Assembly: GCF_029643245.1 (NCBI RefSeq)
Contig: NZ_CP116398.1
Coordinates: 1,736,001-1,800,000 of the forward strand
Length of the DNA stretch: 64,000 nucleotides
Direction of reading: 5' to 3'
Source of the DNA: Methylomonas sp. EFPC3
Lineage (GTDB): Bacteria; Pseudomonadota; Gammaproteobacteria; Methylococcales; Methylomonadaceae
A program made the position numbers and the translations under genes. Positions 1 to 64,000 of the stretch are shown in pieces (position 1 is the stretch's first letter; every line of letters begins with the position of its first letter). The notes under the pieces are model-generated. The model searched no databases, was not told where the DNA came from, and worked only from the letters and a program-made list of their open reading frames with translations.

Positions 1-588
1 GCTTGGCGCTATGGATTTGGGATGGATTACCACCCATTGAAAAACGTGTTTTTCGGTGGCGAGTTGAGTTGGCGAAACAGCAATCAACCCTCAAATGGCG
101 CAGAAGTAAACGCCAGTCAGGATCGCAACGAATCATCGCACTTGGCTTACCTTTATTGGACTCCTACTGACTGGGCTGCGTTTCGAACCGAGTATCGCTA
201 CACAACCACTGACCGAAGTTTTACTCCGGGCAATGGAAGCGGCAATCTTCCACAGAGCGTCGGTACCCACCAAGCACCGATTTCTTTAAACTTGTTTCAT
301 GCAAGCGGTCTGTTTACCCGAGTGACCGGAACCTTGGTCAGCCAGCACGTCGTCGAAGTAAGTGATTCTGTTACTACGTTACTGGAACATCGCAGCGAGG
401 CATTCTGGACCTTTGACGCCGCAATCGGTTATCGCTTTCCACAAAGACTGGGAACGATTAATTTCGAAATGCGAAATTTATTCGATAATAAATTCAACTA
501 CCAAAGTAACTTCGATGCGGTTGGCCCGCAACTCAGTCCGTTTATTCCAGAACGGCAATTGTTCGTAAAACTTAACTTGTTTTATTAA
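1..588 (+). CDS. TonB-dependent outer-membrane receptor, C-terminal part (5' truncated by window)
   Basis: The reading frame is open from base 1, so the gene begins upstream of the window. The visible 195 residues alternate short hydrophobic/aromatic strands with polar turns, as in an outer-membrane beta-barrel, and end in the aromatic terminus LNLFY expected for BAM-inserted barrels. A near-terminal segment of the type 'F-E-M-R-N-L-F-D-N-K-F' resembles the last strands of TonB-dependent receptors, which import chelated metals or other ligands. A porin-like barrel (several methanotroph proteins combine TPR and barrel domains) cannot be excluded because plug and TonB box are outside the window. 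A lipoprotein gene follows 40 bp downstream in the same direction and may be co-transcribed. Confidence 0.6.
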   Translation, partial: AWRYGFGMDYHPLKNVFFGGELSWRNSNQPSNGAEVNASQDRNESSHLAYLYWTPTDWAAFRTEYRYTTTDRSFTPGNGSGNLPQSVGTHQAPISLNLFHASGLFTRVTGTLVSQHVVEVSDSVTTLLEHRSEAFWTFDAAIGYRFPQRLGTINFEMRNLFDNKFNYQSNFDAVGPQLSPFIPERQLFVKLNLFY

Positions 589-628
589 ACTAGTATTCCG
601 GACTTTTTTATTAACCAGGAGAAAATTG

Positions 629-1129
629 ATGACCATCAAAACAACCGGCAAAAACTTGGCGTTATTAATCTCGAGCAGTCTATTTATGTTTGGGTGCTCT
701 TCGCATCACCCGACATTTCAGAAACTATTGGATAAGGAGGTTGCACTCGCTAGCGGCATTGATTTCAAAACGGAAAAAGTCGTGGCGGTTGACCCGGAAA
801 CCGAAGAGGAAATTATGCCATGTAACCATTCGGGTGCGGACAAACCGGACGGTCGAGCTAGTGTGGCGCCAAGTACCAACAGCAATACCGCAGACGGCAA
901 GACGGATTGCAAAGTCGAGTTATTGCTTGACAATAACCCAGCGTTGAAAGCTGCGATCGCACTCAGCCAAAAAACAATCGAAGGCAAAATCAAAAAAGAC
1001 GGAGAACAAAAACCTGCGCGTTTTGTTGTCACGGTCACGACGCTTTACCATGGCTCGCATTGCAATGTGGTCTATTCCGGTGGAGATCAATACGAAAACT
1101 GCAGCAAACACACGCGCCCTACCCGTTAG
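629..1129 (+). CDS. Putative lipoprotein of unknown function
   Basis: The protein has 166 residues. ATG at 629 is preceded by AGGAGA (617-622) at good spacing; the TTG codon immediately before it (626) is an alternative but less likely start. The N terminus is a signal peptide with a lipobox-like end (MFGC, Cys about residue 22), suggesting lipid attachment. The mature part is polar, has four further Cys residues that could form disulphides in the periplasm, and matches no family I recognise. It follows the outer-membrane receptor by 40 bp and could be its accessory lipoprotein; that is inference from position only. Confidence 0.6.
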   Translation: MTIKTTGKNLALLISSSLFMFGCSSHHPTFQKLLDKEVALASGIDFKTEKVVAVDPETEEEIMPCNHSGADKPDGRASVAPSTNSNTADGKTDCKVELLLDNNPALKAAIALSQKTIEGKIKKDGEQKPARFVVTVTTLYHGSHCNVVYSGGDQYENCSKHTRPTR

Positions 1130-1302
1130 TATTGATCGAAGCAACTAGACGATCGGCCGCTGTTTTCTGGAATTTGAAAGTTTTCATGTTGCAGCGGCAA
1201 TTTGCTGGCTTATCCGAATCGGAGAAACACCTAAGTCCTCTCAGCTCAAAGTCTCTCGGCATATCGATTTGCCTGTTAAAGACTACGAGCATCCAATAAG
1301 CA

Positions 1303-3477
1303 ATGAACCGTCATTTTCTGCGTACGGTTGTTCTCGCCGCAATCTCACTGATACTGACCTGTGCAGTAGACTCGTCAACCGATCTCGAACTCTCCAGCCA
1401 AGACACCCTCTTCCGCTGGCGGGGGCCGTTGCCGTCACCGGGGCAAGTCGTCGTCGTGGCGATGGACGAGGCTTCCGAAACGCAGTTGGGTGTCGGCCAG
1501 GATCTGACGCGTTGGCGGCCCTACCATGCCCGCTTGATTCGGCAATTGCAGCAGCAAGGCGCCAGACTGGTGATTTTCGATTTGCAGTTCATCACCCCCA
1601 ACCCGGCGGTGGATCCGGACTTGGCAGCCGCAATGCGCGAAGCCGGCAACGTGCTGATCGGCGAATGTATCCAGAAATTCCGCCACGGTACTGCCGACTT
1701 TTTCGGCCGCGAAGAATGCGCGGAGGCCAACCGGCAAACGGTCATTGCCCTGGAAGGCGAGGCGGCCGGGGAATTGCCGGAACAATTGGTGGCAATGCGT
1801 AAAATCAGCGCGACGCCGGCGATCGCGCAAGCGGCGCTGGATAGCGCACCGTTTTTCCTGGTCAACGATGCCGAGGAGGCCAAAGTCCGGGAAGTCTGGA
1901 CCTTTTTCGACGCCCTGGCCGATTCGCCGAGCCTGCCCGTACTGGCCTGGGCTTACACGCGACAACCTTTCGCCGACTGGACCGGAACCGGTCAAACCCT
2001 CTCCGCTTGGCTGACCGACCGCCGCCGGGATTGTCTGGCCGATGCCGGTTATGCCGCGCGTAGCGGCCTGGGGGCGGATTTCGATAAGGTGCTTTGCGAG
2101 GGCGACAGCCGCTACCTGAACTATTACGGCCCGCCCAAGACGCTCCGGATGGAGTCTTACGTCGATGTCTATTCCGGCCAAGTCAGCGACCTGCGCGACA
2201 AAGTGGTGTTCGTCGGCCGTGCCAACCGCCAATTCTCGCCCGGCAAAACCGATTTTTTTCCGACGCCGTTTTCCGATTCGCACACCGGCAAAATGGCCGG
2301 CGTCGAGATCATGGCGACCCAATTCGCCAACTTGAGCCAGGGTGCCTTCGTCGAAATGCCGTTACCGTTTTGGTCGGTATCCGCCGTCTTCGGCCTGGCT
2401 ATCGCCGGCTTGCTGAACAGCCGCAGCAAACGCCGCGGCTTGTTTGCCAGCCTGCTGTTGGCCGCAGCTTATGCCGGCTTTGCCGTTTATGCCTTTGCCG
2501 CGCGGCATTGGTGGCTACCGCTGGCGGGACCGGTATTGGTGCAACTGCCGGTGTCGTGGTTGCTTGCCTTGGTCTGGTCCCGAATCGATTTGCTGTGCGA
2601 GCGCAAACGGCTGCTGGCGTTCGTCCGCCAGGTGTTTCCGCAATGGGCCACCTTCGTCCCGGCTGCGCCCGGCGACTGGAACCCGGATCGGCATTTGCCG
2701 CCGACCCGCCCGGAACGGGATGTCAGCGGCTTGTGTCTGGCGACCGATATCGCCGGTTACACCGGCATTGCCGCCCAGCATTCGCCGCATGAAATGTGGC
2801 AATTGTTAAATGCCTACTATCAGGTACTCGGCCACCCGGTCATTTCCCATGATGGCGCGATTGCCGACGTCACCGGCGATGCCATGATGGCGGTCTGGTT
2901 CGAATTGGCGCCGGCCAAACAGCGGCTGTTGGCCTGTCTGGCGGCGCTGGAAATGGCAGAGGCGGTCGCAGCCTTCAACAAAACCTCGCCGCTGGCGGCA
3001 TTGACCACCCGCATCGGTCTGCATGAAGGCCCGCTGACTCTGGGCCGGCTGGAAACCGGGCAGACCAGCCATTACCGGGCCATCGGCGACACGGTCAATA
3101 CTGCGTCCCGGATCCAGGGCGTCAACACCCCGCTGGGTACCCGTATCCTGGCAACGTCGACCATCACCGCCGGGATCGACGGCGTTCTCAGCCGCCCGGT
3201 GGGCGCGTTTCGACTGGTGGGCCGCGCCGAACCGGTGGAATTAACTGAAATCGTCGGCCATGGCGAGTCGATTCCGAACATCGTGCACAGCATCTTCGCC
3301 GATGGCCTGGCCGCGTTTCGGGCCGGCCATTGGCCGGAAGCGGTGCGGGTGTTACAAGCCGTTTTGGAGCTGGACGCTAACGACGGCCCCAGCCGTTTTT
3401 ATCTGAAAAAGGCGCTGGCCTACCGGCAACAGCCGCCCGAGGTTTGGGACGGGGTCATCGACTTGGACAGCAAATAA
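1303..3477 (+). CDS. CHASE2-domain adenylate/guanylate cyclase
   Basis: 724 residues. An N-terminal membrane anchor is followed by a CHASE2 extracytoplasmic sensor domain (about residues 25-330, with the typical 'DEASE..LG' and 'LVIFDLQF' strands), three hydrophobic helices (about 355-430), and a class III nucleotide cyclase domain (about 475-650). The two metal-binding Asp residues are visible: D482 in LATDIAGYTG and D526 in ADVTGDAMMAVW. A C-terminal segment after 660 looks like a single TPR. CHASE2 cyclases convert ATP or GTP to cyclic nucleotide in response to an unknown periplasmic or membrane signal. The ATG start lies 173 bp after the preceding lipoprotein gene. The gene is convergent with the phosphatase-kinase gene downstream. 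Substrate (ATP versus GTP) cannot be settled by reading alone. Confidence 0.9.
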   Translation: MNRHFLRTVVLAAISLILTCAVDSSTDLELSSQDTLFRWRGPLPSPGQVVVVAMDEASETQLGVGQDLTRWRPYHARLIRQLQQQGARLVIFDLQFITPNPAVDPDLAAAMREAGNVLIGECIQKFRHGTADFFGREECAEANRQTVIALEGEAAGELPEQLVAMRKISATPAIAQAALDSAPFFLVNDAEEAKVREVWTFFDALADSPSLPVLAWAYTRQPFADWTGTGQTLSAWLTDRRRDCLADAGYAARSGLGADFDKVLCEGDSRYLNYYGPPKTLRMESYVDVYSGQVSDLRDKVVFVGRANRQFSPGKTDFFPTPFSDSHTGKMAGVEIMATQFANLSQGAFVEMPLPFWSVSAVFGLAIAGLLNSRSKRRGLFASLLLAAAYAGFAVYAFAARHWWLPLAGPVLVQLPVSWLLALVWSRIDLLCERKRLLAFVRQVFPQWATFVPAAPGDWNPDRHLPPTRPERDVSGLCLATDIAGYTGIAAQHSPHEMWQLLNAYYQVLGHPVISHDGAIADVTGDAMMAVWFELAPAKQRLLACLAALEMAEAVAAFNKTSPLAALTTRIGLHEGPLTLGRLETGQTSHYRAIGDTVNTASRIQGVNTPLGTRILATSTITAGIDGVLSRPVGAFRLVGRAEPVELTEIVGHGESIPNIVHSIFADGLAAFRAGHWPEAVRVLQAVLELDANDGPSRFYLKKALAYRQQPPEVWDGVIDLDSK

Positions 3478-3514
3478 ACCAGCCCGCCGCCGACACGCCG
3501 GCCGGCCAAACGGT

Positions 3515-5245
3515 CTATTTCCCGCTCAGCAGCAGCAAAGCCAGCACAAAGCTACAGACAAAAAAGCACAGCGCCGCGCTTTTCCAGAACAATAACGGAT
3601 TGCGCTCGACCAACGGGATTTTGTCTTCGGCCTTCAAGAATTGGGGATTCGGCGTCGCCAGATCGTGCAGAAACTCCGAAAGCTCGTCGTAACGCGATCG
3701 CGGCGAGAGACTGGTAGCCTTACGTAACGCACCGTCGATCCAGACCGGCACCAGCGGATTGCGCCGTATGCTCGGAACGTACTGCAAGCGCTCCAGATTG
3801 GTCCGGTTGGGTTTTTCCGGCAAACTACCGTACGGCAACTCACCGTTGAGCATTTCGTAGCAAATCACACCCAGCGAAAACAGATCGGATTTGACCGTGC
3901 CGCGCTGACCAAGGTGGTATTCCGGCGCCGTGTAATTTAACGTGCCGAGGATATTTTCGTCGCCGGCATGATCCAGCGGCGTGATTTCGGCAATCCCGGC
4001 GATTTTAACCGAACCGAAATCGATGATTTTGACGCTGCCGTCGGCGGCAATCATGATGTTTTCCGGCTTCAAATCCTGGTGCAGCATTTCCATGCGGTGA
4101 AACGCGCGCAAGCCTTTGGCGATTTGCTCGACTAAAGCCCTGACCTGGCGCACCTCCGGTTTCGGATTGTCCGCCATCCAGTCGCGTAAGGTGCAGCCGT
4201 CGATATATTCGGTCACATAATACAGACAGGACTTGCTGCGGTCGGTTTCCAACACCTGCAGCACATTGGCGTGCTGAATCCGCTTTCCGGCCCATTCCTC
4301 GTGCAGAAAATGCTCGATGTAATGGGTATCGTCGTCGTACAGCACCGACGGCGTTTTCAGAATCACCCGCCGGTTGTGCAAAGTGTCGTAAGCCCGGTAG
4401 ATTTGGGTGCGCTTGCTGGCGTGCAATTCGGCTTCGATCCGGTAGCCGTCCAGCAGCATGCCCGGCTCCAGCGGCGGCGGGAAAGGCAAATGGCCGTTAT
4501 GGCGCAGTACTTCGTCTTCCCGCAACAACGGCAGGCTGTCGACTTCGACGATCTGGCAGGTGACGTTATCGTCGCTGCCGTTGGCCAAAGCCGCAGCCAC
4601 CAGATTGCGCGACATTTGTGCCAAATCGACCGCTTCCGCCAGTTCTGCGCGGATCACCGCCTCTCCGACAAAATCGTGCAAGCCGTCGGTGCTGAGCAGG
4701 AAACGGTCGCCCTTCTCCAGCGTCAGCGATTTGTAATCGATCTCCAGATGCGGCTCGATGCCCATCGCCCGGTTCAGATAGCTCTTGTCGTCGCTAACCC
4801 ACAGCCGGTGGTCGCGAGTGAGTTGCTCGAGCTGGCCCTGGCGAAACAGATAGATGCGCGAATCGCCGACGTGGAAAAGATGCGCGGTATTGGATTTCAG
4901 CACCAATACGCTCAAGGTGCTGACCATGCCTTTGACCGAGGCATAACGCATCCGGCCCTGGCTGTGCAGCCAGGAATTGGTGGCCGACAGGATTTTTTGG
5001 CCGGCCTTGGTCACCGACCAGGAATCCGGCGTGCTGTAATAATCCTCCAGAAACGCGGTGATGCAGCAATGGCTGGCTTCCTTGCCGGCCTCGCTACCGC
5101 TCATGCCGTCGGCAATCGCGACGGCAACGCCTTTTAAGGTCAACTGCGGTTCGGCCGGCACCAAGGCGCCCCAGAAATCCTCGTTGTCGGCTTTAACCCC
5201 TTTGTCGCTGGCGGCACCGATGCGTACCGTTAAAGTTTTGACCAT
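3515..5245 (-). CDS. PP2C phosphatase - Ser/Thr kinase fusion with C-terminal membrane anchor (copy A)
   Basis: 576 residues. Residues 1-240 are a PP2C-type phosphatase with metal-binding Asp motifs (DNEDFWG, IADGMSG, GDSRIYLF, STDGLHDF, SDDNVTC). Residues about 270-540 are a protein kinase with VILK lysine, catalytic HQDLKPEN loop, IDFGSVK metal-binding loop and TAPEY. The usual glycine-rich ATP loop is replaced by a non-glycine segment (LHASKRTQIY), so nucleotide binding may be atypical. A single hydrophobic helix ends the chain, anchoring it to the inner membrane. Such fusions sit beside NarK/NasA nitrate transporters in many proteobacteria and are thought to regulate nitrate uptake. Here the gene is last in the minus-strand nitrogen cluster. 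A paralogue lies on the other side of narK. Confidence 0.92.
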   Translation of the reverse strand: MVKTLTVRIGAASDKGVKADNEDFWGALVPAEPQLTLKGVAVAIADGMSGSEAGKEASHCCITAFLEDYYSTPDSWSVTKAGQKILSATNSWLHSQGRMRYASVKGMVSTLSVLVLKSNTAHLFHVGDSRIYLFRQGQLEQLTRDHRLWVSDDKSYLNRAMGIEPHLEIDYKSLTLEKGDRFLLSTDGLHDFVGEAVIRAELAEAVDLAQMSRNLVAAALANGSDDNVTCQIVEVDSLPLLREDEVLRHNGHLPFPPPLEPGMLLDGYRIEAELHASKRTQIYRAYDTLHNRRVILKTPSVLYDDDTHYIEHFLHEEWAGKRIQHANVLQVLETDRSKSCLYYVTEYIDGCTLRDWMADNPKPEVRQVRALVEQIAKGLRAFHRMEMLHQDLKPENIMIAADGSVKIIDFGSVKIAGIAEITPLDHAGDENILGTLNYTAPEYHLGQRGTVKSDLFSLGVICYEMLNGELPYGSLPEKPNRTNLERLQYVPSIRRNPLVPVWIDGALRKATSLSPRSRYDELSEFLHDLATPNPQFLKAEDKIPLVERNPLLFWKSAALCFFVCSFVLALLLLSGK

Positions 5246-5279
5246 TCTGCGGGTTTAACCTGGTGCGGAGACAAGCCCG

Positions 5280-5585
5280 TCAGCAAGCCGGACTGCGGCC
5301 GAGTTCGGCCAGAGCCTGTTGCAGTTTGGCGCTGACCAGCGCCTGATGGTGGCGGCGCAATACCGAATCTGACGGGCACGGCGCCAGGCCGGCCTGGATT
5401 TCGCTATTGATTTGCGCCAGAAAATGGCGCCTCAACACAGCATCTTCCGGCAGACGGCGGCTGTGCACCGCACAAACCGCTGCCCGCTCCGGCCCCGCTT
5501 CCAGCATTGCGGCCGACTGGCGGCAAGCGGTGCGCCAACAAAATACCATCCCCAGTGTCACGGTCGCCAATACGGTTTCAATCAC
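5280..5585 (-). CDS. Small membrane-anchored protein with an internal repeat
   Basis: 101 residues from a GTG start at 5585, chosen because AGGAG lies 8 bases upstream; longer in-frame versions lack such a site. The first 20 residues form a hydrophobic anchor. The C-terminal half contains two imperfect copies of about 25 residues, each with the core 'VLRRH..A', predicted helical. Function not recognised. It sits between narK (52 bp upstream) and phosphatase-kinase copy A (34 bp downstream) on the same strand, so it is probably part of the nitrate operon and may be a regulator or scaffold of the transporter; that role is inference. Confidence 0.55.
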   Translation of the reverse strand: MIETVLATVTLGMVFCWRTACRQSAAMLEAGPERAAVCAVHSRRLPEDAVLRRHFLAQINSEIQAGLAPCPSDSVLRRHHQALVSAKLQQALAELGRSPAC

Positions 5586-5637
5586 GTCGAATACTCCTAA
5601 ATCACAAGTCACAAAATGGCCGGGAGCCTCCGGCCGC

Positions 5638-7113
5638 TCAGTTCAGTTCGATCATCGCCACGCTACCGTCTTCCATGACTTCCGCCATATGCCCGGCCGG
5701 CTCCTCGATGAATTGAACGCTTACCGCCACCAATACCGCCGTGGCGGCGATGGTCAGGAAGAAGATTTCCGGCGTCACGAATGACAGCACGGTCAAAAAA
5801 GTCACGCCGCCAACGTTGCCGTAAGCGCCGACCATGCCGGCGATCTGGCCGGTCATACGCCGTTTGATCAGCGGCACCATGGCGTAAACCGCGCCGCAAC
5901 CGGCCTGAACGAAAAACGAGCATAAAAAGGTGGCGGCGAAGGCCAATGCGATCGGCCAACTCGAGTCGATTTGCGACATTGCGGCGTAGCCGACCGCACA
6001 GCCGATCACGCAGATACTCAAGGACAATTTGCGGCCGTATTTATCGCTGAGCCAGCCGCCGCCGGGCCGCGCCACCAGATTCATGAAGGCGAAGCTGGAG
6101 GCCAGCAGGCCGGCCTGCACCGTGGTAATCCCGGTATGTTTAAAGGTGTCGTGGAAGAACATCGGCAGCATCGAAACCACCGCCAATTCGGAGCCGAAGG
6201 TTACCAAGTAGGCTAAATCCAAAATCGCGACCTGCTTGAATTGATAGCGGTGTATCGGTTCTATAGGCTGCGCCAAGTACTCGGCGTTGATATGCACGAT
6301 TTTGTAGACGTTGAAGGCAAACAGCGTCCAAATCACGACATAGGCGGCGATGGTTGCCGGCTCCGACAGCAACTTCATGCCGGTCGGCGACAGCTTCCAG
6401 GCCAGCAGGGTCAGAGCTGCATACAGCGGTACGCTCATCAGGATGTACAGCGCCAAGTCGGCGTAGCTGGTGACTTCCATCGCCCCGGCCTTCTTCGGTT
6501 TGAAATAGGTCGAGCCTTTGGGCGTATCGCTGACGCTGAAAAAATACACGACCGAATACAACAAGGCCAGCACGCCGGTCGCCGCAATCGCGTAACGCCA
6601 GCCGTCATCGCCGCCGAAGGCCAGCGCCAGAGACGGCAATACGATCGCCGCCGCCGCCGAACCGAAATTGCCCCAGCCGCCGTAGATGCCTTCGGCGATG
6701 CCGAGCTGCTTGGCCGGGAACCATTCCCCCACCATCCTGATGCCGATCACAAAACCGGCGCCGACGAAGCCCATCAGAAACCGGGCCAGCGCCAATTGCT
6801 CGAAATTGTCGGCGGCGGCGAACATGAAACAGGGCACGCTGCCGACGGCAAGCAAGGTCGAATAAGTCCGCTTCGGCCCGAATTTGTCCACCAAAATGCC
6901 GATCGCAATCCGCGCCGGGATCGTCAGCGCCACGTTCAGGATCAAAATGGTTTTAGCCTCGGCCGGGCTGAGCTGCAAAGTTTCGGAAATCGCCAGCATC
7001 AGCGGCGCGTGGTTGAACCAGACCACGAAACTGATAAAAAACGCCAGCCAGCTCATGTGCAAAATTTTCATTTTGCCGGCAAAACTGAACAAATCGAGGT
7101 TGCTTGATGACAT
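5638..7113 (-). CDS. NarK/NasA-type nitrate/nitrite transporter (MFS)
   Basis: 491 residues with about 12 transmembrane helices. It carries the nitrate-signature pattern of the nitrate/nitrite porter subfamily: the conserved arginine region GIRMVGEWFP, the glycine-rich GIYGGWGNFG in helix 5 and GMVGAYGNVGG in helix 11, plus the MFS loop motif VDKFGPKR. It imports nitrate, or exchanges nitrate and nitrite, across the inner membrane. The gene lies in one minus-strand run with phosphatase-kinase copy B (28 bp upstream), a small membrane protein and phosphatase-kinase copy A, next to cyanase and a nitrite/formate channel, which indicates assimilatory nitrogen use. Ends at a convincing cytoplasmic tail. 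Strong call for family; nitrate versus nitrite preference is not determined. Confidence 0.93.
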   Translation of the reverse strand: MSSSNLDLFSFAGKMKILHMSWLAFFISFVVWFNHAPLMLAISETLQLSPAEAKTILILNVALTIPARIAIGILVDKFGPKRTYSTLLAVGSVPCFMFAAADNFEQLALARFLMGFVGAGFVIGIRMVGEWFPAKQLGIAEGIYGGWGNFGSAAAAIVLPSLALAFGGDDGWRYAIAATGVLALLYSVVYFFSVSDTPKGSTYFKPKKAGAMEVTSYADLALYILMSVPLYAALTLLAWKLSPTGMKLLSEPATIAAYVVIWTLFAFNVYKIVHINAEYLAQPIEPIHRYQFKQVAILDLAYLVTFGSELAVVSMLPMFFHDTFKHTGITTVQAGLLASSFAFMNLVARPGGGWLSDKYGRKLSLSICVIGCAVGYAAMSQIDSSWPIALAFAATFLCSFFVQAGCGAVYAMVPLIKRRMTGQIAGMVGAYGNVGGVTFLTVLSFVTPEIFFLTIAATAVLVAVSVQFIEEPAGHMAEVMEDGSVAMIELN

Positions 7114-7141
7114 ATAAAACCAAAGAACAGAGTGAATGAAA

Positions 7142-8929
7142 CTATCGTGCGGCCGTTGCCGGCGATACCGGGCCGGTCAATGCTGCCTGTGGGTGGGTGG
7201 CTTTGTGCAGCGCCAAGCTTAAGCCGAAAACCAGCAGCGCCAACAGCAACGCCAATCCTTTCCAGAATGCCAGCGGGTTGCGTTCGATCAAGGGCGGCCG
7301 CGCCCGGCGTAAGAACGCCTGATTGGGTTGGCGCAAATCGTGAACGAATTCGGCGATGTCGGCGTAACGCTGGGCGGGGTCGGGATGCAAAGCCTTGCGC
7401 AGCGCATCGTCGACCCACACCGGAATCTGCGGTTGGGCGTAATGCAGGTCATCGTAACGCAATTTGGATTGCGCCTGCCGGCTACGGCATTTGGCGACTT
7501 CGGCACCGTAGGGCAAGCGGCCGCTCAACATCTGGTAGGTAATCGCGGCCAGGGAAAACAAGTCCGAACGCGGCGTGCCCTGCTCGCCCAGAAAATATTC
7601 CGGCGCCGTATATTGGGCCGTACCGAGAATGTTAAGCCCGGCCAGCTCCGGCAAGAGTTCGGCGACGCCGGCCACCCGCACCGAACCGAAATCGATGATT
7701 TTCACACCGCCGACATGGTCAATCATGACGTTCTGCGGCCGCAGGTCCTGGTGCAGCATTTCCAGACGGTGAAACGCGCGCAAGCCCTTGCCGATCTGTT
7801 CGACGATGGCCCGCACCGCTTCCAGCGCCGGTTGCGGGTGGTCCAGCATCCACTGCGCCAGGGTGCGGCCGTCGACGAATTCGGTCGCGACGTAAAGAAA
7901 ATTGCGTTTCCGGGTCGGCGGACACGGTTTTAGCACGTAAGGGCTGTCAATCCGGCGCGCAATCCAATCTTCCATCAGAAACCGTTCCAGATAGGCAGGA
8001 TCTTGGCGCAAGTCGATCGACGGCGTCTTCAGCACCACCTGGGCGCAGCTATCGTTATCGAACGCCAGATGGACGTGGCTGCGGCTGCTGACGTGCAACT
8101 CCCGGACCACGGTGTAGCCGTCGAAGTCCATCCGCTCGCGCAACTGCGGCGGCAGCGGCAACTCGGCCAAGGCCGGCAATACTTCGTCGGCTGCCGGCTG
8201 CGGCAATTGCTCGACGCGGACGATTTGCACGGTCAGGTTGTCGCCGCTGCCGGCGGCAAGCGCAGCCTCGGCCAGCGCTTTGGCGGCGACATCGAGATCG
8301 CTGCCGGCAGCGGCGATATGCTGATCGAACAACTTGACACCGGTGAATTCGTAGACGCCGTCGGTAGCCAACAGGAATAGATCGCCGTTTTCCACCGTTT
8401 CCGCCCGGTAATCGAGTTCCAGATGGCTGTCGATTCCGAGCGCCCGGCTCAAATAGCTGGTTTCCGGCGACACCCACAAGCGGTGGTCGTTGGTCAATTG
8501 CTCCCATTCGCCGCCGCGGCAGCGATAGATCCGGGCGTCGCCGACATGAAAAATATGGGCCGTGGCCGATTTGATGACCACAGCGCTGAAAGTGCAGACG
8601 TAACCGCGATCCTTGTCATAGCAATAGCGGCTGTGGCGGGTTTGCGCGTACAGCCAGGAATTGGTCGCAAACAAGACTTTTTGCGCCGATTTTTTAACCG
8701 ACCAAGCCTCGGAAGTGCAGTAATAGTCCAACAAAAACCCGGTTACCGCGGCCTGACTGGCAATATGGCTGACGTCGCTGCTGCTGATACCGTCAGCCAC
8801 GGCGAATGCGATGCCTTTTGCGCTCAATTGCGGCTCTTTCGCAACGTAAACGCCGTGGCAATCCTGATTCAGCGGCTTGCGGCCGCGGTCGGAATATTGG
8901 CCGACGCTGACGGCCAGTCGTCCGGACAT
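7142..8929 (-). CDS. PP2C phosphatase - Ser/Thr kinase fusion with C-terminal membrane anchor (copy B)
   Basis: 595 residues, same architecture as copy A at 3515-5245: PP2C domain (residues 1-245; LNQDCHGVY, VADGISSSD, HVGDARIYRC, ATDGVYEF, GSGDNLTV), kinase domain (about 270-545; VVLK lysine, HQDLRPQN catalytic loop, IDFGSVR, YTAPEY) and one C-terminal hydrophobic helix. As in copy A the ATP glycine loop is replaced (LHVSSRSHVH). The two copies are clearly homologous along their whole length but diverged, so this is an old duplication. The gene starts 18 bp after the cyanase stop and ends 28 bp before narK, so it is translationally close to both. Predicted to act at the inner membrane on the transporter or its regulators (inference from context). 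Confidence 0.92.
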   Translation of the reverse strand: MSGRLAVSVGQYSDRGRKPLNQDCHGVYVAKEPQLSAKGIAFAVADGISSSDVSHIASQAAVTGFLLDYYCTSEAWSVKKSAQKVLFATNSWLYAQTRHSRYCYDKDRGYVCTFSAVVIKSATAHIFHVGDARIYRCRGGEWEQLTNDHRLWVSPETSYLSRALGIDSHLELDYRAETVENGDLFLLATDGVYEFTGVKLFDQHIAAAGSDLDVAAKALAEAALAAGSGDNLTVQIVRVEQLPQPAADEVLPALAELPLPPQLRERMDFDGYTVVRELHVSSRSHVHLAFDNDSCAQVVLKTPSIDLRQDPAYLERFLMEDWIARRIDSPYVLKPCPPTRKRNFLYVATEFVDGRTLAQWMLDHPQPALEAVRAIVEQIGKGLRAFHRLEMLHQDLRPQNVMIDHVGGVKIIDFGSVRVAGVAELLPELAGLNILGTAQYTAPEYFLGEQGTPRSDLFSLAAITYQMLSGRLPYGAEVAKCRSRQAQSKLRYDDLHYAQPQIPVWVDDALRKALHPDPAQRYADIAEFVHDLRQPNQAFLRRARPPLIERNPLAFWKGLALLLALLVFGLSLALHKATHPQAALTGPVSPATAAR

Positions 8930-8947
8930 CTAGGCTCCGGCTGCGAA

Positions 8948-9391
8948 TCAATAGCTCTTGTACGGCAAAAACTTACCGCTCATGACAATCCTGACCCGGT
9001 CGCCTTTCGGGTCCGGCTCGCGTTGCAAATCCATGCTGAAGTCGATCGCGCTCATAATGCCGTCGCCGAATTCCTCGTGGATCAGCGCCTTGAACGTGGT
9101 GCCGTAAACGTTGACCAACTCGTAGAAGCGGTAAATCAGCGGATCGGTCGGTACCGCACTCGGCAACGAGCCTTTGTAAGGCACCACTTGCAGCTGCTCG
9201 ACCGCTTCCGCCGGTAATTCCAATAATGCCCCTATCGTCGCGGCTTGTTCGGCGTTCAGAGTCATTTGTCCCAACAGCGCCGCGGTGGTCCATTCTTTGC
9301 TCATGCCGATGGCTTCGGCCAGTTGCGGCCAGCTCAGTTGTTTGCGCAGTTTTTGGGCGATAACCAGTTCGGTGACTTCGTTGCGGTTCAT
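8948..9391 (-). CDS. cynS: Cyanate hydratase (cyanase)
   Basis: 147 residues, the normal cyanase length. The ATG at 9391 has AGGAGA 8 bases upstream; an upstream in-frame ATG at 9439 lacks this. Residues 1-75 form the helix-turn-helix-like N-terminal domain (SWPQLAEAIGMSKEW), and the C-terminal catalytic part contains the conserved active-site segment with Arg, Glu and Ser (IYRFYE, FGDGIMSAIDFSM). Cyanase converts cyanate and bicarbonate to ammonia and CO2 in the cytoplasm, detoxifying cyanate and supplying nitrogen. Its place between a formate/nitrite-family channel and nitrate transport genes fits nitrogen assimilation. Confidence 0.96.
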   Translation of the reverse strand: MNRNEVTELVIAQKLRKQLSWPQLAEAIGMSKEWTTAALLGQMTLNAEQAATIGALLELPAEAVEQLQVVPYKGSLPSAVPTDPLIYRFYELVNVYGTTFKALIHEEFGDGIMSAIDFSMDLQREPDPKGDRVRIVMSGKFLPYKSY

Positions 9392-9455
9392 ATTGCGTTC
9401 TCCTTGTCCAATAAATACGAAATGAATGGCCCGCCGCAAGCGGGCCGGATACGGC

Positions 9456-10268
9456 TTAGTTAGCAGCGCGTTTCGGCGCGGTTCTGACGTGGGTGGAATA
9501 CAAGGTCAGGCCGGTGAATGCCAGACCGCCGACCAGGTTACCCAGCACAGTCGGAATTTCGTTCCAGACGAAATAGTCCATAATCGAGAAATTGCCGCCC
9601 ATGATCAACCCGGACGGAAACAGAAACATGTTGACCACTGAATGTTCGAAAGTCATGCCGAAGAACAGCATGATCGGCATCCACATCGCAATGACTTTGC
9701 CGCTGACCGAGGTGGAAATCATCGCCCCGACCACGCCGGTCGACACCATCCAGTTGCAAAGCATGCCGCGGATGAAAATGGTAAACCAGCCGGCCATGCC
9801 GTATTTGGCATAGCCCAAGGTTCTGGCTTCGCCGATGCCGGCCAGCTTTTGGCCGACCGCATCCGGCGGCACCGAAAAGCCGTAGGTGAAAACAATCGAC
9901 ATCATCACCGCGACGGTCAGCGCACCCAAAAAGTTGCCGACAAAGACCAAACCCCAGTTGCGCAATATGCCGCCGGTGGTGACGCCGGGGCGTTTGTCCA
10001 GCCAGGCCAACGGCGCCAGCACGAACACGCCGGTCAACAGATCGAAGCCCAGCAGATACAGCATGCAGAATCCCACCGGGAACAAAATCGCACCGAAGAT
10101 CGGCGAACCGGTCTGCACGGTAATCGATACCGCAAACACGGCAGCCAAGGCCAAAATTGCACCGGCCATGTAAGCCCGGATCAAAGTATCCCGGGTCGAC
10201 ATGAAGACTTTGGATTCGCCGGCATCGACCATTTTCGTGACAAATTCCGCTGGAATCAGATAAGACAT
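9456..10268 (-). CDS. Formate/nitrite transporter family channel (FNT)
   Basis: 270 residues with six hydrophobic helices in the FNT (FocA/NirC) arrangement. The family signature around the second pore helix (LLGFDLLTGVFVLAP), the FVGNFLGAL segment, and the helix-5 stretch with CNWMVSTG and the central pore His of FEHSVVNMF are all visible. FNT pentamers move formate or nitrite through the inner membrane. The gene is first in the minus-strand nitrogen cluster, 64 bp before cynS, so nitrite (or possibly another small anion such as cyanate) is a likelier cargo than formate; this is inference. AGGTG precedes the ATG. Confidence 0.92.
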   Translation of the reverse strand: MSYLIPAEFVTKMVDAGESKVFMSTRDTLIRAYMAGAILALAAVFAVSITVQTGSPIFGAILFPVGFCMLYLLGFDLLTGVFVLAPLAWLDKRPGVTTGGILRNWGLVFVGNFLGALTVAVMMSIVFTYGFSVPPDAVGQKLAGIGEARTLGYAKYGMAGWFTIFIRGMLCNWMVSTGVVGAMISTSVSGKVIAMWMPIMLFFGMTFEHSVVNMFLFPSGLIMGGNFSIMDYFVWNEIPTVLGNLVGGLAFTGLTLYSTHVRTAPKRAAN

Positions 10269-10924
10269 AATTCACCTTTGAATTGGATTAGGTACGCAAA
10301 ACCCGGACGTAACAAGGCAAATGCCCGGATGGATGTTATGGAGCCTGATCGCGCAAGCCTCCGTCCCCGACAACTGACGCCGTTATGCGCCGATTGCAGG
10401 ACCTGAGACTTCAAGGTGGGAACAATGGCGAAAGCGGTTGCCGCCCGCAAATCGCGAGCCGCTGTTCAACGCCATTGTTGAAGGGGAAACGGTGCTGCTG
10501 TGCACCGGCCAGATGTAAAGCAGAATTAATGCCAATCCTCGCAATACCGCCAATTGCCTGACGGCCTCCCGAGCCGACCCAGCATTGACCCAGCAAGCTC
10601 GCACCAACTTGGACCAAGAGCGCACCAAAACCGACACAAAGCGGGGTCGACCAGGATTTGGCCAGCCGGCCCGATTTACAAGGCTGCCGGCAGCGATGTC
10701 GCGGCGGCTAAAGCTCATCATTCCACACAAGTGCCGTCATGCCCGCAGGACGCCGGCATCCAGTGCCATCGACGGCAACTTCGAGCCCTTGCAGCCTGTA
10801 TACGCTTCGCGGTCGGCTCCGGCACAAATCGGTCTGGAACAGATTTACATTACCCTGTCAGGCAGGACAGCCTGACATGAATTCCTGCCGGAACGACGGT
10901 TACAAACAACGATGTCTATAACGG
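10269..10924. other. Gene-free gap upstream of the nitrogen cluster
   Basis: 656 bp between the start of the FNT channel gene and the stop of the PqiC-like gene, both on the minus strand. Open frames here have no ribosome site and biased composition, so I call no gene. The 10269-10400 end should hold the promoter of the nitrogen cluster; I found no convincing sigma-54 element. The 10720-10920 end contains a hairpin and has the look of intergenic repeat sequence. Confidence 0.5.
10856..10877. repeat. 8-bp-stem hairpin downstream of PqiC-like gene
   Basis: TGTCAGGC - AGGACA - GCCTGACA forms a perfect 8-bp stem with a 6-base loop, 48 bp after the stop of the PqiC-like gene. No T-tract follows on either strand, so it is not a classical intrinsic terminator; it could stabilise the mRNA 3' end or be a REP-type element. 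Confidence 0.5.
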
Positions 10925-11524
10925 CTAACGCGCCGCCGCCACGGCGCGCACGGCAGCGGCCAATTCGCCGGCAAAGCGGCTCAAACAGATGCTCTGTGCG
11001 GCGACAATGGCTTCGGCGCCGCCTGCGGCCGTTTCGCTGCATTCGAAGCGCTTGCCGGCCAGATTCCGCTCGCCCTGCTTCAATTGCCACTGTGCGGACA
11101 GTACGCTGCGTCCGGCGGCGGTCTGGTGCAATTCCAGAATGTCGAAGCCAAGTTGATAATCCAGCCGCTGCCGCGCCGACCATGGGTAGCGCACCACTTG
11201 CTCGACGCCGAGCCGGATGGCCAAAGTCTGGCTCAAGGTCCGGGCGATATTTTCGTCCAGCCGTTCGGCCCAGCGGTTGTGTTCGTCCAGCCGGTACTGG
11301 TGATCGCTCAAGGCCGTGACCAATTGCGGCCGGTCCAGATAGGCCGGCAAGCGGATCGGCCCCAGGCCGATCACCGTTCCCGGCGCCAGCGCCGGGCCGG
11401 ATTCGTTCGACGCGCCGCTGTCGGCCGTCAGCATGTAAAACTGTAACGGCGCACTGCCGCAAGCGGCCAGTCCCGCAATCGCCGCGGCCGCCAGCGCCGG
11501 GTAAATCCATCGCCTGCCGATCAT
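10925..11524 (-). CDS. PqiC/YmbA-like ABC-transport auxiliary lipoprotein
   Basis: 199 residues. The N terminus is a lipoprotein signal ending in LAAC (lipobox Cys 22) followed by GSAPLQFYML, the start of the PqiC/YmbA domain that recurs in lipid-transport systems ('YxL' strand, then 'GPIRLPAYLDRPQLVT'). PqiC-type lipoproteins sit in the outer membrane and pair with MCE proteins to build a lipid bridge across the periplasm. The gene is last of four on the minus strand (MlaE, MlaF, MlaD, PqiC), 15 bp after the MCE gene. Confidence 0.85.
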   Translation of the reverse strand: MIGRRWIYPALAAAAIAGLAACGSAPLQFYMLTADSGASNESGPALAPGTVIGLGPIRLPAYLDRPQLVTALSDHQYRLDEHNRWAERLDENIARTLSQTLAIRLGVEQVVRYPWSARQRLDYQLGFDILELHQTAAGRSVLSAQWQLKQGERNLAGKRFECSETAAGGAEAIVAAQSICLSRFAGELAAAVRAVAAAR

Positions 11525-11539
11525 CGCTTCTGCCTCCGT

Positions 11540-12532
11540 CTATTTGCCGTAAATGATTGCATTCGGCTGCCGCTCCAACGATTCGCCCAGGTCTTTCAAG
11601 GCGCGGGCGGCGTTGCGCATTTCCTGCATCGCCTGACTTAACGGCGCGTCCGGCGCTGCCATCGCCTCGACCGCAGCCAGCGTACCCTGCGAGGATTGCA
11701 TCAGCTGGGTGGCCGTATTCAAACTGGTTTCGACGGCCTTCAGCACCGGCAACAACTGCTTGTTCAATTCCTGCAAGGTGGTGCGGGTATCGCTCAACGC
11801 GCCGTTGGCGTTGGTCAGCAACGGTCCGGTCTGGCTATTTAAGGTTGCCATCAATTTCTGGGTTTCCTGCAGCGATTTGGCCAGGGCCGCCATCGATTTA
11901 CGGGTATCGTCCGACTGCAACAGCGCCCGTATCTCGACCAGGGTTTCCGACAGGTTTTTCAGGGTGTCTTCCAGCGGCAACTGCTTGGCGCGGTTGATGA
12001 TTTGGTCGGCGGTATTGCGGATTTCGTCGACCGTGGTCGGCACGCTGGGCAATTCCGGCAGATTTTTGTAATCCAGCTTGACCAGATTCATCGGTTTGTC
12101 GGCATGGAAATTCAGATCCACATAGAGCAAGCCGGTCAGCAGGCTCTGGGTTTCCAGGCGCGCTTTCAGGCCCAGATCGATCAGTTTCTGTGCGGCTTGC
12201 CGGTGCTGTTTCTCGGTATGGGCGCCACTCTGCTGCCCGGACACGTCGCGCAACAAGGCCGGATCGATTTCGATCACCACCGGCTTGAACACCCGGCCGG
12301 TGGCTTCGTCCATCACCAGCGAAATTTCGCTGACGTTGCCGATCTGCACGCCCTGCAACTTGACCGGCGCACCGACGTTGAGGCCGTTCAGGGCCGAATC
12401 GAAATAAATCACGAAGCGGTTCTTTTCCTTGAAAAACTGGCCGCCGCCGAACACCATCAACGCGACCACCAGCAGCGTCAGAGCGCCGACCAGAAATATC
12501 CCGATTGCCAAAGGATTGGCTTGTTTACTCAC
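11540..12532 (-). CDS. MlaD-family MCE-domain lipid-transport protein
   Basis: 330 residues from a GTG start at 12532 that overlaps the ATPase stop by 4 bases (GTGA). One N-terminal transmembrane helix is followed by a single MCE domain (about residues 38-150, with the typical FDSALNGLNVGAPVKLQGVQIG) and a long helical C-terminal region (about 170-320) rich in heptad-like Leu and Gln, as in MCE proteins whose helices form a periplasmic barrel. It would bind phospholipid or another hydrophobic substrate and couple to the MlaE/MlaF ABC transporter encoded just upstream. Confidence 0.92.
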   Translation of the reverse strand: MSKQANPLAIGIFLVGALTLLVVALMVFGGGQFFKEKNRFVIYFDSALNGLNVGAPVKLQGVQIGNVSEISLVMDEATGRVFKPVVIEIDPALLRDVSGQQSGAHTEKQHRQAAQKLIDLGLKARLETQSLLTGLLYVDLNFHADKPMNLVKLDYKNLPELPSVPTTVDEIRNTADQIINRAKQLPLEDTLKNLSETLVEIRALLQSDDTRKSMAALAKSLQETQKLMATLNSQTGPLLTNANGALSDTRTTLQELNKQLLPVLKAVETSLNTATQLMQSSQGTLAAVEAMAAPDAPLSQAMQEMRNAARALKDLGESLERQPNAIIYGK

Positions 12533-13320
12533 CTATCGCTCCCTATCAAGTGTTTGGCGCCGTGGCGGCCGTCCTGCTCGCCGCGGGTCAGGAAGCGGAC
12601 GATACTCGGGTCGGCGGATTGTTCCAAGAGCTGGCGCGGCGGGCCGCCGGCAATCATGGTGTGGGTCTCGGCATCCAGAAACACCGAATTATTGCCGATG
12701 GCGAAAATGCTATCCAGATCGTGGGTGACGACGACGATGGTCGCCGACAGCGCGTTGCTCAAACTCAAAATCAAATCGTCCAGCAGCTTGGCCGTGATCG
12801 GGTCCAGCCCGGCCGACGGCTCGTCGAAAAACAGAATTTCCGGGTCCATCGCCATGGCCCGCGCCAGGCCGGCGCGCTTTTGCATGCCGCCGCTCAACTC
12901 GGACGGGTAATAATCCTCGAAGCCGGCCAAGCCGACCAAGGCCAGTTTGTAGGATACGATTTCCCGGACTTTCTTCGGCGGTAGCGCGGTGGCTTCGGTA
13001 ATCGGCAAGGCGACATTCTCGGCCAAGGTCATCGAACTCAACAGCGCCCCGCTTTGAAACAGCACACCGGTGCGGGACAGAATCCGCTCGCGGGTATTCG
13101 GATCGGCTTGCCACAAGCCCTGCTCGCCGTAATAGACGTCGCCCTGGGCCGGCGCCTTCAAGCCGATCATGTGCCGCAACAACGTGGTCTTGCCGCAGCC
13201 GTTGCCGCCCATTACCACGAATACGTCGCCGCGGTTGATCGTGAAATTCAGGTCGCGCTGAATCACGAAATCGCCGTAGGTCATGGTCAGGTCTTTGACC
13301 GTGATGCAAGCTTCGGCCAT
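12529..13320 (-). CDS. MlaF-like ABC transporter ATP-binding protein
   Basis: 263 residues. ATG at 13320 lies 2 bases after the permease stop; longer in-frame extensions overlap the permease gene and are not credible. Walker A GGNGCGKTT, Q-loop, signature LSGGMQKR, Walker B EILFFDEPSAGLDP and the H-loop THD are intact. 'SAGLDPITA' and 'SGGMQKRAGLARA' are hallmarks of the MlaF branch. It powers lipid movement between inner membrane and the periplasmic MCE protein. Confidence 0.94.
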   Translation of the reverse strand: MAEACITVKDLTMTYGDFVIQRDLNFTINRGDVFVVMGGNGCGKTTLLRHMIGLKAPAQGDVYYGEQGLWQADPNTRERILSRTGVLFQSGALLSSMTLAENVALPITEATALPPKKVREIVSYKLALVGLAGFEDYYPSELSGGMQKRAGLARAMAMDPEILFFDEPSAGLDPITAKLLDDLILSLSNALSATIVVVTHDLDSIFAIGNNSVFLDAETHTMIAGGPPRQLLEQSADPSIVRFLTRGEQDGRHGAKHLIGSDR

Positions 13321-13322
13321 GG

Positions 13323-14489
13323 CTAAATCCCGAGCCGGTTGCAAATGATCGTCATCACCGAATCGGCAACGACGATGAAAACGATGGCGGTGACTACAGC
13401 CGAAGTCCCGGCCTCGCCGACCGCCGAGGCGCTGCGGCCGCACTGCATGCCGCGCATGCAGCCGGACAACGCGATCAGGATGCCGAACACCCCGCATTTG
13501 ACAAAGCCGATGGTGAAATCTTTCATTTTTACGGCGCTGGCGGTGCGATCCACATACTCGGTCAACGAGACATCGAAGAAATTGACGGTGACCAGGCCGC
13601 CGCCGATGATGCCCATCAAATCGGCGTACAAGCACAGCAGCGGCATGATCAGAATCAGCGCCAACATCCGCGGCAGCACCAGAAACGCCATCGGGTCCAG
13701 ATTCATCGTGCGCAAAGCGTCGATTTCGCTGTTGACGTGCATCGTTCCAAGCTGAGCGGCATAGGCGGCGCCGGTGCGGCCGGACATGATGATCGCCGTC
13801 ATCAGGCCGCCCATTTCCCGGGTCATGCCCAGGCTGACCAGATTGGCGATGTAGATTTGGGCGCCGAACAACGAAAGCTGCACGGCGCCGACGAAGGCTA
13901 GAATCAGCCCGACCAACAGGCTAATTAAGGTGACAATCGGTAAAGCCGACGGCCCGCATTCCTGCACGTACAACCACAAGTCCTCGCGGCGGAAGTGGGC
14001 CTGGCCGCGCACGGTCGCCAGCGTGCTCAACGCCATTTCGCCGACGAACAGCAACATGGCTCGGCTTTCCCGCACGGCTCCGACCCAGGCCGAGTGCACG
14101 GCCTCATGCCAGGATACCGATTGTTGCTGCCGATGGGCATCGATCCGCTCCGGCACCGCGGCCGCCAGTGCCAGCAGGTTTTGGATCGGTAGGGGCAATG
14201 TGGTTTTGTCGACCGCAACGCCGCTGCGATTAGCGCAATCGAGCAGTTTGACCACTTCGGTGACCAGCATGCTGTCCCAGCGCCCCAAGTCGGTCGTGGA
14301 GAAAATCAGGCTTTTCAGTGCGGTATCGGATTCAATTTGCGTCAACACCGGCTCCACCGGCGGCACCGGCGCGTCCAGCACCCAGTCGCCGCCAATCGCC
14401 ACTTCCAGCGTCTGCTGGCGGCGAACGGTACTGATTGAGGCGCCGGCAACGGCGTTAACGATTAGGGGAGAATTATCGCTTTGTATCAT
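13323..14489 (-). CDS. MlaE-family permease with N-terminal STAS (MlaB-like) domain
   Basis: About 388 residues from ATG 14489; a start at 14573 (416 residues) is possible, and the short distance of AAGGA to the ATG at 14489 leaves this open. Residues 1-110 resemble an MlaB/STAS domain (TLEVAIGGDW..., FSTTDLGRWDSML), followed by the MlaE permease core with about five membrane helices and the coupling-helix region (NLVSLGMTREMGGLMTAI, SGRTGAAYAAQLGTM). The fused STAS-permease form is known in many Gram-negatives. First gene of the four-gene lipid-transport operon. Confidence 0.9.
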   Translation of the reverse strand: MIQSDNSPLIVNAVAGASISTVRRQQTLEVAIGGDWVLDAPVPPVEPVLTQIESDTALKSLIFSTTDLGRWDSMLVTEVVKLLDCANRSGVAVDKTTLPLPIQNLLALAAAVPERIDAHRQQQSVSWHEAVHSAWVGAVRESRAMLLFVGEMALSTLATVRGQAHFRREDLWLYVQECGPSALPIVTLISLLVGLILAFVGAVQLSLFGAQIYIANLVSLGMTREMGGLMTAIIMSGRTGAAYAAQLGTMHVNSEIDALRTMNLDPMAFLVLPRMLALILIMPLLCLYADLMGIIGGGLVTVNFFDVSLTEYVDRTASAVKMKDFTIGFVKCGVFGILIALSGCMRGMQCGRSASAVGEAGTSAVVTAIVFIVVADSVMTIICNRLGI

Positions 14490-14650
14490 TCCTTGGCTTA
14501 CCGAATGGAACGGGCGACCAGTATGCGCACAAGCCCGGCACAAGGCAAGGGCCGCGCAGCAACTCGTCGGCATGCATCCGCTTCAGCAATGCAGCGGAAG
14601 AACCGGCAGCCGGCTAGCCGATGTCCTTAAGTTAAAGATGATTCAAGCCC

Positions 14651-14712
14651 TGTAGCAGCAGGCCATGCCTACGACCCTAGGCGTTTGCTCGCGGGCATGG
14701 CCCGCTCCTACA
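14651..14712. repeat. REP-like element, copy 1
   Basis: 62 bp beginning TGTAG and ending CTACA, with an internal GCGGGC-ATG-GCCCGC hairpin at 14691-14705. The last 22 bases reappear at 41849-41870 in a second copy of the same size. Terminal inverted ends and GC hairpin are typical of REP elements. Confidence 0.6.
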
Positions 14713-15153
14713 AACCGCAAGCGGCGGTTGTTACCGCGAACCAGACGCTCTTCTGGGTCCGACGCATCTGCGCGCAGAGTCCGTTAACCGGCCTGCCGAT
14801 CTCAGCCAGGCATGCTGCGAAGGATGACTGCACAAACAAACTTGGGTAAAGGAGAATCCGAAGTCGAGCTGAGATTTTCAACCTGTTGCGGTCTATCGCC
14901 TAACGTGATTCAATCACGACGATTGAGTTGTTTCCAGCCATAACGTGCCATCATCGACGATATACAGAGGTTAAAATTATATGAGTATCAATATCTTATA
15001 TTTTATAAGGCCGTTTTTTTGTAGTTATACGGAAACTATCTAATTCCTTGTTATATTTATATCAGTATCGGAGGTGTTTTTGGAGTGAGCGGGACGTGAG
15101 CCAAATCTACTGTGAAAGCCAAACAGCAATCGTTTTAGAAAGTAGTGATCGTT

Positions 15154-15174
15154 CAGGGGGTTCAACTCCCCCTG
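15154..15174 (+). other. T-arm-like hairpin (possible tmRNA/tRNA 3' relic)
   Basis: A perfect 7-bp stem (CAGGGGG / CCCCCTG) closes a 7-base loop TTCAACT, exactly the geometry and T-loop consensus of tRNA-like T-arms and identical in loop to many tmRNAs. No acceptor stem or CCA follows, and no other tRNA arms are visible, so this is at most a fragment. Integrating elements often use such 3' ends as attachment sites. Confidence 0.3.
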
Positions 15175-15225
15175 GTAAATTCAAGTTTAGTTTTAACCAT
15201 ACTCAATCTTGCCTGGAGGTGCAAC

Positions 15226-15363
15226 ATGACTAAAATCATCGTTAACATCAAGTTGAAAGCTCGTAGGGTAGTATTGGTTTCATTGTCTTTGCCACTGGGT
15301 TTGTACGGCGTATACCTCGCTCAGCCCAAAACCACTTCCGTAAAATATAACCAGGCAAATTAA
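15226..15363 (+). CDS. Small membrane protein, 45 residues
   Basis: ATG at 15226 follows a strong ribosome site (GGAGG at 15215-15219). The product is basic at the N terminus (IKLKARR), then has one hydrophobic helix (about residues 17-34) and a short polar tail. No family recognised. The stop codon lies inside the 5' end of an attC-like site, as expected for the gene of an integron cassette. Confidence 0.5.
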   Translation: MTKIIVNIKLKARRVVLVSLSLPLGLYGVYLAQPKTTSVKYNQAN

Positions 15364-15420
15364 CTCGGACCGCAAAAACCGCTACGCGCTTTTTGCGCCC
15401 GGTTATTTGCAGCGTTAGGC
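15358..15420 (+). repeat. attC-like recombination site A
   Basis: 63 bp that starts AATTAAC and ends GTTAGGC, matching the outer attC cores (RYYYAAC ... GTTRRRY, one mismatch). The interior is an imperfect palindrome with arms CGCAAAAA (15371-15378) and TTTTTGCG (15390-15397) around an inner CGC-TAC-GCG. Position just after one short gene and 9 bp before the next is what integron cassettes show. Confidence 0.6.
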
Positions 15421-15429
15421 AACACCAAC

Positions 15430-15975
15430 ATGCGCGTCAAACTACCTGCCTTGGAGAAGAACATCTTGAAGTACAGAGCGCTTCAGATGGTCTTGATACT
15501 TCATCAAGTTGAATCGCTTCGAGCCTTTGTCATCGGCTCAATTCGCACCAGCGACAAGTTTGCAACGCATGCTGCTAAGGAGCCCCTGCTCCCTGATGGA
15601 ATCAACCGACCTATGGAGAAAGCTTTTCAAATACTTGTAGAAAAGGAGGTCATCACCGCGAAGGAAAGCGAAGAGCTCCAAGCCATCATCAACCTACGCA
15701 ACCAAGTCGGCCACAAGATCCATGAATTGGTGTCTGACATCTCTGCACCCAAGACACTACGCGGGAATGATCACGTCTATGACTACTTTGCACTGGATAG
15801 GTTTGAGCGCTATCGAGAAAAAATTTCCAAAGGAATGATGAAGCACTTTGTCCTTCAACTAAGCTTTCGCGACCTTGCCTTTGAGCAGGCCGAGGCCACT
15901 TACAAGGAAGAGTTGCGTCGTCTGCATAAACGAATTGAGCGGCAGTACGAAGAGCGAAAGAAATCTGTCGCCTAA
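15430..15975 (+). CDS. HEPN-like protein of unknown function (cassette gene)
   Basis: 181 residues, mostly helical, with a highly charged C-terminal helix (YKEELRRLHKRIERQ). Residues 90-95 read RNQVGH, an R-x4-H motif within a helix preceded by 'LQAIINL', the signature arrangement of HEPN domains, many of which are RNases in toxin-antitoxin and defence systems. No nucleotidyltransferase or antitoxin partner is adjacent. The gene begins 9 bp after attC-like site A and its stop overlaps GCCTAAC (15970-15976), the 5' core of a second site, so it is a cassette gene. The HEPN assignment rests on motif only. Confidence 0.55.
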   Translation: MRVKLPALEKNILKYRALQMVLILHQVESLRAFVIGSIRTSDKFATHAAKEPLLPDGINRPMEKAFQILVEKEVITAKESEELQAIINLRNQVGHKIHELVSDISAPKTLRGNDHVYDYFALDRFERYREKISKGMMKHFVLQLSFRDLAFEQAEATYKEELRRLHKRIERQYEERKKSVA

Positions 15976-15993
15976 CTTGGCGTTCAACAGCTC
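15970..15993 (+). repeat. Half of an attC-like site (site B)
   Basis: GCCTAAC followed by TTGGCGTTCAACAG is the usual 5' half of an attC site. The expected 3' half is missing: the inverted-repeat element begins directly after it at 15994, which suggests the element inserted into the site. Confidence 0.4.
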
Positions 15994-16150
15994 GCGTAGG
16001 TTGGGGTGAGGTACGAACCCCAACATTTTTAACCGGTTCGGCCTTTATTGGTTATTGATGGTTTTATTGGTCGCAATGTCTCGCTGTCATGTTCGGTTGG
16101 TGGCGGAACGGCTGTCGTGTTGGGGTTCCTGTCGTCACCCCAACCTACGC
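15994..16150. mobile_element. 157-bp MITE/REPIN-like element, copy 1
   Basis: Perfect 16-bp terminal inverted repeats (15994-16009 and 16135-16150). Each end also folds locally into a GTTGGGG/CCCCAAC hairpin, so the element looks like two REP hairpins facing each other. A nearly identical 156-bp copy is at 18119-18274. It has no coding capacity and would need a transposase in trans. Confidence 0.75.
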
Positions 16151-16471
16151 TCCCCAAATCGTTTGTCGTTTTCGAGGGAGGCGATTCCCCAATCGGCTGG
16201 CAAGGCCCTAAGGCAGATTCGCAGCGCTAGCGACAATCCGCCAGAACCTCGAAACCACCCGGCGTTTTGCTATCACGAAAACGCCCTACAGTCCTGGCGA
16301 AGGATTATGTGTTTTGCTAGCGTTAAAGCCGCTGCCTTCTTGTTGGGTAGTTGATCGGCGACGGAGGCCGCAAAAAATGTTTGGCATAGAGATTCGAACC
16401 GTTTTCAAGCGAGCAAGCACAGCCGGCCAAGGCCGCACAGACTCGCCCGCGCATGGTGAAGCCGTCGTGAT
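16151..16471. other. Non-coding filler of the cassette array
   Basis: About 320 bp between the element and the next attC-like site. I see no gene; it contains one copy of the hairpin repeat (16251-16302). Confidence 0.5.
16251..16302. repeat. Hairpin repeat, copy 1
   Basis: About 52 bp with core GGCGTTTT - 9-base loop - AAAACGCC. A second copy, differing at a few bases, is at 18030-18081. In both cases it sits within about 100 bp of the inverted-repeat element, once on each side of it. Confidence 0.6.
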
Positions 16472-16547
16472 CGCTAACCCGGCGCCCAACATCGCTCCTT
16501 TCGGTCGCTGGACGCTGCACCATCAAGTCGCTCCGCGCCGGTTAGCG
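16472..16547 (+). repeat. attC-like recombination site C (best example)
   Basis: Outer arms CGCTAAC-C-CGGCGC (16472-16485) and GCGCCG-GTTAGCG (16535-16547) are fully complementary except for one bulged C, reproducing the R''-L''/L'-R' layout with an extrahelical base that defines attC sites folded by integron integrases. Total 76 bp, ending 14 bp before the next start codon. Confidence 0.7.
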
Positions 16548-16561
16548 CTGGGTTGGACATC

Positions 16562-16852
16562 ATGAAACGTATTTATTCAGCTTGGGCGAAACACGGCTCG
16601 TCGCTGCCAAACTGTCTGGCAGAAGGCCTTGACCCGCCGCGATTCAACAACGGGGAGATTGATCCTGATTGCCAGGTGCGCCTCTGGACTATAGAAGTTG
16701 GGTCTCTTGAAGAGGCATTGGCGATTAGAAATCTTAGATGCGGTTGGGAGCCGTATGCACCCGAAGGCGAGGCGGAACCATGCCCAAGGTGTGGCGCCAT
16801 GCACTATCCAATGGGTAGCGGTCAGTGTTGGCAATGCGATCATCAGTGCTAG
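16562..16852 (+). CDS. Small protein with C-terminal zinc-ribbon-like Cys motif (cassette gene)
   Basis: 96 residues from ATG 16562. The C terminus carries two CxxC pairs about 12 residues apart (CPRC ... CWQC) plus a final Cys, suggesting a small zinc ribbon. The N-terminal part is mixed alpha/beta and unrecognised. Placed directly between two attC-like sites on the plus strand, as a single-gene cassette. Confidence 0.5.
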   Translation: MKRIYSAWAKHGSSLPNCLAEGLDPPRFNNGEIDPDCQVRLWTIEVGSLEEALAIRNLRCGWEPYAPEGEAEPCPRCGAMHYPMGSGQCWQCDHQC

Positions 16853-16906
16853 GTGTGTGTCGCGCTTGACCGGAGCGCGGTCTTATTTTTCAGCTTTACG
16901 TTAGGC
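16853..16906 (+). repeat. attC-like recombination site D
   Basis: Begins at the stop of the preceding gene and ends in the attC 3' core GTTAGGC (16900-16906). It contains a CGCGCT/AGCGCG stem (16861-16879). The 5' core is not well conserved, so the left boundary is approximate. Confidence 0.45.
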
Positions 16907-16959
16907 GATATGGCAGCGCCTTCTTTTAACCTGCCATAACAATACCTTGAGGAGGGAGC

Positions 16960-17304
16960 ATGCCCACTTTAGTCGAGACTGAAAAAGATAAATCCAATAA
17001 AACAGTCACTACTGTTATCTACGCTCTGTACGCCGCATCGCTGTTGCTTGGCATTACGAGCATCGTCGCCATCGTCATGAATTACGTCAAAAAAGATGAT
17101 GTTGCGGGCACATATCTGGAAAGCCATTTTCGTTGGCAAATACGTACCTTCTGGTTCAGCTTGTTGTGGGGCATCGTTGGCTTCGTTACATTCTTTATTG
17201 TCGTTGGCTGGTTTGTGCTGATTGCCGATCTTGTCTGGTTTATCTACCGCATCGTTAAAGGATGGCTACGCCTCAATGAAGGAAAACCAATGTATAGCGT
17301 CTGA
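16960..17304 (+). CDS. DUF4870-like small membrane protein (cassette gene)
   Basis: 114 residues with three hydrophobic helices (about 18-40, 60-88, 90-108) and the typical 'SHFRWQIRTFW' loop between helices 1 and 2 and the 'WRxxRxxxGxxxLNEGKP'-type tail seen in DUF4870-like inner-membrane proteins, which recur in integron cassettes and near chaperones. Strong ribosome site GAGGAGG before the ATG. Function unknown. It lies between attC-like sites D and E. Confidence 0.7.
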   Translation: MPTLVETEKDKSNKTVTTVIYALYAASLLLGITSIVAIVMNYVKKDDVAGTYLESHFRWQIRTFWFSLLWGIVGFVTFFIVVGWFVLIADLVWFIYRIVKGWLRLNEGKPMYSV

Positions 17305-17379
17305 CCCCGTCCTCTACTCGGACAGTAAAAAGCCGCGCGACTTCGTTGCCCCGCTGTTTTACTGCCGGTTGTGGCAGAC
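17299..17379 (+). repeat. attC-like recombination site E
   Basis: Outer cores GTCTGAC (17299-17305) and GGCAGAC (17373-17379) are near-complementary; inner arms CAGTAAAAAGC and GCTGTTTTACTG pair with one bulge. The site overlaps the last codons of the preceding gene and ends 15 bp before the next ATG. Confidence 0.5.
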
Positions 17380-17394
17380 ATTAAACTAGCCGTC

Positions 17395-18012
17395 ATGTCT
17401 TTCGATTTTTGGTGGCTGGCGCGTTTCGTAGACGAAGAAGAGGTCGGCTCGGTCTCAATCTCGTTTGCAAGGGCAATGGCGGCCGGAGGGCCATCGGCGG
17501 CCGGTCTGCTGGCAATTCGGCGGTGGATTCAGAACGAACCATGCACCGCAGCACGCGGCTACATGAGTTTGCCGCCAAGTGTTAAACAGGCTTTTGGTGG
17601 TTGGTATAAGGATTTCATTTGGGCTTTCAATCTGCCGGGATTTCAAGTTTTTGGTGAACAGGTAGCAAGTCAGCTAACCGAAGACAACTGCTGTCGCTTC
17701 ATTTCAATTCGCCGCTGTAGCCCCGCCGCAGTCTTGTGGCAGGCCTTGGGATACGAAAGAGCTAGTCGTCTTCCCGGCATTTACGGGAACCTGTTCATAC
17801 CGGCAAGTGAAGTGGCAACCGCCCTGAGGGTGGTTAAAGAAAGCTATGCCGGACTTGACTTGAATCAGGCGACGGCACGTGCCCATGCTTGGATAGCGGA
17901 TAGCAACAGCCTCGAGCAGACCAGAGAGGTAATAGAGTTATTGCCGGTCGCGCTGACCGAGGCAACGCAGCGGGGCAAGGGTTTGCTCGTCGTAGGGAGG
18001 CCGCAGATTTAG
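17395..18012 (+). CDS. Hypothetical protein (cassette gene)
   Basis: 205 residues from the ATG at 17395; upstream in-frame codons fall in the attC-like site, so this start is preferred. No recognised domain: a small, soluble alpha/beta protein with Trp-rich N terminus and no signal peptide or membrane helix. Plus strand, following attC-like site E. Confidence 0.45.
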   Translation: MSFDFWWLARFVDEEEVGSVSISFARAMAAGGPSAAGLLAIRRWIQNEPCTAARGYMSLPPSVKQAFGGWYKDFIWAFNLPGFQVFGEQVASQLTEDNCCRFISIRRCSPAAVLWQALGYERASRLPGIYGNLFIPASEVATALRVVKESYAGLDLNQATARAHAWIADSNSLEQTREVIELLPVALTEATQRGKGLLVVGRPQI

Positions 18013-18029
18013 GCATCTGCGGGCAGTTC

Positions 18030-18081
18030 AAAACCACCCGGCGTTTTGCTATCGCGAAAACGCCTTACGGTCCTGTCGATG
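18030..18081. repeat. Hairpin repeat, copy 2
   Basis: Same core as 16251-16302 (GGCGTTTT ... AAAACGCC stem of 8 bp), with a few substitutions. Confidence 0.6.
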
Positions 18082-18118
18082 ACATTACAGATTCACGAGA
18101 AATCTGAAATGTGAGCTC

Positions 18119-18274
18119 GCGTAGGTTGGGGTGAGGTACGAACCCCAACATTTTTAACCGGTTCGGCCTTTATTGGTTATTGATGGTTTTATTGGTCGTG
18201 ATGTCTCGCTATCACGCTCGGTTGGTGGCGGAACGGCAGTCTGTTGGGGTTCCTGTCGTCACCCCAACCTACGC
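18119..18274. mobile_element. 156-bp MITE/REPIN-like element, copy 2
   Basis: Perfect 16-bp terminal inverted repeats at 18119-18134 and 18259-18274 and the same two internal GTTGGGG/CCCCAAC hairpins as copy 1. Same orientation as copy 1. Only a handful of substitutions and one base of length separate the copies, suggesting recent duplication or homogenisation. Confidence 0.75.
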
Positions 18275-18425
18275 TCTGACTACCGGTAATAAATAGGGCC
18301 GGGTTAATAATCGTCCGGGGAAAGCGGTGATGACCAACCCGCTCGCGCCTATAAAACCTTGGGCGGCTAAAACTCGTGCAATACTTTTGCCCGACAGCAC
18401 AGAGAACGGGATTGAGGAGGTCCTT

Positions 18426-18824
18426 GTGAAATATTACGGCCAATGCTTATGCGGTGCGATCCGCTATCAGCTTGCAGGCGATCCCAAGCTAGTCGCCTTG
18501 TGTCATTGCAAGGACTGCCGGAGAAGCGCCGGGGCGCCTATGGTGGCATGGGCGATGTTTCCTGAGTCAGCCCTGACTGTAACAGAAGGGCAACCAAAGA
18601 CGATCAATTCGTCAGGTACCGCGATGCGCAGTTTTTGCGCCGAGTGTGGGAGCGGCCTGTTTTACCGCAACGCCGCGATCCTTCCGGGGCTAGTCGATGT
18701 ACAGACATCGACTCTCGACGACCCTGACGCCCTTGCACCTACAATGCAAATACAGGTGGCGGAGCGGCTCGTATGGATGAAACATATTCATGAGCTGCCA
18801 GAGTTCGAACGCTATCCGGTCTAA
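18426..18824 (+). CDS. GFA family protein (glutathione-dependent formaldehyde-activating-like)
   Basis: 132 residues from GTG 18426, with GGAGG 5 bases upstream; a longer version from 18327 is possible but has no such site. All GFA zinc-binding cysteines are present: CLCGAIRY, CHCKDCRRS and FCAECGSGLFY. GFA proteins bind structural and catalytic zinc; family members are often labelled formaldehyde-activating but most lack a proven reaction. They are common in integron cassette arrays, matching the neighbourhood. A methanotroph must handle formaldehyde, but linking this gene to that is speculation. Confidence 0.88.
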   Translation: MKYYGQCLCGAIRYQLAGDPKLVALCHCKDCRRSAGAPMVAWAMFPESALTVTEGQPKTINSSGTAMRSFCAECGSGLFYRNAAILPGLVDVQTSTLDDPDALAPTMQIQVAERLVWMKHIHELPEFERYPV

Positions 18825-18907
18825 ATCGAAGTGTCTGTGCTGACCTCCAATTCGGATGCACGAGGCAGCGTTTCCGCCTGGCAGTTCAGCACCGAATCGG
18901 GATCCGC

Positions 18908-20023
18908 TCAGAAAATCGGCAAACTGATCTCCAGACTGCGCTCGGCCAGCCAGACGCAGGCCAGCGCCGCTATCGCCGCCGAACCCCAGCGCAGCGCCGA
19001 CTGCGAATAGACCGCAAACCGGCCGGCATAAACCACCAGCGGCAAAACCGCCGCCACCGCCGCCAACTGCCCGGCTTCGACGCCGAGGTTGAAACCCAAC
19101 AGCGCGACCAGTTGCGAGCCGCGTGCGCTACCCATATCCAATAGCACGCTGGCGATACCCATGCCGTGAATCAAACCGAAGCCGAATGCCAGCCAGGCCC
19201 GGCGCCGAGACAGCAGCGGATAGATATTGTTCAGCGCCGCCAACGCCACCGATGCGGCAATTGCGGATTCCACCCAACGCGCCGGCAAGGCGATGACGTG
19301 CAATGCGGTCAGGCTCAAGGTCAAAGAATGCGCCAGCGTAAACGCGGTCACCACGGCGGCGGCGTCCCAGGCCGCCGTGCGCCAACTGCCGACGGCGCGC
19401 CAGCCGGTGCGATCCCAGGCCAGTCCGGCCGGCAGCAACAAGCTCAACAGAAACAACAGATGGTCGTAGCCGATCAGGATATGCCGCATCCCCTCGCCGG
19501 CAAAACTGGCCAACACCGGCCAAATACCGGTTTGGCTAGCCCTGTCGAAATCGATGCGGTGCGCGTCCGGCCCGAACACGGCCGGCCGGTCGCTGCCCGC
19601 CCAACTGAACAGGCCGCGGTGCTGGGCGTCCAGATCGAAAAACAAGCGGTAATCCACCGACCACGGCCCGGCCGGGTCCGGGCAGGCCAGCGCAAAATTC
19701 AGCACGGCATAGTTGCCGTCGCTATGGCTATCGACCTGCAATGCCCCCGGCTGCAGCGCGCAGGGCTGACCGGCGCTGGCGACGGTCAGACGCTGCAAGG
19801 CATAAGCGAACACGGCATCGCCCAGGTCGCGCAATTCGCCCCAGGTGATGGCGCCGTCGCCGTTCGCATCCAGGCCCAAGGCATAATCCAGGTCGCGCAA
19901 GGCAATATCCCAGCGGCCTTGCCGGTGCGCACTGTCCAGACTCAAATAACTGTCGCTGGCTTTATGCGCCATGGCCGGGGCGCAGCAACACAAGCATAAG
20001 CAGAATACGGCCCAGTTTTTCAT
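18908..20023 (-). CDS. HupE/UreJ-like membrane protein with EF-hand-like loop
   Basis: 371 residues from ATG 20023, which overlaps the preceding TPR gene stop (ATGA) and has GGAGG upstream; longer in-frame starts lie inside that gene. Signal peptide (residues 1-23, cleavage near AMAHKAS), a periplasmic domain of about 175 residues with a canonical EF-hand calcium loop (DANGDGAITWGE), then about seven transmembrane helices with HupE/UreJ-type motifs (GYDHLLFLLSLLL, TLAHSLTLSL, GLIHGMGIA, GFNLGVEAGQ). HupE/UreJ proteins are linked to nickel or cobalt transport; the HupE-like fusion form has no proven substrate. Last gene of the DUF4331 operon. Confidence 0.85.
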   Translation of the reverse strand: MKNWAVFCLCLCCCAPAMAHKASDSYLSLDSAHRQGRWDIALRDLDYALGLDANGDGAITWGELRDLGDAVFAYALQRLTVASAGQPCALQPGALQVDSHSDGNYAVLNFALACPDPAGPWSVDYRLFFDLDAQHRGLFSWAGSDRPAVFGPDAHRIDFDRASQTGIWPVLASFAGEGMRHILIGYDHLLFLLSLLLPAGLAWDRTGWRAVGSWRTAAWDAAAVVTAFTLAHSLTLSLTALHVIALPARWVESAIAASVALAALNNIYPLLSRRRAWLAFGFGLIHGMGIASVLLDMGSARGSQLVALLGFNLGVEAGQLAAVAAVLPLVVYAGRFAVYSQSALRWGSAAIAALACVWLAERSLEISLPIF

Positions 20024-21204
20024 ACTCCCTCCTCGCCGAAACGGGCGATCAACGGTTGCAAGCGGCTGTCCTGCATACCGTTGGCAGCCAGGAAATCCAG
20101 CACCGGCTGCAACTCGGTCCGGGGTTTGCCGGCGGCCAGCGCCGCTTCCAGCAAGATCCTGGCGTCGCGCGGCTCGCGTTGAATCATCCAATTGGCTTGG
20201 GCCAATGCGAACGCCGCCTCGGCCTCATTGCACAGCTGCAATCGGAAGCGGGCTTCGTCGGCTTGGTGGCGGTTGTCGCCGCGCAGCCGCAACGCGGCAA
20301 ACCGGGCCTGCAATGCTTCGGTATGGGCATTGCTATCCCGCTGCGGCAAATGGCGTTCGGCCAGCGCCAGCCGTAACAGAAACGGGTCGGCGCGGCTGCG
20401 GTCGGCCAATAAATCGACCACCTCGGCGTAACGCTGCCGGTCCAACAGAAAATCGGCATAAGCGGCCAGCAGATAGCCGTCAGCCTCGGCTGCAGACAGC
20501 GCTTGCCGGTAATGGCGCTCGGCGGCGGCGACATCGCCGCGGCGTTCGGCGATTTCGGCCAACGTTACCAAAGCCCATTGCCGGTCGGTTGCGGCAGCCC
20601 CGGAAGCATGCTCGAGCGCCTGCTGCAACTGCCGGTAGGCCGTCTCGCTCTGCCCGGCCAAACTCAATACCGAATTAATGCAGACGGCGCCGACCAGCGC
20701 TGCGGCGGTTTTCGCCAACGGCAGACAACTGCCGGCGGCTGCGGCATAGTCGCCCTGCACTTCCAGAATCGCCGCCCGGGTCAACCAGGCCTGCGCCAGA
20801 CGCGGCCGGACCGCTAAGGCCCGCTCCAACAACGCCAGCGCCGGCGCGAAGTCGTGCCGGTTTTGCAGTAAGGTGGCTTGCAGCGTCAACACTTCGGGAT
20901 CGGCAGCTGGCCGCAGCAGCCAAGGCTGCAGCGCCGCTTCGGCGTAACCGAAATAGCGCGGATCGGCCTCGGCCCGACCCAATTCGATATAACGCCTGAC
21001 CAGTTGCAGCACCGGCGGCAAGGCCTGCGGCGCGGCGGCAACTTGCTGGCGCAAGGTGCGCAGTTCCAGCCAGTGACTGCCGCGCGCCGGCAAAGTCTCG
21101 ATCACCTGGCCGGCGTCGGCCGGCAGGTAGGCTTCAGCCCAAGCGGCCGGCAGCGCCGACGCCAAACCAATAAACAAAATTAGCCATCTCCAACTATTCG
21201 CCAT
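20020..21204 (-). CDS. Secreted TPR-repeat protein
   Basis: 394 residues from ATG 21204. Signal peptide ending near AAWAEA. Residues about 90-360 are helical TPR-like repeats (A-rich pairs such as ALALLERALAVRPRLAQAWLTRAAIL and AERHYRQALSAAEADGYLLAAYA, shown here in part). Likely a periplasmic scaffold. The stop overlaps the start of the HupE-like gene by 4 bases and the start lies 59 bp after the DUF4331 stop, so the three genes are one transcription unit. Confidence 0.8.
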   Translation of the reverse strand: MANSWRWLILFIGLASALPAAWAEAYLPADAGQVIETLPARGSHWLELRTLRQQVAAAPQALPPVLQLVRRYIELGRAEADPRYFGYAEAALQPWLLRPAADPEVLTLQATLLQNRHDFAPALALLERALAVRPRLAQAWLTRAAILEVQGDYAAAAGSCLPLAKTAAALVGAVCINSVLSLAGQSETAYRQLQQALEHASGAAATDRQWALVTLAEIAERRGDVAAAERHYRQALSAAEADGYLLAAYADFLLDRQRYAEVVDLLADRSRADPFLLRLALAERHLPQRDSNAHTEALQARFAALRLRGDNRHQADEARFRLQLCNEAEAAFALAQANWMIQREPRDARILLEAALAAGKPRTELQPVLDFLAANGMQDSRLQPLIARFGEEGV

Positions 21205-21263
21205 GATTGATCTCCGGATCGATGCGGCGGCGGCCAAGCCGCCACCGCTGTTGCAGCTAAGGC

Positions 21264-22895
21264 TCAGTTGCCCGGGCAATTGCCGGGTAAGTCAGTCAAG
21301 GCATTGAAGCAGCCGGCCTCGCCCGGATCGACGTGCCGGCTTTGGCGGCCGCTGTTGGCGAAGGCGACGTAAGGAAAGGTTTCCTGGTAGATGCGGTCGT
21401 TGCCGTTGACGCCGTCGGCGATGCGGTTGTTGGGAAAGCTGTTGAAGGACGGATTCAATACTCCGGCGACGGCCTGGGCGGCGATGTCGGTGACGTCGTC
21501 CGAGACCCGGCGGCCGTTGGGGAAACCGGCATTGTCGCCGGCCAGAAAGCCCATGCGTTGCCGTGCCGCGGCGACGGTCGGGCCGATGCCGGTGTTCAGT
21601 CGCAACAGGTCGGCCAAAGGTCCGCTCTGCCCGGCCGCACAGCCGGGGCAAATCGGCGCGGCATAGAACACCAGCGGCGCCAGATCCAGCCGCGGCGGCG
21701 CCGGAATCGGTACCGCGCCGGCATAGGCGGCGTTCAGCACCCGCGCCAACAGCGGATCGAGCAGGTAGTTGGCGAATGCCGCGTCGTTTTTCGGATCGCT
21801 CATGCTGAATTTGTCTTTGTCGCCGGTGCCGATCAACAATTCGTTGATCAGCGGGTTACCCATGCGCTGGATCTGGGTAAAGGCGTTCGCCAACTTGGGT
21901 TTGCCGCCCGGCCTGTCGGCATAAGCCTTGGTGCGCGGCCGCGACGTGGTGGCATAGGTACCGATCACGGCCAGCGCATCGCCGGCGGCATGCAGCTTGC
22001 CGTCCTGAGTCAGTAGTGCGATCGGCAGTTCGATCGCAATCGAGTTGACATTGAAGCCGGCTACGTCGTCCGGGGCGTAGTTTCGGCCGTTATCGGCCGC
22101 CTGAGCGTCGGAAAACACGCCGGGAATGCCGGAGCCGAAGGCGTCGCCGCGAAAATTGAAAGTATCGAACGCCGCGCCCAGATCGATGTAAAAGGGATCG
22201 TCCACCGTGCCGGCAAACACCCGGACGCCACCGCCCAAATCGTAGATGCCCTGCCGGGCCAGGTCGGTGTAATTCGGCATGGTGCGCGGCCCAACGTTGG
22301 ACGGCACCGCAAACAGTTTCTGCTGCCGGCTCAGATCGATGACCTGGCGGTTGGCGCCCTTGCCTTTGATCAAGGTTACGCTGTAGCTTTGGCGCAAGCC
22401 CAGGCCCTCGGAACCGGGACCGTCCAATGCGGTGATCGCCGGCGGCACCACTGGACTGCCCGGCGCCACCGGTGCCGGCGAATTGGCCGGCGCGAAAATG
22501 CCGCTGCCGGCACCGACGAAGCCGGTGAACACGCCGGGCAAACGGTTTTCGGTTTTAAAACGAAATTGCAGCGTGACGTCTTCTTCGGCATCGAAGTTGT
22601 TGTCGACTTTCATCTCGTAGAGTATTTCCGGATCGAACGGAAAATAATTCGGGCCATTGCCGGGCTCCAGCAACGGATCGACGTTGAGTATCATCGTCAC
22701 TTTGCTCGGATCGTCGTAGCTGACGAAAGCGTACCAGTCGGTAATGTCGGCCTTGCTGTCCAGGGCCGTTAACGGCGCCTCGCGGTGGTTGGCGCTTTCG
22801 GCAGCCGGCAATCCGGCCAGAGTGAGAATGGCACCGGCGAGCAAGGCCAGCGGCCAGCGCTTGCTGGGGGTTGTCGGTTGGATAGGCTGTTTCAT
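21264..22895 (-). CDS. DUF4331 domain secreted protein
   Basis: 543 residues from ATG 22895. N-terminal Tat-less signal peptide (LLAGAILTLAGLPAAESA), then the diagnostic DUF4331 opening (NHREAPLTALDSKADITDWY) and FVSYDDPSKVTMILNVDP, running to the C terminus as one large beta-rich domain. DUF4331 proteins are exported, of unknown biochemical role, and often encoded with TPR and HupE-like proteins and an ECF sigma factor, as here. Ends with three Cys in the last 30 residues, possibly disulphide-bonded. Confidence 0.9.
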   Translation of the reverse strand: MKQPIQPTTPSKRWPLALLAGAILTLAGLPAAESANHREAPLTALDSKADITDWYAFVSYDDPSKVTMILNVDPLLEPGNGPNYFPFDPEILYEMKVDNNFDAEEDVTLQFRFKTENRLPGVFTGFVGAGSGIFAPANSPAPVAPGSPVVPPAITALDGPGSEGLGLRQSYSVTLIKGKGANRQVIDLSRQQKLFAVPSNVGPRTMPNYTDLARQGIYDLGGGVRVFAGTVDDPFYIDLGAAFDTFNFRGDAFGSGIPGVFSDAQAADNGRNYAPDDVAGFNVNSIAIELPIALLTQDGKLHAAGDALAVIGTYATTSRPRTKAYADRPGGKPKLANAFTQIQRMGNPLINELLIGTGDKDKFSMSDPKNDAAFANYLLDPLLARVLNAAYAGAVPIPAPPRLDLAPLVFYAAPICPGCAAGQSGPLADLLRLNTGIGPTVAAARQRMGFLAGDNAGFPNGRRVSDDVTDIAAQAVAGVLNPSFNSFPNNRIADGVNGNDRIYQETFPYVAFANSGRQSRHVDPGEAGCFNALTDLPGNCPGN

Positions 22896-22938
22896 AATCG
22901 GTCTCCTGTCGGATAAGTAAGCGGCTACAAACTTCGCA

Positions 22939-23670
22939 TCAGGCAATACGCGTCGGCACGCCATTCGGATGCAACGCGGCGGAAATTTTTTCGGCGCCGG
23001 TGTCCGGCTGGCCGCACAGGTAGCCCGGCCCGCGTTTCGGTTTGGCGTAGCGGCCGCCCAGCAAAAACAGGCCGGACAACCCGAGCAGCATCAGGGTCGG
23101 CGGTTCCGGGACCGTGGCCGCCTGCGCGGTATCGACGTTCAGAATATGGAATTCCCAGGCAGCAGTGCGGTTGGCTTCGACCGGATCGTTGTTGCTGTCG
23201 AGCAGGCTGCCGGCGCAGAACCGGCCGTTGGAGCAGCCGAAAGCGGCGGTAAAGTTCGGGTCGGCGTCGCGCAAGAAGCCGTCGGCCAACGCCGTGCTGG
23301 CCGAGAAATTGTCGTATTGGGTCAAGGTCGCAAGATAATCGCCGGCCGCCAGATTCAAGGCCAGGTAACTGTCGAACTCGCTGTAGTTGAAAACCGTCCC
23401 GTTGGAAACCTGGCTGCCGCCGGGGAAGCCGTCGTCCTGTTCCGCCAATTGGTTGCCGGCACTGTCCCACAGGCTCAGAATCGGATCGAAGCCGCCGCCG
23501 AGCCAGGACGAGGTAAATAAAGTGACGACGCCCGGTGCGCCGACCGTGAAATTGAAGCGCAACACGTCGTTGTCGTTGACGAAACTGCCGCTGAAGTCGA
23601 AGTCGGCGGCAGCGACAGGCCCGGCGCTCAGACTCGCGGCGATCGCCGCCGCGCGAAGAATGGTTTTCAT
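22939..23670 (-). CDS. PEP-CTERM sorted exported protein (DVUA0089-like)
   Basis: 243 residues from ATG 23670. Signal peptide (residues 1-21), a beta-sandwich pre-peptidase-like domain (FDFSGSFVNDNDVLRFNF, then FDPILSLWDSAGN), and near the C terminus the PEP-CTERM tripartite signal: VPEPPTLMLLGLSGLFLLGG followed by basic RYAKPKR. Exosortase would recognise this and release the protein to the surface. Oddly the chain continues about 28 residues past the basic cluster, where such proteins normally stop, so a lost stop codon or late frameshift is likely. It is 43 bp upstream of the DUF4331 gene and probably leads that operon. Confidence 0.8.
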   Translation of the reverse strand: MKTILRAAAIAASLSAGPVAAADFDFSGSFVNDNDVLRFNFTVGAPGVVTLFTSSWLGGGFDPILSLWDSAGNQLAEQDDGFPGGSQVSNGTVFNYSEFDSYLALNLAAGDYLATLTQYDNFSASTALADGFLRDADPNFTAAFGCSNGRFCAGSLLDSNNDPVEANRTAAWEFHILNVDTAQAATVPEPPTLMLLGLSGLFLLGGRYAKPKRGPGYLCGQPDTGAEKISAALHPNGVPTRIA

Positions 23671-24098
23671 GATTTGGCACTCCAAAATTAGTGGTTGGCA
23701 AGCGCAAGCCCCAACAGCGGCACGGCGTGTGCCGGCCGTTCGCATGGCTTGCAATCACCAATACGCGCCAAATCCGGTCGCGGATGCAGCTAGGCGAAAA
23801 AAACTTCGGCCCAAATCCGGCAGCGGCCGGTTCCGCGCGGCGACTATTTTTGGAAGCTGTTGCCTTTCAATGACTTGAGCCGGCGGCACTCTGCAGCGGG
23901 TTTGCCAGGCGAACGGAACCTGCTTTATAGTGACCGGCAAAATCCGACCGCTCCCCATAGCCTTGTGCCGTATCACGCCCGGTTGCCGACCGCATCGGTT
24001 GAATATGCTCACCAGCTCGCACATTTCAGCGCCAATCCACTCCCGCCCTGCATCCAAGCCGGCGTTGGCCGCGTATTTACCGTAACGGAGCAACGGCA
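23671..24098. other. Divergent intergenic region between PEP-CTERM gene and ECF sigma gene
   Basis: 428 bp with no gene. As the region between an ECF sigma gene and its probable target operon it should contain promoters for both, including one read by the sigma factor itself. I could not pick out a convincing -35/-10 pair by eye. Confidence 0.4.
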
Positions 24099-24737
24099 AT
24101 GACGGACAGCGATTGGAACCATGATGACGAAGTGCAGGCGCCGGGCCGAACGACTGCGGCCGACGAAGCGCAATTGCAAAGCTGGATTGCCGCCATCGTC
24201 GATCAAGACCAAGCGGCGTTGGAACGACTCTACGATTGCCTGGTCGACCAGGTCTACGGCTTGGCGTTGCGGATAACCGGCCGGGTGCAATGCGCGGAGG
24301 AAGTGGCGCAGGATACGTTCTGGCAGGTCTGGCGGCAGGCGCCGCGTTTCGACCCGGCGCGCGGTTCGGTCAAGGCCTGGGTCATGACCATGGCCCGCAG
24401 CCGGGCGCTGGATGCGTTACGACAACGCGATACCCAGCAGACCGAATTGGCAGACGATGCCCTGGCCGCCGTCGCCGCGCCGGCAGGACAGATGCCGACC
24501 GATCTGCTCGGTGCGGTGCAACAAGGACACCAGTTGCACGCGGCCTTGGCGCAGTTGGAACCGGTGACGCGACAGTTGCTGGCGCTGGCCTTTTTCAGAG
24601 GACTGAGCCACGACGAAATTGCCGAGAGCTGCGGTTTGCCGTTGGGCACGGTCAAATCGCATATCCGGCGCGGATTGCAGAGTATGCAGCATTTACTGAC
24701 AGCCGATTTCGGCGAGGTTAATCGAACCGATGATTGA
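24099..24737 (+). CDS. ECF RNA polymerase sigma factor (SigK/ChrR-associated type)
   Basis: 212 residues. Sigma region 2 (ERLYDCLVDQVYGLALRITG, then AEEVAQDTFWQVWRQ) and region 4 helix-turn-helix (LSHDEIAESCGLPLGTVKSHIRRG) are both clear, with a short linker as in ECF factors. The stop overlaps the downstream cupin anti-sigma gene by 8 bases, so the two are translationally coupled. This arrangement resembles the RpoE-ChrR/SigK type, often linked to oxidative or singlet-oxygen stress. The probable regulon is the divergent PEP-CTERM/DUF4331/TPR/HupE operon. Confidence 0.9.
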   Translation: MTDSDWNHDDEVQAPGRTTAADEAQLQSWIAAIVDQDQAALERLYDCLVDQVYGLALRITGRVQCAEEVAQDTFWQVWRQAPRFDPARGSVKAWVMTMARSRALDALRQRDTQQTELADDALAAVAAPAGQMPTDLLGAVQQGHQLHAALAQLEPVTRQLLALAFFRGLSHDEIAESCGLPLGTVKSHIRRGLQSMQHLLTADFGEVNRTDD

Positions 24738-25569
24738 ACAGCAACCGCCTCTACCCGGCTCGGAAGACGACGAGCTGGCACCGCTAACAAACCTGTTGGC
24801 GGAACAAATCGCGCCGATTGCGCTGGCCGACGAGCGCCGCAGCGCGATGCGGCGCGGGCTGCTGGCGCAAGTGGCGACGGCCGTCGCCAAACAGGCCGGT
24901 CTGACCACGGTGCGGGCCAAGGACGGCGTCTGGCAAACTTTGAAAACCGGCATCCGGGTCAAACCGTTATGGGACGGCGGCAGCCTGGGCCGCTCGGTGT
25001 TGATCGAGTTCGCCGCCGGCGCCAGTCTGATCCCGCACCGACATAACAGTCTGGAGGAAGGCATCGTGCTGCGCGGCGATTTGGCGATGGGCGATTTGCG
25101 GCTGGGGCCGCTGGATTACCATGCCGCAGCGGCCGGCAGCCGCCACGGCGCGATCCGCTCCGAGCGCGGCGCGCTGGCCTATCTGCGCGGCACTTCGCTG
25201 GGCGATAGCCGCGAGGTGTTGAAAGAAGTGTTGAGCGGTTTGCTGCCGTTCGGAGCCGGTCCGTCGCTGACGGCCCATGCCTCTGATATGAACGATTGGC
25301 CGGAAATCCTGCCCGGCGTCCGCAAGAAAACCTTGTGGATCGAAGGCGGGCGCGAGTCGTGTTTTTACCGGCTGGAGGCCGGCGCCCGCTGTCCGGAGCA
25401 CGGCCACGATACCGAAGAGGAATGCATGATGCTGGCCGGCGATTTGTTCATCGACGACCTGCTGCTGCGCGCCGGCGACTACCAACTGGCACCGGCCGGC
25501 AGCGTCCACCGCGAGGTCTACACCGATGTCGGCGCCACCTTGTTCGTGCGCGGCGGCCGCAGCGATTGA
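24730..25569 (+). CDS. ChrR-like anti-sigma factor with two cupin domains
   Basis: 279 residues. An N-terminal helical segment (about 15-70) would bind the sigma factor. Two cupin barrels follow: one with metal ligands in PHRHNSLEEG (about residue 98-107) and one with EHGHDTEEEC (about 222-231), each with downstream G-D-L strand motifs. ChrR proteins hold their ECF partner inactive until a stress signal alters the metal centres. Start overlaps the sigma gene. The classical zinc anti-sigma motif HxxxCxxC is not seen, so inhibition may depend on the cupins or helices only. Confidence 0.85.
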   Translation: MIEQQPPLPGSEDDELAPLTNLLAEQIAPIALADERRSAMRRGLLAQVATAVAKQAGLTTVRAKDGVWQTLKTGIRVKPLWDGGSLGRSVLIEFAAGASLIPHRHNSLEEGIVLRGDLAMGDLRLGPLDYHAAAAGSRHGAIRSERGALAYLRGTSLGDSREVLKEVLSGLLPFGAGPSLTAHASDMNDWPEILPGVRKKTLWIEGGRESCFYRLEAGARCPEHGHDTEEECMMLAGDLFIDDLLLRAGDYQLAPAGSVHREVYTDVGATLFVRGGRSD

Positions 25570-25576
25570 TCCGGGC

Positions 25577-27169
25577 TTAGCCGATATTCTGGCTGTTCAG
25601 ATAATCTTCGTAACTGCCGCTGAAATCGACGATGCCGTTCGGGGTTAACTCGATGATCCGGGTGGCCAGCGACGAGACGAATTCGCGGTCGTGGCTGACG
25701 AAAATCAAGGTGCCGGGATAGTTTTCCAAGGCTGCGTTCAAGGATTCGATCGATTCCATATCCAAATGGTTGGTCGGCTCGTCCAACACCATCACATTGT
25801 TTTTTTGCAGGATCAATTTGCCGAACAGCATCCGGCCCTGCTCGCCGCCGGAAATCACTTTCACGGATTTGTTGATCTCATCATTGGAAAACAACAAGCG
25901 TCCCAGCGTGCCGCGAATCGTTTGGTCGTCGTCGGATTCCTTACGCCACTGGCCCATCCATTCGATCAGCGACATATCCTCGGCAAAATCCTCGGCGTGA
26001 TCCTGGGCGAAATAACCGACGTCAGCGTTCTCCGCCCACTTCACTTCGCCGCTATCCGGCGTCAAATCGCCGACCAAGGTCTTCAATAAAGTAGATTTAC
26101 CGATACCGTTAGGCCCGATCACCGCCACCCGTTCGCCGACCGCGATCATCATGTTCAGATTTTTGAACAATGGCTCTTCGCCATAACCCTTGGCCAAATC
26201 CTTGGCTTCCAATGCCAATCGGTACAATTTTTTGGCCTGATCGAAGCGAATAAACGGATTGACCCGGCTGGACGGCTTGACTTCGTCGAGTTTGATTTTC
26301 TCCAATTGCCGAGCCCTTGAGGTGGCCTGCTTGGCTTTGGAGGCATTGGCCGAAAAGCGGGCGACGAAGGTTTGCAACTCGGCAATCTGCGCCTTTTTCT
26401 TGGCATTGCTGGCCAGCAATTGCTCGCGTACCTGAGTGACCGCGGTCATGTAATCGTCGTAATTACCCGGATAAACCCGCAGTTCGCCGTAATCCATATC
26501 GGCCATGTGGGTGCAGACGCTGTTCAAAAAGTGGCGGTCGTGGGAAATGATTACCATGGTGCAGTCGCGCTGGTTCAGGATGTTCTCCAGCCAGCGGATG
26601 GTGTTGATGTCCAGGTTGTTGGTCGGCTCGTCCAGCAGCATGATGTCCGGCTCGGCAAACAACACTTGCGCCAGCAACACCCGCAATTTCCAGCCCGGCG
26701 CCACCGCGCTCATCGGCCCGTTGTGCTGCTCCAGCGGAATGTCCAAGCCCAACAGCAACTCGCCGGCTCTGGCTTCCGCGGTGTAGCCGTTGTATTCGGC
26801 AAACACCGCTTCCAGCTCGGCGGCGCGCATGTAGTCGTCCTCGCTGGCTTCCAGGTTGGCGTAGATCGCATCGCGCTCGGACATGGCCGCCCACATTTCG
26901 GCGTGGCCCATCATCACCACGTCCAGCACGCGCTGGTCTTCGTAGGCGAACTGGTTCTGGCGCAGGATGCCGAGGCGCTCGTTGGCATCGAGGCTGACAT
27001 TGCCGGACGACGGTTCCAGATCGCCGCTCAGGATTTTCATGAATGTCGACTTGCCGCAGCCGTTGGCGCCGATCAGGCCGTAACGGTTGCCGTTGCCGAA
27101 CTTAACGGAAACGTTTTCGAACAGGGGCTTGGCCCCGAATTGCATGGTGATATTGGCTGTAGAAATCAA
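25577..27169 (-). CDS. ABC-F family ATPase, YbiT-like
   Basis: 530 residues with two ATP-binding domains and no membrane segments. Walker [10 protein letters not shown] and GPNGIGKST; Walker [13 protein letters not shown] and [12 protein letters not shown]. The first signature is the divergent [11 protein letters not shown] rather than LSGGQ, and the second is ISGGEQGR; both are characteristic of the YbiT branch. A basic, helical linker (about 240-300) joins the domains. ABC-F proteins act on ribosomes, mostly modulating translation at the tRNA exit site. Convergent with the anti-sigma gene, 7 bp apart. Confidence 0.95.
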
Positions 27170-27374
27170 GGGAATGTCCGTAAATGGTCAACAGAATGGC
27201 GACTGAGCGCCAGAGATGCGCTTGCGCGCCGGCAGCGGCAAAACAAAGTGGCGATTTTACCAGAGTTTAACCGGAGCCGATTTGCAATGGCCGTAAAACG
27301 ACAGCCCGGCGCCTGTTACAATCGGCGCCCAACATTCGCTTCAACAACCTGCAACTGCCCAATCCGGCGAGGCC

Positions 27375-28049
27375 ATGACCGCATCCAGCCACCCTATTCT
27401 GTACAGTTTTCGCCGTTGCCCGTATGCGATGCGCGCCCGCTTGGCGATCGCCGCAGCGGGCCTTTGCGTTGTGATCCGCGAAATCGAACTGCGGGCCAAG
27501 CCGGCGGAAATGCTGGCAATCTCGGCCAAGGGCACGGTACCGGTGTTGCTGCTGCCGGACGGCCGGGTCATCGACGAAAGCCTGGACATCATGCAGTGGG
27601 CCTTGGCGCAGCACGATCCGCTAGACTGGCTGCCCGCTTCGGATAAAGCCGACGCCGAGCGGCTGATCGCAAGCAACGACGGCGATTTCAAATACTGGCT
27701 GGACCGCTACAAATACGCCGACCGTTATCCAGAACATCCGGCCGAGCACTATCGGCAACAGGGCGAACGTTTCCTGGCCGAACTGGAGCAGCGCCTGCAA
27801 CGTAACGCCGGTTTCTGCGGCGAGGGTTTCGGCTTGGCCGACGCCGCGATTCTGCCGTTTATCAGACAGTTCACCGCGGTGGACGCCGCCTGGTTCGCCG
27901 CGTCGCCCTACCCGGCTTTGCGCGCAGCGTTAAAACAATTGGTCGAATCCGAGCTATTCGGCAAGGCCATGGAAAAATACCCGGTCTGGCAAGCAACGGA
28001 TGCCGCCAACTTTTTCGGAGCCCATCCCGACAGGAGCAGCTTATGCTGA
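27375..28049 (+). CDS. Glutathione S-transferase-like protein
   Basis: 224 residues. N-terminal thioredoxin-like half has the C-P-Y-A-M-R active-site motif (residues about 15-20), the conserved KGTVPVL cis-Pro strand and the 'DESLDIMQW' glutathione-binding motif. The C-terminal half is all-helical with the GST N-capping Asp region (GEGFGLADAAILPFIRQF). Cytoplasmic; probable thiol transferase or conjugating enzyme. Stop overlaps the next gene by 7 bases. Confidence 0.9.
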   Translation: MTASSHPILYSFRRCPYAMRARLAIAAAGLCVVIREIELRAKPAEMLAISAKGTVPVLLLPDGRVIDESLDIMQWALAQHDPLDWLPASDKADAERLIASNDGDFKYWLDRYKYADRYPEHPAEHYRQQGERFLAELEQRLQRNAGFCGEGFGLADAAILPFIRQFTAVDAAWFAASPYPALRAALKQLVESELFGKAMEKYPVWQATDAANFFGAHPDRSSLC

Positions 28050-28354
28050 AAATCTATAGAAAAGTCGTCGTCATCGATTCGAATCCGGCCGATCCGCGGC
28101 TACCGCCGCCGCCCAAGTCCTTGTCGCAGCGCCTGTCCGGCTTATTGGCGATTCCGGCCATGGTCGCCGGCGCCATCGTCGGCACCTTGGTGTTTTCGGC
28201 GCTGTTTGCCATTCTGCTGATTCCGTTGTCGATCGTCGGTTTCAAACTCTGGCGCGCCTGGCGCAATGCCCAACGCCAGCAGGCCGAGCAAACCCTGGAC
28301 GCCGAGTACACCGTCATCTCCAGCGAGCGCGACGACAACCGCCCCGGCCGCTAA
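28043..28354 (+). CDS. Small inner-membrane protein
   Basis: 103 residues. Pro-rich cytoplasmic start, one long or two closely packed hydrophobic helices (about 34-66), then a basic-to-acidic tail. Overlaps the GST gene by 7 bases so the two are translationally coupled. Not recognised. Confidence 0.65.
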   Translation: MLKIYRKVVVIDSNPADPRLPPPPKSLSQRLSGLLAIPAMVAGAIVGTLVFSALFAILLIPLSIVGFKLWRAWRNAQRQQAEQTLDAEYTVISSERDDNRPGR

Positions 28355-28363
28355 CCGCCCCGC

Positions 28364-28395
28364 AAAAAAAAGCCTCTAACCTTGCGGGAAGAGGC
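28364..28395 (-). terminator. Rho-independent terminator for the small minus-strand gene
   Basis: Read on the minus strand, GCCTCT - 12-base loop - AGAGGC is followed by eight T. It lies 56 bp past the stop of the gene at 28451-28606. Confidence 0.75.
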
Positions 28396-28450
28396 CACGT
28401 AAGATGCAGAGCATTTACAACGAGGAGGTACTACGAAAATCGGGAAACGC

Positions 28451-28606
28451 TTAAATCCGGATCGGTTTGACAACGCTCAGGTTGCTGGCCAACGAGGCCG
28501 CGCCGAACAGCAATGTCGACAGCACGAACTCGCCCGACATGAAGCTGAAAATACCGGTGGTGAAAAACAGGCCGGTAACGATGTCTTTGAATTTTGACTG
28601 GTTCAT
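28451..28606 (-). CDS. Small hydrophobic protein, 51 residues
   Basis: ATG 28606 with a GGCGGA ribosome site; stop TAA followed by an intrinsic terminator at 28364-28395, which supports a genuine transcript. The product has a short basic start (MNQSKFKDIV) and two hydrophobic helices separated by 'MSGE', then a basic tail. Predicted two-pass inner-membrane peptide. No family recognised. The upstream region (28607-28816) is AT-rich and contains a palindrome. Confidence 0.6.
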   Translation of the reverse strand: MNQSKFKDIVTGLFFTTGIFSFMSGEFVLSTLLFGAASLASNLSVVKPIRI

Positions 28607-28698
28607 TTTTCCGCCTTGACTGAATTAAGTCGAATCGTTGAAGTTGGGTTAACTATAAACCTTTAATTTTTATTTACAATAAGCCTGTTTATAGATGA

Positions 28699-28721
28699 TT
28701 TGTTTCTTCATGAGAAACAAA
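28699..28721. promoter_or_regulatory. 9-bp-arm palindrome between divergent genes
   Basis: TTTGTTTCT - TCATG - AGAAACAAA, a perfect inverted repeat in the AT-rich region between the small minus-strand gene and the HicA-like gene. Could be an operator or an RNA hairpin; no factor can be named. Confidence 0.35.
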
Positions 28722-28816
28722 AATCGACACCGACCCGCCCGCCACGACATCGGACGGAAAATGACTGAGCATTTTTCAGGCAATCCTTTAGCCACACTAT
28801 TCAGGAGTACGCCGCC

Positions 28817-29101
28817 ATGAGCCACCATCTAAACCTGCTCCGCGCGATATTTCAGGACCCGGTCAGCGGCAACTTGCACTGGCGCGATATCGAATCTTTG
28901 TTGCGCCACTTGGGCGCCAGCGTCCAACCCAGCCACGGCGCGCGCTTTCATGTGGTGTTGAACAACGTCGAAGGTTTTCTGCACCACCCGCACCACAGCG
29001 GGGTTTGCAGCAAACAAGAAATCAAACACATCCGCGAATACCTCAGCCACGCCGGCATCAGTGTGGCGCAATACGAAGCGGACCGGCACAAATCCGGTTA
29101 A
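28817..29101 (+). CDS. HicA-like toxin-family protein without adjacent antitoxin
   Basis: 94 residues in the size and pattern of HicA dsRNA-binding-fold proteins: LHWRDIESLLRHLGA, then 'HGARFHVVLNN' with the conserved His, then 'SKQEIKHIREYL'. HicA toxins cleave mRNA and are normally followed by hicB. No HicB-like gene is adjacent, so this is a solitary copy that may have another role. Preceded by AGGAG. Confidence 0.7.
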   Translation: MSHHLNLLRAIFQDPVSGNLHWRDIESLLRHLGASVQPSHGARFHVVLNNVEGFLHHPHHSGVCSKQEIKHIREYLSHAGISVAQYEADRHKSG

Positions 29102-29154
29102 GCGACGGTTGCCGCGTTCATTTCAAGGATGACTCCACTACCGGCGCGTAAGCG

Positions 29155-30408
29155 ATGAGACTATTCGGAAAGTTGTGCCGGCTGGCGTTCATGCTGACGC
29201 CGGTGTTAATCGCGCTGGCGATTTACGCTGCGCTGGACGCCAAACCTTTGTTGCAAACCCAGGCCGAATTGACGCCGGAGCAAATCGGCCGCGCCCGGCA
29301 ATTGTTCCACCAAAACGACCCGCGCCGGCTGCGCTCCGGCACGACCGCCCGCCTCATCCTGGAGCAAGCCGATCTGGACCTGGCTTTGAACTATTGGGCC
29401 AACCAATTCGCCGACGCCAGCGCCAGCTTGCAGTTGGAACAAAATCGGGCCCGGATCGACGCCACCTGGCCATTGCCGGCCAATCCGTTCGGCGGCTACT
29501 TGAATCTGCGGCTGCAACTGCGGCAGAAAATCGGCTTGCCGCAGATCGAATCGGCCCGCCTCGGCTCGCTACGGATACCGGGGCCGCTCGCCGAACTGAC
29601 CGTCAAAGCCGCTGTCGCGGCACTACCGTTGCCGATCGACCTGAAACTCGTCGCCGGCCTCGTCCAGCATGTGCAGTTCCTGCCGCAACGCGCCAGCGTG
29701 TATTACCGCTGGCAAGCCGATTTGCCGGGCAAATTGCGCCGCGCCCTGCTGGCCGACGCCGAAGCCCAAATCCTGGAGCCGTACCAGCGCCGACTGGCCG
29801 AACTCAGCCGCAACACGCCGGACCGCGCCAGCCTGACAGCATTGACCCAGCCGCTGTTTCAACTGGCGCAACTTCAAAGCCGGACCGGCGACCCTATCGC
29901 CGAAAACCGCGCGGCGATTTTGGTGCTGACGCTTTATGTCAACGGCATTCCGCTAGCCAAAGCAGTACCTCAGGCAGCACTTTGGCCGCGCCCGGTCCGA
30001 CACACGCTACTGCTGAACGGCCGCGACGATTTGACCAAGCATTATTTGGTGTCGGCGATGCTGGCGGCCTACTCCGGCACGCCGTTGGCCGATGCGGTGG
30101 GTCTATATAAAGAAATCCAGGACTCGCGCGGCGGCAGCGGTTTTTCGTTTCCCGACCTGGCCGCCGACCGCGCCGGCACCCGAATGGGCGAAACCGCCGT
30201 GGCCGATCGCAGCCAAGCCCTGCGCCTGCAGCAACGTCTAACCCAATCCGGCGAAGCGGAGCTGATGCCGGCCACCGCCGACTTGGTCGAATCGATGACC
30301 GAAGCCGAGTTCATCCAGCGCTTCGGCGGCTTCGACGGCGCTGCCTACCGGCAAACCCTGGCAACCATCGAACGCCGCATCGCCGAACTGGCGCTGTTCC
30401 GGGATTGA
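29155..30408 (+). CDS. Conserved hypothetical membrane-anchored protein
   Basis: 417 residues. One N-terminal transmembrane helix (about 8-27), then a large periplasmic region of alternating beta and alpha segments. No catalytic motif recognised. The C-terminal third (from about residue 300) has a Ser/Gly-rich 'DSRGGSGFSFPDLAADRAGT' block that looks like a conserved active or binding site, and 'FGGFDGAAYRQTLATIE'. Function unknown. Ends 24 bp before a strong hairpin terminator. Confidence 0.65.
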   Translation: MRLFGKLCRLAFMLTPVLIALAIYAALDAKPLLQTQAELTPEQIGRARQLFHQNDPRRLRSGTTARLILEQADLDLALNYWANQFADASASLQLEQNRARIDATWPLPANPFGGYLNLRLQLRQKIGLPQIESARLGSLRIPGPLAELTVKAAVAALPLPIDLKLVAGLVQHVQFLPQRASVYYRWQADLPGKLRRALLADAEAQILEPYQRRLAELSRNTPDRASLTALTQPLFQLAQLQSRTGDPIAENRAAILVLTLYVNGIPLAKAVPQAALWPRPVRHTLLLNGRDDLTKHYLVSAMLAAYSGTPLADAVGLYKEIQDSRGGSGFSFPDLAADRAGTRMGETAVADRSQALRLQQRLTQSGEAELMPATADLVESMTEAEFIQRFGGFDGAAYRQTLATIERRIAELALFRD

Positions 30409-30431
30409 ATCGGCGGAATTCGGCCAACAAA

Positions 30432-30460
30432 AAAGGCGGGCCCTTACGGCACCCGCCTTT
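30432..30460. terminator. Bidirectional intrinsic terminator
   Basis: AAAGGCGGG - 11-base loop - CCCGCCTTT between convergent genes, with an A-tract on the left side (T-tract for the leuB-like transcript). Confidence 0.75.
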
Positions 30461-30498
30461 AACTGGGTTTTAAGCCGATTCGGCTTTGCCGCCGGGAT

Positions 30499-31605
30499 TT
30501 AAACCTTAGGCATCGCCCGCAGTTTTTCGACCACTTTGTCGCCAAACTCCTGGGTGCTGATCATCGTTACGCCACTGCCCGGCTTGGACAGGTCGGCTGT
30601 CGAGTAACCGTCGCCGAACACGCCCTGCATCGCCGCCCAGACGTTTTTGGCTTCGTCTTCCATATCGAAGCTGTTTTCCAGCATCATCGCCACCGAGCCG
30701 ATCATCGAATACGGGTTGGCGATGTTCTTGCCGGCGATATCCGGCGCCGAGCCGTGCGACGGCTCATAGTAAGCTTTGTCCGGGCCAATGCACGCAGATG
30801 GCATCAAGCCCAATGAGCCTAAAATACCGCCGCCTTGGTCGCTCAAAATGTCGCCGAACATGTTTTCCATCACCATCACGTCGAACTGGGTCGGTTTCAG
30901 GCACAGCGCGGTGGCGGCGGCGTCGACCAGGTAGTTGACGACCTGCACGTCCGGATAGTCCTTCGCCACTTCTTCCATCACCTCGTTCCACAACACGCTG
31001 GACATCAGCACGTTGCTTTTATGGATGTTGTGCAGCAATTTGCGGCGTTTTTGCGCCAGTTTGAAGGCCTCGTGCATGATGCGGCGAATTTGCTCTTCGT
31101 CGTATTCCAGGGTTTCGCGGACATAGCGCTGGCCTTGCTCGTTGACGCCGCGCTCCTTGTTACCGAAATACAAGCCGCCGACCAGTTCGCGCACCATGAT
31201 CAAATCGATGCCTTCGCCGATCACTTCCGGTTTCAACGGCGAGAAATGCGCCAGCGATTTGGGCAAGGACACCGGGCGGAAGTTGGCGTAGGTGTTGTAA
31301 CGGCGGCGCATCGGCAGCAGCGCACCGCGTTCCGGTTGTTTTTCGACAGGAATTTTTTTGGATTCCTCATGGCTCAAGCCGATCGGGCCTTTCAGGATCG
31401 CATCGGCCTGGTCGCAAATGTCGATGGTGGCTTGCGGGAAGGCGTCGCCGGTTGCGAAGTAAGCGCAGGCACCGAACAAGGCCGGCAGCAATTCGAATTG
31501 AACGTCGTTGCGCTCTTCGATGACTTTTAAAACCTTGATGGCTTCCGCGGTGATTTCAGGGCCGATACCGTCGCCGGCCAGGACTGCGATTTTGTAGTTT
31601 TTCAT
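30499..31605 (-). CDS. Isopropylmalate dehydrogenase family protein (LeuB-like)
   Basis: 368 residues. NAD-binding start [13 protein letters not shown], substrate-binding arginines in [12 protein letters not shown], catalytic Tyr/Lys region ([11 protein letters not shown]), metal-binding Asp motif '[26 protein letters not shown]', and [14 protein letters not shown]. It oxidatively decarboxylates 3-isopropylmalate in leucine synthesis, or 3-methylmalate in the citramalate route to isoleucine. A citramalate-synthase-like gene lies about 7 kb away (38535-40082), making the second reaction attractive. The sequence departs from canonical LeuB in several loops, so gene symbol is withheld. Confidence 0.88.
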
Positions 31606-31972
31606 GGGATGGTGCTGGTTGAATGGATAAATCGATAAATACGGACTGCGATCCGAGCAATAAACCCGTCGATTTTACCAGATAGCGCAGGTCGTAACGC
31701 CCGGAAATAACGTTTGCACACACTGCCGCGGTATTGCCCTGCTTCCGCATTTGATAGGTCAAGCCGCTCACCGCCACCGGGCTGCGGCGACAGGTCAATC
31801 CAGCTGCCAACCAAACGAATTGCATCCTGTCCGAACGCGACAGGGTCAAAAGCGGCAGGCCTGGCTAATGCCAATGTCTGGGCGATGAGGAGGAAATAAG
31901 CGCAGGTCAAATCAGCGAATGAAGCCTCTCCACCGCGCGGCGAATGCGGGTGGAGAGAGCCGAAGTAGCGGT
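31606..31972. other. Intergenic gap
   Basis: 367 bp between two minus-strand genes. I see no credible gene, repeat or terminator; it should hold the leuB-like promoter. Confidence 0.4.
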
Positions 31973-34900
31973 TTATTTCAAACCGTTTTCAAAGGTGGGC
32001 AGGGGCGTTGATTTGCCATTACGGCCAACGGCCGGCAACTGGCGAATCTCATCCACACCCAAAGCGGGGTCGAGGGCATTACCATTGGTGACCACAAAAG
32101 CGTCGCCGGCATGGCCGTTGGGAACAGAGAGCGACGGATGGTCGAAAGGTGCTCTTTCGTAACTGACACGGGCGTCGGTGAAGGTCTTCATGAACGCCAC
32201 CAAATCCGCTTGCTCTTGTGGCGTCAAGCCCAACGGCTTGATGTCGGGATGCAATTCCGGATTGGCAAAGTTGCCGCCCTGGTTATAAAAGCTGACCACT
32301 TGCTCGAGGGTCGATAAACTGCCGTTGTGCATGTAAGGCCCGGTAAACTCGACGTTACGCAAGGTGGGCACCTTGAAACTGCCGTCAACCAGAGCGATGT
32401 TTTGCGCCCGCCGTGCCGGCGAGTTGTCCAGGCACAAGCCGTTATCCTGCTCGAATTTGCAAGGTTCGACGCCGAATTCGTCGACAAACCGACTTTGCAC
32501 AAACTGACGAGTCAGTGAGAGCGTGTTGCCGAACGGGTCGAGTCCGCCTCCACCAATGTCGTAACGGGTTGGTACTACACCGATGTTGTAGAAGCCGGTA
32601 TCGTAGATGGCGATCTGATTATTTTGCATCAGCATGCCTTCGATAACATTGTTGCTGGTTTGCAATCGCGTGGCATTCGACATGGTGGGGCCTTTATGGC
32701 AGGCGTTGCATGCGCCCTTACCGTTGAATACGGCTTCGCCGTTGCGCTCGGCAGTCGTAGGCGTAATCAGGCCGCGTTTCCAGCGGTCGAAACGGCTGTC
32801 GTCGGACACCAAAGTCTCTTGATACAGTTGTAAGGCAATCCCGAAGTACATCGAGAAATTGGCTTCCATCTGGTTGTAAGGGCCGCTAGGCGTGACGCCA
32901 GGGTTAGGCGTACCGCACTGGTTGCCGCAGTCGCCGTTCCAATAGGCCGGTGCAAAAGCCTTTTGGATCAGGGTGCTGTAAGTACCGTTGGTGCCAAGCA
33001 AGGTAGGCAACGCCGACAATACGCTGTCGTCAGCAGCCACGGCTTGGAACTGTAACGGTTTTCTGTTCAACAACTTGCGTCCTACATCGGCAAACTTTCT
33101 GGCGCGGCAGGCCATTTCAAAGTCGCTACCGACCGGGCCAACCGCTTGTGACGCCATTGAGGCGTTTGTCAGTTTCAGCGGTCTCTTGACCAATTTCGCT
33201 GGCGGTGTGTAAGTCACTACCAGTTTCGGCCTTTGTGTTGTGTTCGCCGCCTGAGCGCTGGCGATGGTCCAGTTGTCGGCGTCGGAAGCCCCGGTGACAA
33301 TCACCCAGCCGTAGTTAGGCGAGCCGTTCGACCACGCTTGCAACGAAGAGGTCAAATTATCGAAGCTCTGTGTTCCGGAACCGCCGGCGGATAGCCTGAA
33401 TAACGACGTGCTGCTGGCCTCCACATTGTTGGTCGACACGCCACTTACCAGCGAATTCCAGGTCGAGTTGTCATTCCAGGGAACCAACATCTGGTTAATG
33501 CTTACGTAGTCGAGAGCGTCGGTTTGCGTCACAAAGACCTTGAGCGAAGCACTTTCGATTTTCGAACCAGGCGGAATTTGACCTTCGCCGTTGCCAAACA
33601 AATTGTCGAAACGAATCAAGATGTTTTTTTGGTTGGGCGAACCGTCGTCAACCTGCAGTGAGGTGGCCGCCGCGTAGGAGGTCGATCGACTGAAGGCGTT
33701 GAGATAGGTGTCTACGGTACCGTTGAAATTATTTTGACCTTGTTGAAAATCAGCGTTGCGGCGTTGGTTGTCGTTGATATACACCCCGGCTGCAACATCC
33801 CGTGGACCGAATGGCGATACACCGTTGAATTGGTTGTTGGCTCGGCCGTCCCAAAAATTGCGGTAGTTATAGGCGGCATTGATGACGGTTGGCGAGTTTC
33901 GCGGCTCGACATTGCGGGTACCGACGCCATTGACGTGAAAGATCGGCGACACATCGCGGTCGCAATCCTCGTTATTGCTGTCGGCAATTGGTGCTCGAAA
34001 CTGGCCGGAGAAAGTGCCCGACGACGTGACAGTGTCGTCATTAGCCGGATCGAACGGGAAATCGGCTTTGGTCAGGGTGTAGTTAGGCCCGCCCAGTGCG
34101 CCGGAACGGGTCGGTTCGAATGTCGTGCCGCTCGCCGCAGCATGGTTCAGGCCGGGCGAAAGTTGGTTTTTCACCCGGTTGTCGCCGCCGGCATGGAAAT
34201 GGCAACTGGCGCAGGCCATTTGATCGCTGCCGATCCCCTGTTCCCAAAACAAGGCTTTGCCCAGGGCAATTGCCGCTTGTTTGTCGACTACGACTGGCGT
34301 AACGATATCGGTTCGGATGCTGTCGCTGCTTACCAAGCCCGGTATGGCTGGCGGCAAAATGCCAGTCAAGGCTTCAGGGGCATTAGGATCGCCGACTATT
34401 GTCGTCTCCAGCGAAACATCATCTAACAGCGTACCAATGGCATTCGAAACACCGGTAGCCTCGAAACTTAAGGTGACATCACCCGTGGGGCCGCTGTAAT
34501 TGAACGGGAATTCCCATGCCGTCCAGTCCAAGGTGTCGCCCACCGAAAAATAACCGCTGGTGTAGTTCGTGGATGTAATCGAGGCCCTTAAACCGCCACC
34601 AAATTGAAAGAGGTTTCTGGCTCGCGTATGAAAACGCAGTTTGTAGTTCTGGCCGTTGACCAACTTAACCTTGGTCGACATACTGGAATTGGTCCAGGTA
34701 TCCAGCTCGACGAAATGCTTGCCACTGCGCGCGCTTACGCCATCAAAACCATTGGTCAAGACTTCCAGCTTATTCTCACCCGCAGTCCAAACCCGCGTTT
34801 TAGCGAAATATTGATAGGCATTGTTGGGCATTTGGTCCTGAATCAGGCCGCTGGGTGCACCGGCGCTGGGCTCCAGCGTCGTCCGCTCGAAATCATCGGA

Positions 34901-35044
34901 AAAGAACACCACGGCATGCGCTGCAGACATGCAGATCGTGCTCAAAGCCAAGGCGAATAGCAGCGAGGGCGCGTCTAGGGTGGCAGTTGATTTTGCCGGC
35001 CGCGGCTTGTCGGGCGGCAACTGTCGTAAGGGGTTTTTGATCAT
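31973..35044 (-). CDS. Diheme cytochrome c peroxidase/MauG-type protein with inserted DNRLRE-like domain
   Basis: 1023 residues. Signal peptide (to about residue 44), an N-terminal beta-sandwich (about 47-216, carbohydrate-binding-like), then the diheme peroxidase part with CASCH (278-282) and CNACH (779-783) haem motifs. The two haem domains are separated by about 500 residues, far more than in CcpA, because a beta-rich block (about 442-615) resembling a DNRLRE domain (strand pattern ending 'RPKLVVTYTPP') is inserted, followed by a further spacer. The C-terminal haem region has PTLRNVEFTGPYMHNGS, typical of the MauG/CcpA family. Exported and periplasmic or surface-bound. Substrate (H2O2 or protein cofactor maturation) unknown. 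Confidence 0.85.
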   Translation of the reverse strand: MIKNPLRQLPPDKPRPAKSTATLDAPSLLFALALSTICMSAAHAVVFFSDDFERTTLEPSAGAPSGLIQDQMPNNAYQYFAKTRVWTAGENKLEVLTNGFDGVSARSGKHFVELDTWTNSSMSTKVKLVNGQNYKLRFHTRARNLFQFGGGLRASITSTNYTSGYFSVGDTLDWTAWEFPFNYSGPTGDVTLSFEATGVSNAIGTLLDDVSLETTIVGDPNAPEALTGILPPAIPGLVSSDSIRTDIVTPVVVDKQAAIALGKALFWEQGIGSDQMACASCHFHAGGDNRVKNQLSPGLNHAAASGTTFEPTRSGALGGPNYTLTKADFPFDPANDDTVTSSGTFSGQFRAPIADSNNEDCDRDVSPIFHVNGVGTRNVEPRNSPTVINAAYNYRNFWDGRANNQFNGVSPFGPRDVAAGVYINDNQRRNADFQQGQNNFNGTVDTYLNAFSRSTSYAAATSLQVDDGSPNQKNILIRFDNLFGNGEGQIPPGSKIESASLKVFVTQTDALDYVSINQMLVPWNDNSTWNSLVSGVSTNNVEASSTSLFRLSAGGSGTQSFDNLTSSLQAWSNGSPNYGWVIVTGASDADNWTIASAQAANTTQRPKLVVTYTPPAKLVKRPLKLTNASMASQAVGPVGSDFEMACRARKFADVGRKLLNRKPLQFQAVAADDSVLSALPTLLGTNGTYSTLIQKAFAPAYWNGDCGNQCGTPNPGVTPSGPYNQMEANFSMYFGIALQLYQETLVSDDSRFDRWKRGLITPTTAERNGEAVFNGKGACNACHKGPTMSNATRLQTSNNVIEGMLMQNNQIAIYDTGFYNIGVVPTRYDIGGGGLDPFGNTLSLTRQFVQSRFVDEFGVEPCKFEQDNGLCLDNSPARRAQNIALVDGSFKVPTLRNVEFTGPYMHNGSLSTLEQVVSFYNQGGNFANPELHPDIKPLGLTPQEQADLVAFMKTFTDARVSYERAPFDHPSLSVPNGHAGDAFVVTNGNALDPALGVDEIRQLPAVGRNGKSTPLPTFENGLK

Positions 35045-35580
35045 CTCGTTCTCAAGTCAATTTAAACAATACAAGATGAGCAGCTCGTCGATTGTCTGCT
35101 CGACGAAAGTATGAGCAATCTATATGCCGGCTATAGATATTCGGTTATCAATTAATGACTTGGCAAGTCATTGGTAGGCTTTATTTTTTTAGGGTTGTAA
35201 ACGAAACCGACATGTCCTGTCGGCAGGATAACTTTCTAAGAATTGCCTATGGAGCCAGTTAGCAATCAATGAATACCCTGTGCCGCTTTGGACGGTTTCC
35301 GGACGGGCAAACACCGCCAACCAGGCCAAGACGGTGAAGGTTATGAAATGGGGTTTGTCGGCTTAGCTGGTAAGGTAGCGACTTCTTCCCATGATTTACT
35401 TGTTGCATTGAATAAAGTCCGCCTAGTCATCAAACCAATTTATCTGGTATGGTTGTCGGCGAAAGCCTACAAGCGCCCCAGTCAAATCGGTTAGCCGCAG
35501 CGCTTTCACATAACCATAACGTGGCGGCGACCATTGCACGCCACGAATCCAGAATCATCCGTCAAAAACCGAGGCTTATC
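35045..35580. other. Divergent intergenic region upstream of mscL and the peroxidase gene
   Basis: 536 bp. An open frame at 35288-35494 lacks a ribosome site and recognisable product. A palindrome lies at 35154-35172. Promoters for both genes are expected here. Confidence 0.45.
35154..35172. promoter_or_regulatory. 9-bp-arm palindrome upstream of the peroxidase gene
   Basis: AATGACTTG - G - CAAGTCATT, 110 bp before the peroxidase start. Its size suits a dimeric regulator; none can be named. Confidence 0.35.
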
Positions 35581-36036
35581 GTGAAAACATTAGAAGAATT
35601 CAAAAAATTTATCTTGAAAGGCAACGTGGTTGATTTATCGACCGGTGTGATTATCGGCGCCGCATTTACCGGCATCGTAACGGCGTTTACCAAAGGTATC
35701 GTCGAACCTATCCTGGCATTGGCCGGCGGCGGCCCGCAACCGAAATTGACGATTCCGATTATGGAAAAAATGGTGGAAGTGACCGAAAAAAATGCCGCCG
35801 GAGAAAGTGTAACCCATATGGTCAACAAATTGATCGAGTTGGACCTGGGCGGGATTATCGGCGCTGTGGTCAGTTTCCTGATCACCGCGGCAGTGGTGTT
35901 TTTCGTGATCGTTAAACCGATGAACAAGTTGGTGGAAATGTCCAACCGCAACGCGCCAGCAGAACCAACTCCGGAACCGGTCATTCCCGAAGACGTTAAA
36001 TTGCTGACCGAAATCCGCGATTTGCTGAAAAAATAA
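35581..36036 (+). CDS. mscL: Large-conductance mechanosensitive channel
   Basis: 151 residues from GTG 35581; the preferred start gives the canonical MscL N terminus (VKTLEEFKKFILKGNVVDL). Helix 1 carries the conserved pore sequence GVIIGAAFTGIVTAF, helix 2 GAVVSFLITAAVVFFVIV, and the C-terminal bundle ends in 'LLTEIRDLLKK'. The periplasmic loop is slightly longer than in E. coli (136 residues). Releases solutes on hypo-osmotic shock. Confidence 0.96.
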   Translation: MKTLEEFKKFILKGNVVDLSTGVIIGAAFTGIVTAFTKGIVEPILALAGGGPQPKLTIPIMEKMVEVTEKNAAGESVTHMVNKLIELDLGGIIGAVVSFLITAAVVFFVIVKPMNKLVEMSNRNAPAEPTPEPVIPEDVKLLTEIRDLLKK

Positions 36037-36318
36037 ACCCGGCCATACGGAAGGGGTTAACGACGCAACCCCTTCCCCTCTAAACCTTGTAGGTCGGGTA
36101 GCCTAGCGTAATCCGACGACGCTCCGCACCCAGTCTGGTCACACCCGCCGACCATCAACTCAAGGCATACGGTTGCCTCGCCCCTCTGAACCGTTTCCGG
36201 GTTCAAACCGATCTTACCGACGATTTAACCGAACGAACCTTGGCGGAAAAGGATTGCGCAGTTCACATCGCGGCCGGGAGGAGTAGAATTAGGCCGACCA
36301 GCAACGGAGGATAGAACT

Positions 36319-36915
36319 ATGGCAGTTGCCGAAAAGTTGAAGTTGAGCTGCACAGAGTATCTGCAAGGCGAAGAGGCCGCGGCGGTAAAACACGAATATT
36401 TGGACGGCGAGGTCTGGGCCATGGTCGGCGCCAGCGATGCGCATGTTTCCATTGCTATGAACCTGGCCTTTCTACTGAAACAAGCGCTGAAACAGTCGCC
36501 TTGCCGGGCCTATATTTCCGACATGAAAGTCAACGTCGCTGCGGCCAACGCCTTCTTTTACCCGGACGTACTGGTGAGTTGCAATCCCAAAGACCGGGAC
36601 AACCGTTTGTTCAAACAACACCCGGTATTCATCGCCGAGGTATTGTCGCCCTCCACCGAAGCTTTCGACCGCGGCGCCAAGTTTGCCGCTTACCGCCAAC
36701 TCGACAGCCTGCAGAGCTATTGGTTGATCGACAGCCGGACTCAGGCCATCGATTGCTTCAGGCGCACCGCAGACAACGCCTGGCTGTTGCACAGCCATAC
36801 CGGACCTGGCGATAAACTGGCAATTCCGGAGCTGAATTTGGAACTGGATTTTGCCGAAATATACGCCGACGTCGCGCTGGATTCCGAGCAGCCGCTGACG
36901 GCAACCCTCGGTTAA
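36319..36915 (+). CDS. Uma2-family (DUF820) endonuclease-like protein
   Basis: 198 residues. Restriction-endonuclease-like fold of the Uma2 family: 'HEYLDGEVWAM' (catalytic Glu), 'YPDVLVSC' (PD motif), 'FIAEVLSPSTE' (E-x-L/V-S), and 'YWLIDSRTQAIDCF'. Members are abundant in cyanobacteria and methanotrophs, with unproven function, sometimes near mobile elements. GGAGG precedes the ATG. Confidence 0.9.
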   Translation: MAVAEKLKLSCTEYLQGEEAAAVKHEYLDGEVWAMVGASDAHVSIAMNLAFLLKQALKQSPCRAYISDMKVNVAAANAFFYPDVLVSCNPKDRDNRLFKQHPVFIAEVLSPSTEAFDRGAKFAAYRQLDSLQSYWLIDSRTQAIDCFRRTADNAWLLHSHTGPGDKLAIPELNLELDFAEIYADVALDSEQPLTATLG

Positions 36916-36940
36916 GCCGCTTAAGGCAAGCCCGCCCTAA

Positions 36941-36977
36941 CCTACCCCGCAAACACCGACAACACCTGCAAAAACTG
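36941..36977. repeat. Direct repeat, left copy (duplicated truC 3' end)
   Basis: 37 bp identical, except for one A in an A-run, to 37779-37816, which is the last 12 codons of truC. The pair brackets the toxin-antitoxin genes. Confidence 0.75.
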
Positions 36978-37111
36978 CCGGCTAACTCGGTCCGAAAATA
37001 CCGAGAAAAATCATGTGCTTCGCCGTGCGCGAGAGCGACGAAGCCTTGTCTATAGACCGTCGCCGGCCCATAATTCGTCTTCATTTCTGTGTCACCCGAA
37101 GGAGTTTGCCA

Positions 37112-37378
37112 GTGTCTACCGCCACAATTACCCTATCCAGCAAAGGACAGGTTGTTATACCCAAGCAAATTCGCGACGAATTACATTGGGAAGCCGGCAC
37201 GGAACTTACTCTGATTGCCAATGCATCCGGCGTTACGCTAAAAGCGGTGGAGAAAAAATCCGGCCGCAATTTGGCGGATTTGATCGGCATGCTCAAGCAT
37301 GACGGACCACCGCTATCCACAGATGCCTTGTGTCAGCCGGTGGAGCTCAATGCAGAAGACGGTGCGGATGCTCCATGA
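37112..37378 (+). CDS. AbrB/MazE-type antitoxin
   Basis: 88 residues from GTG 37112, with GGAG about 8 bases upstream. N-terminal swapped-hairpin DNA-binding domain of the AbrB/SpoVT type (TITLSSKGQVVIPKQIRDEL) and a C-terminal toxin-binding tail. The stop overlaps the PIN toxin start by 4 bases (ATGA). It should neutralise the toxin and repress the operon. Confidence 0.88.
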   Translation: MSTATITLSSKGQVVIPKQIRDELHWEAGTELTLIANASGVTLKAVEKKSGRNLADLIGMLKHDGPPLSTDALCQPVELNAEDGADAP

Positions 37379-37770
37379 TTGCTTTTGACACCAATCTGTT
37401 GGTGCGGGCGGTGGTGGACGACCATCCGGAACAAGTTGCCTTGGTTCGGGAATTGATTGCCAGCGACCTGATCTTTGTTTCGCGCACCGTGCTGCTGGAA
37501 ACCGAATGGGTGTTACGCGCCCGATATAAAAAATCCCGCGACCAACTGATCGCTTTTTTCTCGGCATTATTGGACGTGGACAACGCCGTGATCGAGGATG
37601 CGGAAGCCGTCGAAAATGCGCTGGAATGGTACGCGCAAGGCGCCGATTTCGCGGATGCCTTGCATCTGGCGGCATGCGGTAAAGCCGTCATGTATACCTT
37701 TGACCGCAATTTTTGCAAAGCGGCCAGGGATGCAGGATTGGCACCGGAAGTGCGGGTTTTAGGAAATTAA
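37375..37770 (+). CDS. VapC-type PIN-domain toxin
   Basis: 131 residues. PIN ribonuclease acidic residues visible: FDTNLLVR (Asp about 4), 'LLETEWVL' (Glu about 41), 'GADFADALHLA' (Asp about 91 and 95), 'TFDRNF' (Asp about 111). Such toxins cut tRNA or rRNA. Co-translated with the AbrB-type antitoxin. The pair lies between direct repeats copied from truC, so it entered by a targeted insertion (see findings). Confidence 0.9.
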   Translation: MIAFDTNLLVRAVVDDHPEQVALVRELIASDLIFVSRTVLLETEWVLRARYKKSRDQLIAFFSALLDVDNAVIEDAEAVENALEWYAQGADFADALHLAACGKAVMYTFDRNFCKAARDAGLAPEVRVLGN

Positions 37771-37778
37771 ACGATTGC

Positions 37779-37816
37779 CCTACCCCGCAAACACCGACAA
37801 CACCTGCAAAAAACTG
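37779..37816. repeat. Direct repeat, right copy (native truC 3' end)
   Basis: The final 38 bp of truC and its immediate downstream base; the left copy is at 36941-36977. Confidence 0.75.
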
Positions 37817-38502
37817 TCCTCCAATTCCGCCTGCAAATGTAACCTCTCACCGGTCGCCGGATGCGCAAAAACCATCTCGGTCGCGGCCAGCATCAAACGG
37901 CTCTGGCCGAAACGCTCGGCAAAATAACGGTTGTGGCGGCCGCGGCCGTGATTGGCGTCGCCGATGATCGGGTGGTTGATGTGCTTCATGTGCCGGCGCA
38001 ATTGGTGTTTGCGGCCGGTTTCCGGGTAGAGCTCGACCAGGCTGTAGCGGCTGGTGGCGTGGCCTTCGATAGCGACCGGGATTTCCGTTGTCGCCAGCCG
38101 CCGGTAGCGGGTGCGGGCCTCGCGTTCCGCTTGCGGCTCGCTTTTCCGGCGGCGGTCTTCCGGTTCGTCGCGTAACGGATGGTCGATCAGGCCGTGTTCC
38201 GGCGTCCAGCCGCGGACCATGGCCTGGTAGGTTTTGCACACGTCGCCGGCCATCAGCGCCTTGCCCAGGCTACTGGCGGTTTGCGGGTCGCGGGCGAACA
38301 CCAGCAAGCCGGAAGTGGGTCGGTCCAGCCGGTGCACCGGGTAGACGTGTTCGCCGCCGTTCAAGGCCCGCGCGTATTGCAGGGCAAATTCGGTTTCGTG
38401 CTTGTCGATCGGGCTGCGGTGCACCAGCAAGCCGGCCGGCTTGTGCACCGCCAGCAACCACGCGTCGCGGTAAATTTCGATGAGAGGATTGTTTAACCGC
38501 AC
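37780..38502 (-). CDS. truC: RluA-family pseudouridine synthase, TruC-like
   Basis: About 240 residues from GTG 38502, which aligns the N terminus with TruC (LIEIYRDAWLLAVHKP). Catalytic Asp motif VHRLDRPTSGLL, then 'GRKHQLRRHMKHINHPIIGD', the RluA-family signature. TruC converts U65 in tRNA-Ile and tRNA-Asp. It follows the citramalate synthase stop by 32 bp on the same strand. The 3' end is duplicated at 36941-36977. Confidence 0.88.
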   Translation of the reverse strand: MRLNNPLIEIYRDAWLLAVHKPAGLLVHRSPIDKHETEFALQYARALNGGEHVYPVHRLDRPTSGLLVFARDPQTASSLGKALMAGDVCKTYQAMVRGWTPEHGLIDHPLRDEPEDRRRKSEPQAEREARTRYRRLATTEIPVAIEGHATSRYSLVELYPETGRKHQLRRHMKHINHPIIGDANHGRGRHNRYFAERFGQSRLMLAATEMVFAHPATGERLHLQAELEDSFLQVLSVFAG

Positions 38503-38534
38503 GGAACGAGCCGGCCGGATACGCGAAGCGAACC

Positions 38535-40082
38535 CTAGGCCTTTGGGCTGGCAGCCATCTCGTGCAATTGAATGTTGATCAATTTGATCGTCGCCAAAAT
38601 GCCGGCAAAAACTTGGTTGACGTGGACGCCGCGGGTCTTGCGCAACTCGCTGCCGCAGTCCCAGGTAATTACGCACTCGGTCAGCGCGCTGGTATGGCCG
38701 CCTTTCGGGATGCGGATTTCGTAATCGGCCAGTGTCGGCAGCCGGTAATCGTACTTTTCCAGCACTTTGCCGATGGCATCGATAAAGGCGTCGAAGCCGC
38801 CGCTACCGGCGCCGGTAGCCTGGTGCTTTTCGCCTTTGACGTCCACCCGCAAGCTGACGGTAGACGGCAAGTCCAAGCCGCTATTGATCGCGCAAGCCAG
38901 TAATTTGATGTGTTGGTAACTCTTGCTTTCCAGCACGTCAGCGATGATGAACGGCAGATCGTCGGTGGTGATGGTCTGCTTGGAATCGCCGATGCTGACG
39001 ATGCGCGCCAGCACTTTTTTCTGGTCTTCTTCGGATAAATCCAGTTCCAACTGTTCCAGATTTTTCTTCAACGAAGCCTTGCCGCTCATCTTGCCCAGCG
39101 CGTAACTGCGGATGCGGGAAAAGCGTTCCGGACCGAGTTTGGTTTTGTACAAACCGCCCTTCTGGTCGCCGTCGGCGTGGATGCCGGCGGTCTGGGTAAA
39201 CACGTCGGCGCCGACGATGGGTGCGTTGGCCGCGACCCGCTTGCCGGAAAAGTTTTCCACCATGTCGCTGATCCGCACCAGATGGCTTTCGTCGATCGCC
39301 AATTCCAGCCCCATCTTGTCGCGCAACACCACGGCCACTTCCGCCAGCGAGGCATTACCGGCCCGCTCGCCCAGGCAATTGACGGTGCAGTGCACCGCGC
39401 TGATCCCGGCCCGCACCGCCGCCATCACGTTGGCGGTCGCCAAACCGTAATCGTTGTGCGGATGGAAATCGAATTGCACTTCCGGATAACGCTGGCACAT
39501 GTCGCTGAAGCTGGCGAACACCTCGTCCGGCGCCATCACGCCCAAGGTATCCGGCAGCATGAAATGGCTGACCGGGCTTTGCCGCAGCCGATCCATCAAA
39601 CCGTAGACGTAATCCGGGCTGTTCTTGTAACCGTTGGACCAATCCTCCAAATACACGTTGACCTTCAAACCTTGCTCATGGGCATAGCCGATGGTTTGCA
39701 ACACGTCGGCACTGTGCTGGTCCAGGGTCTTGCCGAGTTGCTCGCGGCAATGTTTCTCGCTGCCCTTCGCCAATAGATTGATGACCCGGCCGCCGGTTGA
39801 TTTGATCCAATCCACGCTGCGGGTGTGGTCGACAAAACCCAGCACTTCGACGCGCTCGGCAAAACCTTCCTGCCGCGCCCATTGGTTGATCAGCGTCACC
39901 GCTTCCTTCTCGCCTTCCGACACCCTGGCCGACGCCACCTCGATCCGGTCGACGCGCAGGTTTTGCAACAAGGCTTTGGCAATGCTGACTTTCTCCATCG
40001 GCGTGAAGGCCACGCCCTGGGTTTGCTCGCCGTCGCGCAGCGTCGTATCCATCAATTGAATGTGTCTGGCCGATGTAGACAT
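38535..40082 (-). CDS. cimA: Citramalate/isopropylmalate synthase family protein
   Basis: 515 residues. Aldolase-type barrel (residues 1-280) with DTTLRDGEQTQGV, the proton-accepting and metal-binding HPHNDYGLA, and NCLGERAGNASL, then the C-terminal allosteric regulatory domain (about 385-510). Length and regulatory domain match citramalate synthase of the Leptospira type, which condenses pyruvate and acetyl-CoA to start isoleucine synthesis without threonine; isopropylmalate or homocitrate synthesis are alternatives within the family. The LeuB-like gene at 30499-31605 would catalyse a later step. Confidence 0.82.
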   Translation of the reverse strand: MSTSARHIQLMDTTLRDGEQTQGVAFTPMEKVSIAKALLQNLRVDRIEVASARVSEGEKEAVTLINQWARQEGFAERVEVLGFVDHTRSVDWIKSTGGRVINLLAKGSEKHCREQLGKTLDQHSADVLQTIGYAHEQGLKVNVYLEDWSNGYKNSPDYVYGLMDRLRQSPVSHFMLPDTLGVMAPDEVFASFSDMCQRYPEVQFDFHPHNDYGLATANVMAAVRAGISAVHCTVNCLGERAGNASLAEVAVVLRDKMGLELAIDESHLVRISDMVENFSGKRVAANAPIVGADVFTQTAGIHADGDQKGGLYKTKLGPERFSRIRSYALGKMSGKASLKKNLEQLELDLSEEDQKKVLARIVSIGDSKQTITTDDLPFIIADVLESKSYQHIKLLACAINSGLDLPSTVSLRVDVKGEKHQATGAGSGGFDAFIDAIGKVLEKYDYRLPTLADYEIRIPKGGHTSALTECVITWDCGSELRKTRGVHVNQVFAGILATIKLINIQLHEMAASPKA

Positions 40083-40215
40083 GGTTTTCGTCGGTGTTGG
40101 TCGAGGTATTGCGCCCGGCGGCGAAACGCAATTGCGCGCCTATCGCCGCCGGGCTTGACCGGTTATTGTCCCTCAACCGGCACCCGCTTTGCAATTTGCG
40201 GCCTGCACCCGGCCG

Positions 40216-41721
40216 TCAACGCCGGGTATAACGATGCTTGACGCCGACCGGAAAATACTCGGCATCGCCGAAGCCGTGCAGCGTGATCTGCGGCAACTGG
40301 CGCTCGGCCGGCGTGTAATGGGCGAATTCGCTGTTCAAGCGCAGCAATTGAGTTTTGACCGATTCGGCGATGGCCGGCACCATCTCCGCCGCCGGCGCGA
40401 CGCCGGGCAACAGTTCCACCGCAATCTGCAGTTCCTTGTCGCCGTCGGCGGTTTCTCGGGTCTGCAACACGAACTTGCCGCTGGCCCAGGCCGCGATCTG
40501 CGGCTGCTCCAAACCGACCGTGACATTCTCCGGATAAATATTGGCACCGTAATACGACACCGTGAAATCGGCCCGGCCGAACACGAACACGAACGGCAAC
40601 TCCCGCGGCCGAAAGTCGGCCGGCAAGCCCAGATCGACATGCGATGTTACGCCGTATCGGCTTAAAAAATCCCGCATCTCGGCGAACGCAACCAAGCCGC
40701 CCTTGTCGGCGATGTGGTAGCGCAGCAGCGGTACGCTGGATGCGCCGGATACCACCAGGGTACCGTCGTGCAATTCGAAAAAGCGGCTGGCCGGATCGTA
40801 TTGCACCAGGGTCGGTAGGCGCGACTCGCCGAACAAGGCCCGGGCCGCATCCGGCCGGTCGGCCAGCCAACGCCGGATCGCGACGCTGTAAGGAGTTTCG
40901 TTACCCAGCACGCCGCCGTCGGCGGTGCCGTACAACGACGCACTGTCGCAGCAAATATCTGCAGAGCCGATGCGCCGGGCCAGCAAGCTGCGCCATTCCT
41001 CGCTGAACACTTCGCCGGCGAATACCAGCTTGGGCCGGTACTTTGCCCACTCCATACCTTCGGCGATGCCGGCGTCGATCACGTCCTTGACGAACGGCGG
41101 ATAGCCCAGCAACACGGTTTGTGCGAAGTGCGGCGCCAATTCGCGCACCACCCGCAGAATCTCAGCCTTGTTGTTGCCCGGCGTCGCCACCATCAGCGGA
41201 TAGCCCTTGCGCGCCAGCTGCCAGCAGCAGGAGGTGGTAAAGATGCCGCCGACCCAATTGCCCAAGGCAAAACACACCACCGCCAAAGTGCTACGCCGAT
41301 CAGCTTGAAAACTGTCGGCAAACACTTGCTCGAAACGCAGCGCTACCTCCAATTCGTCGGCGGCGGCGCGCGGCCAGAAGGTCGGCTTGCCGGTGGAACC
41401 GGACGACACCGCCACCCGGTCCGCGCCGTGCAAGCTGCCACCGAAGCAGCGTTCCGGCAGCGGATAGGCCTGCATGTAATCGGCCTTGCCCATCAACGGC
41501 AGATTGTTGAACGCCGCATAATCGTTGACCTGCGCCGGATCGACCTGCCTCGCGGCCAGAAAATCGCGGTAGGCCGGCACCTCGGCGGCGCAGCGTTTGA
41601 ACAGCTGCAAATATTTGTGCCGGACATCCAACTCGGCATTCTCGGCTAACAATCGATCCAGCGGCGTATTGACGAACCGATCGAACGCTTCGGCGGCCGG
41701 CGGCAACGGAAAATCGGACAT
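40216..41721 (-). CDS. PaaK-like adenylate-forming enzyme
   Basis: 501 residues from ATG 41721. AMP-binding P-loop SSGSTGKPTFW (about 106-116), 'YGTADGGVLGNE' motif and the C-terminal ligase subdomain with 'FGRADFTVSYYGANIYPENV'. Resembles phenylacetate-CoA ligases, which activate an aromatic or other acid through an acyl-AMP. No other catabolic or biosynthetic genes are adjacent, so the substrate is unknown. Confidence 0.82.
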   Translation of the reverse strand: MSDFPLPPAAEAFDRFVNTPLDRLLAENAELDVRHKYLQLFKRCAAEVPAYRDFLAARQVDPAQVNDYAAFNNLPLMGKADYMQAYPLPERCFGGSLHGADRVAVSSGSTGKPTFWPRAAADELEVALRFEQVFADSFQADRRSTLAVVCFALGNWVGGIFTTSCCWQLARKGYPLMVATPGNNKAEILRVVRELAPHFAQTVLLGYPPFVKDVIDAGIAEGMEWAKYRPKLVFAGEVFSEEWRSLLARRIGSADICCDSASLYGTADGGVLGNETPYSVAIRRWLADRPDAARALFGESRLPTLVQYDPASRFFELHDGTLVVSGASSVPLLRYHIADKGGLVAFAEMRDFLSRYGVTSHVDLGLPADFRPRELPFVFVFGRADFTVSYYGANIYPENVTVGLEQPQIAAWASGKFVLQTRETADGDKELQIAVELLPGVAPAAEMVPAIAESVKTQLLRLNSEFAHYTPAERQLPQITLHGFGDAEYFPVGVKHRYTRR

Positions 41722-41809
41722 GGCAATCCCCACGAAAAAAGTCGAAGTCAGATTGTAGCGCCATCCCGGCTCACCCCCAATCTCGTTAAGTTAAGGCCTT
41801 TTCACATCC

Positions 41810-41870
41810 TGTAGGAGCGGGAACAGCCTGCAACCGAAGGCTTATGATCGCGGGCATGGCCCGCTCCTAC
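41810..41870. repeat. REP-like element, copy 2
   Basis: 61 bp starting TGTAGGAGCGGG and ending GCCCGCTCCTAC, with an internal GCGGGC-ATG-GCCCGC hairpin. The right part is identical to that of copy 1 at 14651-14712. Confidence 0.65.
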
Positions 41871-41951
41871 CATCCTTAACTCAACGACATTGAGCTCTCC
41901 CCAACCGGCATTTGCGCGATAATCGGCTTTTCCTCGTCCGGCGTACCGATC

Positions 41952-42911
41952 ATGCAAGCACTGGTTTTATCCGACACCTTGGCCTACCGCACCGACTTTG
42001 CCGAGCCGGTGCCGGCAGCGGACGCAGCCTTGATCGAACTGCGCCTGGCCGGCATCTGCGCCACCGATCTGGAATTGGCGCAAGGTTATGCCGGCTTTAG
42101 CGGCATTCCCGGCCACGAATTCGTCGGCCGCGTGGTGGCGGTCGGCGACCCGCAACACGACGCTTGGCTGCAACAAAGGGTGGTCGGCAGCATCAACATC
42201 GGTTGCCAAACCTGCCCGGAATGCCTGCAACACGGCCCGGAACATTGCCCGAACCGGCGCGTGCTGGGCATCCGCGGCCAACACGGTGCCTTCGCCGACT
42301 ATCTGACCCTGCCGATTCGCAACCTGCACCGCATCCCCGACGCGGTGCCGGATCGGGCGGCGGTATTTGTCGAACCGCTGGCGGCGGCCTTGCGCGTGGC
42401 TGAGCAACTGGCGCAGCGGCCGGCCGGCGAAATCGCCGTGGTCGGTCCGGGCCGGCTCGGCCTGTTGATCGGCAAAGTGCTGGCCCTGGCCGGCCACGAC
42501 GTCGTGATGCTGGGCCGGACGCCGGCTTCGCTGGCTTTACCGTCAAGTTGGGGCTTGCAGACCGGTCTAGCCGCCGATTGCCCGGACAACCGTTTCGATT
42601 GCGTGGTCGATGCCAGCGGCAACGCCGCCGGCTTTACGGCAGCACTACGCCTGACCCGAGCGCGCGGCACGCTGGTATTGAAAAGCACTTTTGCCGCCGG
42701 CGCGGCGCTGGATTTAAGCAAAATCGTCGTCGCCGAAATTACGCTGCTCGGCTCGCGCTGCGGACCGTTCGCTGAGGCGGTGGAATTATTAGTGAAAGGC
42801 GCCGTGCCGTTGGAGACCATGATAGACGGCGAATACCCGTTGCGCGACGGCGTCGCCGCGTTCGCCCATGCCGCCCAGCCCGGCGTGCGCAAAATCCTGC
42901 TGCGGTGCTAA
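41952..42911 (+). CDS. Zinc-dependent alcohol dehydrogenase family (MDR) oxidoreductase
   Basis: 319 residues. Catalytic zinc ligands ICATD (Cys 36) and GHEFVG (His 55, Glu 56), a structural-zinc lobe with four Cys (CQTCPEC ... HC, about 83-98), and a Rossmann NAD(P) site (VVGPGRLGLLIGKV). Shorter than classical ADH (about 350) and lacking some C-terminal helices. Substrate not predictable. Converges with and overlaps the next gene's stop by 4 bases. Confidence 0.88.
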   Translation: MQALVLSDTLAYRTDFAEPVPAADAALIELRLAGICATDLELAQGYAGFSGIPGHEFVGRVVAVGDPQHDAWLQQRVVGSINIGCQTCPECLQHGPEHCPNRRVLGIRGQHGAFADYLTLPIRNLHRIPDAVPDRAAVFVEPLAAALRVAEQLAQRPAGEIAVVGPGRLGLLIGKVLALAGHDVVMLGRTPASLALPSSWGLQTGLAADCPDNRFDCVVDASGNAAGFTAALRLTRARGTLVLKSTFAAGAALDLSKIVVAEITLLGSRCGPFAEAVELLVKGAVPLETMIDGEYPLRDGVAAFAHAAQPGVRKILLRC

Positions 42912-43438
42912 ACCGACTCTTGTCGATATAAACCGACGATGGTCCGGATATTGACCAGCATGGCCACACTCTCGGCCAGCAACGCCGGCCAAGCCTGCCA
43001 ATACAGGTCGTTGCCGATCCAGGCCAGGCTGGAGGCCAGCAAGGCGATGCGCATCCGCCGGTTATCCAGATAAAACAACGCGACGGTGGTATTGATGGTC
43101 GCAAAGCCCGGCGCCAGCGATATCGGCCCCTGCCAGGAGAATGCAGTGAACGCGGCGAAAGCCAAGGTAAATCCGGCCGCCGTCCAATGTTTGCCGGCCC
43201 CGTGGGTGAGGTAAGCGGACAACAAGGTGCGCAACGCGGTGCCGGCCATGTTCAAGCCGGCGGTCCAGGCGTTCAATAAAAAATACTGGCCGGCCCAAAA
43301 CAAGGCCCCAGTCGCCGACCAGCGCCGAAACGCCCGGCCGCCCGGCAACCAGTAAGCGCGCCACTCCAGCACGATGCCGATACTGCCCACCGCATAGGCC
43401 AGGCTGTGCAAATCCAGGGTGTCGATCAGTGCGGCCAA
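42908..43438 (-). CDS. YgjV-like inner-membrane protein
   Basis: About 176 residues with five or six hydrophobic helices in the YgjV pattern ('YAVGSIGIVLEWRAYW', 'FSWQGPISLAPGFATINTTV'). The start is uncertain: TTG 43438 with AGGA upstream fits the family length; a longer frame reaches back to 43642 but its extra part is not membrane-like. Function unknown. Confidence 0.65.
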   Translation of the reverse strand: MAALIDTLDLHSLAYAVGSIGIVLEWRAYWLPGGRAFRRWSATGALFWAGQYFLLNAWTAGLNMAGTALRTLLSAYLTHGAGKHWTAAGFTLAFAAFTAFSWQGPISLAPGFATINTTVALFYLDNRRMRIALLASSLAWIGNDLYWQAWPALLAESVAMLVNIRTIVGLYRQESV

Positions 43439-43627
43439 AGGTGGCGGATTCCTAAGTTGCAGATTAAATGCGACCGCTAGCGTGTCAACGGCCGGCGCGC
43501 CCGTTGTTCGGACGGGTCTGTTAATGTCAAATACGGCTACAGTCCGACCAGGATGATATACGCTAATCCGGATCGGGCATACCGTCGGCCCAAGCCAATC
43601 GTCGCAACCCGACCCAGCAAACCCGCG

Positions 43628-44061
43628 ATGTTTCATTATCAAATCGATACGAAATCGAAATCGCCGCGTCAGCCGCCGAAGTCTGGGCCATTTTGTCGGA
43701 CTTTGCCGCCTATCCGATCTGAAACTCGTTCGTCCGCGCCATTTCCGGCGAAGCCAAAGTCGGCGGCCGCTTGCACGTGCAAATCCAGGCCGACAAGACC
43801 ATGAAATTTCAGCCGACTGTCGTTACCGTGGAGTCGGAGCGAGAATTGAAATGGCTGGGCCGGGTTCTGCTTCCCGGCCTGTTCGACGGCGAACACCGAT
43901 TTACTATCGAACCGCTGGCCGCGGACAAAACCCGCTTCCGCCACAGCGAGCGTTTCAGCGGACTGCTAATCCCGCTATTTGCCGCCAGCTTGCAACGCGA
44001 GGTGCTGCCCGGTTTTGCAGCGATGAATCAGGGATTGAAAGCCCGCGCGGAACAGCCATAA
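43628..44061 (+). pseudogene. SRPBCC-domain protein gene broken by a TGA codon
   Basis: Frame from about 43651 reads EIEIAASAAEVWAILSDFAAYPI, then TGA at 43720-43722 exactly where SRPBCC proteins have Trp, then continues in frame as NSFVRAISGEAKVGG to 44061 (shown here in parts). A single TGG-to-TGA change explains it. The expected ATG at 43628 is also out of frame with the domain, suggesting a second lesion. The downstream part could be reinitiated at 43771 but lacks the first two strands of the fold. Confidence 0.7.
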
Positions 44062-44521
44062 AGTGGACGAGTATGATTCGGCAGATCCGAAATGCCATAT
44101 TCATTTTTTGTGGGTTGAGGAGGAGTCCATGTCATCAGCCTAGGGACTGACAGAATTACTGGAATCGACCCAAAAAAGACTATTGGACTTTACCTCCAGA
44201 TGGCAAAAAATTGACATAAATTTGTCATTCATTCGAAAAGAATCTAATTCCAGGGTTCAGTTGTAATGAGCCGTCGAACCAGTACGTTCGTACTAGTACT
44301 TATGCGTCATAGACTTGTCTATGACATCTATAGCATTATATCAAATAATCTAAATTTTAACTATTACCCATAAATGTGGCTTGAATATTAATAAGTTAAT
44401 ATTCAGAGCTATATTAGTGGATTGCTATGCTAGGAATATGGGCTTCAATTTATGGTATTCGAGACTTATTTTATTATTTTTGGCTGATCGCTGTATTTAT
44501 ATAAAAATAAAAGAGGAAAAG
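44062..44521. other. AT-rich non-coding region at the left edge of the protease island
   Basis: 460 bp where composition drops abruptly to AT-rich. It contains two palindromes: AGTACG-TT-CGTACT (44281-44294) and GTCATAGAC-TT-GTCTATGAC (44306-44325), and a short frame with a ribosome site that stops after four codons (44131). I see no intact gene. Confidence 0.5.
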
Positions 44522-45418
44522 ATGAAAATTTTAAACGCAATAACCATTTTTTGCTGTGTAACTCAAATGGGCTGCACTGTAGTGCCAACAGTCGAGTACA
44601 GCAAAATTTTTAGTGCGAAGGATTTGAAGGGAGATGAAATAGATACTTTCTTTTTAAGTAAGTCTATTATAAAAATTGATCAACAAGGCACTATTAAAAA
44701 TGCAGAAGGCAAAGATGTTAGCAATTTAACAGTAGTATCAATACCCACTGAATCGATCGATTTTAAAGTCGGCATACGTAAATCTGACCCTATTGGTGTC
44801 GAAACTAATCTAAACATTGCAAAGATTGAAAATACTGAACTAATAAAAGAATCGGGTACAGAAGTAACCGATAGAAGAGTTGAAATGATTGAGAAAGTTG
44901 GAACCATTATAACCGGTGTTGCGGCCATGGCCTTTGATGCATCTAAGGGACTGGAACCAGGAATGCTTCCCAAAGAAATAAAAACTTCGTTGGTGATGTC
45001 ATCCAATCAAGTTGGTCGAGAAGGGAAACAAGATGTTGATGCGAGCGAAGGAGTTACAATTGACTTCTCCCCCATACCGCCTGACGCTAAAGCAATTGAA
45101 GATTTTTCTGGCCCCATGGAAATGAGTGGTCTAATTTATTCGGCATGTCGTAATGCTACGATAAAATTTACATATTTAGGCCATAAGTACAAGAAAAATC
45201 TAAAAATAAGCGATCCTAGATTTTTTCAGCAAGTGGCATTCCCAGTTAAAGGAAAAATTTCATTCCATAGTGAATGTGGTGTATCAGTTACATCGGAAAA
45301 AGATACAGGTATTAAAACAGATGCAGAAATAATTAATGCTTTGGTCGCACAAGGTAAATCAATAAAGGACGCAATTGATGCATCCAAAAAGTCGGCTACC
45401 GATACCGTAAAAAAATAA
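44522..45418 (+). CDS. Putative lipoprotein of the AT-rich island
   Basis: 298 residues from ATG 44522, preceded by AGAGG. A short signal peptide ends in MGC (Cys about 18), lipobox-like. The mature protein is beta-rich and Lys/Ile/Ser-rich, with a Cys pair near the C terminus and a charged helical tail ('SIKDAIDASKKSATD'). No family recognised. Codon use (many AAA, ATT, TTA) contrasts with the GC-rich neighbours and implies transfer. The next gene (protease) is 221 bp downstream, same strand. Confidence 0.65.
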   Translation: MKILNAITIFCCVTQMGCTVVPTVEYSKIFSAKDLKGDEIDTFFLSKSIIKIDQQGTIKNAEGKDVSNLTVVSIPTESIDFKVGIRKSDPIGVETNLNIAKIENTELIKESGTEVTDRRVEMIEKVGTIITGVAAMAFDASKGLEPGMLPKEIKTSLVMSSNQVGREGKQDVDASEGVTIDFSPIPPDAKAIEDFSGPMEMSGLIYSACRNATIKFTYLGHKYKKNLKISDPRFFQQVAFPVKGKISFHSECGVSVTSEKDTGIKTDAEIINALVAQGKSIKDAIDASKKSATDTVKK

Positions 45419-45639
45419 CTAAAATTAACTTTTAAAAAATTCCTTTTTTAGTCATGCAGCCTCCAATGTTTCAATGCGTTACAATCAATGATGAAAGAGG
45501 TTTTTGGACGTTTTCTAAAACAGATCGCCACCTTTCTAATATTTATAGAATTTCAGTATTCCTTTAACAAATTTACAAGAATTAGACGGCGCGTCGATAT
45601 ATTTTTCCTGTATATGCAAATTAGTTATTAGGTGATTTT

Positions 45640-47019
45640 ATGAGATATTTTATTTTTTTATCTCTTTTTATTGGCATACCAACAAGCTGTTTTGCAGATA
45701 AGGCATTCCAGATTTTTGTAGATCCTATTAATTCCATATCTGTTCAGGCTAATGGTGTTTCTCCTATACATAAAAGAGATTTGAGTGAGTTGGCCGCAAA
45801 AATTGAAGGTACGGAAACAAGCGATTGTCATGCATATGGAAGACATAGTTCAGCCGAGGCAATTGCAAATGTCAAGATTTTGCGTCAAGACGACTCATCT
45901 ATCTCTTTTTCTTTATCAAATGCAGCAACAGCTTTAGGTGGTCATTTTCGTAACTGCGCTACTTGTGCATTAAGTAATTGTGTGGGAATTTTCGGAAACG
46001 ATACTACTGGACAAGCTACCGCAAACTCTAGAGCGTTGGTCACAATAAAGTTTGACAAAGAATTTCCAGCCGCAGACTACCTTTTAAATTTTAATAGTTC
46101 TTCAAAAGGTATCAGTCCAAAGTTTAAATTAACGGACCGGTTTGGCAATGAAATTAATTTGCAATCAACGAGTGACCAACAAATTATTCATGGATTTCCT
46201 GGTAATTTATACTATTTTTCAGTCGATCTAGATATTTCAGTGAGCAATAAAGGCGGATGCTGCAAAGATGAAAAAAGCAATTATTCCGTAATTGACATTA
46301 GCGTATTAAAGGCACCAATACTCAGCTCAATGGGGATTGTTGAACCGTATATTAGAGGTGGCGACGAAACGGAACCGGGTTCTTATATGAATGTTGGCGC
46401 TATTTTAATTGGAGGAAGATTACACTGTACAGGAACAGTTGTTGGAAAACAAACAATCCTTACGGCAGCACATTGTTTAGAAGGATATGAAAATCAGCTA
46501 GACAATATGAGCTTTATCTTAGGTACAAATATACAGCAACCTGAAATTCAAGCAATTGGCATAAGTAATTTCGAATATCCTAAGGAAAATATAATAGGAT
46601 TCAAGTTTAATCGAAATACTTTAGAAGATGATATAGGATTGGTTTATCTCAAACACGAATTAACCGTTGAGCCAGTAATGTTACATACCGGTTTACCATC
46701 ATGGAATGAAATATTGGATAAGAGAAAAAATTTGACTTTTGTAGGCTTTGGTTATGATGTCATTGAAGATCAAAAGGTTGGGGTTGGAATAAAAAGAGAG
46801 GCGTCTTGGTATATCAATAAGGTAGAGAATCGCAGAGTGGCTTTCCAAGTAATTGGAAAAAATACATGTAAAGGTGATTCCGGCGGGCCTGCTTTCATTT
46901 TTTCATCTAGATCAATAATTCAAGTAGGAATAACATCAGGAGGAAATAGTACTTGTACTGAAGGATTTGAAACTAGAATCGACGCTTTTAGCATATGGTT
47001 GGCTGGAAAAATAAGATGA
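45640..47019 (+). CDS. Secreted trypsin-like serine protease with novel N-terminal domain
   Basis: 459 residues. Signal peptide (1-19, ending CFADK). Residues 20-225 form an unrecognised Cys-containing beta-rich domain. From about 240 a chymotrypsin-fold S1 protease has the full triad: His 278 in LTAAHCLEG, Asp 331 in EDDIGLVYL, Ser 414 in KGDSGGPAF. The Ser-loop Cys and the Cys after His suggest disulphides. Probably periplasmic or extracellular. AT-rich codon use matches the preceding lipoprotein gene, so both arrived together. Confidence 0.88.
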   Translation: MRYFIFLSLFIGIPTSCFADKAFQIFVDPINSISVQANGVSPIHKRDLSELAAKIEGTETSDCHAYGRHSSAEAIANVKILRQDDSSISFSLSNAATALGGHFRNCATCALSNCVGIFGNDTTGQATANSRALVTIKFDKEFPAADYLLNFNSSSKGISPKFKLTDRFGNEINLQSTSDQQIIHGFPGNLYYFSVDLDISVSNKGGCCKDEKSNYSVIDISVLKAPILSSMGIVEPYIRGGDETEPGSYMNVGAILIGGRLHCTGTVVGKQTILTAAHCLEGYENQLDNMSFILGTNIQQPEIQAIGISNFEYPKENIIGFKFNRNTLEDDIGLVYLKHELTVEPVMLHTGLPSWNEILDKRKNLTFVGFGYDVIEDQKVGVGIKREASWYINKVENRRVAFQVIGKNTCKGDSGGPAFIFSSRSIIQVGITSGGNSTCTEGFETRIDAFSIWLAGKIR

Positions 47020-48159
47020 ATAACAAAAAAAATAGCTTTTAATTTAGCAAGTTACGAATATTTTCTGATCTCATTATAACTAATTATTATTCAATATTTT
47101 AAGGTTATTATCGCTAACTAAGCTAAACGCCTTTACAACGGGCGATAGCATTTAGTTTGGGAATTGTTGTCATCGTTCGGTCGAGTTAATTGTAGAAAAG
47201 TTTTCATTTATTTTTCTTTTGAAATCTACACCATGGCAACACCCCCTGGTGACGTCAAATTCCTAAGAACACCTTGAAAATCCCTATTTTTTGCAATACA
47301 CTAAAGTTAAAGTATTCTTTTTATTGTGGCGGTATTTTTGATAATGAGGTTTATTGAGGCGCAACTAACAATGCCAAAATCTAAAAACAACGCTTTATGA
47401 CAAGCGTTAAACTAGCAATTTACGGCATTAACCTGCCATTCAGAAATCCAGCTTGATAGACTGCTTTTGGCCGAACTCACCCAAAATATACTGACACGCG
47501 CTTCTGCAAGCATAAGTATCCTTCAGTGAACTACTCGGCAAGTAGCCAACAATTGCCACCTCCCCCCCAACCGCCCGATTCTCCGCACGCAACCACGCCA
47601 ACTCCGGATTGGCTTCTAAACGCGGCCGCCAAATTGCTGCGGAATCGGACGGCGAGATGGGTAGCGGCGGTTCCAGCATGATCAGATTGGCCGGTAGAGC
47701 CGATCGGCTGCGGCGCGGGAAGCGACCGTCAATACCAGGTCGATGCCGTCTAACAAGGCGGCGGCCAGCTCTCGCTCCCGGCTTTGTGCGGCCACCTCGG
47801 CCGGGTCCGGCGGGCGCGGATTTGATCCTGGCAAAGCATTTGCCGCTCCGCCAAACACCCCCAAATCCGAGCGGTCTTAAACCCGCGCCTACCGAAAGTC
47901 GGGGCTGAATTTGCAATGACGAGCAAAGCCAAATAAGCTGCAGTCGGACGAAGCCGAAACCCGCTTGGCACCGGCGTGCGGGCTCGTCGCGATTCGGCCA
48001 GTTTAGCGGGCTCCGGCGATAACGCCGCAGAAAGCCCCGATCGCACCTTTGTCGTGGCAGACCACGGCGAAGGTTTCGTAACGTTTTTCGCCCTAACCTT
48101 AACGAAAGCAGGCTACGGAATTGCGGTTTGGGTTTAACGGCATAGTGCAGGGGGTAGGT
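47020..48159. other. Long intergenic region after the protease
   Basis: 1140 bp. The first 400 bp are AT-rich and featureless apart from short inverted repeats. From about 47440 composition returns to GC-rich and a LysR remnant (47575-47780, minus) is visible. No intact gene seen. Confidence 0.5.
47575..47780 (-). pseudogene. LysR-type regulator, C-terminal remnant
   Basis: Two minus-strand fragments in different frames join near 47690: 'LLDGIDLVLTVASRAAADRLYR' (first part) and 'IMLEPPLPIS...WRPRLEANPELAWLR' (second part). The pattern 'DLVLTV ... PLPI ... W-x-R-L-x-x-x-P-x-x-x-WLR' is the usual end of LysR substrate-binding domains. The rest of the gene is missing. Confidence 0.4.
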
Positions 48160-49110
48160 ATGAACGGTCACCAACACGGTCGGCGCGGGCCGACGTTCCC
48201 GATGCGGTTTAACGTGGTTACTTTTTTCCTGGTGGCGTGGCTTGGCTCGGGCTGGGCGGCGGCGGACGAGCCGAACCTGAGGCAACGGGCGTTAACCTAC
48301 CCGGTATTGATTCCGCGAGTACAGCCCGCATCAAGCGAGGCCGAACAACCGGCCAGCACCCAGCCGGCCCAGCGGGTTGACGACAAGGTGTCCGCGCCCG
48401 CGGTTCAGCGCTTGCCGGACCGAATGACGGTCAAACCGCCACTGCTGTCGCAAGATCAGATCCGGCTGAAAAAGGAATTGCACGCGCTAAACCGGCAGAA
48501 AAAACAGTTGGAACAAGAGGCGGTGAATGCCAGGAGTCAGCTCGATCAGAAACAGGCGCAGTTGAAGCAAACCAGCCAACCCTTGTTAAAACAAAGACTG
48601 CAGTTGGAGATCAATCAGATCAATTCGCAACTGGGTAGTCTGCAACAGAATCTGCAAAACGTTGACCAACAGCGGCAAACCTTGATGATGCACATCACCG
48701 ATAGCAGCGATTATCAAGACGATACCGAGGAGTTGACGCCTGCCGGTCAGACCGGTTCCGAAGGCCCCGGCCGCTGGAATCCCGATGGCCGTCAGAATTA
48801 TTGTTTTATCGCCACGGCTGCTTACGGCAGTCCGCTGGCGCAGGAAGTGGTGGCATTGAAACGCTTCAGGGACCGGCATTTGCTGCCATACTCGCTGGGC
48901 CGCGCCTTCGTCGATGTGTACTACCGGTATTCGCCGCCGGTCGCCGACTATGTCGCCCGGCACCAAGCTGCCCGGATTGCGACGCGGATGCTGCTCTGGC
49001 CGGTGGTGGCGGCACTGAAACACCCTGCCCTGTTTTGGTTAAGCCTGTTGTTCGGGCTGGGTATAGCCGTTAAGCGCCAGCGTAAACCGGTTACCGGCGT
49101 CAAATTGTAA
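48160..49110 (+). CDS. CFI-box protein with N-terminal coiled coil
   Basis: 316 residues from ATG 48160 (AGGGGGT upstream); ATG 48202 is an alternative just before the signal peptide ([17 protein letters not shown]). Residues about 110-190 form a Gln/Leu/Lys-rich coiled coil. Near the C terminus is the CFI-box [10 protein letters not shown] (Cys 215), followed by '[20 protein letters not shown]', a last hydrophobic helix and a basic end, the layout of CFI-box-CTERM proteins, which are thought to be processed and sorted. It is 8 bp upstream of the CHAT lipoprotein gene, so the two are probably co-expressed. Confidence 0.8.
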
Positions 49111-49118
49111 AGGCCGAG

Positions 49119-51935
49119 ATGACGGCCATGAGCGGATTGCCCCCTTTGCGCCACGCCCTGTTGGCCGGCGTGCTGAGCTGGGTCGCTGCCGGCTGTAATT
49201 TGCTGCACAGCGCGGAGAACCTGGATTTTCCGGACGATGCCGAGTCTGGCGCCATCATGACCGGTAACCGGCCCAGCCAAGCGCAGCGCTTGCGGGAACT
49301 GGGTTTGCGCGAGTTTAAACAACAACGCTACGATCTGGCGTTAAGCCATTATCGGCAAGCCCTGGCATTGGCGCACAACACCGAGCCGCCTGAATTCCGC
49401 GGCGATTTATTTTACAAAATCGGCCGCAGCCATCTAAAACTCCAGCAATACGCTCAGGCCACGACCGCCTTCGAAAACGGCTTGCAGCAATTCGACGCCG
49501 AGCACGAGAATGAGCTGGCGATATTGCACAACATGTTGGGCACCACCTATCGAAAATTGGGCGCGATCGACAAAGCCGGGGCGCATTTGGAGCAGGCTCT
49601 AAGCTTGCGGCGTAAACTGGCCGACGGCTTGGGCGAAGCGAGGACGCTGGGCAATCTGGGATTGACTTATCTGGCGCAGGGCCGCTACGCCAAAGCACTG
49701 GAGATCTACCATCAAGCCCAACAACGGTTCTCCGCATTGCCGGAGGCGTCAGTTCACGACAAAGGCACCATCCTCAGCAATATCAGCGCGGTTTATGCCG
49801 AAATGGGCCGATACGACACGGCCCTGGCCCAGCAACGCCAGGCGTTGGCCATTTTCGAGGCTGCCGAGGATATCGACGTCCAGGCCGATATCGCTTCGGC
49901 TTACCACAATCTCGGTTATATCTACGCCGAACAAAAAGATCACCAGGCCGCAACCAAAGCCTTCGAAAACGCCATTGCGATTCGCGAGCAGCTCAACGAC
50001 CGTTTCGGCGTCGCGGAAACCCAAAACAATCTCGGGCTGACGCTAAGCGAGCAACAGCAGCACACGCCAGCACTCGCCGTGTTATCGAGCGCACTCGACG
50101 TGTTGCAACAGCTCGGCACCCGTAAGCCGACCGCGGCCACTTACGATAGCATCGGCAGCGTTTACGCCCGCCTCGGCCAACTCGAACCGGCATTTACCGC
50201 CTATTTGCAAGCGCTGGCGATCTGGCGCGACATTGGAGACCGCGACAATGCCAGAATCACCCTGGGAAACATCGGCGCCCTGTTCGAGCGGCAAGGTCAA
50301 CAGACCTTGGCTATCGCCTTCTACAAGCAGTCCGTCAACCTCAGCGAACGGATACGCAACGACTTGAAATCCCTGCCGGAGCAGGATCAAAAAGCCTATC
50401 TGGCCAGAGTGCAGGGTTTTTACCGCAGTCTTGCCGATCTATTGCTGCGCCAGGACCGGGTGATCGAGGCCCAACAAGTGCTGGATCTGTTAAAAGTGCA
50501 GGAAGCCGCCGACTTCCTCGGCCCGGTGCGCGGCAACGAAACGACCGGCCAGGGTGTGGCCGAATTGCCGGCAGAGCAAGACATTTTAAAAAACTACGCC
50601 GCGTTGGAGCGACAAGCCATCAGCACCGGCCAGGCACTGGCGGCCTTGGACAAACTGGACCGCTCCCAACGGAGCCCGGAGCAGCAAAAACAGTGGCAGG
50701 AATTGGACCGGCAGCAACGCAGCCTGCAACGTGCCTTCGCAACCTTCATCGAAAGCCGCGAGATTCAGGCTCTGATCGGCAATCTGAGCCGGGAAGCCCG
50801 AACCGCATTGCCGGCTCTGGAACAACTGCGCTCGCTCAAGGACAATCTGGCCCGCTTGGGAACACAGACGGTGTTGCTCTATCCATTGGTGTTGGACGAC
50901 CGCTTGGAGATCGTCCTGGTCGGGACGCTGAGTCCGCCATTACATATTCCGGTGCCGGTGGACCGCGCAACATTGAATCAGGCGATTGTGGAACTGAGAA
51001 CCGCCCTCACTCGGCGGCAAAACGACGTCGAACAAAGGGCGCAGACACTGTACCGCTGGCTGGTACAGCCGATAGAACCCCATCTGCACCAGCTCGGTGC
51101 CAAAACCATTCTCTACGCCCCCGACGGCGTCCTGCGCTACATCCCGCTGGCGGCCTTGCACGACGGCCGGCAATGGCTGGCGCAACGCTTTAACACCGTC
51201 AACATAACCGCTTTATCTCTGACCGAACTCGAGACCCGGCCGCTGCGCGAGCCTAAATTGCTGGCGGCGGCCTTCGCCAGCGGCGATTACGATTTCACCT
51301 TGGGCGACCGGCATTTCGACTTCAAAGGACTGCCGTTTGCCGGCCTGGAAGTGAATGATCTGGCCGCTTTGTATCCGGGGGCGCTAAAGCTGGTCGACCG
51401 CAACTTCACTCCCGCTGCGGTACTTCCGGAACTGAACCGGTTCAATATCATTCACTTCGCCACCCATGCGGCGCTGGTGTCAGGCAAGCCGGACGAATCG
51501 TTCATCCTGTTCGGCAACGGCGAACGGGTTACGGTCGATCAGGTCAAGTACGAGTGGTCGCTGGAAAACGTCGACTTGATTGCGCTCAGCGCCTGCGAAA
51601 CCGCTTTGGGGGCGTCGCTGGGCAAGGGTGAGGAGATTTTGGGGCTGGGCTTTCTGATGGAAAACGCGGGAGCCCGCGCTACGCTGGCATCGCTATGGTC
51701 GGTGGACGACGGCGGCACCCAGGCCTTGATGAACGCTTTTTATCGCGCCCTGCAACAATCCGGCACCACCAAGGGAGATGCCCTCCGCCAAGCCCAGCTA
51801 TCCATGATAACCGGCGCTTCCGGCCCCGGTTCCGACGACGGCCGCGGCGTGCAGGCCAGCGACGGCGACGGCGGCGTTTCTTTTAGCCACCCCTACTACT
51901 GGGCTCCCTTCATATTGATCGGTAACGGCCTTTGA
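49119..51935 (+). CDS. TPR-CHAT protease lipoprotein
   Basis: 938 residues. Signal peptide with lipobox AAGC (Cys 26). Residues about 60-430 hold eight to nine TPRs (NLGLTYLAQGRYAKALEIY and similar), then a helical linker and a C-terminal CHAT (caspase-like) peptidase domain (about 600-938). The catalytic dyad is visible: His 783 in FATHAAL and Cys 826 in LSACETAL, with the usual 'AGARATLASLWSVDD' after it. CHAT-TPR proteins act as peptidases or signal scaffolds, several in conflict or stress systems. A lipidated version would face the periplasm or outside. Next to it are a CFI-box protein and, further upstream, a trypsin-like protease. Confidence 0.92.
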   Translation: MTAMSGLPPLRHALLAGVLSWVAAGCNLLHSAENLDFPDDAESGAIMTGNRPSQAQRLRELGLREFKQQRYDLALSHYRQALALAHNTEPPEFRGDLFYKIGRSHLKLQQYAQATTAFENGLQQFDAEHENELAILHNMLGTTYRKLGAIDKAGAHLEQALSLRRKLADGLGEARTLGNLGLTYLAQGRYAKALEIYHQAQQRFSALPEASVHDKGTILSNISAVYAEMGRYDTALAQQRQALAIFEAAEDIDVQADIASAYHNLGYIYAEQKDHQAATKAFENAIAIREQLNDRFGVAETQNNLGLTLSEQQQHTPALAVLSSALDVLQQLGTRKPTAATYDSIGSVYARLGQLEPAFTAYLQALAIWRDIGDRDNARITLGNIGALFERQGQQTLAIAFYKQSVNLSERIRNDLKSLPEQDQKAYLARVQGFYRSLADLLLRQDRVIEAQQVLDLLKVQEAADFLGPVRGNETTGQGVAELPAEQDILKNYAALERQAISTGQALAALDKLDRSQRSPEQQKQWQELDRQQRSLQRAFATFIESREIQALIGNLSREARTALPALEQLRSLKDNLARLGTQTVLLYPLVLDDRLEIVLVGTLSPPLHIPVPVDRATLNQAIVELRTALTRRQNDVEQRAQTLYRWLVQPIEPHLHQLGAKTILYAPDGVLRYIPLAALHDGRQWLAQRFNTVNITALSLTELETRPLREPKLLAAAFASGDYDFTLGDRHFDFKGLPFAGLEVNDLAALYPGALKLVDRNFTPAAVLPELNRFNIIHFATHAALVSGKPDESFILFGNGERVTVDQVKYEWSLENVDLIALSACETALGASLGKGEEILGLGFLMENAGARATLASLWSVDDGGTQALMNAFYRALQQSGTTKGDALRQAQLSMITGASGPGSDDGRGVQASDGDGGVSFSHPYYWAPFILIGNGL

Positions 51936-51990
51936 GCCAATCGGCGGCGGCACCAGACCGACCGCTGCGCTTTAACCGACGGGTACACCA

Positions 51991-52016
51991 AAAAAGCCCC
52001 TGAGCAGGGGCTTTTT
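51991..52016. terminator. Bidirectional intrinsic terminator
   Basis: AAAAAGCCCC - TGAGCA - GGGGCTTTTT lies between the convergent CHAT and ssb genes; a T-tract serves each strand. Confidence 0.85.
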
Positions 52017-52038
52017 ATAGATACGGTCGCGGCCTACT

Positions 52039-52506
52039 TTAGAACGGAATGTCGTCGTCGAAATCGTCGTACGCGGCCGGGCCGGAGGGCGCCGGGCTGC
52101 CGCCAGCGCCTGCCGGGCGGTTGTCGTAGGCACTCGGCGGCGGCGTATTGCTGTCGGCGTAGCTGGCGGTACCGCCGCTGCGGCTGTCCAACATATGCAT
52201 ATTTTCGGCGACGATTTCGGTGGTGTAGCGGTCCTGGCCGTCCTGGCCCTGCCATTTCTGAGTGCGGATGCGGCCATCGACATAGACCTGGCTGCCCTTC
52301 TTAAGGTACTCGCCGGCGATTTTGGCCAAGCCGCTGAAAAACACCACCCGGTGCCATTCGGTTTCTTCCTTGCGCTCGTTGGTATTGCGGTCTTTCCAAC
52401 GCCGGCTGGTCGCCAGGCGGATCGTGGTGATGGCGTCGCCGCTCGGCATGTAACGTACTTCCGGATCGGCGCCGAGGCGGCCGATCAGCATGACTTTGTT
52501 CAGCAT
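52039..52506 (-). CDS. ssb: Single-stranded DNA-binding protein
   Basis: 155 residues. OB-fold start [18 protein letters not shown], '[21 protein letters not shown]', glycine/proline-rich flexible linker and the acidic tip DFDDDIPF that recruits repair and replication proteins. Lies downstream of yajR on the same strand, 30 bp apart, as in many gammaproteobacteria. Confidence 0.97.
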
Positions 52507-52536
52507 GGTTGTCTCCGTGTGTTGTTCAGCAGCAGC

Positions 52537-53922
52537 CTAACGCCATTGCTGTAAAAATTGGTTGAGTTGGTCTTTGTCCAGGCGCTGGCTGTCGACCTTC
52601 AGATAAGCAGCGCGTTCTTCGAAATGCAGCCGGACTTCCTCGACGCCGGCAATCGCCAGCAATTGTTTGGAAAAGTCGCTACCCCGTTCGGCGGCAACGC
52701 CTTGTAACGGCAGCAGCAGATTGGCCCAATAGCGCGGCGGCGACATGAACAGCGCGATCACCACCCAGCTGGCGGCCACCCCGGCCGAAAACAGGAACAC
52801 GGCGACGGCGCCGAATTCGCCGTACAGCCAACCGCCGGCCGCCCCGCCCAGAAACGCGCCGAGGAACTGGCCGCTGGAGTAAATCCCCATCGCAGTGCCT
52901 TTTAAATCGCCCGGCGCGGTCTTCGAGATCAACGACGGCAAGGTCGCTTCCAACAAATTAAAACCGCAGAAGAAAATCCACAGACAGGCGATCAGGCCGA
53001 TCAGCTGGCCGTGCAATACCACGAAGCCGAGATTGGCGACGACCAGGGTCGCGATTGCGCCAAGAAACACCGGCTTCATCTTGCGTTTCTTCTCGGCAAT
53101 GATGACGAACGGAATGATGCCGGCCATCGAGGTCACCAACACCGGCAAGTACACCATCCAGTGGCTGCCACCGTCCAGACCGGCATCGCGCATCAGCAAG
53201 GGCACCACGACGAAGCTGGCCATCAGGATCAAATGCAAGGCAAAAATGCCGTAATTCAGGCGCAGCAGGTCGGGGTTGGTAATCACGCTGCTCAATTCCG
53301 ACGGGATGTATTCGGCGTCGCGGTGAGTGCTGATTTTTTCCGGATTGGGTACGACGAACAGAATCACCAGAATCGCCAGCGCGGCCAGCACGGCAATCAT
53401 CCAGAAAATACCGGCAATGCCGAACTGGTGGGCGATGATCGGCCCCAGCGTGATGGCAACCCCGAACGACACGCCGATGCTGGCGCCTATCGTCGCCATG
53501 GCTTTGGTGCGGTGTACTTCCTGAGTCAAATCGGCCAGCAGCGCCATGACCGCCGCCGAAATCGCCCCGCAACCCTGCAAGGCCCGGCCGATCAGGACGC
53601 CGTAAATATCGGTGGCCAGTGCCGCCCAAATGCTGCCGGCCACGAACAAGACTAAGCCGATCACGATCACAGTCTTGCGGCTGAAGCGGTCGGACAGCAG
53701 GCCGAACGGAATTTGCAAAATGGCTTGGGTCAAGCCGTATATACCCATGGTCAAACCGACCAGTTTCGGCGTGGAACCGGGCATTTGCTCGGTAAACAGC
53801 GACAACACCGGCAGCAGCATGAACAAACCCAGCATTCTGAGCGCATAGATACTGGCCAGCGACACGGTCGCCCGCTTCTCCATGGCCGTCATCGGACTGG
53901 TAATATCCTGAACCTGTGTCAA
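52537..53922 (-). CDS. yajR: YajR-like MFS transporter with C-terminal ferredoxin-like domain
   Basis: 461 residues, 12 transmembrane helices with MFS loop motif SDRFSRKTVIVIG, followed by a cytoplasmic domain (about 390-461) of the YAM/HMA-like fold ('FSKQLLAIAGVEEVRLHFEE'). This composite is diagnostic of YajR. Substrate unknown. The yajR-ssb pair is normally next to divergent uvrA; here about 8 kb separates them (see findings). Confidence 0.92.
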   Translation of the reverse strand: MTQVQDITSPMTAMEKRATVSLASIYALRMLGLFMLLPVLSLFTEQMPGSTPKLVGLTMGIYGLTQAILQIPFGLLSDRFSRKTVIVIGLVLFVAGSIWAALATDIYGVLIGRALQGCGAISAAVMALLADLTQEVHRTKAMATIGASIGVSFGVAITLGPIIAHQFGIAGIFWMIAVLAALAILVILFVVPNPEKISTHRDAEYIPSELSSVITNPDLLRLNYGIFALHLILMASFVVVPLLMRDAGLDGGSHWMVYLPVLVTSMAGIIPFVIIAEKKRKMKPVFLGAIATLVVANLGFVVLHGQLIGLIACLWIFFCGFNLLEATLPSLISKTAPGDLKGTAMGIYSSGQFLGAFLGGAAGGWLYGEFGAVAVFLFSAGVAASWVVIALFMSPPRYWANLLLPLQGVAAERGSDFSKQLLAIAGVEEVRLHFEERAAYLKVDSQRLDKDQLNQFLQQWR

Positions 53923-54174
53923 ACCTGTAACTCCTCTTTGCCTCGGTACGATTTAAGCCGCTTATAGTACCAGTTTCTCGCCGGCTTCCTCCAGCGCGAA
54001 CCGGCGAAATCGGCCGGACGCCGGGCGCGGATTGCCGGCCTGCGCCGGTTGCGCGTCACCCCAAGCCACGACCGGCTTACCGGCGACGCTGGCTCGGGAT
54101 ATACTCTGACTTTGCTTCGGACCCGGCCGGGTCCGTTAACCCCGAATTTCAAACTCGCCTCCCGGAGGGACGCC

Positions 54175-54615
54175 ATGAACCGTTTCACCCTGCTGCATTT
54201 GACCGCCTTGCTGATCGGCGGCAGCCTGCTCGGCGCCTGCTCGTTTTCGACCAGTTCGGAAAGCGCGTTCGACAGCTCGAAAGCCTTGTTCAACAGTGCT
54301 TCCAGCCCGTTCAAGTCCAGTTCCGATTCCTCGGGCGACGCCAAGGAAAAATACGAGGCAGACGTCGCCGATTACACGGCCGATTTCGTGGTCAGCTCCA
54401 GCGGCACGCTGGACAGCTTTCGCACCCGCTTGAGCGAACTCGCGGAAAACCACGGCATCACCGATTGGGAGAACGACCGCTACACCTACCTCGGCATCGG
54501 CCGCGGCCTGCGCAAAGCCAAGCTCGGCAAGCCGCAAATCTCGGCGTTCACGGAAAGCCTGAGCCGTAACGATCCGATGAAAAAACAAGCCATCGAAGAC
54601 GGCCTGAAAAAATAA
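54175..54615 (+). CDS. Small putative lipoprotein
   Basis: 146 residues from ATG 54175 (GGAGGG upstream). Lipobox LLGAC (Cys 22) then a Ser-rich linker (about 23-60) and a helical globular part. Family not recognised with certainty; conserved gammaproteobacterial lipoproteins of this build exist. 12 bp upstream of the DUF4105 gene, so co-transcribed. Confidence 0.75.
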   Translation: MNRFTLLHLTALLIGGSLLGACSFSTSSESAFDSSKALFNSASSPFKSSSDSSGDAKEKYEADVADYTADFVVSSSGTLDSFRTRLSELAENHGITDWENDRYTYLGIGRGLRKAKLGKPQISAFTESLSRNDPMKKQAIEDGLKK

Positions 54616-54627
54616 CCGGACCCCGCC

Positions 54628-56508
54628 ATGCGGCAGCGTGCGCGCTTGCTTTTCGGCCGCTGGCTGGTTAGCGCGCTACTGGCGGTCGCGGCCGGATCGG
54701 TCGCCGGCGCCAGTTTCGACTTTTTGTACATCGAAGCCAACGAGGGCAACGCCAGCGGCGGCCACGCCGCACTCCGCTTCGGCGACCGGGTCTACCATTT
54801 CCAGCACGTCGAACCGGGCTTGTTACGGCTGTACCGCGACGACTTCGCCGCGTTCCGCTTCGCTTATGCCGACCAGCAGAACCGCACCCTGCACGGCCAC
54901 CGCATCGAAGTCGCCGACGCCTACTACCAAGCCTTGCAGGAGACTTTCGATCGCCGGCTGGCGCAACAAAATCGCGAACTCAGCCTGTTGCGCGCGTTAC
55001 AGGAAGACGCCGATCTGAGCCGCGATTTGTACGATTCGGAGCAGGTTCCGCAACTGCGTCTGCGGGCGCTGGGCTATTTTCTGGAAGAGTATCGGGCTGC
55101 ACCGATTCCGGCTGCGGCCGCAGGCGGCGAAAGTCCCGAGCTGGCGGCATTGCGCTCGATGGCGCTGCAAAGCTACGGCCCGGATTTTCTAGCGCAAAAA
55201 CGCCGGGACCTATGGCAGGAGTTGTCGACGCTGGCACCGGACGATTTGGCGCAAGCGAGCGCTTCGGTCCCGCCGGCCGATCGTTTGACTTTCGCCCAGC
55301 AATACAAAAACCGCTTGCTGAACCTGACCGCGCTCGACCTGCTGCTGGCCGGCAAGTCGCCGCGGGCCGATGCGTTATTGACCCTGAGTGGCGCGCATTA
55401 CCGGCTGAGCCAAGCGCAGCAAAACGCACTCATCCAATATCGGGACCAAACCCGCACCGATCTGCTCCGGCTGCTGCACAGCGAACGGCCGGACTGGGGT
55501 TATCCGTTGTTGGTGGGCATGGCCCGGCTGCACGCCCTGCAGCAATCCTTGGCCGGCGGCTATCTGACGGTGCTGGATCGGCGCGCCGCCGACGCCGACC
55601 CGTATGCACCGGCCGTGGACCTGCCGACCGCGCTGCAGTATTCCCGGCAATTATTGAGCGCCGCCAACGCCCCATTGGCTGCGGCGCAAGCGCTCGACGA
55701 ACGTAGCTATGCCACGATCGAACACGGCGCGAATGCGGTATTCGCCTTGGAACGCGCCGAACGGGAACAACAAGCCGTCGCCCTACCCCGCTTCAGCAAT
55801 ACGCCCGACAAATCCGCGCCGGCGGACTGGCCCCGGCCACCGCTGCCGGCAGCGACAGCCGAGGCTTACCGCGCCGGAGCCGGCGCCCGCTTGGCAGATT
55901 ACCGCCGGCAATTGTTCGAGCGCTACGCTTATCATCTAGTGCAGCGCAATTGCGTGACCGAAATCTTTCAGTTGCTGAATGCGACCGCCGCCGCGCAAGC
56001 GTCGGCCACAGTCGATGCATCCGACCTGGCGACGCTATCCGAGCAGGCGCTGGGCGCTTATCTGGACGGCGAATTTCCGCATCCGATTCCGTTCGTGGCC
56101 TTCGACCGGGTCGGCGAACGCTACCGCACCGTTGCCAGTTACCAACTGCCCGCCTACCGCGACCGGCAGATTCGGGAGCGTTACCGGACCGCGCCGGATT
56201 GGTGGGTGGATCTACAGGAATCGAACAGCTTGACCTCGACGCTGTACCGCTGGCAAGGCAGCGACGCCGCCTTCGTGTTTTTCACCCAGGACGCGGTCTG
56301 GCCGCGGCCGTTGCAAGGCGGCATCAATCTGGCGGCAGCGGCGCTGGAAACCGGATTCGGCCTGCTGAGCTGGCCGTGGGACGCCGGGCAACACCTGGCA
56401 AAAGGCATGAAAGGCTGGGCTGTGAGTCTGCCTGAGTTGGTGTTTTTTAACATTCGCAAGGGCTCGTTTCCGCATTTGTTGCCGGACGTAACCGCACCCA
56501 ACAACTGA
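54628..56508 (+). CDS. DUF4105 (Lnb-N-like) exported protein
   Basis: 626 residues. N-terminal membrane anchor or signal, then the DUF4105 motif 'ASGGHAALRFGDRVYHFQ' (His about 46) and, later, 'AYHLVQRNCVTEIFQLLN' (Cys about 439), the conserved His and Cys that suggest a papain-like hydrolase of the Lnb N-terminal family, which includes lipoprotein N-acyltransferases. Ends with a hydrophobic stretch ('GGINLAAAALETGFGLLSWP'). Likely periplasmic. Preceded by a lipoprotein gene in the same operon, which is consistent with, but does not prove, a lipoprotein-related role. Confidence 0.8.
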   Translation: MRQRARLLFGRWLVSALLAVAAGSVAGASFDFLYIEANEGNASGGHAALRFGDRVYHFQHVEPGLLRLYRDDFAAFRFAYADQQNRTLHGHRIEVADAYYQALQETFDRRLAQQNRELSLLRALQEDADLSRDLYDSEQVPQLRLRALGYFLEEYRAAPIPAAAAGGESPELAALRSMALQSYGPDFLAQKRRDLWQELSTLAPDDLAQASASVPPADRLTFAQQYKNRLLNLTALDLLLAGKSPRADALLTLSGAHYRLSQAQQNALIQYRDQTRTDLLRLLHSERPDWGYPLLVGMARLHALQQSLAGGYLTVLDRRAADADPYAPAVDLPTALQYSRQLLSAANAPLAAAQALDERSYATIEHGANAVFALERAEREQQAVALPRFSNTPDKSAPADWPRPPLPAATAEAYRAGAGARLADYRRQLFERYAYHLVQRNCVTEIFQLLNATAAAQASATVDASDLATLSEQALGAYLDGEFPHPIPFVAFDRVGERYRTVASYQLPAYRDRQIRERYRTAPDWWVDLQESNSLTSTLYRWQGSDAAFVFFTQDAVWPRPLQGGINLAAAALETGFGLLSWPWDAGQHLAKGMKGWAVSLPELVFFNIRKGSFPHLLPDVTAPNN

Positions 56509-56619
56509 ACAGACGAACGAAGCCATCGGCCTGCGTTGATTGATGTTAGTGTCGGCAGAATTGAGACAAGACGCCAAACCGGGTGGACTAAAAGTGAATG
56601 GATTCGCTGGATAGTCATC

Positions 56620-56931
56620 GCAGCCTGATGGCGGACTATGGTCGATGATTTTTGTCCAGCAAATCCAGTAAGGCGCGATCCTCGATTAAGCGCCTGATTT
56701 TATTAACCCGGCCCTTAAATAACGTTCGCCCTGAACCTGTCGAAGGGCCGGCCCAGGCTGGTACTCGCCACTGAGCATTTCCCGCTGCAAGCCTAGCAAC
56801 TCGGATTCCAGGCGTAATTCAAACGCCGCCACCGGCGGGCGTTGTCGTTTACCGCGCCGTGCCTTACGAAACGCCAGCAACAAATTATCGAAGCTGACAA
56901 CGCGCTGCCATAGTCCGCCCAGGCGTTTCAT
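56620..56931 (-). pseudogene. Diversity-generating-retroelement reverse transcriptase, gutted remnant
   Basis: Starts at ATG 56931, overlapping the Avd-like stop by 4 bases. The first 72 residues match the DGR RT N terminus (MKRLGGLWQRVVSFDNLL, then LELQREMLSGEYQPGP; middle omitted). Then a 44-bp hairpin (56708-56751) replaces everything up to a fragment in another frame, KIRRLIEDRALLDLLDKIIDHS (in two parts: KIRRLIEDRALLDLLD + KIIDHS), which follows motif A in such RTs. The fragment itself needs a one-base correction in the A5 tract at 56649-56653. The catalytic YxDD motif, the fingers and thumb are gone. No function can remain in cis. Confidence 0.75.
56708..56751. repeat. 44-bp hairpin element inside the RT remnant
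   Basis: Arms CCGGCCCTT (56708-56716) and AAGGGCCGG (56743-56751) enclose 'GTTCGCCCTGAACCTGTCG', a REP-type core familiar from proteobacterial intergenic repeats. It sits exactly at the deletion junction in the RT gene. Confidence 0.6.
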
Positions 56932-57278
56932 GTCAGGCGCTGCTCTACAGATCGCAACCAACCGCCCAATTGTCGACCCAAATCATCCAACAAGCGGGCG
57001 CCATGCTCGTACTGGCGCAAGGCCACCGTACGCAATTCGAAGGCCAGCCGCCATAAATGCTTGACCACTTCCAGGCGCAGATTGGCTTTGTGCAAGGCGG
57101 CGCGTTTGTTGTGGGTGAAGGCGGCTTCCACGGTCAATTCCAACACTTCCAGCAATACCAACTCCAGACGCTCGCCCAGGGTAAAGCGGCGCACCCGCGG
57201 AAATTTGTCGATCTGCGGAATCAGCCAACCCAGTAAATCATGGGCGGCCTGCACCGCCTGCGGCGTATTGTCTTTCAT
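56928..57278 (-). CDS. Avd-like DGR accessory protein (four-helix bundle)
   Basis: 116 residues, all-helical, strongly basic in the second half (FTHNKRAALHKANLRLEVVK, then LWRLAFELRTVALRQYEHGA). The pattern and position, between a variable lectin-fold gene and a DGR RT, match the accessory variability determinant (Avd), a pentameric barrel that binds RT and RNA. GGGGGTAGG precedes the ATG. The stop overlaps the RT start (ATGA). Intact although the RT is destroyed. Confidence 0.82.
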   Translation of the reverse strand: MKDNTPQAVQAAHDLLGWLIPQIDKFPRVRRFTLGERLELVLLEVLELTVEAAFTHNKRAALHKANLRLEVVKHLWRLAFELRTVALRQYEHGARLLDDLGRQLGGWLRSVEQRLT

Positions 57279-57302
57279 GGGCCTACCCCCAGGAAAATTT
57301 TG

Positions 57303-57324
57303 TTGCGGGCCTATCGGCCCGCAA
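57303..57324 (-). promoter_or_regulatory. Hairpin downstream of the variable region (DGR target-site-like)
   Basis: TTGCGGGCC - loop - GGCCCGCAA, a perfect 9-bp GC-rich stem. On the coding (minus) strand the four-base loop is GATA, fitting the GRNA tetraloop of hairpins found just after the variable repeat in phage-type DGRs, where the cruciform is needed for retrohoming. It lies 30 bp past the stop of the lectin-fold gene. It could also act as a transcription attenuator. Confidence 0.5.
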
Positions 57325-57353
57325 CCAAGGGAAAAAGTACAAAGCTCAAAGGG

Positions 57354-59450
57354 CTAAGGGTCCTGGGCGAGACGAAAGCCAAGGATGTCGTCCCGGCCGC
57401 CCGGGTAGAAACCGCCGCGGAAGGCCGCGCGGAGGTACGCCGGTCCGTCGAACCAGGAACCGCCGCGGATCACGCGCTGACTACAATCGTCGCTATTGGC
57501 TTCAGACCAAACCGAACCATCAACCGGTGCGTCTTCATAGTCGCCATGCCAGCAGTCCTGGGTCCATTCCAACACATTGCCGAGCATGTCGTTTAGAGCA
57601 AACGCGTTCGCAAGAAAACTACCCACCGGCGCTGTAAAAGGAAAGTCATCATCACAAGTAAAGGGTTTCCAACTCTCAATTAACTCTCTGACACTGGCAA
57701 GCTGCTTTTCATCCATGCCAGGCGATTTGAGTTGGGCCAGTAAAAAATCCTTTATTTCCCGTTCATGGCGGCGATCAAAGACATTAGCGTTGAGACATGA
57801 GGCATCGTCACGGCCCGGCCATGGCCGGGCCGTTTGGCTACCCGCGCGGGCCGCATATTCCCACTCAGCTTCCGACGGCAAGCGGTAGTGTTTGCCGGTG
57901 TTTTTTGACAGCCATTCGGCGAAGCATTGCGCATTCCGCCAACTGACGTTGATCACCGGCCGTTTGCCGCGCCCCCAGCCTTCATCTTTTGCCCGTTCGA
58001 CTTGGTGGCCATCGCGGCAACCGCCGTCAAAGTCGATCAGAAAGGCAAATACATCGTACTCATCGAAAGTCACTTCAAATTTACCCAACGCAAAACGACG
58101 GATATTGACTTCATGCCGCGGCCCTTCGTTCGATGAACGATCTGGCTCGTCTTCCGGCGAACCGATCAGAAAGTGCCCCGCCGGAATTTCCCGCATCTCG
58201 GGTTCTGGATAGGCAATACCCAAAAATGCCAGCACAATTGCAGTGCCCACCCGGGCAGACAGTTGCTGCGAACCTATCCACCATCCGAACACAATGGCCG
58301 CAATCAGGGCAGAGGCAAGAGTACCGCGCTGTATCCAGCGCGGCGGTTGCAAGCTTTTAATCCAACGGGCATCAAAGACTTTTTGATAAATCCGGTTTCG
58401 AATCGCCAGCCTACCACTGTCATCGGTTTTAACCAGGCCGGATAGTTTCAGCGCGGCATGAATGGGCGACTGTGGCTGGTCTTGAATTGGCTTGCCTTTG
58501 AGTACCTTGGCATAGACCTTGAGGATGGCGGCGCGTCGCGAGGCCTGGGCGATGCGTTCGTTAATGACCTTAAGGTGTTCTTGCTTGGTGCGGCGGGCAA
58601 TACCAAAAAATTCCGCCGCGACCAGTTGGTCAATGAAGTCGTTTACAGACATATGCGGGCTGGTTGTTTTTCCGGCCAATAAGCATAAATGCTGAGTCAG
58701 AAAAGGATGGCCTCCGGTCCAACACAGAATCCTTTGCAAGGTTGCCTGCTTCTGACTCGCCTCCCCAGGCAATCCTTCCAGGAATAGGCTGGCTTCGTCG
58801 TCGCGAAAATCCGTCAAATCAATACGTTTACCGATATTGAATGGCGTACGGCTTTGGTCGCGAATCAAATCGGCCGGGCTGGCGACCCCCAACAACACAA
58901 ACGTCAAATTATTGAAGCGGCCGTCGTTGGCTCTGGCGTTAAAACAGGCGCGAATCGCGGCAAAGAAATCATCGCTGAACAATAGGTTGATGGTGGTATC
59001 GATTTCATCGAAGAATAAAAATACTCGGCCTGCCAGACTCGACAAAATGCCTTCCTCGAAGAAATTCATCAGCCGTTGCAACGGTGACAATAAGGTTTGC
59101 TGTTGCCACCAATCGGACAAACTGAAATTCAGTTTAAGTTCTTTATTCAAGCGATGGCAAAGGCTGTAGTACCACTGATCAGCGGTAATCGAATTGGCAT
59201 CACCGCCAACGCCGCTGAGATCAACCACCGCCACGTGATGGCCCTCTTTGCGCAAGCGGGCGGCAGTATGGGTCATCAGGCTGGATTTGCCCATTTGCCG
59301 TGGAGTCAATACGTAACAGAATTCACTGGCTAAAAGACTGTCGTAGAGTTCCTGATCCGCGCGACGTTCGATGTAGCTGGGAACATCGGCTTTTAAGGTC
59401 CCCCCAGCTTGGTAGAAACCGTTTTTGGTTAATGTATCGTTTTCGCTCAT
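57354..59450 (-). CDS. AAA NTPase - transmembrane - FGE/C-type-lectin protein (probable DGR target)
   Basis: 698 residues from ATG 59450, overlapping the TIR gene stop (ATGA). Residues 1-360: AAA-like (AAA_35-type) NTPase with Walker A TPRQMGKSS (49-57) and Walker B VFLFFDEID (143-151). Residues about 377-415: two hydrophobic stretches. Residues about 417-698: formylglycine-generating-enzyme/C-type-lectin fold (IPAGHFLIGS, RLPSEAEWEYAARAG, DMLGNVLEW, RVIRGGSW, GFRLA). The last 30 residues are the classic DGR variable segment, rich in F/D/Y/G at the sites that are usually Asn in templates. It probably senses an external ligand and signals through the NTPase. Catalytic FGE Cys residues are not evident, so a binding role is favoured. 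Confidence 0.88.
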   Translation of the reverse strand: MSENDTLTKNGFYQAGGTLKADVPSYIERRADQELYDSLLASEFCYVLTPRQMGKSSLMTHTAARLRKEGHHVAVVDLSGVGGDANSITADQWYYSLCHRLNKELKLNFSLSDWWQQQTLLSPLQRLMNFFEEGILSSLAGRVFLFFDEIDTTINLLFSDDFFAAIRACFNARANDGRFNNLTFVLLGVASPADLIRDQSRTPFNIGKRIDLTDFRDDEASLFLEGLPGEASQKQATLQRILCWTGGHPFLTQHLCLLAGKTTSPHMSVNDFIDQLVAAEFFGIARRTKQEHLKVINERIAQASRRAAILKVYAKVLKGKPIQDQPQSPIHAALKLSGLVKTDDSGRLAIRNRIYQKVFDARWIKSLQPPRWIQRGTLASALIAAIVFGWWIGSQQLSARVGTAIVLAFLGIAYPEPEMREIPAGHFLIGSPEDEPDRSSNEGPRHEVNIRRFALGKFEVTFDEYDVFAFLIDFDGGCRDGHQVERAKDEGWGRGKRPVINVSWRNAQCFAEWLSKNTGKHYRLPSEAEWEYAARAGSQTARPWPGRDDASCLNANVFDRRHEREIKDFLLAQLKSPGMDEKQLASVRELIESWKPFTCDDDFPFTAPVGSFLANAFALNDMLGNVLEWTQDCWHGDYEDAPVDGSVWSEANSDDCSQRVIRGGSWFDGPAYLRAAFRGGFYPGGRDDILGFRLAQDP
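57372..57455 (-). repeat. Probable DGR variable region (VR)
   Basis: 28 codons between RGGSW and GFRLA. Codons at the diversified positions are TTC, GAC, GGC, TAC and similar (NNC), as produced when template AAC codons are mutagenised, while intervening LR, R and P positions are conserved. No matching template repeat with AAC runs was found in this window. Confidence 0.6.
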
Positions 59451-61801
59451 AAGTGTTGGCGGAAATACGCTTCGTAAAGATGGCAACGCAAACGTGCGTC
59501 ATGACGGGTTTCACCTTTCACCACACCGGCAGCAACCAGGCGTTGGAATGCAGCTTCGTCATCACAGGGTTTGTCTTGTAGAATTTGCAATACCGCCGTG
59601 CGCAATGCCTCCCGTTGACTAATCACACTGACCAAGCGGCGCAGATGGTCGCCAAACGGACCATTGGAACGGGGAGCATTTTCTCTAAACGAATCCCACC
59701 CCTTGGTGACGATTTCGTAAAGCGCCTGCCTGCTCAGGTAGGGTTGGCCGCCTATCAGCGCATGCAATTCATTTATTTCATTCCCGGCTAGATTTAGGCC
59801 GTAACGCTGGCTGAGTTCGAGGAGTTGCGCGCGACTAAAATCCTCCAAATTTACGGCATCGCCAACGTTGAAGGGGGATTGCGTGATATCGTCGATCCAC
59901 AGCACCGGATCGGTGGAATGGGCAATGACCAAGCTGAAACGTTCCCAGTCCGGTTTATAAGCCCGCCGTGTGGTCCAGGAACGCAACAACCCAAAAAAAT
60001 CGTTGCGGTAGCCATATTGAAAGACTCGGTCCGCTTCGTCCAGAAACAGAATCACCTCGGAGTCCTGATCGGCGAGCACGGCGTCTTCGATAAAATCGGT
60101 CGCGCAGTCCTTTGAACCCAGATTATCGTCCCAATAATCCGATGGTTTGCGAGGTGTTTTTAAATCACGCGCCATTCGGATGGTCAGATAAAGCAACAAG
60201 TTATCCAATGTAGCCAAACGTGCTTCGTCGATGGCTTGAAAGTCGATGGAGCACACCCGTTTTCCCTGATTTTTGGCTTGAACCGCGGCTCTGACCAATA
60301 AGGAGCTTTTGCCCATCTGCCTGGCACCTTTAACAATAACGGTAGTGCCGGTTCGGCTGAGAAAACGTTCTATGTTCTGATCTGCTTGACGTCGTAAGTA
60401 AAACTGGGAATCAAGCCGCATGGCACCTTTTTCCAATGCCAATTCAAGTAGTCTCGGATCAACCTGGGGTAAGGGGGCGCCGCATTCCTCTGTAATGGCA
60501 TGTAATTTTCTTATTTGATCAGCACCATCCGGCTCGTCGGCAATGTGTCCAGCTTGGGGTAGATTTGTGTTTTGGCGAATAGCTTGTTTAATCGATGCTA
60601 CAACATCTGAAGTCGCGTGTTCGCCGGTCCAGACTGCATATTGCAAAGGATTTAAATAACCGCCCAGATCGTAAGGCAACGCGCCGGTAAAGCGAATACG
60701 CACCGGCAATATGCGTAGTTTACCCAACTGTCGGAGTTGATGAGCCAGCATGATTTCCTGCCTCACCATGTCGCTACGAATCGAATCCGCCGACAACAGG
60801 ACGATGAAGATGTCTGCGGCACGCAGGCGCCGGTCGATTTCTGTCGCCCAGTCCGTACCGAGCAACATCCGGCGATCAACAAAAACCTGTTGCCCGTCCG
60901 CTACTAAGGCCTTTTCCAACTCAAGCGCCAAATCTTCATCGGGCTTGGTATGCCTGTAGCTGATAAATATCTGTTTGCTAGTGTTTGATGCATCAGTTGG
61001 TTGATCCTGAGTGTCGGTTGATGACAAAGGTCGTGGCGCGAATTTTTCCAGAAAAGCCAATAGTAAGCGATGCTGAACGGCTTGCGCGTCGGCAGGTTTG
61101 GCGATGGAAAAATGATCGGAGCCGGGTACTTTGTAAGGCTCACCGAAATTACGGGCACCGGCAAACGGCTCAACCACTTGTTTGCGCAACAAGCCTGGAA
61201 GTAATACAAATTTGTCTTCGATCAGTTCCTTACCGACTAGCTGCAGCCGACCGGATTCCTTGAGATTGCGGAACTCCTTATCAAGACCGTTGAGCCAACT
61301 GTTTTGCTGGGTAAAGCGCAAGGCGTCGGCTTGGGTATGCCCGAGCAACTTAGCTAATGGCGCCAGCCAATTGGCGTAATCTGAGCCCATTGAAGGTGAG
61401 GCGACCAGAAAGAATCCAACTTCGATATTCCGATCGAGAAGGTCGTTGACGCGCTCAACCAGAAATTTGCGAGCCACGATACCGCCCATGCTGTGGCAAA
61501 CGAACACGATCCGCCGATGTTTGGCTAAATGGTCAAGATTTAAGAAGCGTTCTTTCAGGTCATCAACCACGTCGTTCAGACTATAGGTTCCGCTGAAAAA
61601 CCCGGTTTGGTAGCTGTAAACGTAAATGCCCCAGCCGTTGGCGGCATCGGTCTGCTTCAGCAATTCGGGCCAATAACTGCCGTTTTGATGTTTCCAACAG
61701 GTTTCGCCGCTGGATAATATGCCGTGCACAAACACCACTGCAGCATCGCTGTCTGGCTTTCGAACCCAATCCCCTTGCACAATCACCTCCGCTAAATCCA
61801 T
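59447..61801 (-). CDS. Alpha/beta-hydrolase - TIR - AAA NTPase fusion
   Basis: 784 residues. 1-255: alpha/beta-hydrolase of lipase/PGAP1 type with HG oxyanion motif (VFVHGILS), nucleophile Ser 104 in CHSMGG and a likely His 230 in GSDHFSI. 276-410: TIR domain (KQIFISYRH, then 'WATEIDRRLRAADIFIVLLS' and Glu 349 in RQEIMLAH, the position of the NADase Glu). 465-784: AAA_35-like NTPase with Walker A GARQMGKSS (492-500) and Walker B VILFLDEAD (583-591), related to the NTPase of the next gene. Two potential effectors (lipase-like and NADase-like) on one NTPase switch is typical of bacterial conflict (anti-phage or altruistic) proteins. First gene of the operon; stop overlaps the next start by 4 bases. 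Confidence 0.9.
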   Translation of the reverse strand: MDLAEVIVQGDWVRKPDSDAAVVFVHGILSSGETCWKHQNGSYWPELLKQTDAANGWGIYVYSYQTGFFSGTYSLNDVVDDLKERFLNLDHLAKHRRIVFVCHSMGGIVARKFLVERVNDLLDRNIEVGFFLVASPSMGSDYANWLAPLAKLLGHTQADALRFTQQNSWLNGLDKEFRNLKESGRLQLVGKELIEDKFVLLPGLLRKQVVEPFAGARNFGEPYKVPGSDHFSIAKPADAQAVQHRLLLAFLEKFAPRPLSSTDTQDQPTDASNTSKQIFISYRHTKPDEDLALELEKALVADGQQVFVDRRMLLGTDWATEIDRRLRAADIFIVLLSADSIRSDMVRQEIMLAHQLRQLGKLRILPVRIRFTGALPYDLGGYLNPLQYAVWTGEHATSDVVASIKQAIRQNTNLPQAGHIADEPDGADQIRKLHAITEECGAPLPQVDPRLLELALEKGAMRLDSQFYLRRQADQNIERFLSRTGTTVIVKGARQMGKSSLLVRAAVQAKNQGKRVCSIDFQAIDEARLATLDNLLLYLTIRMARDLKTPRKPSDYWDDNLGSKDCATDFIEDAVLADQDSEVILFLDEADRVFQYGYRNDFFGLLRSWTTRRAYKPDWERFSLVIAHSTDPVLWIDDITQSPFNVGDAVNLEDFSRAQLLELSQRYGLNLAGNEINELHALIGGQPYLSRQALYEIVTKGWDSFRENAPRSNGPFGDHLRRLVSVISQREALRTAVLQILQDKPCDDEAAFQRLVAAGVVKGETRHDARLRCHLYEAYFRQHL

Positions 61802-61946
61802 CTGTTTTGGCTTATGTTATTCGAAAACGCCCAAGAACATTAAGTTGGTATCTGCTGGTTAAAACGGTACTTGTCGCATCATCGATACCGGGTTCCGGTT
61901 CGCCTTTGGGGGTGACGAAAATCTTTACCTCGTCATCAATCCCCCT

Positions 61947-61976
61947 TTGCCCAAGCCCCGGCATTCCCCGTATAGT
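61947..61976 (+). promoter_or_regulatory. Possible uvrA promoter with degenerate LexA-like box downstream
   Basis: TTGCCC (61947-61952), 18-base spacer, TATAGT (61971-61976) upstream of uvrA. CTGT-N8-CCAG at 61983-61998 is one base off the CTGT-N8-ACAG LexA box and would overlap the start of transcription. Weak by itself. Confidence 0.3.
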
Positions 61977-62010
61977 ATCCGGCTGTTAAAAATCCCAGGA
62001 CTTTACCGCA

Positions 62011-64000
62011 GTGGACACCATCAGCATACGCGGCGCCCGCACCCATAATCTGAAAAACATCGACCTCGACCTGCCGCGCGACAAATTGATCGTCATCACC
62101 GGCCTGTCCGGTTCCGGCAAGTCGTCGCTGGCCTTCGATACCATTTATGCCGAGGGCCAGCGCCGCTACGTCGAGTCGTTGTCGGCCTATGCCCGCCAAT
62201 TTTTGTCGATGATGGAAAAGCCGGACGTCGACCATATCGAAGGCCTGTCACCGGCGATTTCGATCGAGCAAAAATCCACCTCGCACAATCCGCGTTCGAC
62301 AGTCGGCACCATCACCGAGATTTACGATTATCTGCGGCTGCTGTATGCCCGGGTCGGCATTCCACGCTGCCCGGAGCATGGCGTGTCGCTGCAGGCGCAG
62401 ACCGTCAGCCAGATGGTCGATCAGGTGCTGGCGCAGCCGGAAGGCGAGCGCTGGATGCTGCTGGCGCCGGTGATTAACGATCGCAAGGGCGAGCACGTCT
62501 TATTGCTGGAAGACTTGAAGGCGCAAGGCTTTTTGCGCGCCCGCATCGACGGCGAAGTCTACGAACTGGACGAACCGCCAGCCCTGGATTTAAAGAAAAA
62601 GCACACCATCGAAGTCATCGTCGACCGCTTTAAAATCAGGGACGACATTCAGTTGCGTTTGGCCGAATCGTTCGAGACCGCGCTAAGGCTGTCGGAAGGC
62701 CTGGCGATTGCCGCGTCGATGGAAACCGATCAGCAATTGCTGTTTTCCGAGCGTTACGCCTGCCCGCACTGCGGCTACAGCCTCAGCGAGCTGGAGCCGC
62801 GCATCTTCTCGTTCAACAACCCGAAAGGCGCCTGCCCGAGTTGCGACGGCCTCGGCGTACGCCAGCATTTCGATCCGCAATTGGTGGTACACAACCCGGA
62901 CATCAGTCTGGCCGGCGGCGCTGTGCGCGGCTGGGACCGGCGTAACGCCTATTACTACCAGATCATTTGCGCGCTGGCCGCCCATTACAACTTCGATCCG
63001 GAAGCGCCATTCGCCAAGATTCCGCGCGACGTGCAAGCCATCATACTTTACGGCAGCGGCAACGAAAACATCGAGTTTCAGTTCCAGATGGGTAACGCCA
63101 AACCCAAAGTGTCGCGCCATCCGTTCGAAGGCATCATTCCCAACATGGAGCGCCGCTACCGGGAGAGCGACTCGCAAATGGTCCGCGACGAACTGGCGAA
63201 ATATCTGGCGCAACAGACCTGCTCGGTCTGCGACGGCGCCCGGCTGAACATCGGCGCCCGCAATGTGTTCGTCGAGGACCAGCCCTTGCACCATTTGACC
63301 CGGCTGCCGATCCGCGACGCCTTGCATTTTTTCCAGGCCTTGACCATCGCCGGCCACCGCGGCGAGATTGCCGCCAAAATTAACAAAGAGATTCAGGAGC
63401 GACTGGAATTTCTGGTCAACGTCGGTCTGGATTACCTGACCCTGGACCGCAGCGCCGATACGCTGTCCGGCGGCGAAGCCCAGCGCATCCGCCTCGCCTC
63501 GCAGATCGGCGCCGGCCTGGTCGGCGTGATGTATGTGCTCGACGAACCGTCGATCGGTTTACATCAACGCGACAACGAACGCCTGTTGAATACGCTGTTC
63601 AGACTGCGCGACCTCGGCAATACCGTGATCGTGGTCGAACACGACGAAGATGCGATCCGCGCCGCCGACCACATCGTCGACATCGGCCCCGGCGCCGGCG
63701 TACACGGCGGGCAGATCGTTGCGCAAGGCACGCCGGCGCAAATTCTGGCCGACGCCAACTCGCTGACCGGCCAATACCTGTCCGGCGCGGAAACCATTGC
63801 GGTACCGAACAAAACCACGCCCAACGATCCGGCCCGGCAATTAACGATCAAAGGCGCCAGCGGCAACAACCTGAAAAACGTCACGGCCAGTTTTCCGGTG
63901 GGGCTGTTGACCTGCGTCACCGGCGTGTCCGGCTCTGGCAAGTCGACCTTGATCAACGATACGCTATACAGCCATGCCGCCCGCGTCATCAACGGCGCCA
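62011..64000 (+). CDS. uvrA: Excinuclease ABC subunit A (3' end outside window)
   Basis: 663 codons from GTG 62011 to the window end; full UvrA has about 940. N-terminal [20 protein letters not shown] and Walker [10 protein letters not shown], UvrB-binding and insertion domains, zinc finger CPHCGYS ... CPSCDG, signature [13 protein letters not shown], Walker [15 protein letters not shown], and the second Walker [10 protein letters not shown] near the end. UvrA scans DNA for bulky lesions with UvrB. Divergent from the TIR operon, with 209 bp between. Confidence 0.97.

Follow-up and report, generated by a model that had tools for sequence, protein, structure and literature searches.

A degenerate diversity-generating retroelement with a probably frozen variable sensor in Methylomonas sp. 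EFPC3

In Thiohalocapsa sp. PB-PSB1, the available sections of the report describe degenerate loci of diversity-generating retroelements (DGRs) with MITE-like repeats replacing the reverse transcriptase (RT), diversification in trans and NTPase-CLec antigen sensors (Dore et al. 2024, PMC10907252). For cyanobacterial DGRs, the part of the source at hand reports remote or remnant variable proteins left without machinery (PMC7517822). As for decay, only calls of active or inactive DGRs were found in the accessible text of PMC8144416. In a limited literature collection we found no paper on a diversity-generating retroelement in Methylomonas. Here we describe a locus of Methylomonas sp. EFPC3, whose genome is one contig of 4.44 Mb (99.9% complete). 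It is very probably a degenerate DGR whose target carries a now frozen variable region (VR), with no DGR RT or template repeat (TR) found in the genome. Positions refer to the window, the whole stretch of 64,000 nucleotides of contig NZ_CP116398.1 that was analysed.

The minus-strand order is TIR effector gene, target, hairpin, avd and RT remnants. The first-pass annotation had recognised the order target, hairpin, Avd and RT as that of a DGR, and the AAA_35/FGE target, the GRNA-loop hairpin and the matches to NF033474/bAvd and phrog_1423 bear this out. The features are:

56510..61830, no strand: whole module (effector gene, sensor/target, Avd, RT remnants), missing in the same-species genome G007
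59447..61801, minus strand: putative effector, 784 aa, alpha/beta-hydrolase - TIR - AAA_35 (AAA_35 281.6 bits, TIR_2 74.3, Abhydrolase_6 41.5)
57354..59450, minus strand: DGR target, 698 aa from ATG, with an N-terminal AAA_35 ATPase and a C-terminal FGE-sulfatase (CLec-type) sensor domain
57369..57467, minus strand: VR, 33 codons RGGSW...GFRL, assigned by A-site statistics against the TR consensus of relatives
57302..57325, minus strand: hairpin of the target site with a perfect G+C-rich stem of 10 bp; its loop, GATA when read on the coding strand, fits the published GRNA loop consensus
56928..57278, minus strand: Avd accessory protein, 116 aa, reading as intact (NF033474, Pfam bAvd)
56752..56931, minus strand: RT remnant 1, residues 1-60, its ATG overlapping the Avd stop
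about 56700..56754, no strand: dispersed hairpin repeat (REP/MITE-like) at the RT deletion, with 9-bp arms
56626..56704, minus strand: RT remnant 2, matching about residues 150-175 and interrupted by a one-base slip within the T5 tract at 56649-56653

The effector stop and the target ATG overlap as ATGA, as do the Avd stop and the RT start, and therefore the module looks like one translationally coupled operon. The effector protein gave weak matches to the PADLOC TIR models. The target scored 109.3 bits with AAA_35 and 171 bits with FGE-sulfatase (run on the 710-aa frame) and has two apparent hydrophobic helices, as judged by eye. A P-loop NTPase fused to a variable CLec/FGE domain and adjoining a TIR effector is the architecture of an NTPase conflict system with a DGR-diversified antigen sensor; judging by sequence, a role in defence is putative.

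In G007 the flanks are contiguous without the 5.3-kb module, and the matches to query 1-1910 and 7231-7801 abut. The module has a GC content of 52.6%, compared with 57.0% and 59.6% in the flanks. An element with a target-site duplication was rejected, as no clean duplication could be read at the G007 junction. The stretch 54600-62400 is a variable spot: it is empty in G007, holds other genes in G002 and G004 (AMP-ligase/acyltransferase-like and neighbours, judged by eye) and the DGR module in EFPC3. Because there is no clean duplication and G002 and G004 carry other genes, insertion and loss of the module are indistinguishable.

The RGGSW...GFRLA ending of the target is common to FGE domains and alone is no proof of a VR. 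Since the locus has no TR of its own, we compared the VR with the consensus of 41 relatives' TRs. It mismatched at 17/21 conserved A sites versus 2/42 conserved non-A sites (Fisher p=8.5e-10), the A-specific pattern of a DGR, and all 11 template-Asn codons are NNC, a form that makes up 30% of the frame's first 660 codons. The VR character earlier ascribed to the C terminus is thus real because of these A-site statistics and not because of the ending. They also rule out chance or a generic FGE motif. An ordinary protein of the FGE-sulfatase type with no history as a DGR target, and with Avd and RT scraps next to it by coincidence, would account for the common ending, but the A-site statistics refute it (p about 1e-9), provided that the foreign TR consensus is appropriate. 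Moreover, the hairpin and Avd stand in the relatives' order and ATGA overlaps run along the operon, so that this explanation has next to no probability.

In comparisons with single foreign TRs, on average 79% of the A sites and 24% of the non-A sites of the VR were mismatched. If every A were replaced at random, about 16 of the 21 sites would change, and the VR looks saturated with changes. Codon-restricted variability was also sought in related targets and was found: in 35 own-locus TR-VR pairs of relatives (pairs of unequal length left out), 517/970 A sites differ versus 28/2483 non-A sites, and 20 of the 28 non-A differences are due to a single L187 pair, in which the VR may have a different template. 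Such A-only or nearly A-only differences in relatives with a full RT support reading the EFPC3 locus as a degenerate DGR. As partners for a selection test, we obtained 117 target matches in 78 of 86 loci (E<=1e-3), none starting before residue 321, so that the AAA_35 part has no partner among them; no orthologue close enough for such a test on the target was found.

Downstream of the VR lies the hairpin expected of a DGR target site. DGR target hairpins have GRNA loops and 7-10 bp stems 4-34 bp from the VR end, according to the part of PMC3240598 available, and the distance from the estimated VR end to ours is about 38 bp, slightly beyond this range. A search of the corresponding place gave no perfect stem of >=6 bp for many of the relatives. 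The accessory protein Avd is present and scored above the cut-offs of NF033474 (88.4 bits, cut-off 80) and Pfam bAvd (57.6, cut-off 40), which together with the ATGA overlap confirms the earlier view of an intact Avd overlapping the RT start. It deviates at 5/47 conserved columns; in 41 loci with a full RT the median is 1 (range 0-19). Searches for close Avd relatives on plasmids and phages gave one weak plasmid match (36.9%) and no phage match. An Avd that reads as intact is unexpected if it has long been useless, and we infer that it is a passenger or a recent leftover.

Of the 352 RT residues, 1-60 and about 150-175 are kept, so the catalytic core of a DGR RT is missing. Remnant 1 matched phrog_1423 (E=7.9e-15) and shares 70% identity with residues 1-60 of an intact DGR RT, while Pfam and NCBIfam gave no match at E<=0.01. 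This N-terminal piece of the RT aligns with DGR RTs, which speaks against its belonging to another family. Remnant 2 was weak in a plain single-frame hmmsearch (1.9 bits, equalled by 11/1000 shuffles), and its assignment rests on the frameshift-tolerant profile score of 42.9 bits, compared with a mean of 15.0 and a maximum of 21.2 in 300 dinucleotide shuffles. This score also upholds the further one-base slip noted in the first-pass annotation, as does the dispersed repeat the hairpin element at the deletion, where residues 61 to about 149 are gone. With up to 3 mismatches allowed, the repeat was found at 6 places in the genome (0 for the reversed control), and it has matches of 87-95% identity in G006, G010, G011 and G021. 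On the 3' side of remnant 2, no further RT and no TR were found. One lesion, the homopolymer slip, might on its own come from a sequencing error, which is unlikely for the deletion and the missing 3' part. An assembly or sequencing artefact hiding an intact RT and TR in the true genome would have to account for the missing TR and for two missing RT segments, of about 89 and >175 codons, as well as for the dispersed repeat that marks the break, and similar losses recur in other assemblies; we hold it to be highly improbable.

No TR was found at the locus, as had been seen before, and none in the genome by DNA or pattern search. With the VR as DNA query, the best non-self match had E=0.13, and the pattern search with up to 3 mismatches matched the VR only. 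As a sensitivity control we ran a script BLAST, with the search space set to genome size, on 37 own-locus TR-VR rows of relatives. It recovered the TR from the VR in 34/34 informative pairs, all at E<=4.6e-26; in the other three rows (L176 and two of L187) the match shown was a VR itself. The RT profile search of the genome returned this remnant (88.6 bits), a group II RT (154 bits) and a retron RT (19.5 bits), and neither it nor the RVT_1 search found a DGR RT elsewhere. The two RVT_1 matches were rejected as a group II intron RT (TIGR04416, 406.3 bits, cut-off 300) and an St85 retron RT (349.4, cut-off 235). The latter family is represented in this genome at contig positions 1166958-1167575, with its St85 effector upstream. 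There was no second Avd above cut-off, and the target's FGE domain is the sole PF03781 match in the genome. A donor acting in trans was thus found by none of the RVT_1, RT profile, Avd, DNA, 3-mismatch pattern and FGE-family searches. Therefore diversification is dead in cis, with the RT core and TR gone and the target and Avd reading as intact, as first proposed, and, barring an unassembled replicon, also in trans.

The locus could instead be a satellite target, still diversified in trans by an RT and TR elsewhere in the cell. The first-pass annotation had suggested that the target and Avd might now rely on an RT and a template at another place in the genome, and the genome-wide search for both turned up neither. 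Against such a satellite also speaks that the best of 46 foreign TR-like sequences mismatches the VR at 9/69 non-A sites. On the other hand, the target hairpin and Avd read as intact, and DGR 4/5 of Thiohalocapsa are interpreted as diversified in trans in the available sections of PMC10907252. Trans use is likely within this Avd-bearing DGR group too. The RT-less locus L097/L199 (G224:C91), with a truncated Avd, has a VR that, compared with the TR of L094 (G224:C222) from the same genome, is identical at 72/72 non-A sites and altered at 17/27 A sites. L094 has a full-length RT, and from sequence L199 is apparently diversified in trans by L094. Because of this match, some RT-less loci are likely trans targets. 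A plasmid absent from the EFPC3 assembly could carry an RT and TR, and with all this we still think continued diversification in trans improbable and prefer a frozen VR.

The BPP-1 DGR has its TR between avd and the RT gene. EFPC3-type loci differ: in 41 relatives with a full RT, the TR follows the RT in 33, lies between Avd and RT in 1 (L173, unlike most relatives), before Avd in 2 and elsewhere in 1, and none was seen in 4. Because the TR directly follows the RT in 33/41, its absence from EFPC3, where the RT core is lost as well, fits the same 3' loss as that of the RT.

The first reading had called the locus a rare snapshot, which the relatives contradict. An Avd alignment scan of contigs gave 91 relatives, of which the best 80 were kept; 7 end too soon after Avd. 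The remaining 73 assessable loci comprise 41 with a full RT ORF, 6 with the RT in pieces, 10 with an RT remnant and 16 with no RT. A remnant only or no RT was thus seen in 26/73 assessable loci from the best 80 of 91, a rough rate because the search patterns favour the Avd N-terminus; two of the ten remnants (L172, L174) are large pieces and not certainly dead. An RT search covered the genomes, many of them drafts, of 23 of the 26 loci (all but L199, L200 and L212). It found a full-length DGR-type RT elsewhere in 4/23 (G311, G312, G314 and G325; 310-552 bits), an edge-cut RT in one (G321, 423 bits) and a fragment of 169 residues in another (G313, 213 bits). Apart from the locus's own remnant, 17/23 had no RT above 160 bits; matches of 32-126 bits also occurred, and for scale the EFPC3 group II RT has 154.

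Three RT-less loci, L182, L191 (=L040) and L193, keep the TR, one or more VRs and the last ~20 RT codons before the TR, with differing left breakpoints. The L182 VR differs from its own TR at 18/30 A versus 0/69 non-A sites (a second VR was uncounted for length), the L191 VRs at 12/26 versus 0/73 and 17/26 versus 3/73, and the L193 VR at 11/29 versus 0/70. These are candidate satellite DGRs using an RT in trans. The retained C-terminal codons were rejected as a functional RNA element, as their codon conservation (0.381 versus 0.396 overall) gave no support.

Of the 37 genomes searched in this genus, EFPC3, G005 and G016 have a clear Avd, and three more matches are doubtful (29-30% identity, E 1e-4 to 9e-4). 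None of the three clear loci has an intact RT. Common to them are the genus, an Avd, whole or broken, and VR targets. In M. koyamae R-45383 (G005, L040/L191), Avd runs into the last RT codons; unlike EFPC3, it has kept a TR, here with two VRs, and a separate contig carries a further DGR RT accompanied by a TR of its own. In G016 (single contig; L041, L046), Avd, unlike that of EFPC3, is decayed. No RT scored above 69.1 bits, and a scan of two stretches gave no TR. Three VR targets are present that differ from the M. koyamae TR at just 3-4 of 73 non-A sites. G016 is likely a second frozen case.

We propose that a patchily distributed, perhaps horizontally acquired 5.3-kb operon encoded TIR effector, AAA_35/FGE sensor, Avd, RT and TR. 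As the VR pattern shows, the DGR once diversified the last 33 codons of the sensor by A-specific mutagenic retrohoming. Residues 61 to about 149 of the RT were then lost, with the dispersed hairpin repeat now at the break, and so was everything from about residue 176 through the TR, if the TR stood where it does in relatives. With no DGR RT or TR found in the genome, the VR is very probably frozen. Because the element's enzyme core and template are gone, the sensor is most likely fixed now, and the sensor-effector pair, which reads as intact, probably still works as a fixed receptor.

Loss of RT and template may be a recurrent, perhaps selected end state, in which a DGR serves to find a good receptor and afterwards disappears, so that a fixed immune-type sensor stays behind. 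The 26 loci with a remnant or no RT among the 73 (from the best 80 of 91), and the 17 of 23 genomes, many of them drafts, without another RT above 160 bits are the basis for this suggestion, which we put forward tentatively and consider rather doubtful. If true, 'randomise, select, freeze' would be a route to new innate receptors. The EFPC3 locus, in a single-contig genome, is a clean natural example of a bacterial hypervariable sensor separated from its mutator, and thus allows the question whether selection continues to act on a receptor once it is frozen. Many DGR surveys start from the RT. RT-less DGR remains are common in this Avd-bearing group, and RT-first surveys would therefore miss many targets that are, or once were, diversified.

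Loci of this kind are already known from Thiohalocapsa sp. PB-PSB1, and, measured against the available sections of that work, what is new here is an orphan case in whose genome no complete DGR was found, together with a rough frequency (PMC10907252). Both keep a CLec/FGE target with its VR while RT or TR is missing or pseudogenised, and both have MITE-like repeats in the place of the RT and an NTPase/TIR conflict-system neighbourhood. The Thiohalocapsa genome retains one complete DGR locus for each class, whereas none of the same class was found elsewhere in EFPC3. With the BPP-1 DGR, the EFPC3 locus shares Avd and a GC-rich hairpin with a GRNA loop downstream of the VR, as far as the accessible text goes (PMC3240598). 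With the cyanobacterial all3226, as presented in the part of the source at hand, it has in common a variable protein with remnant TR-VR homology and no RT nearby; unlike those remnants, EFPC3 still has Avd and two RT fragments beside the target (PMC7517822).
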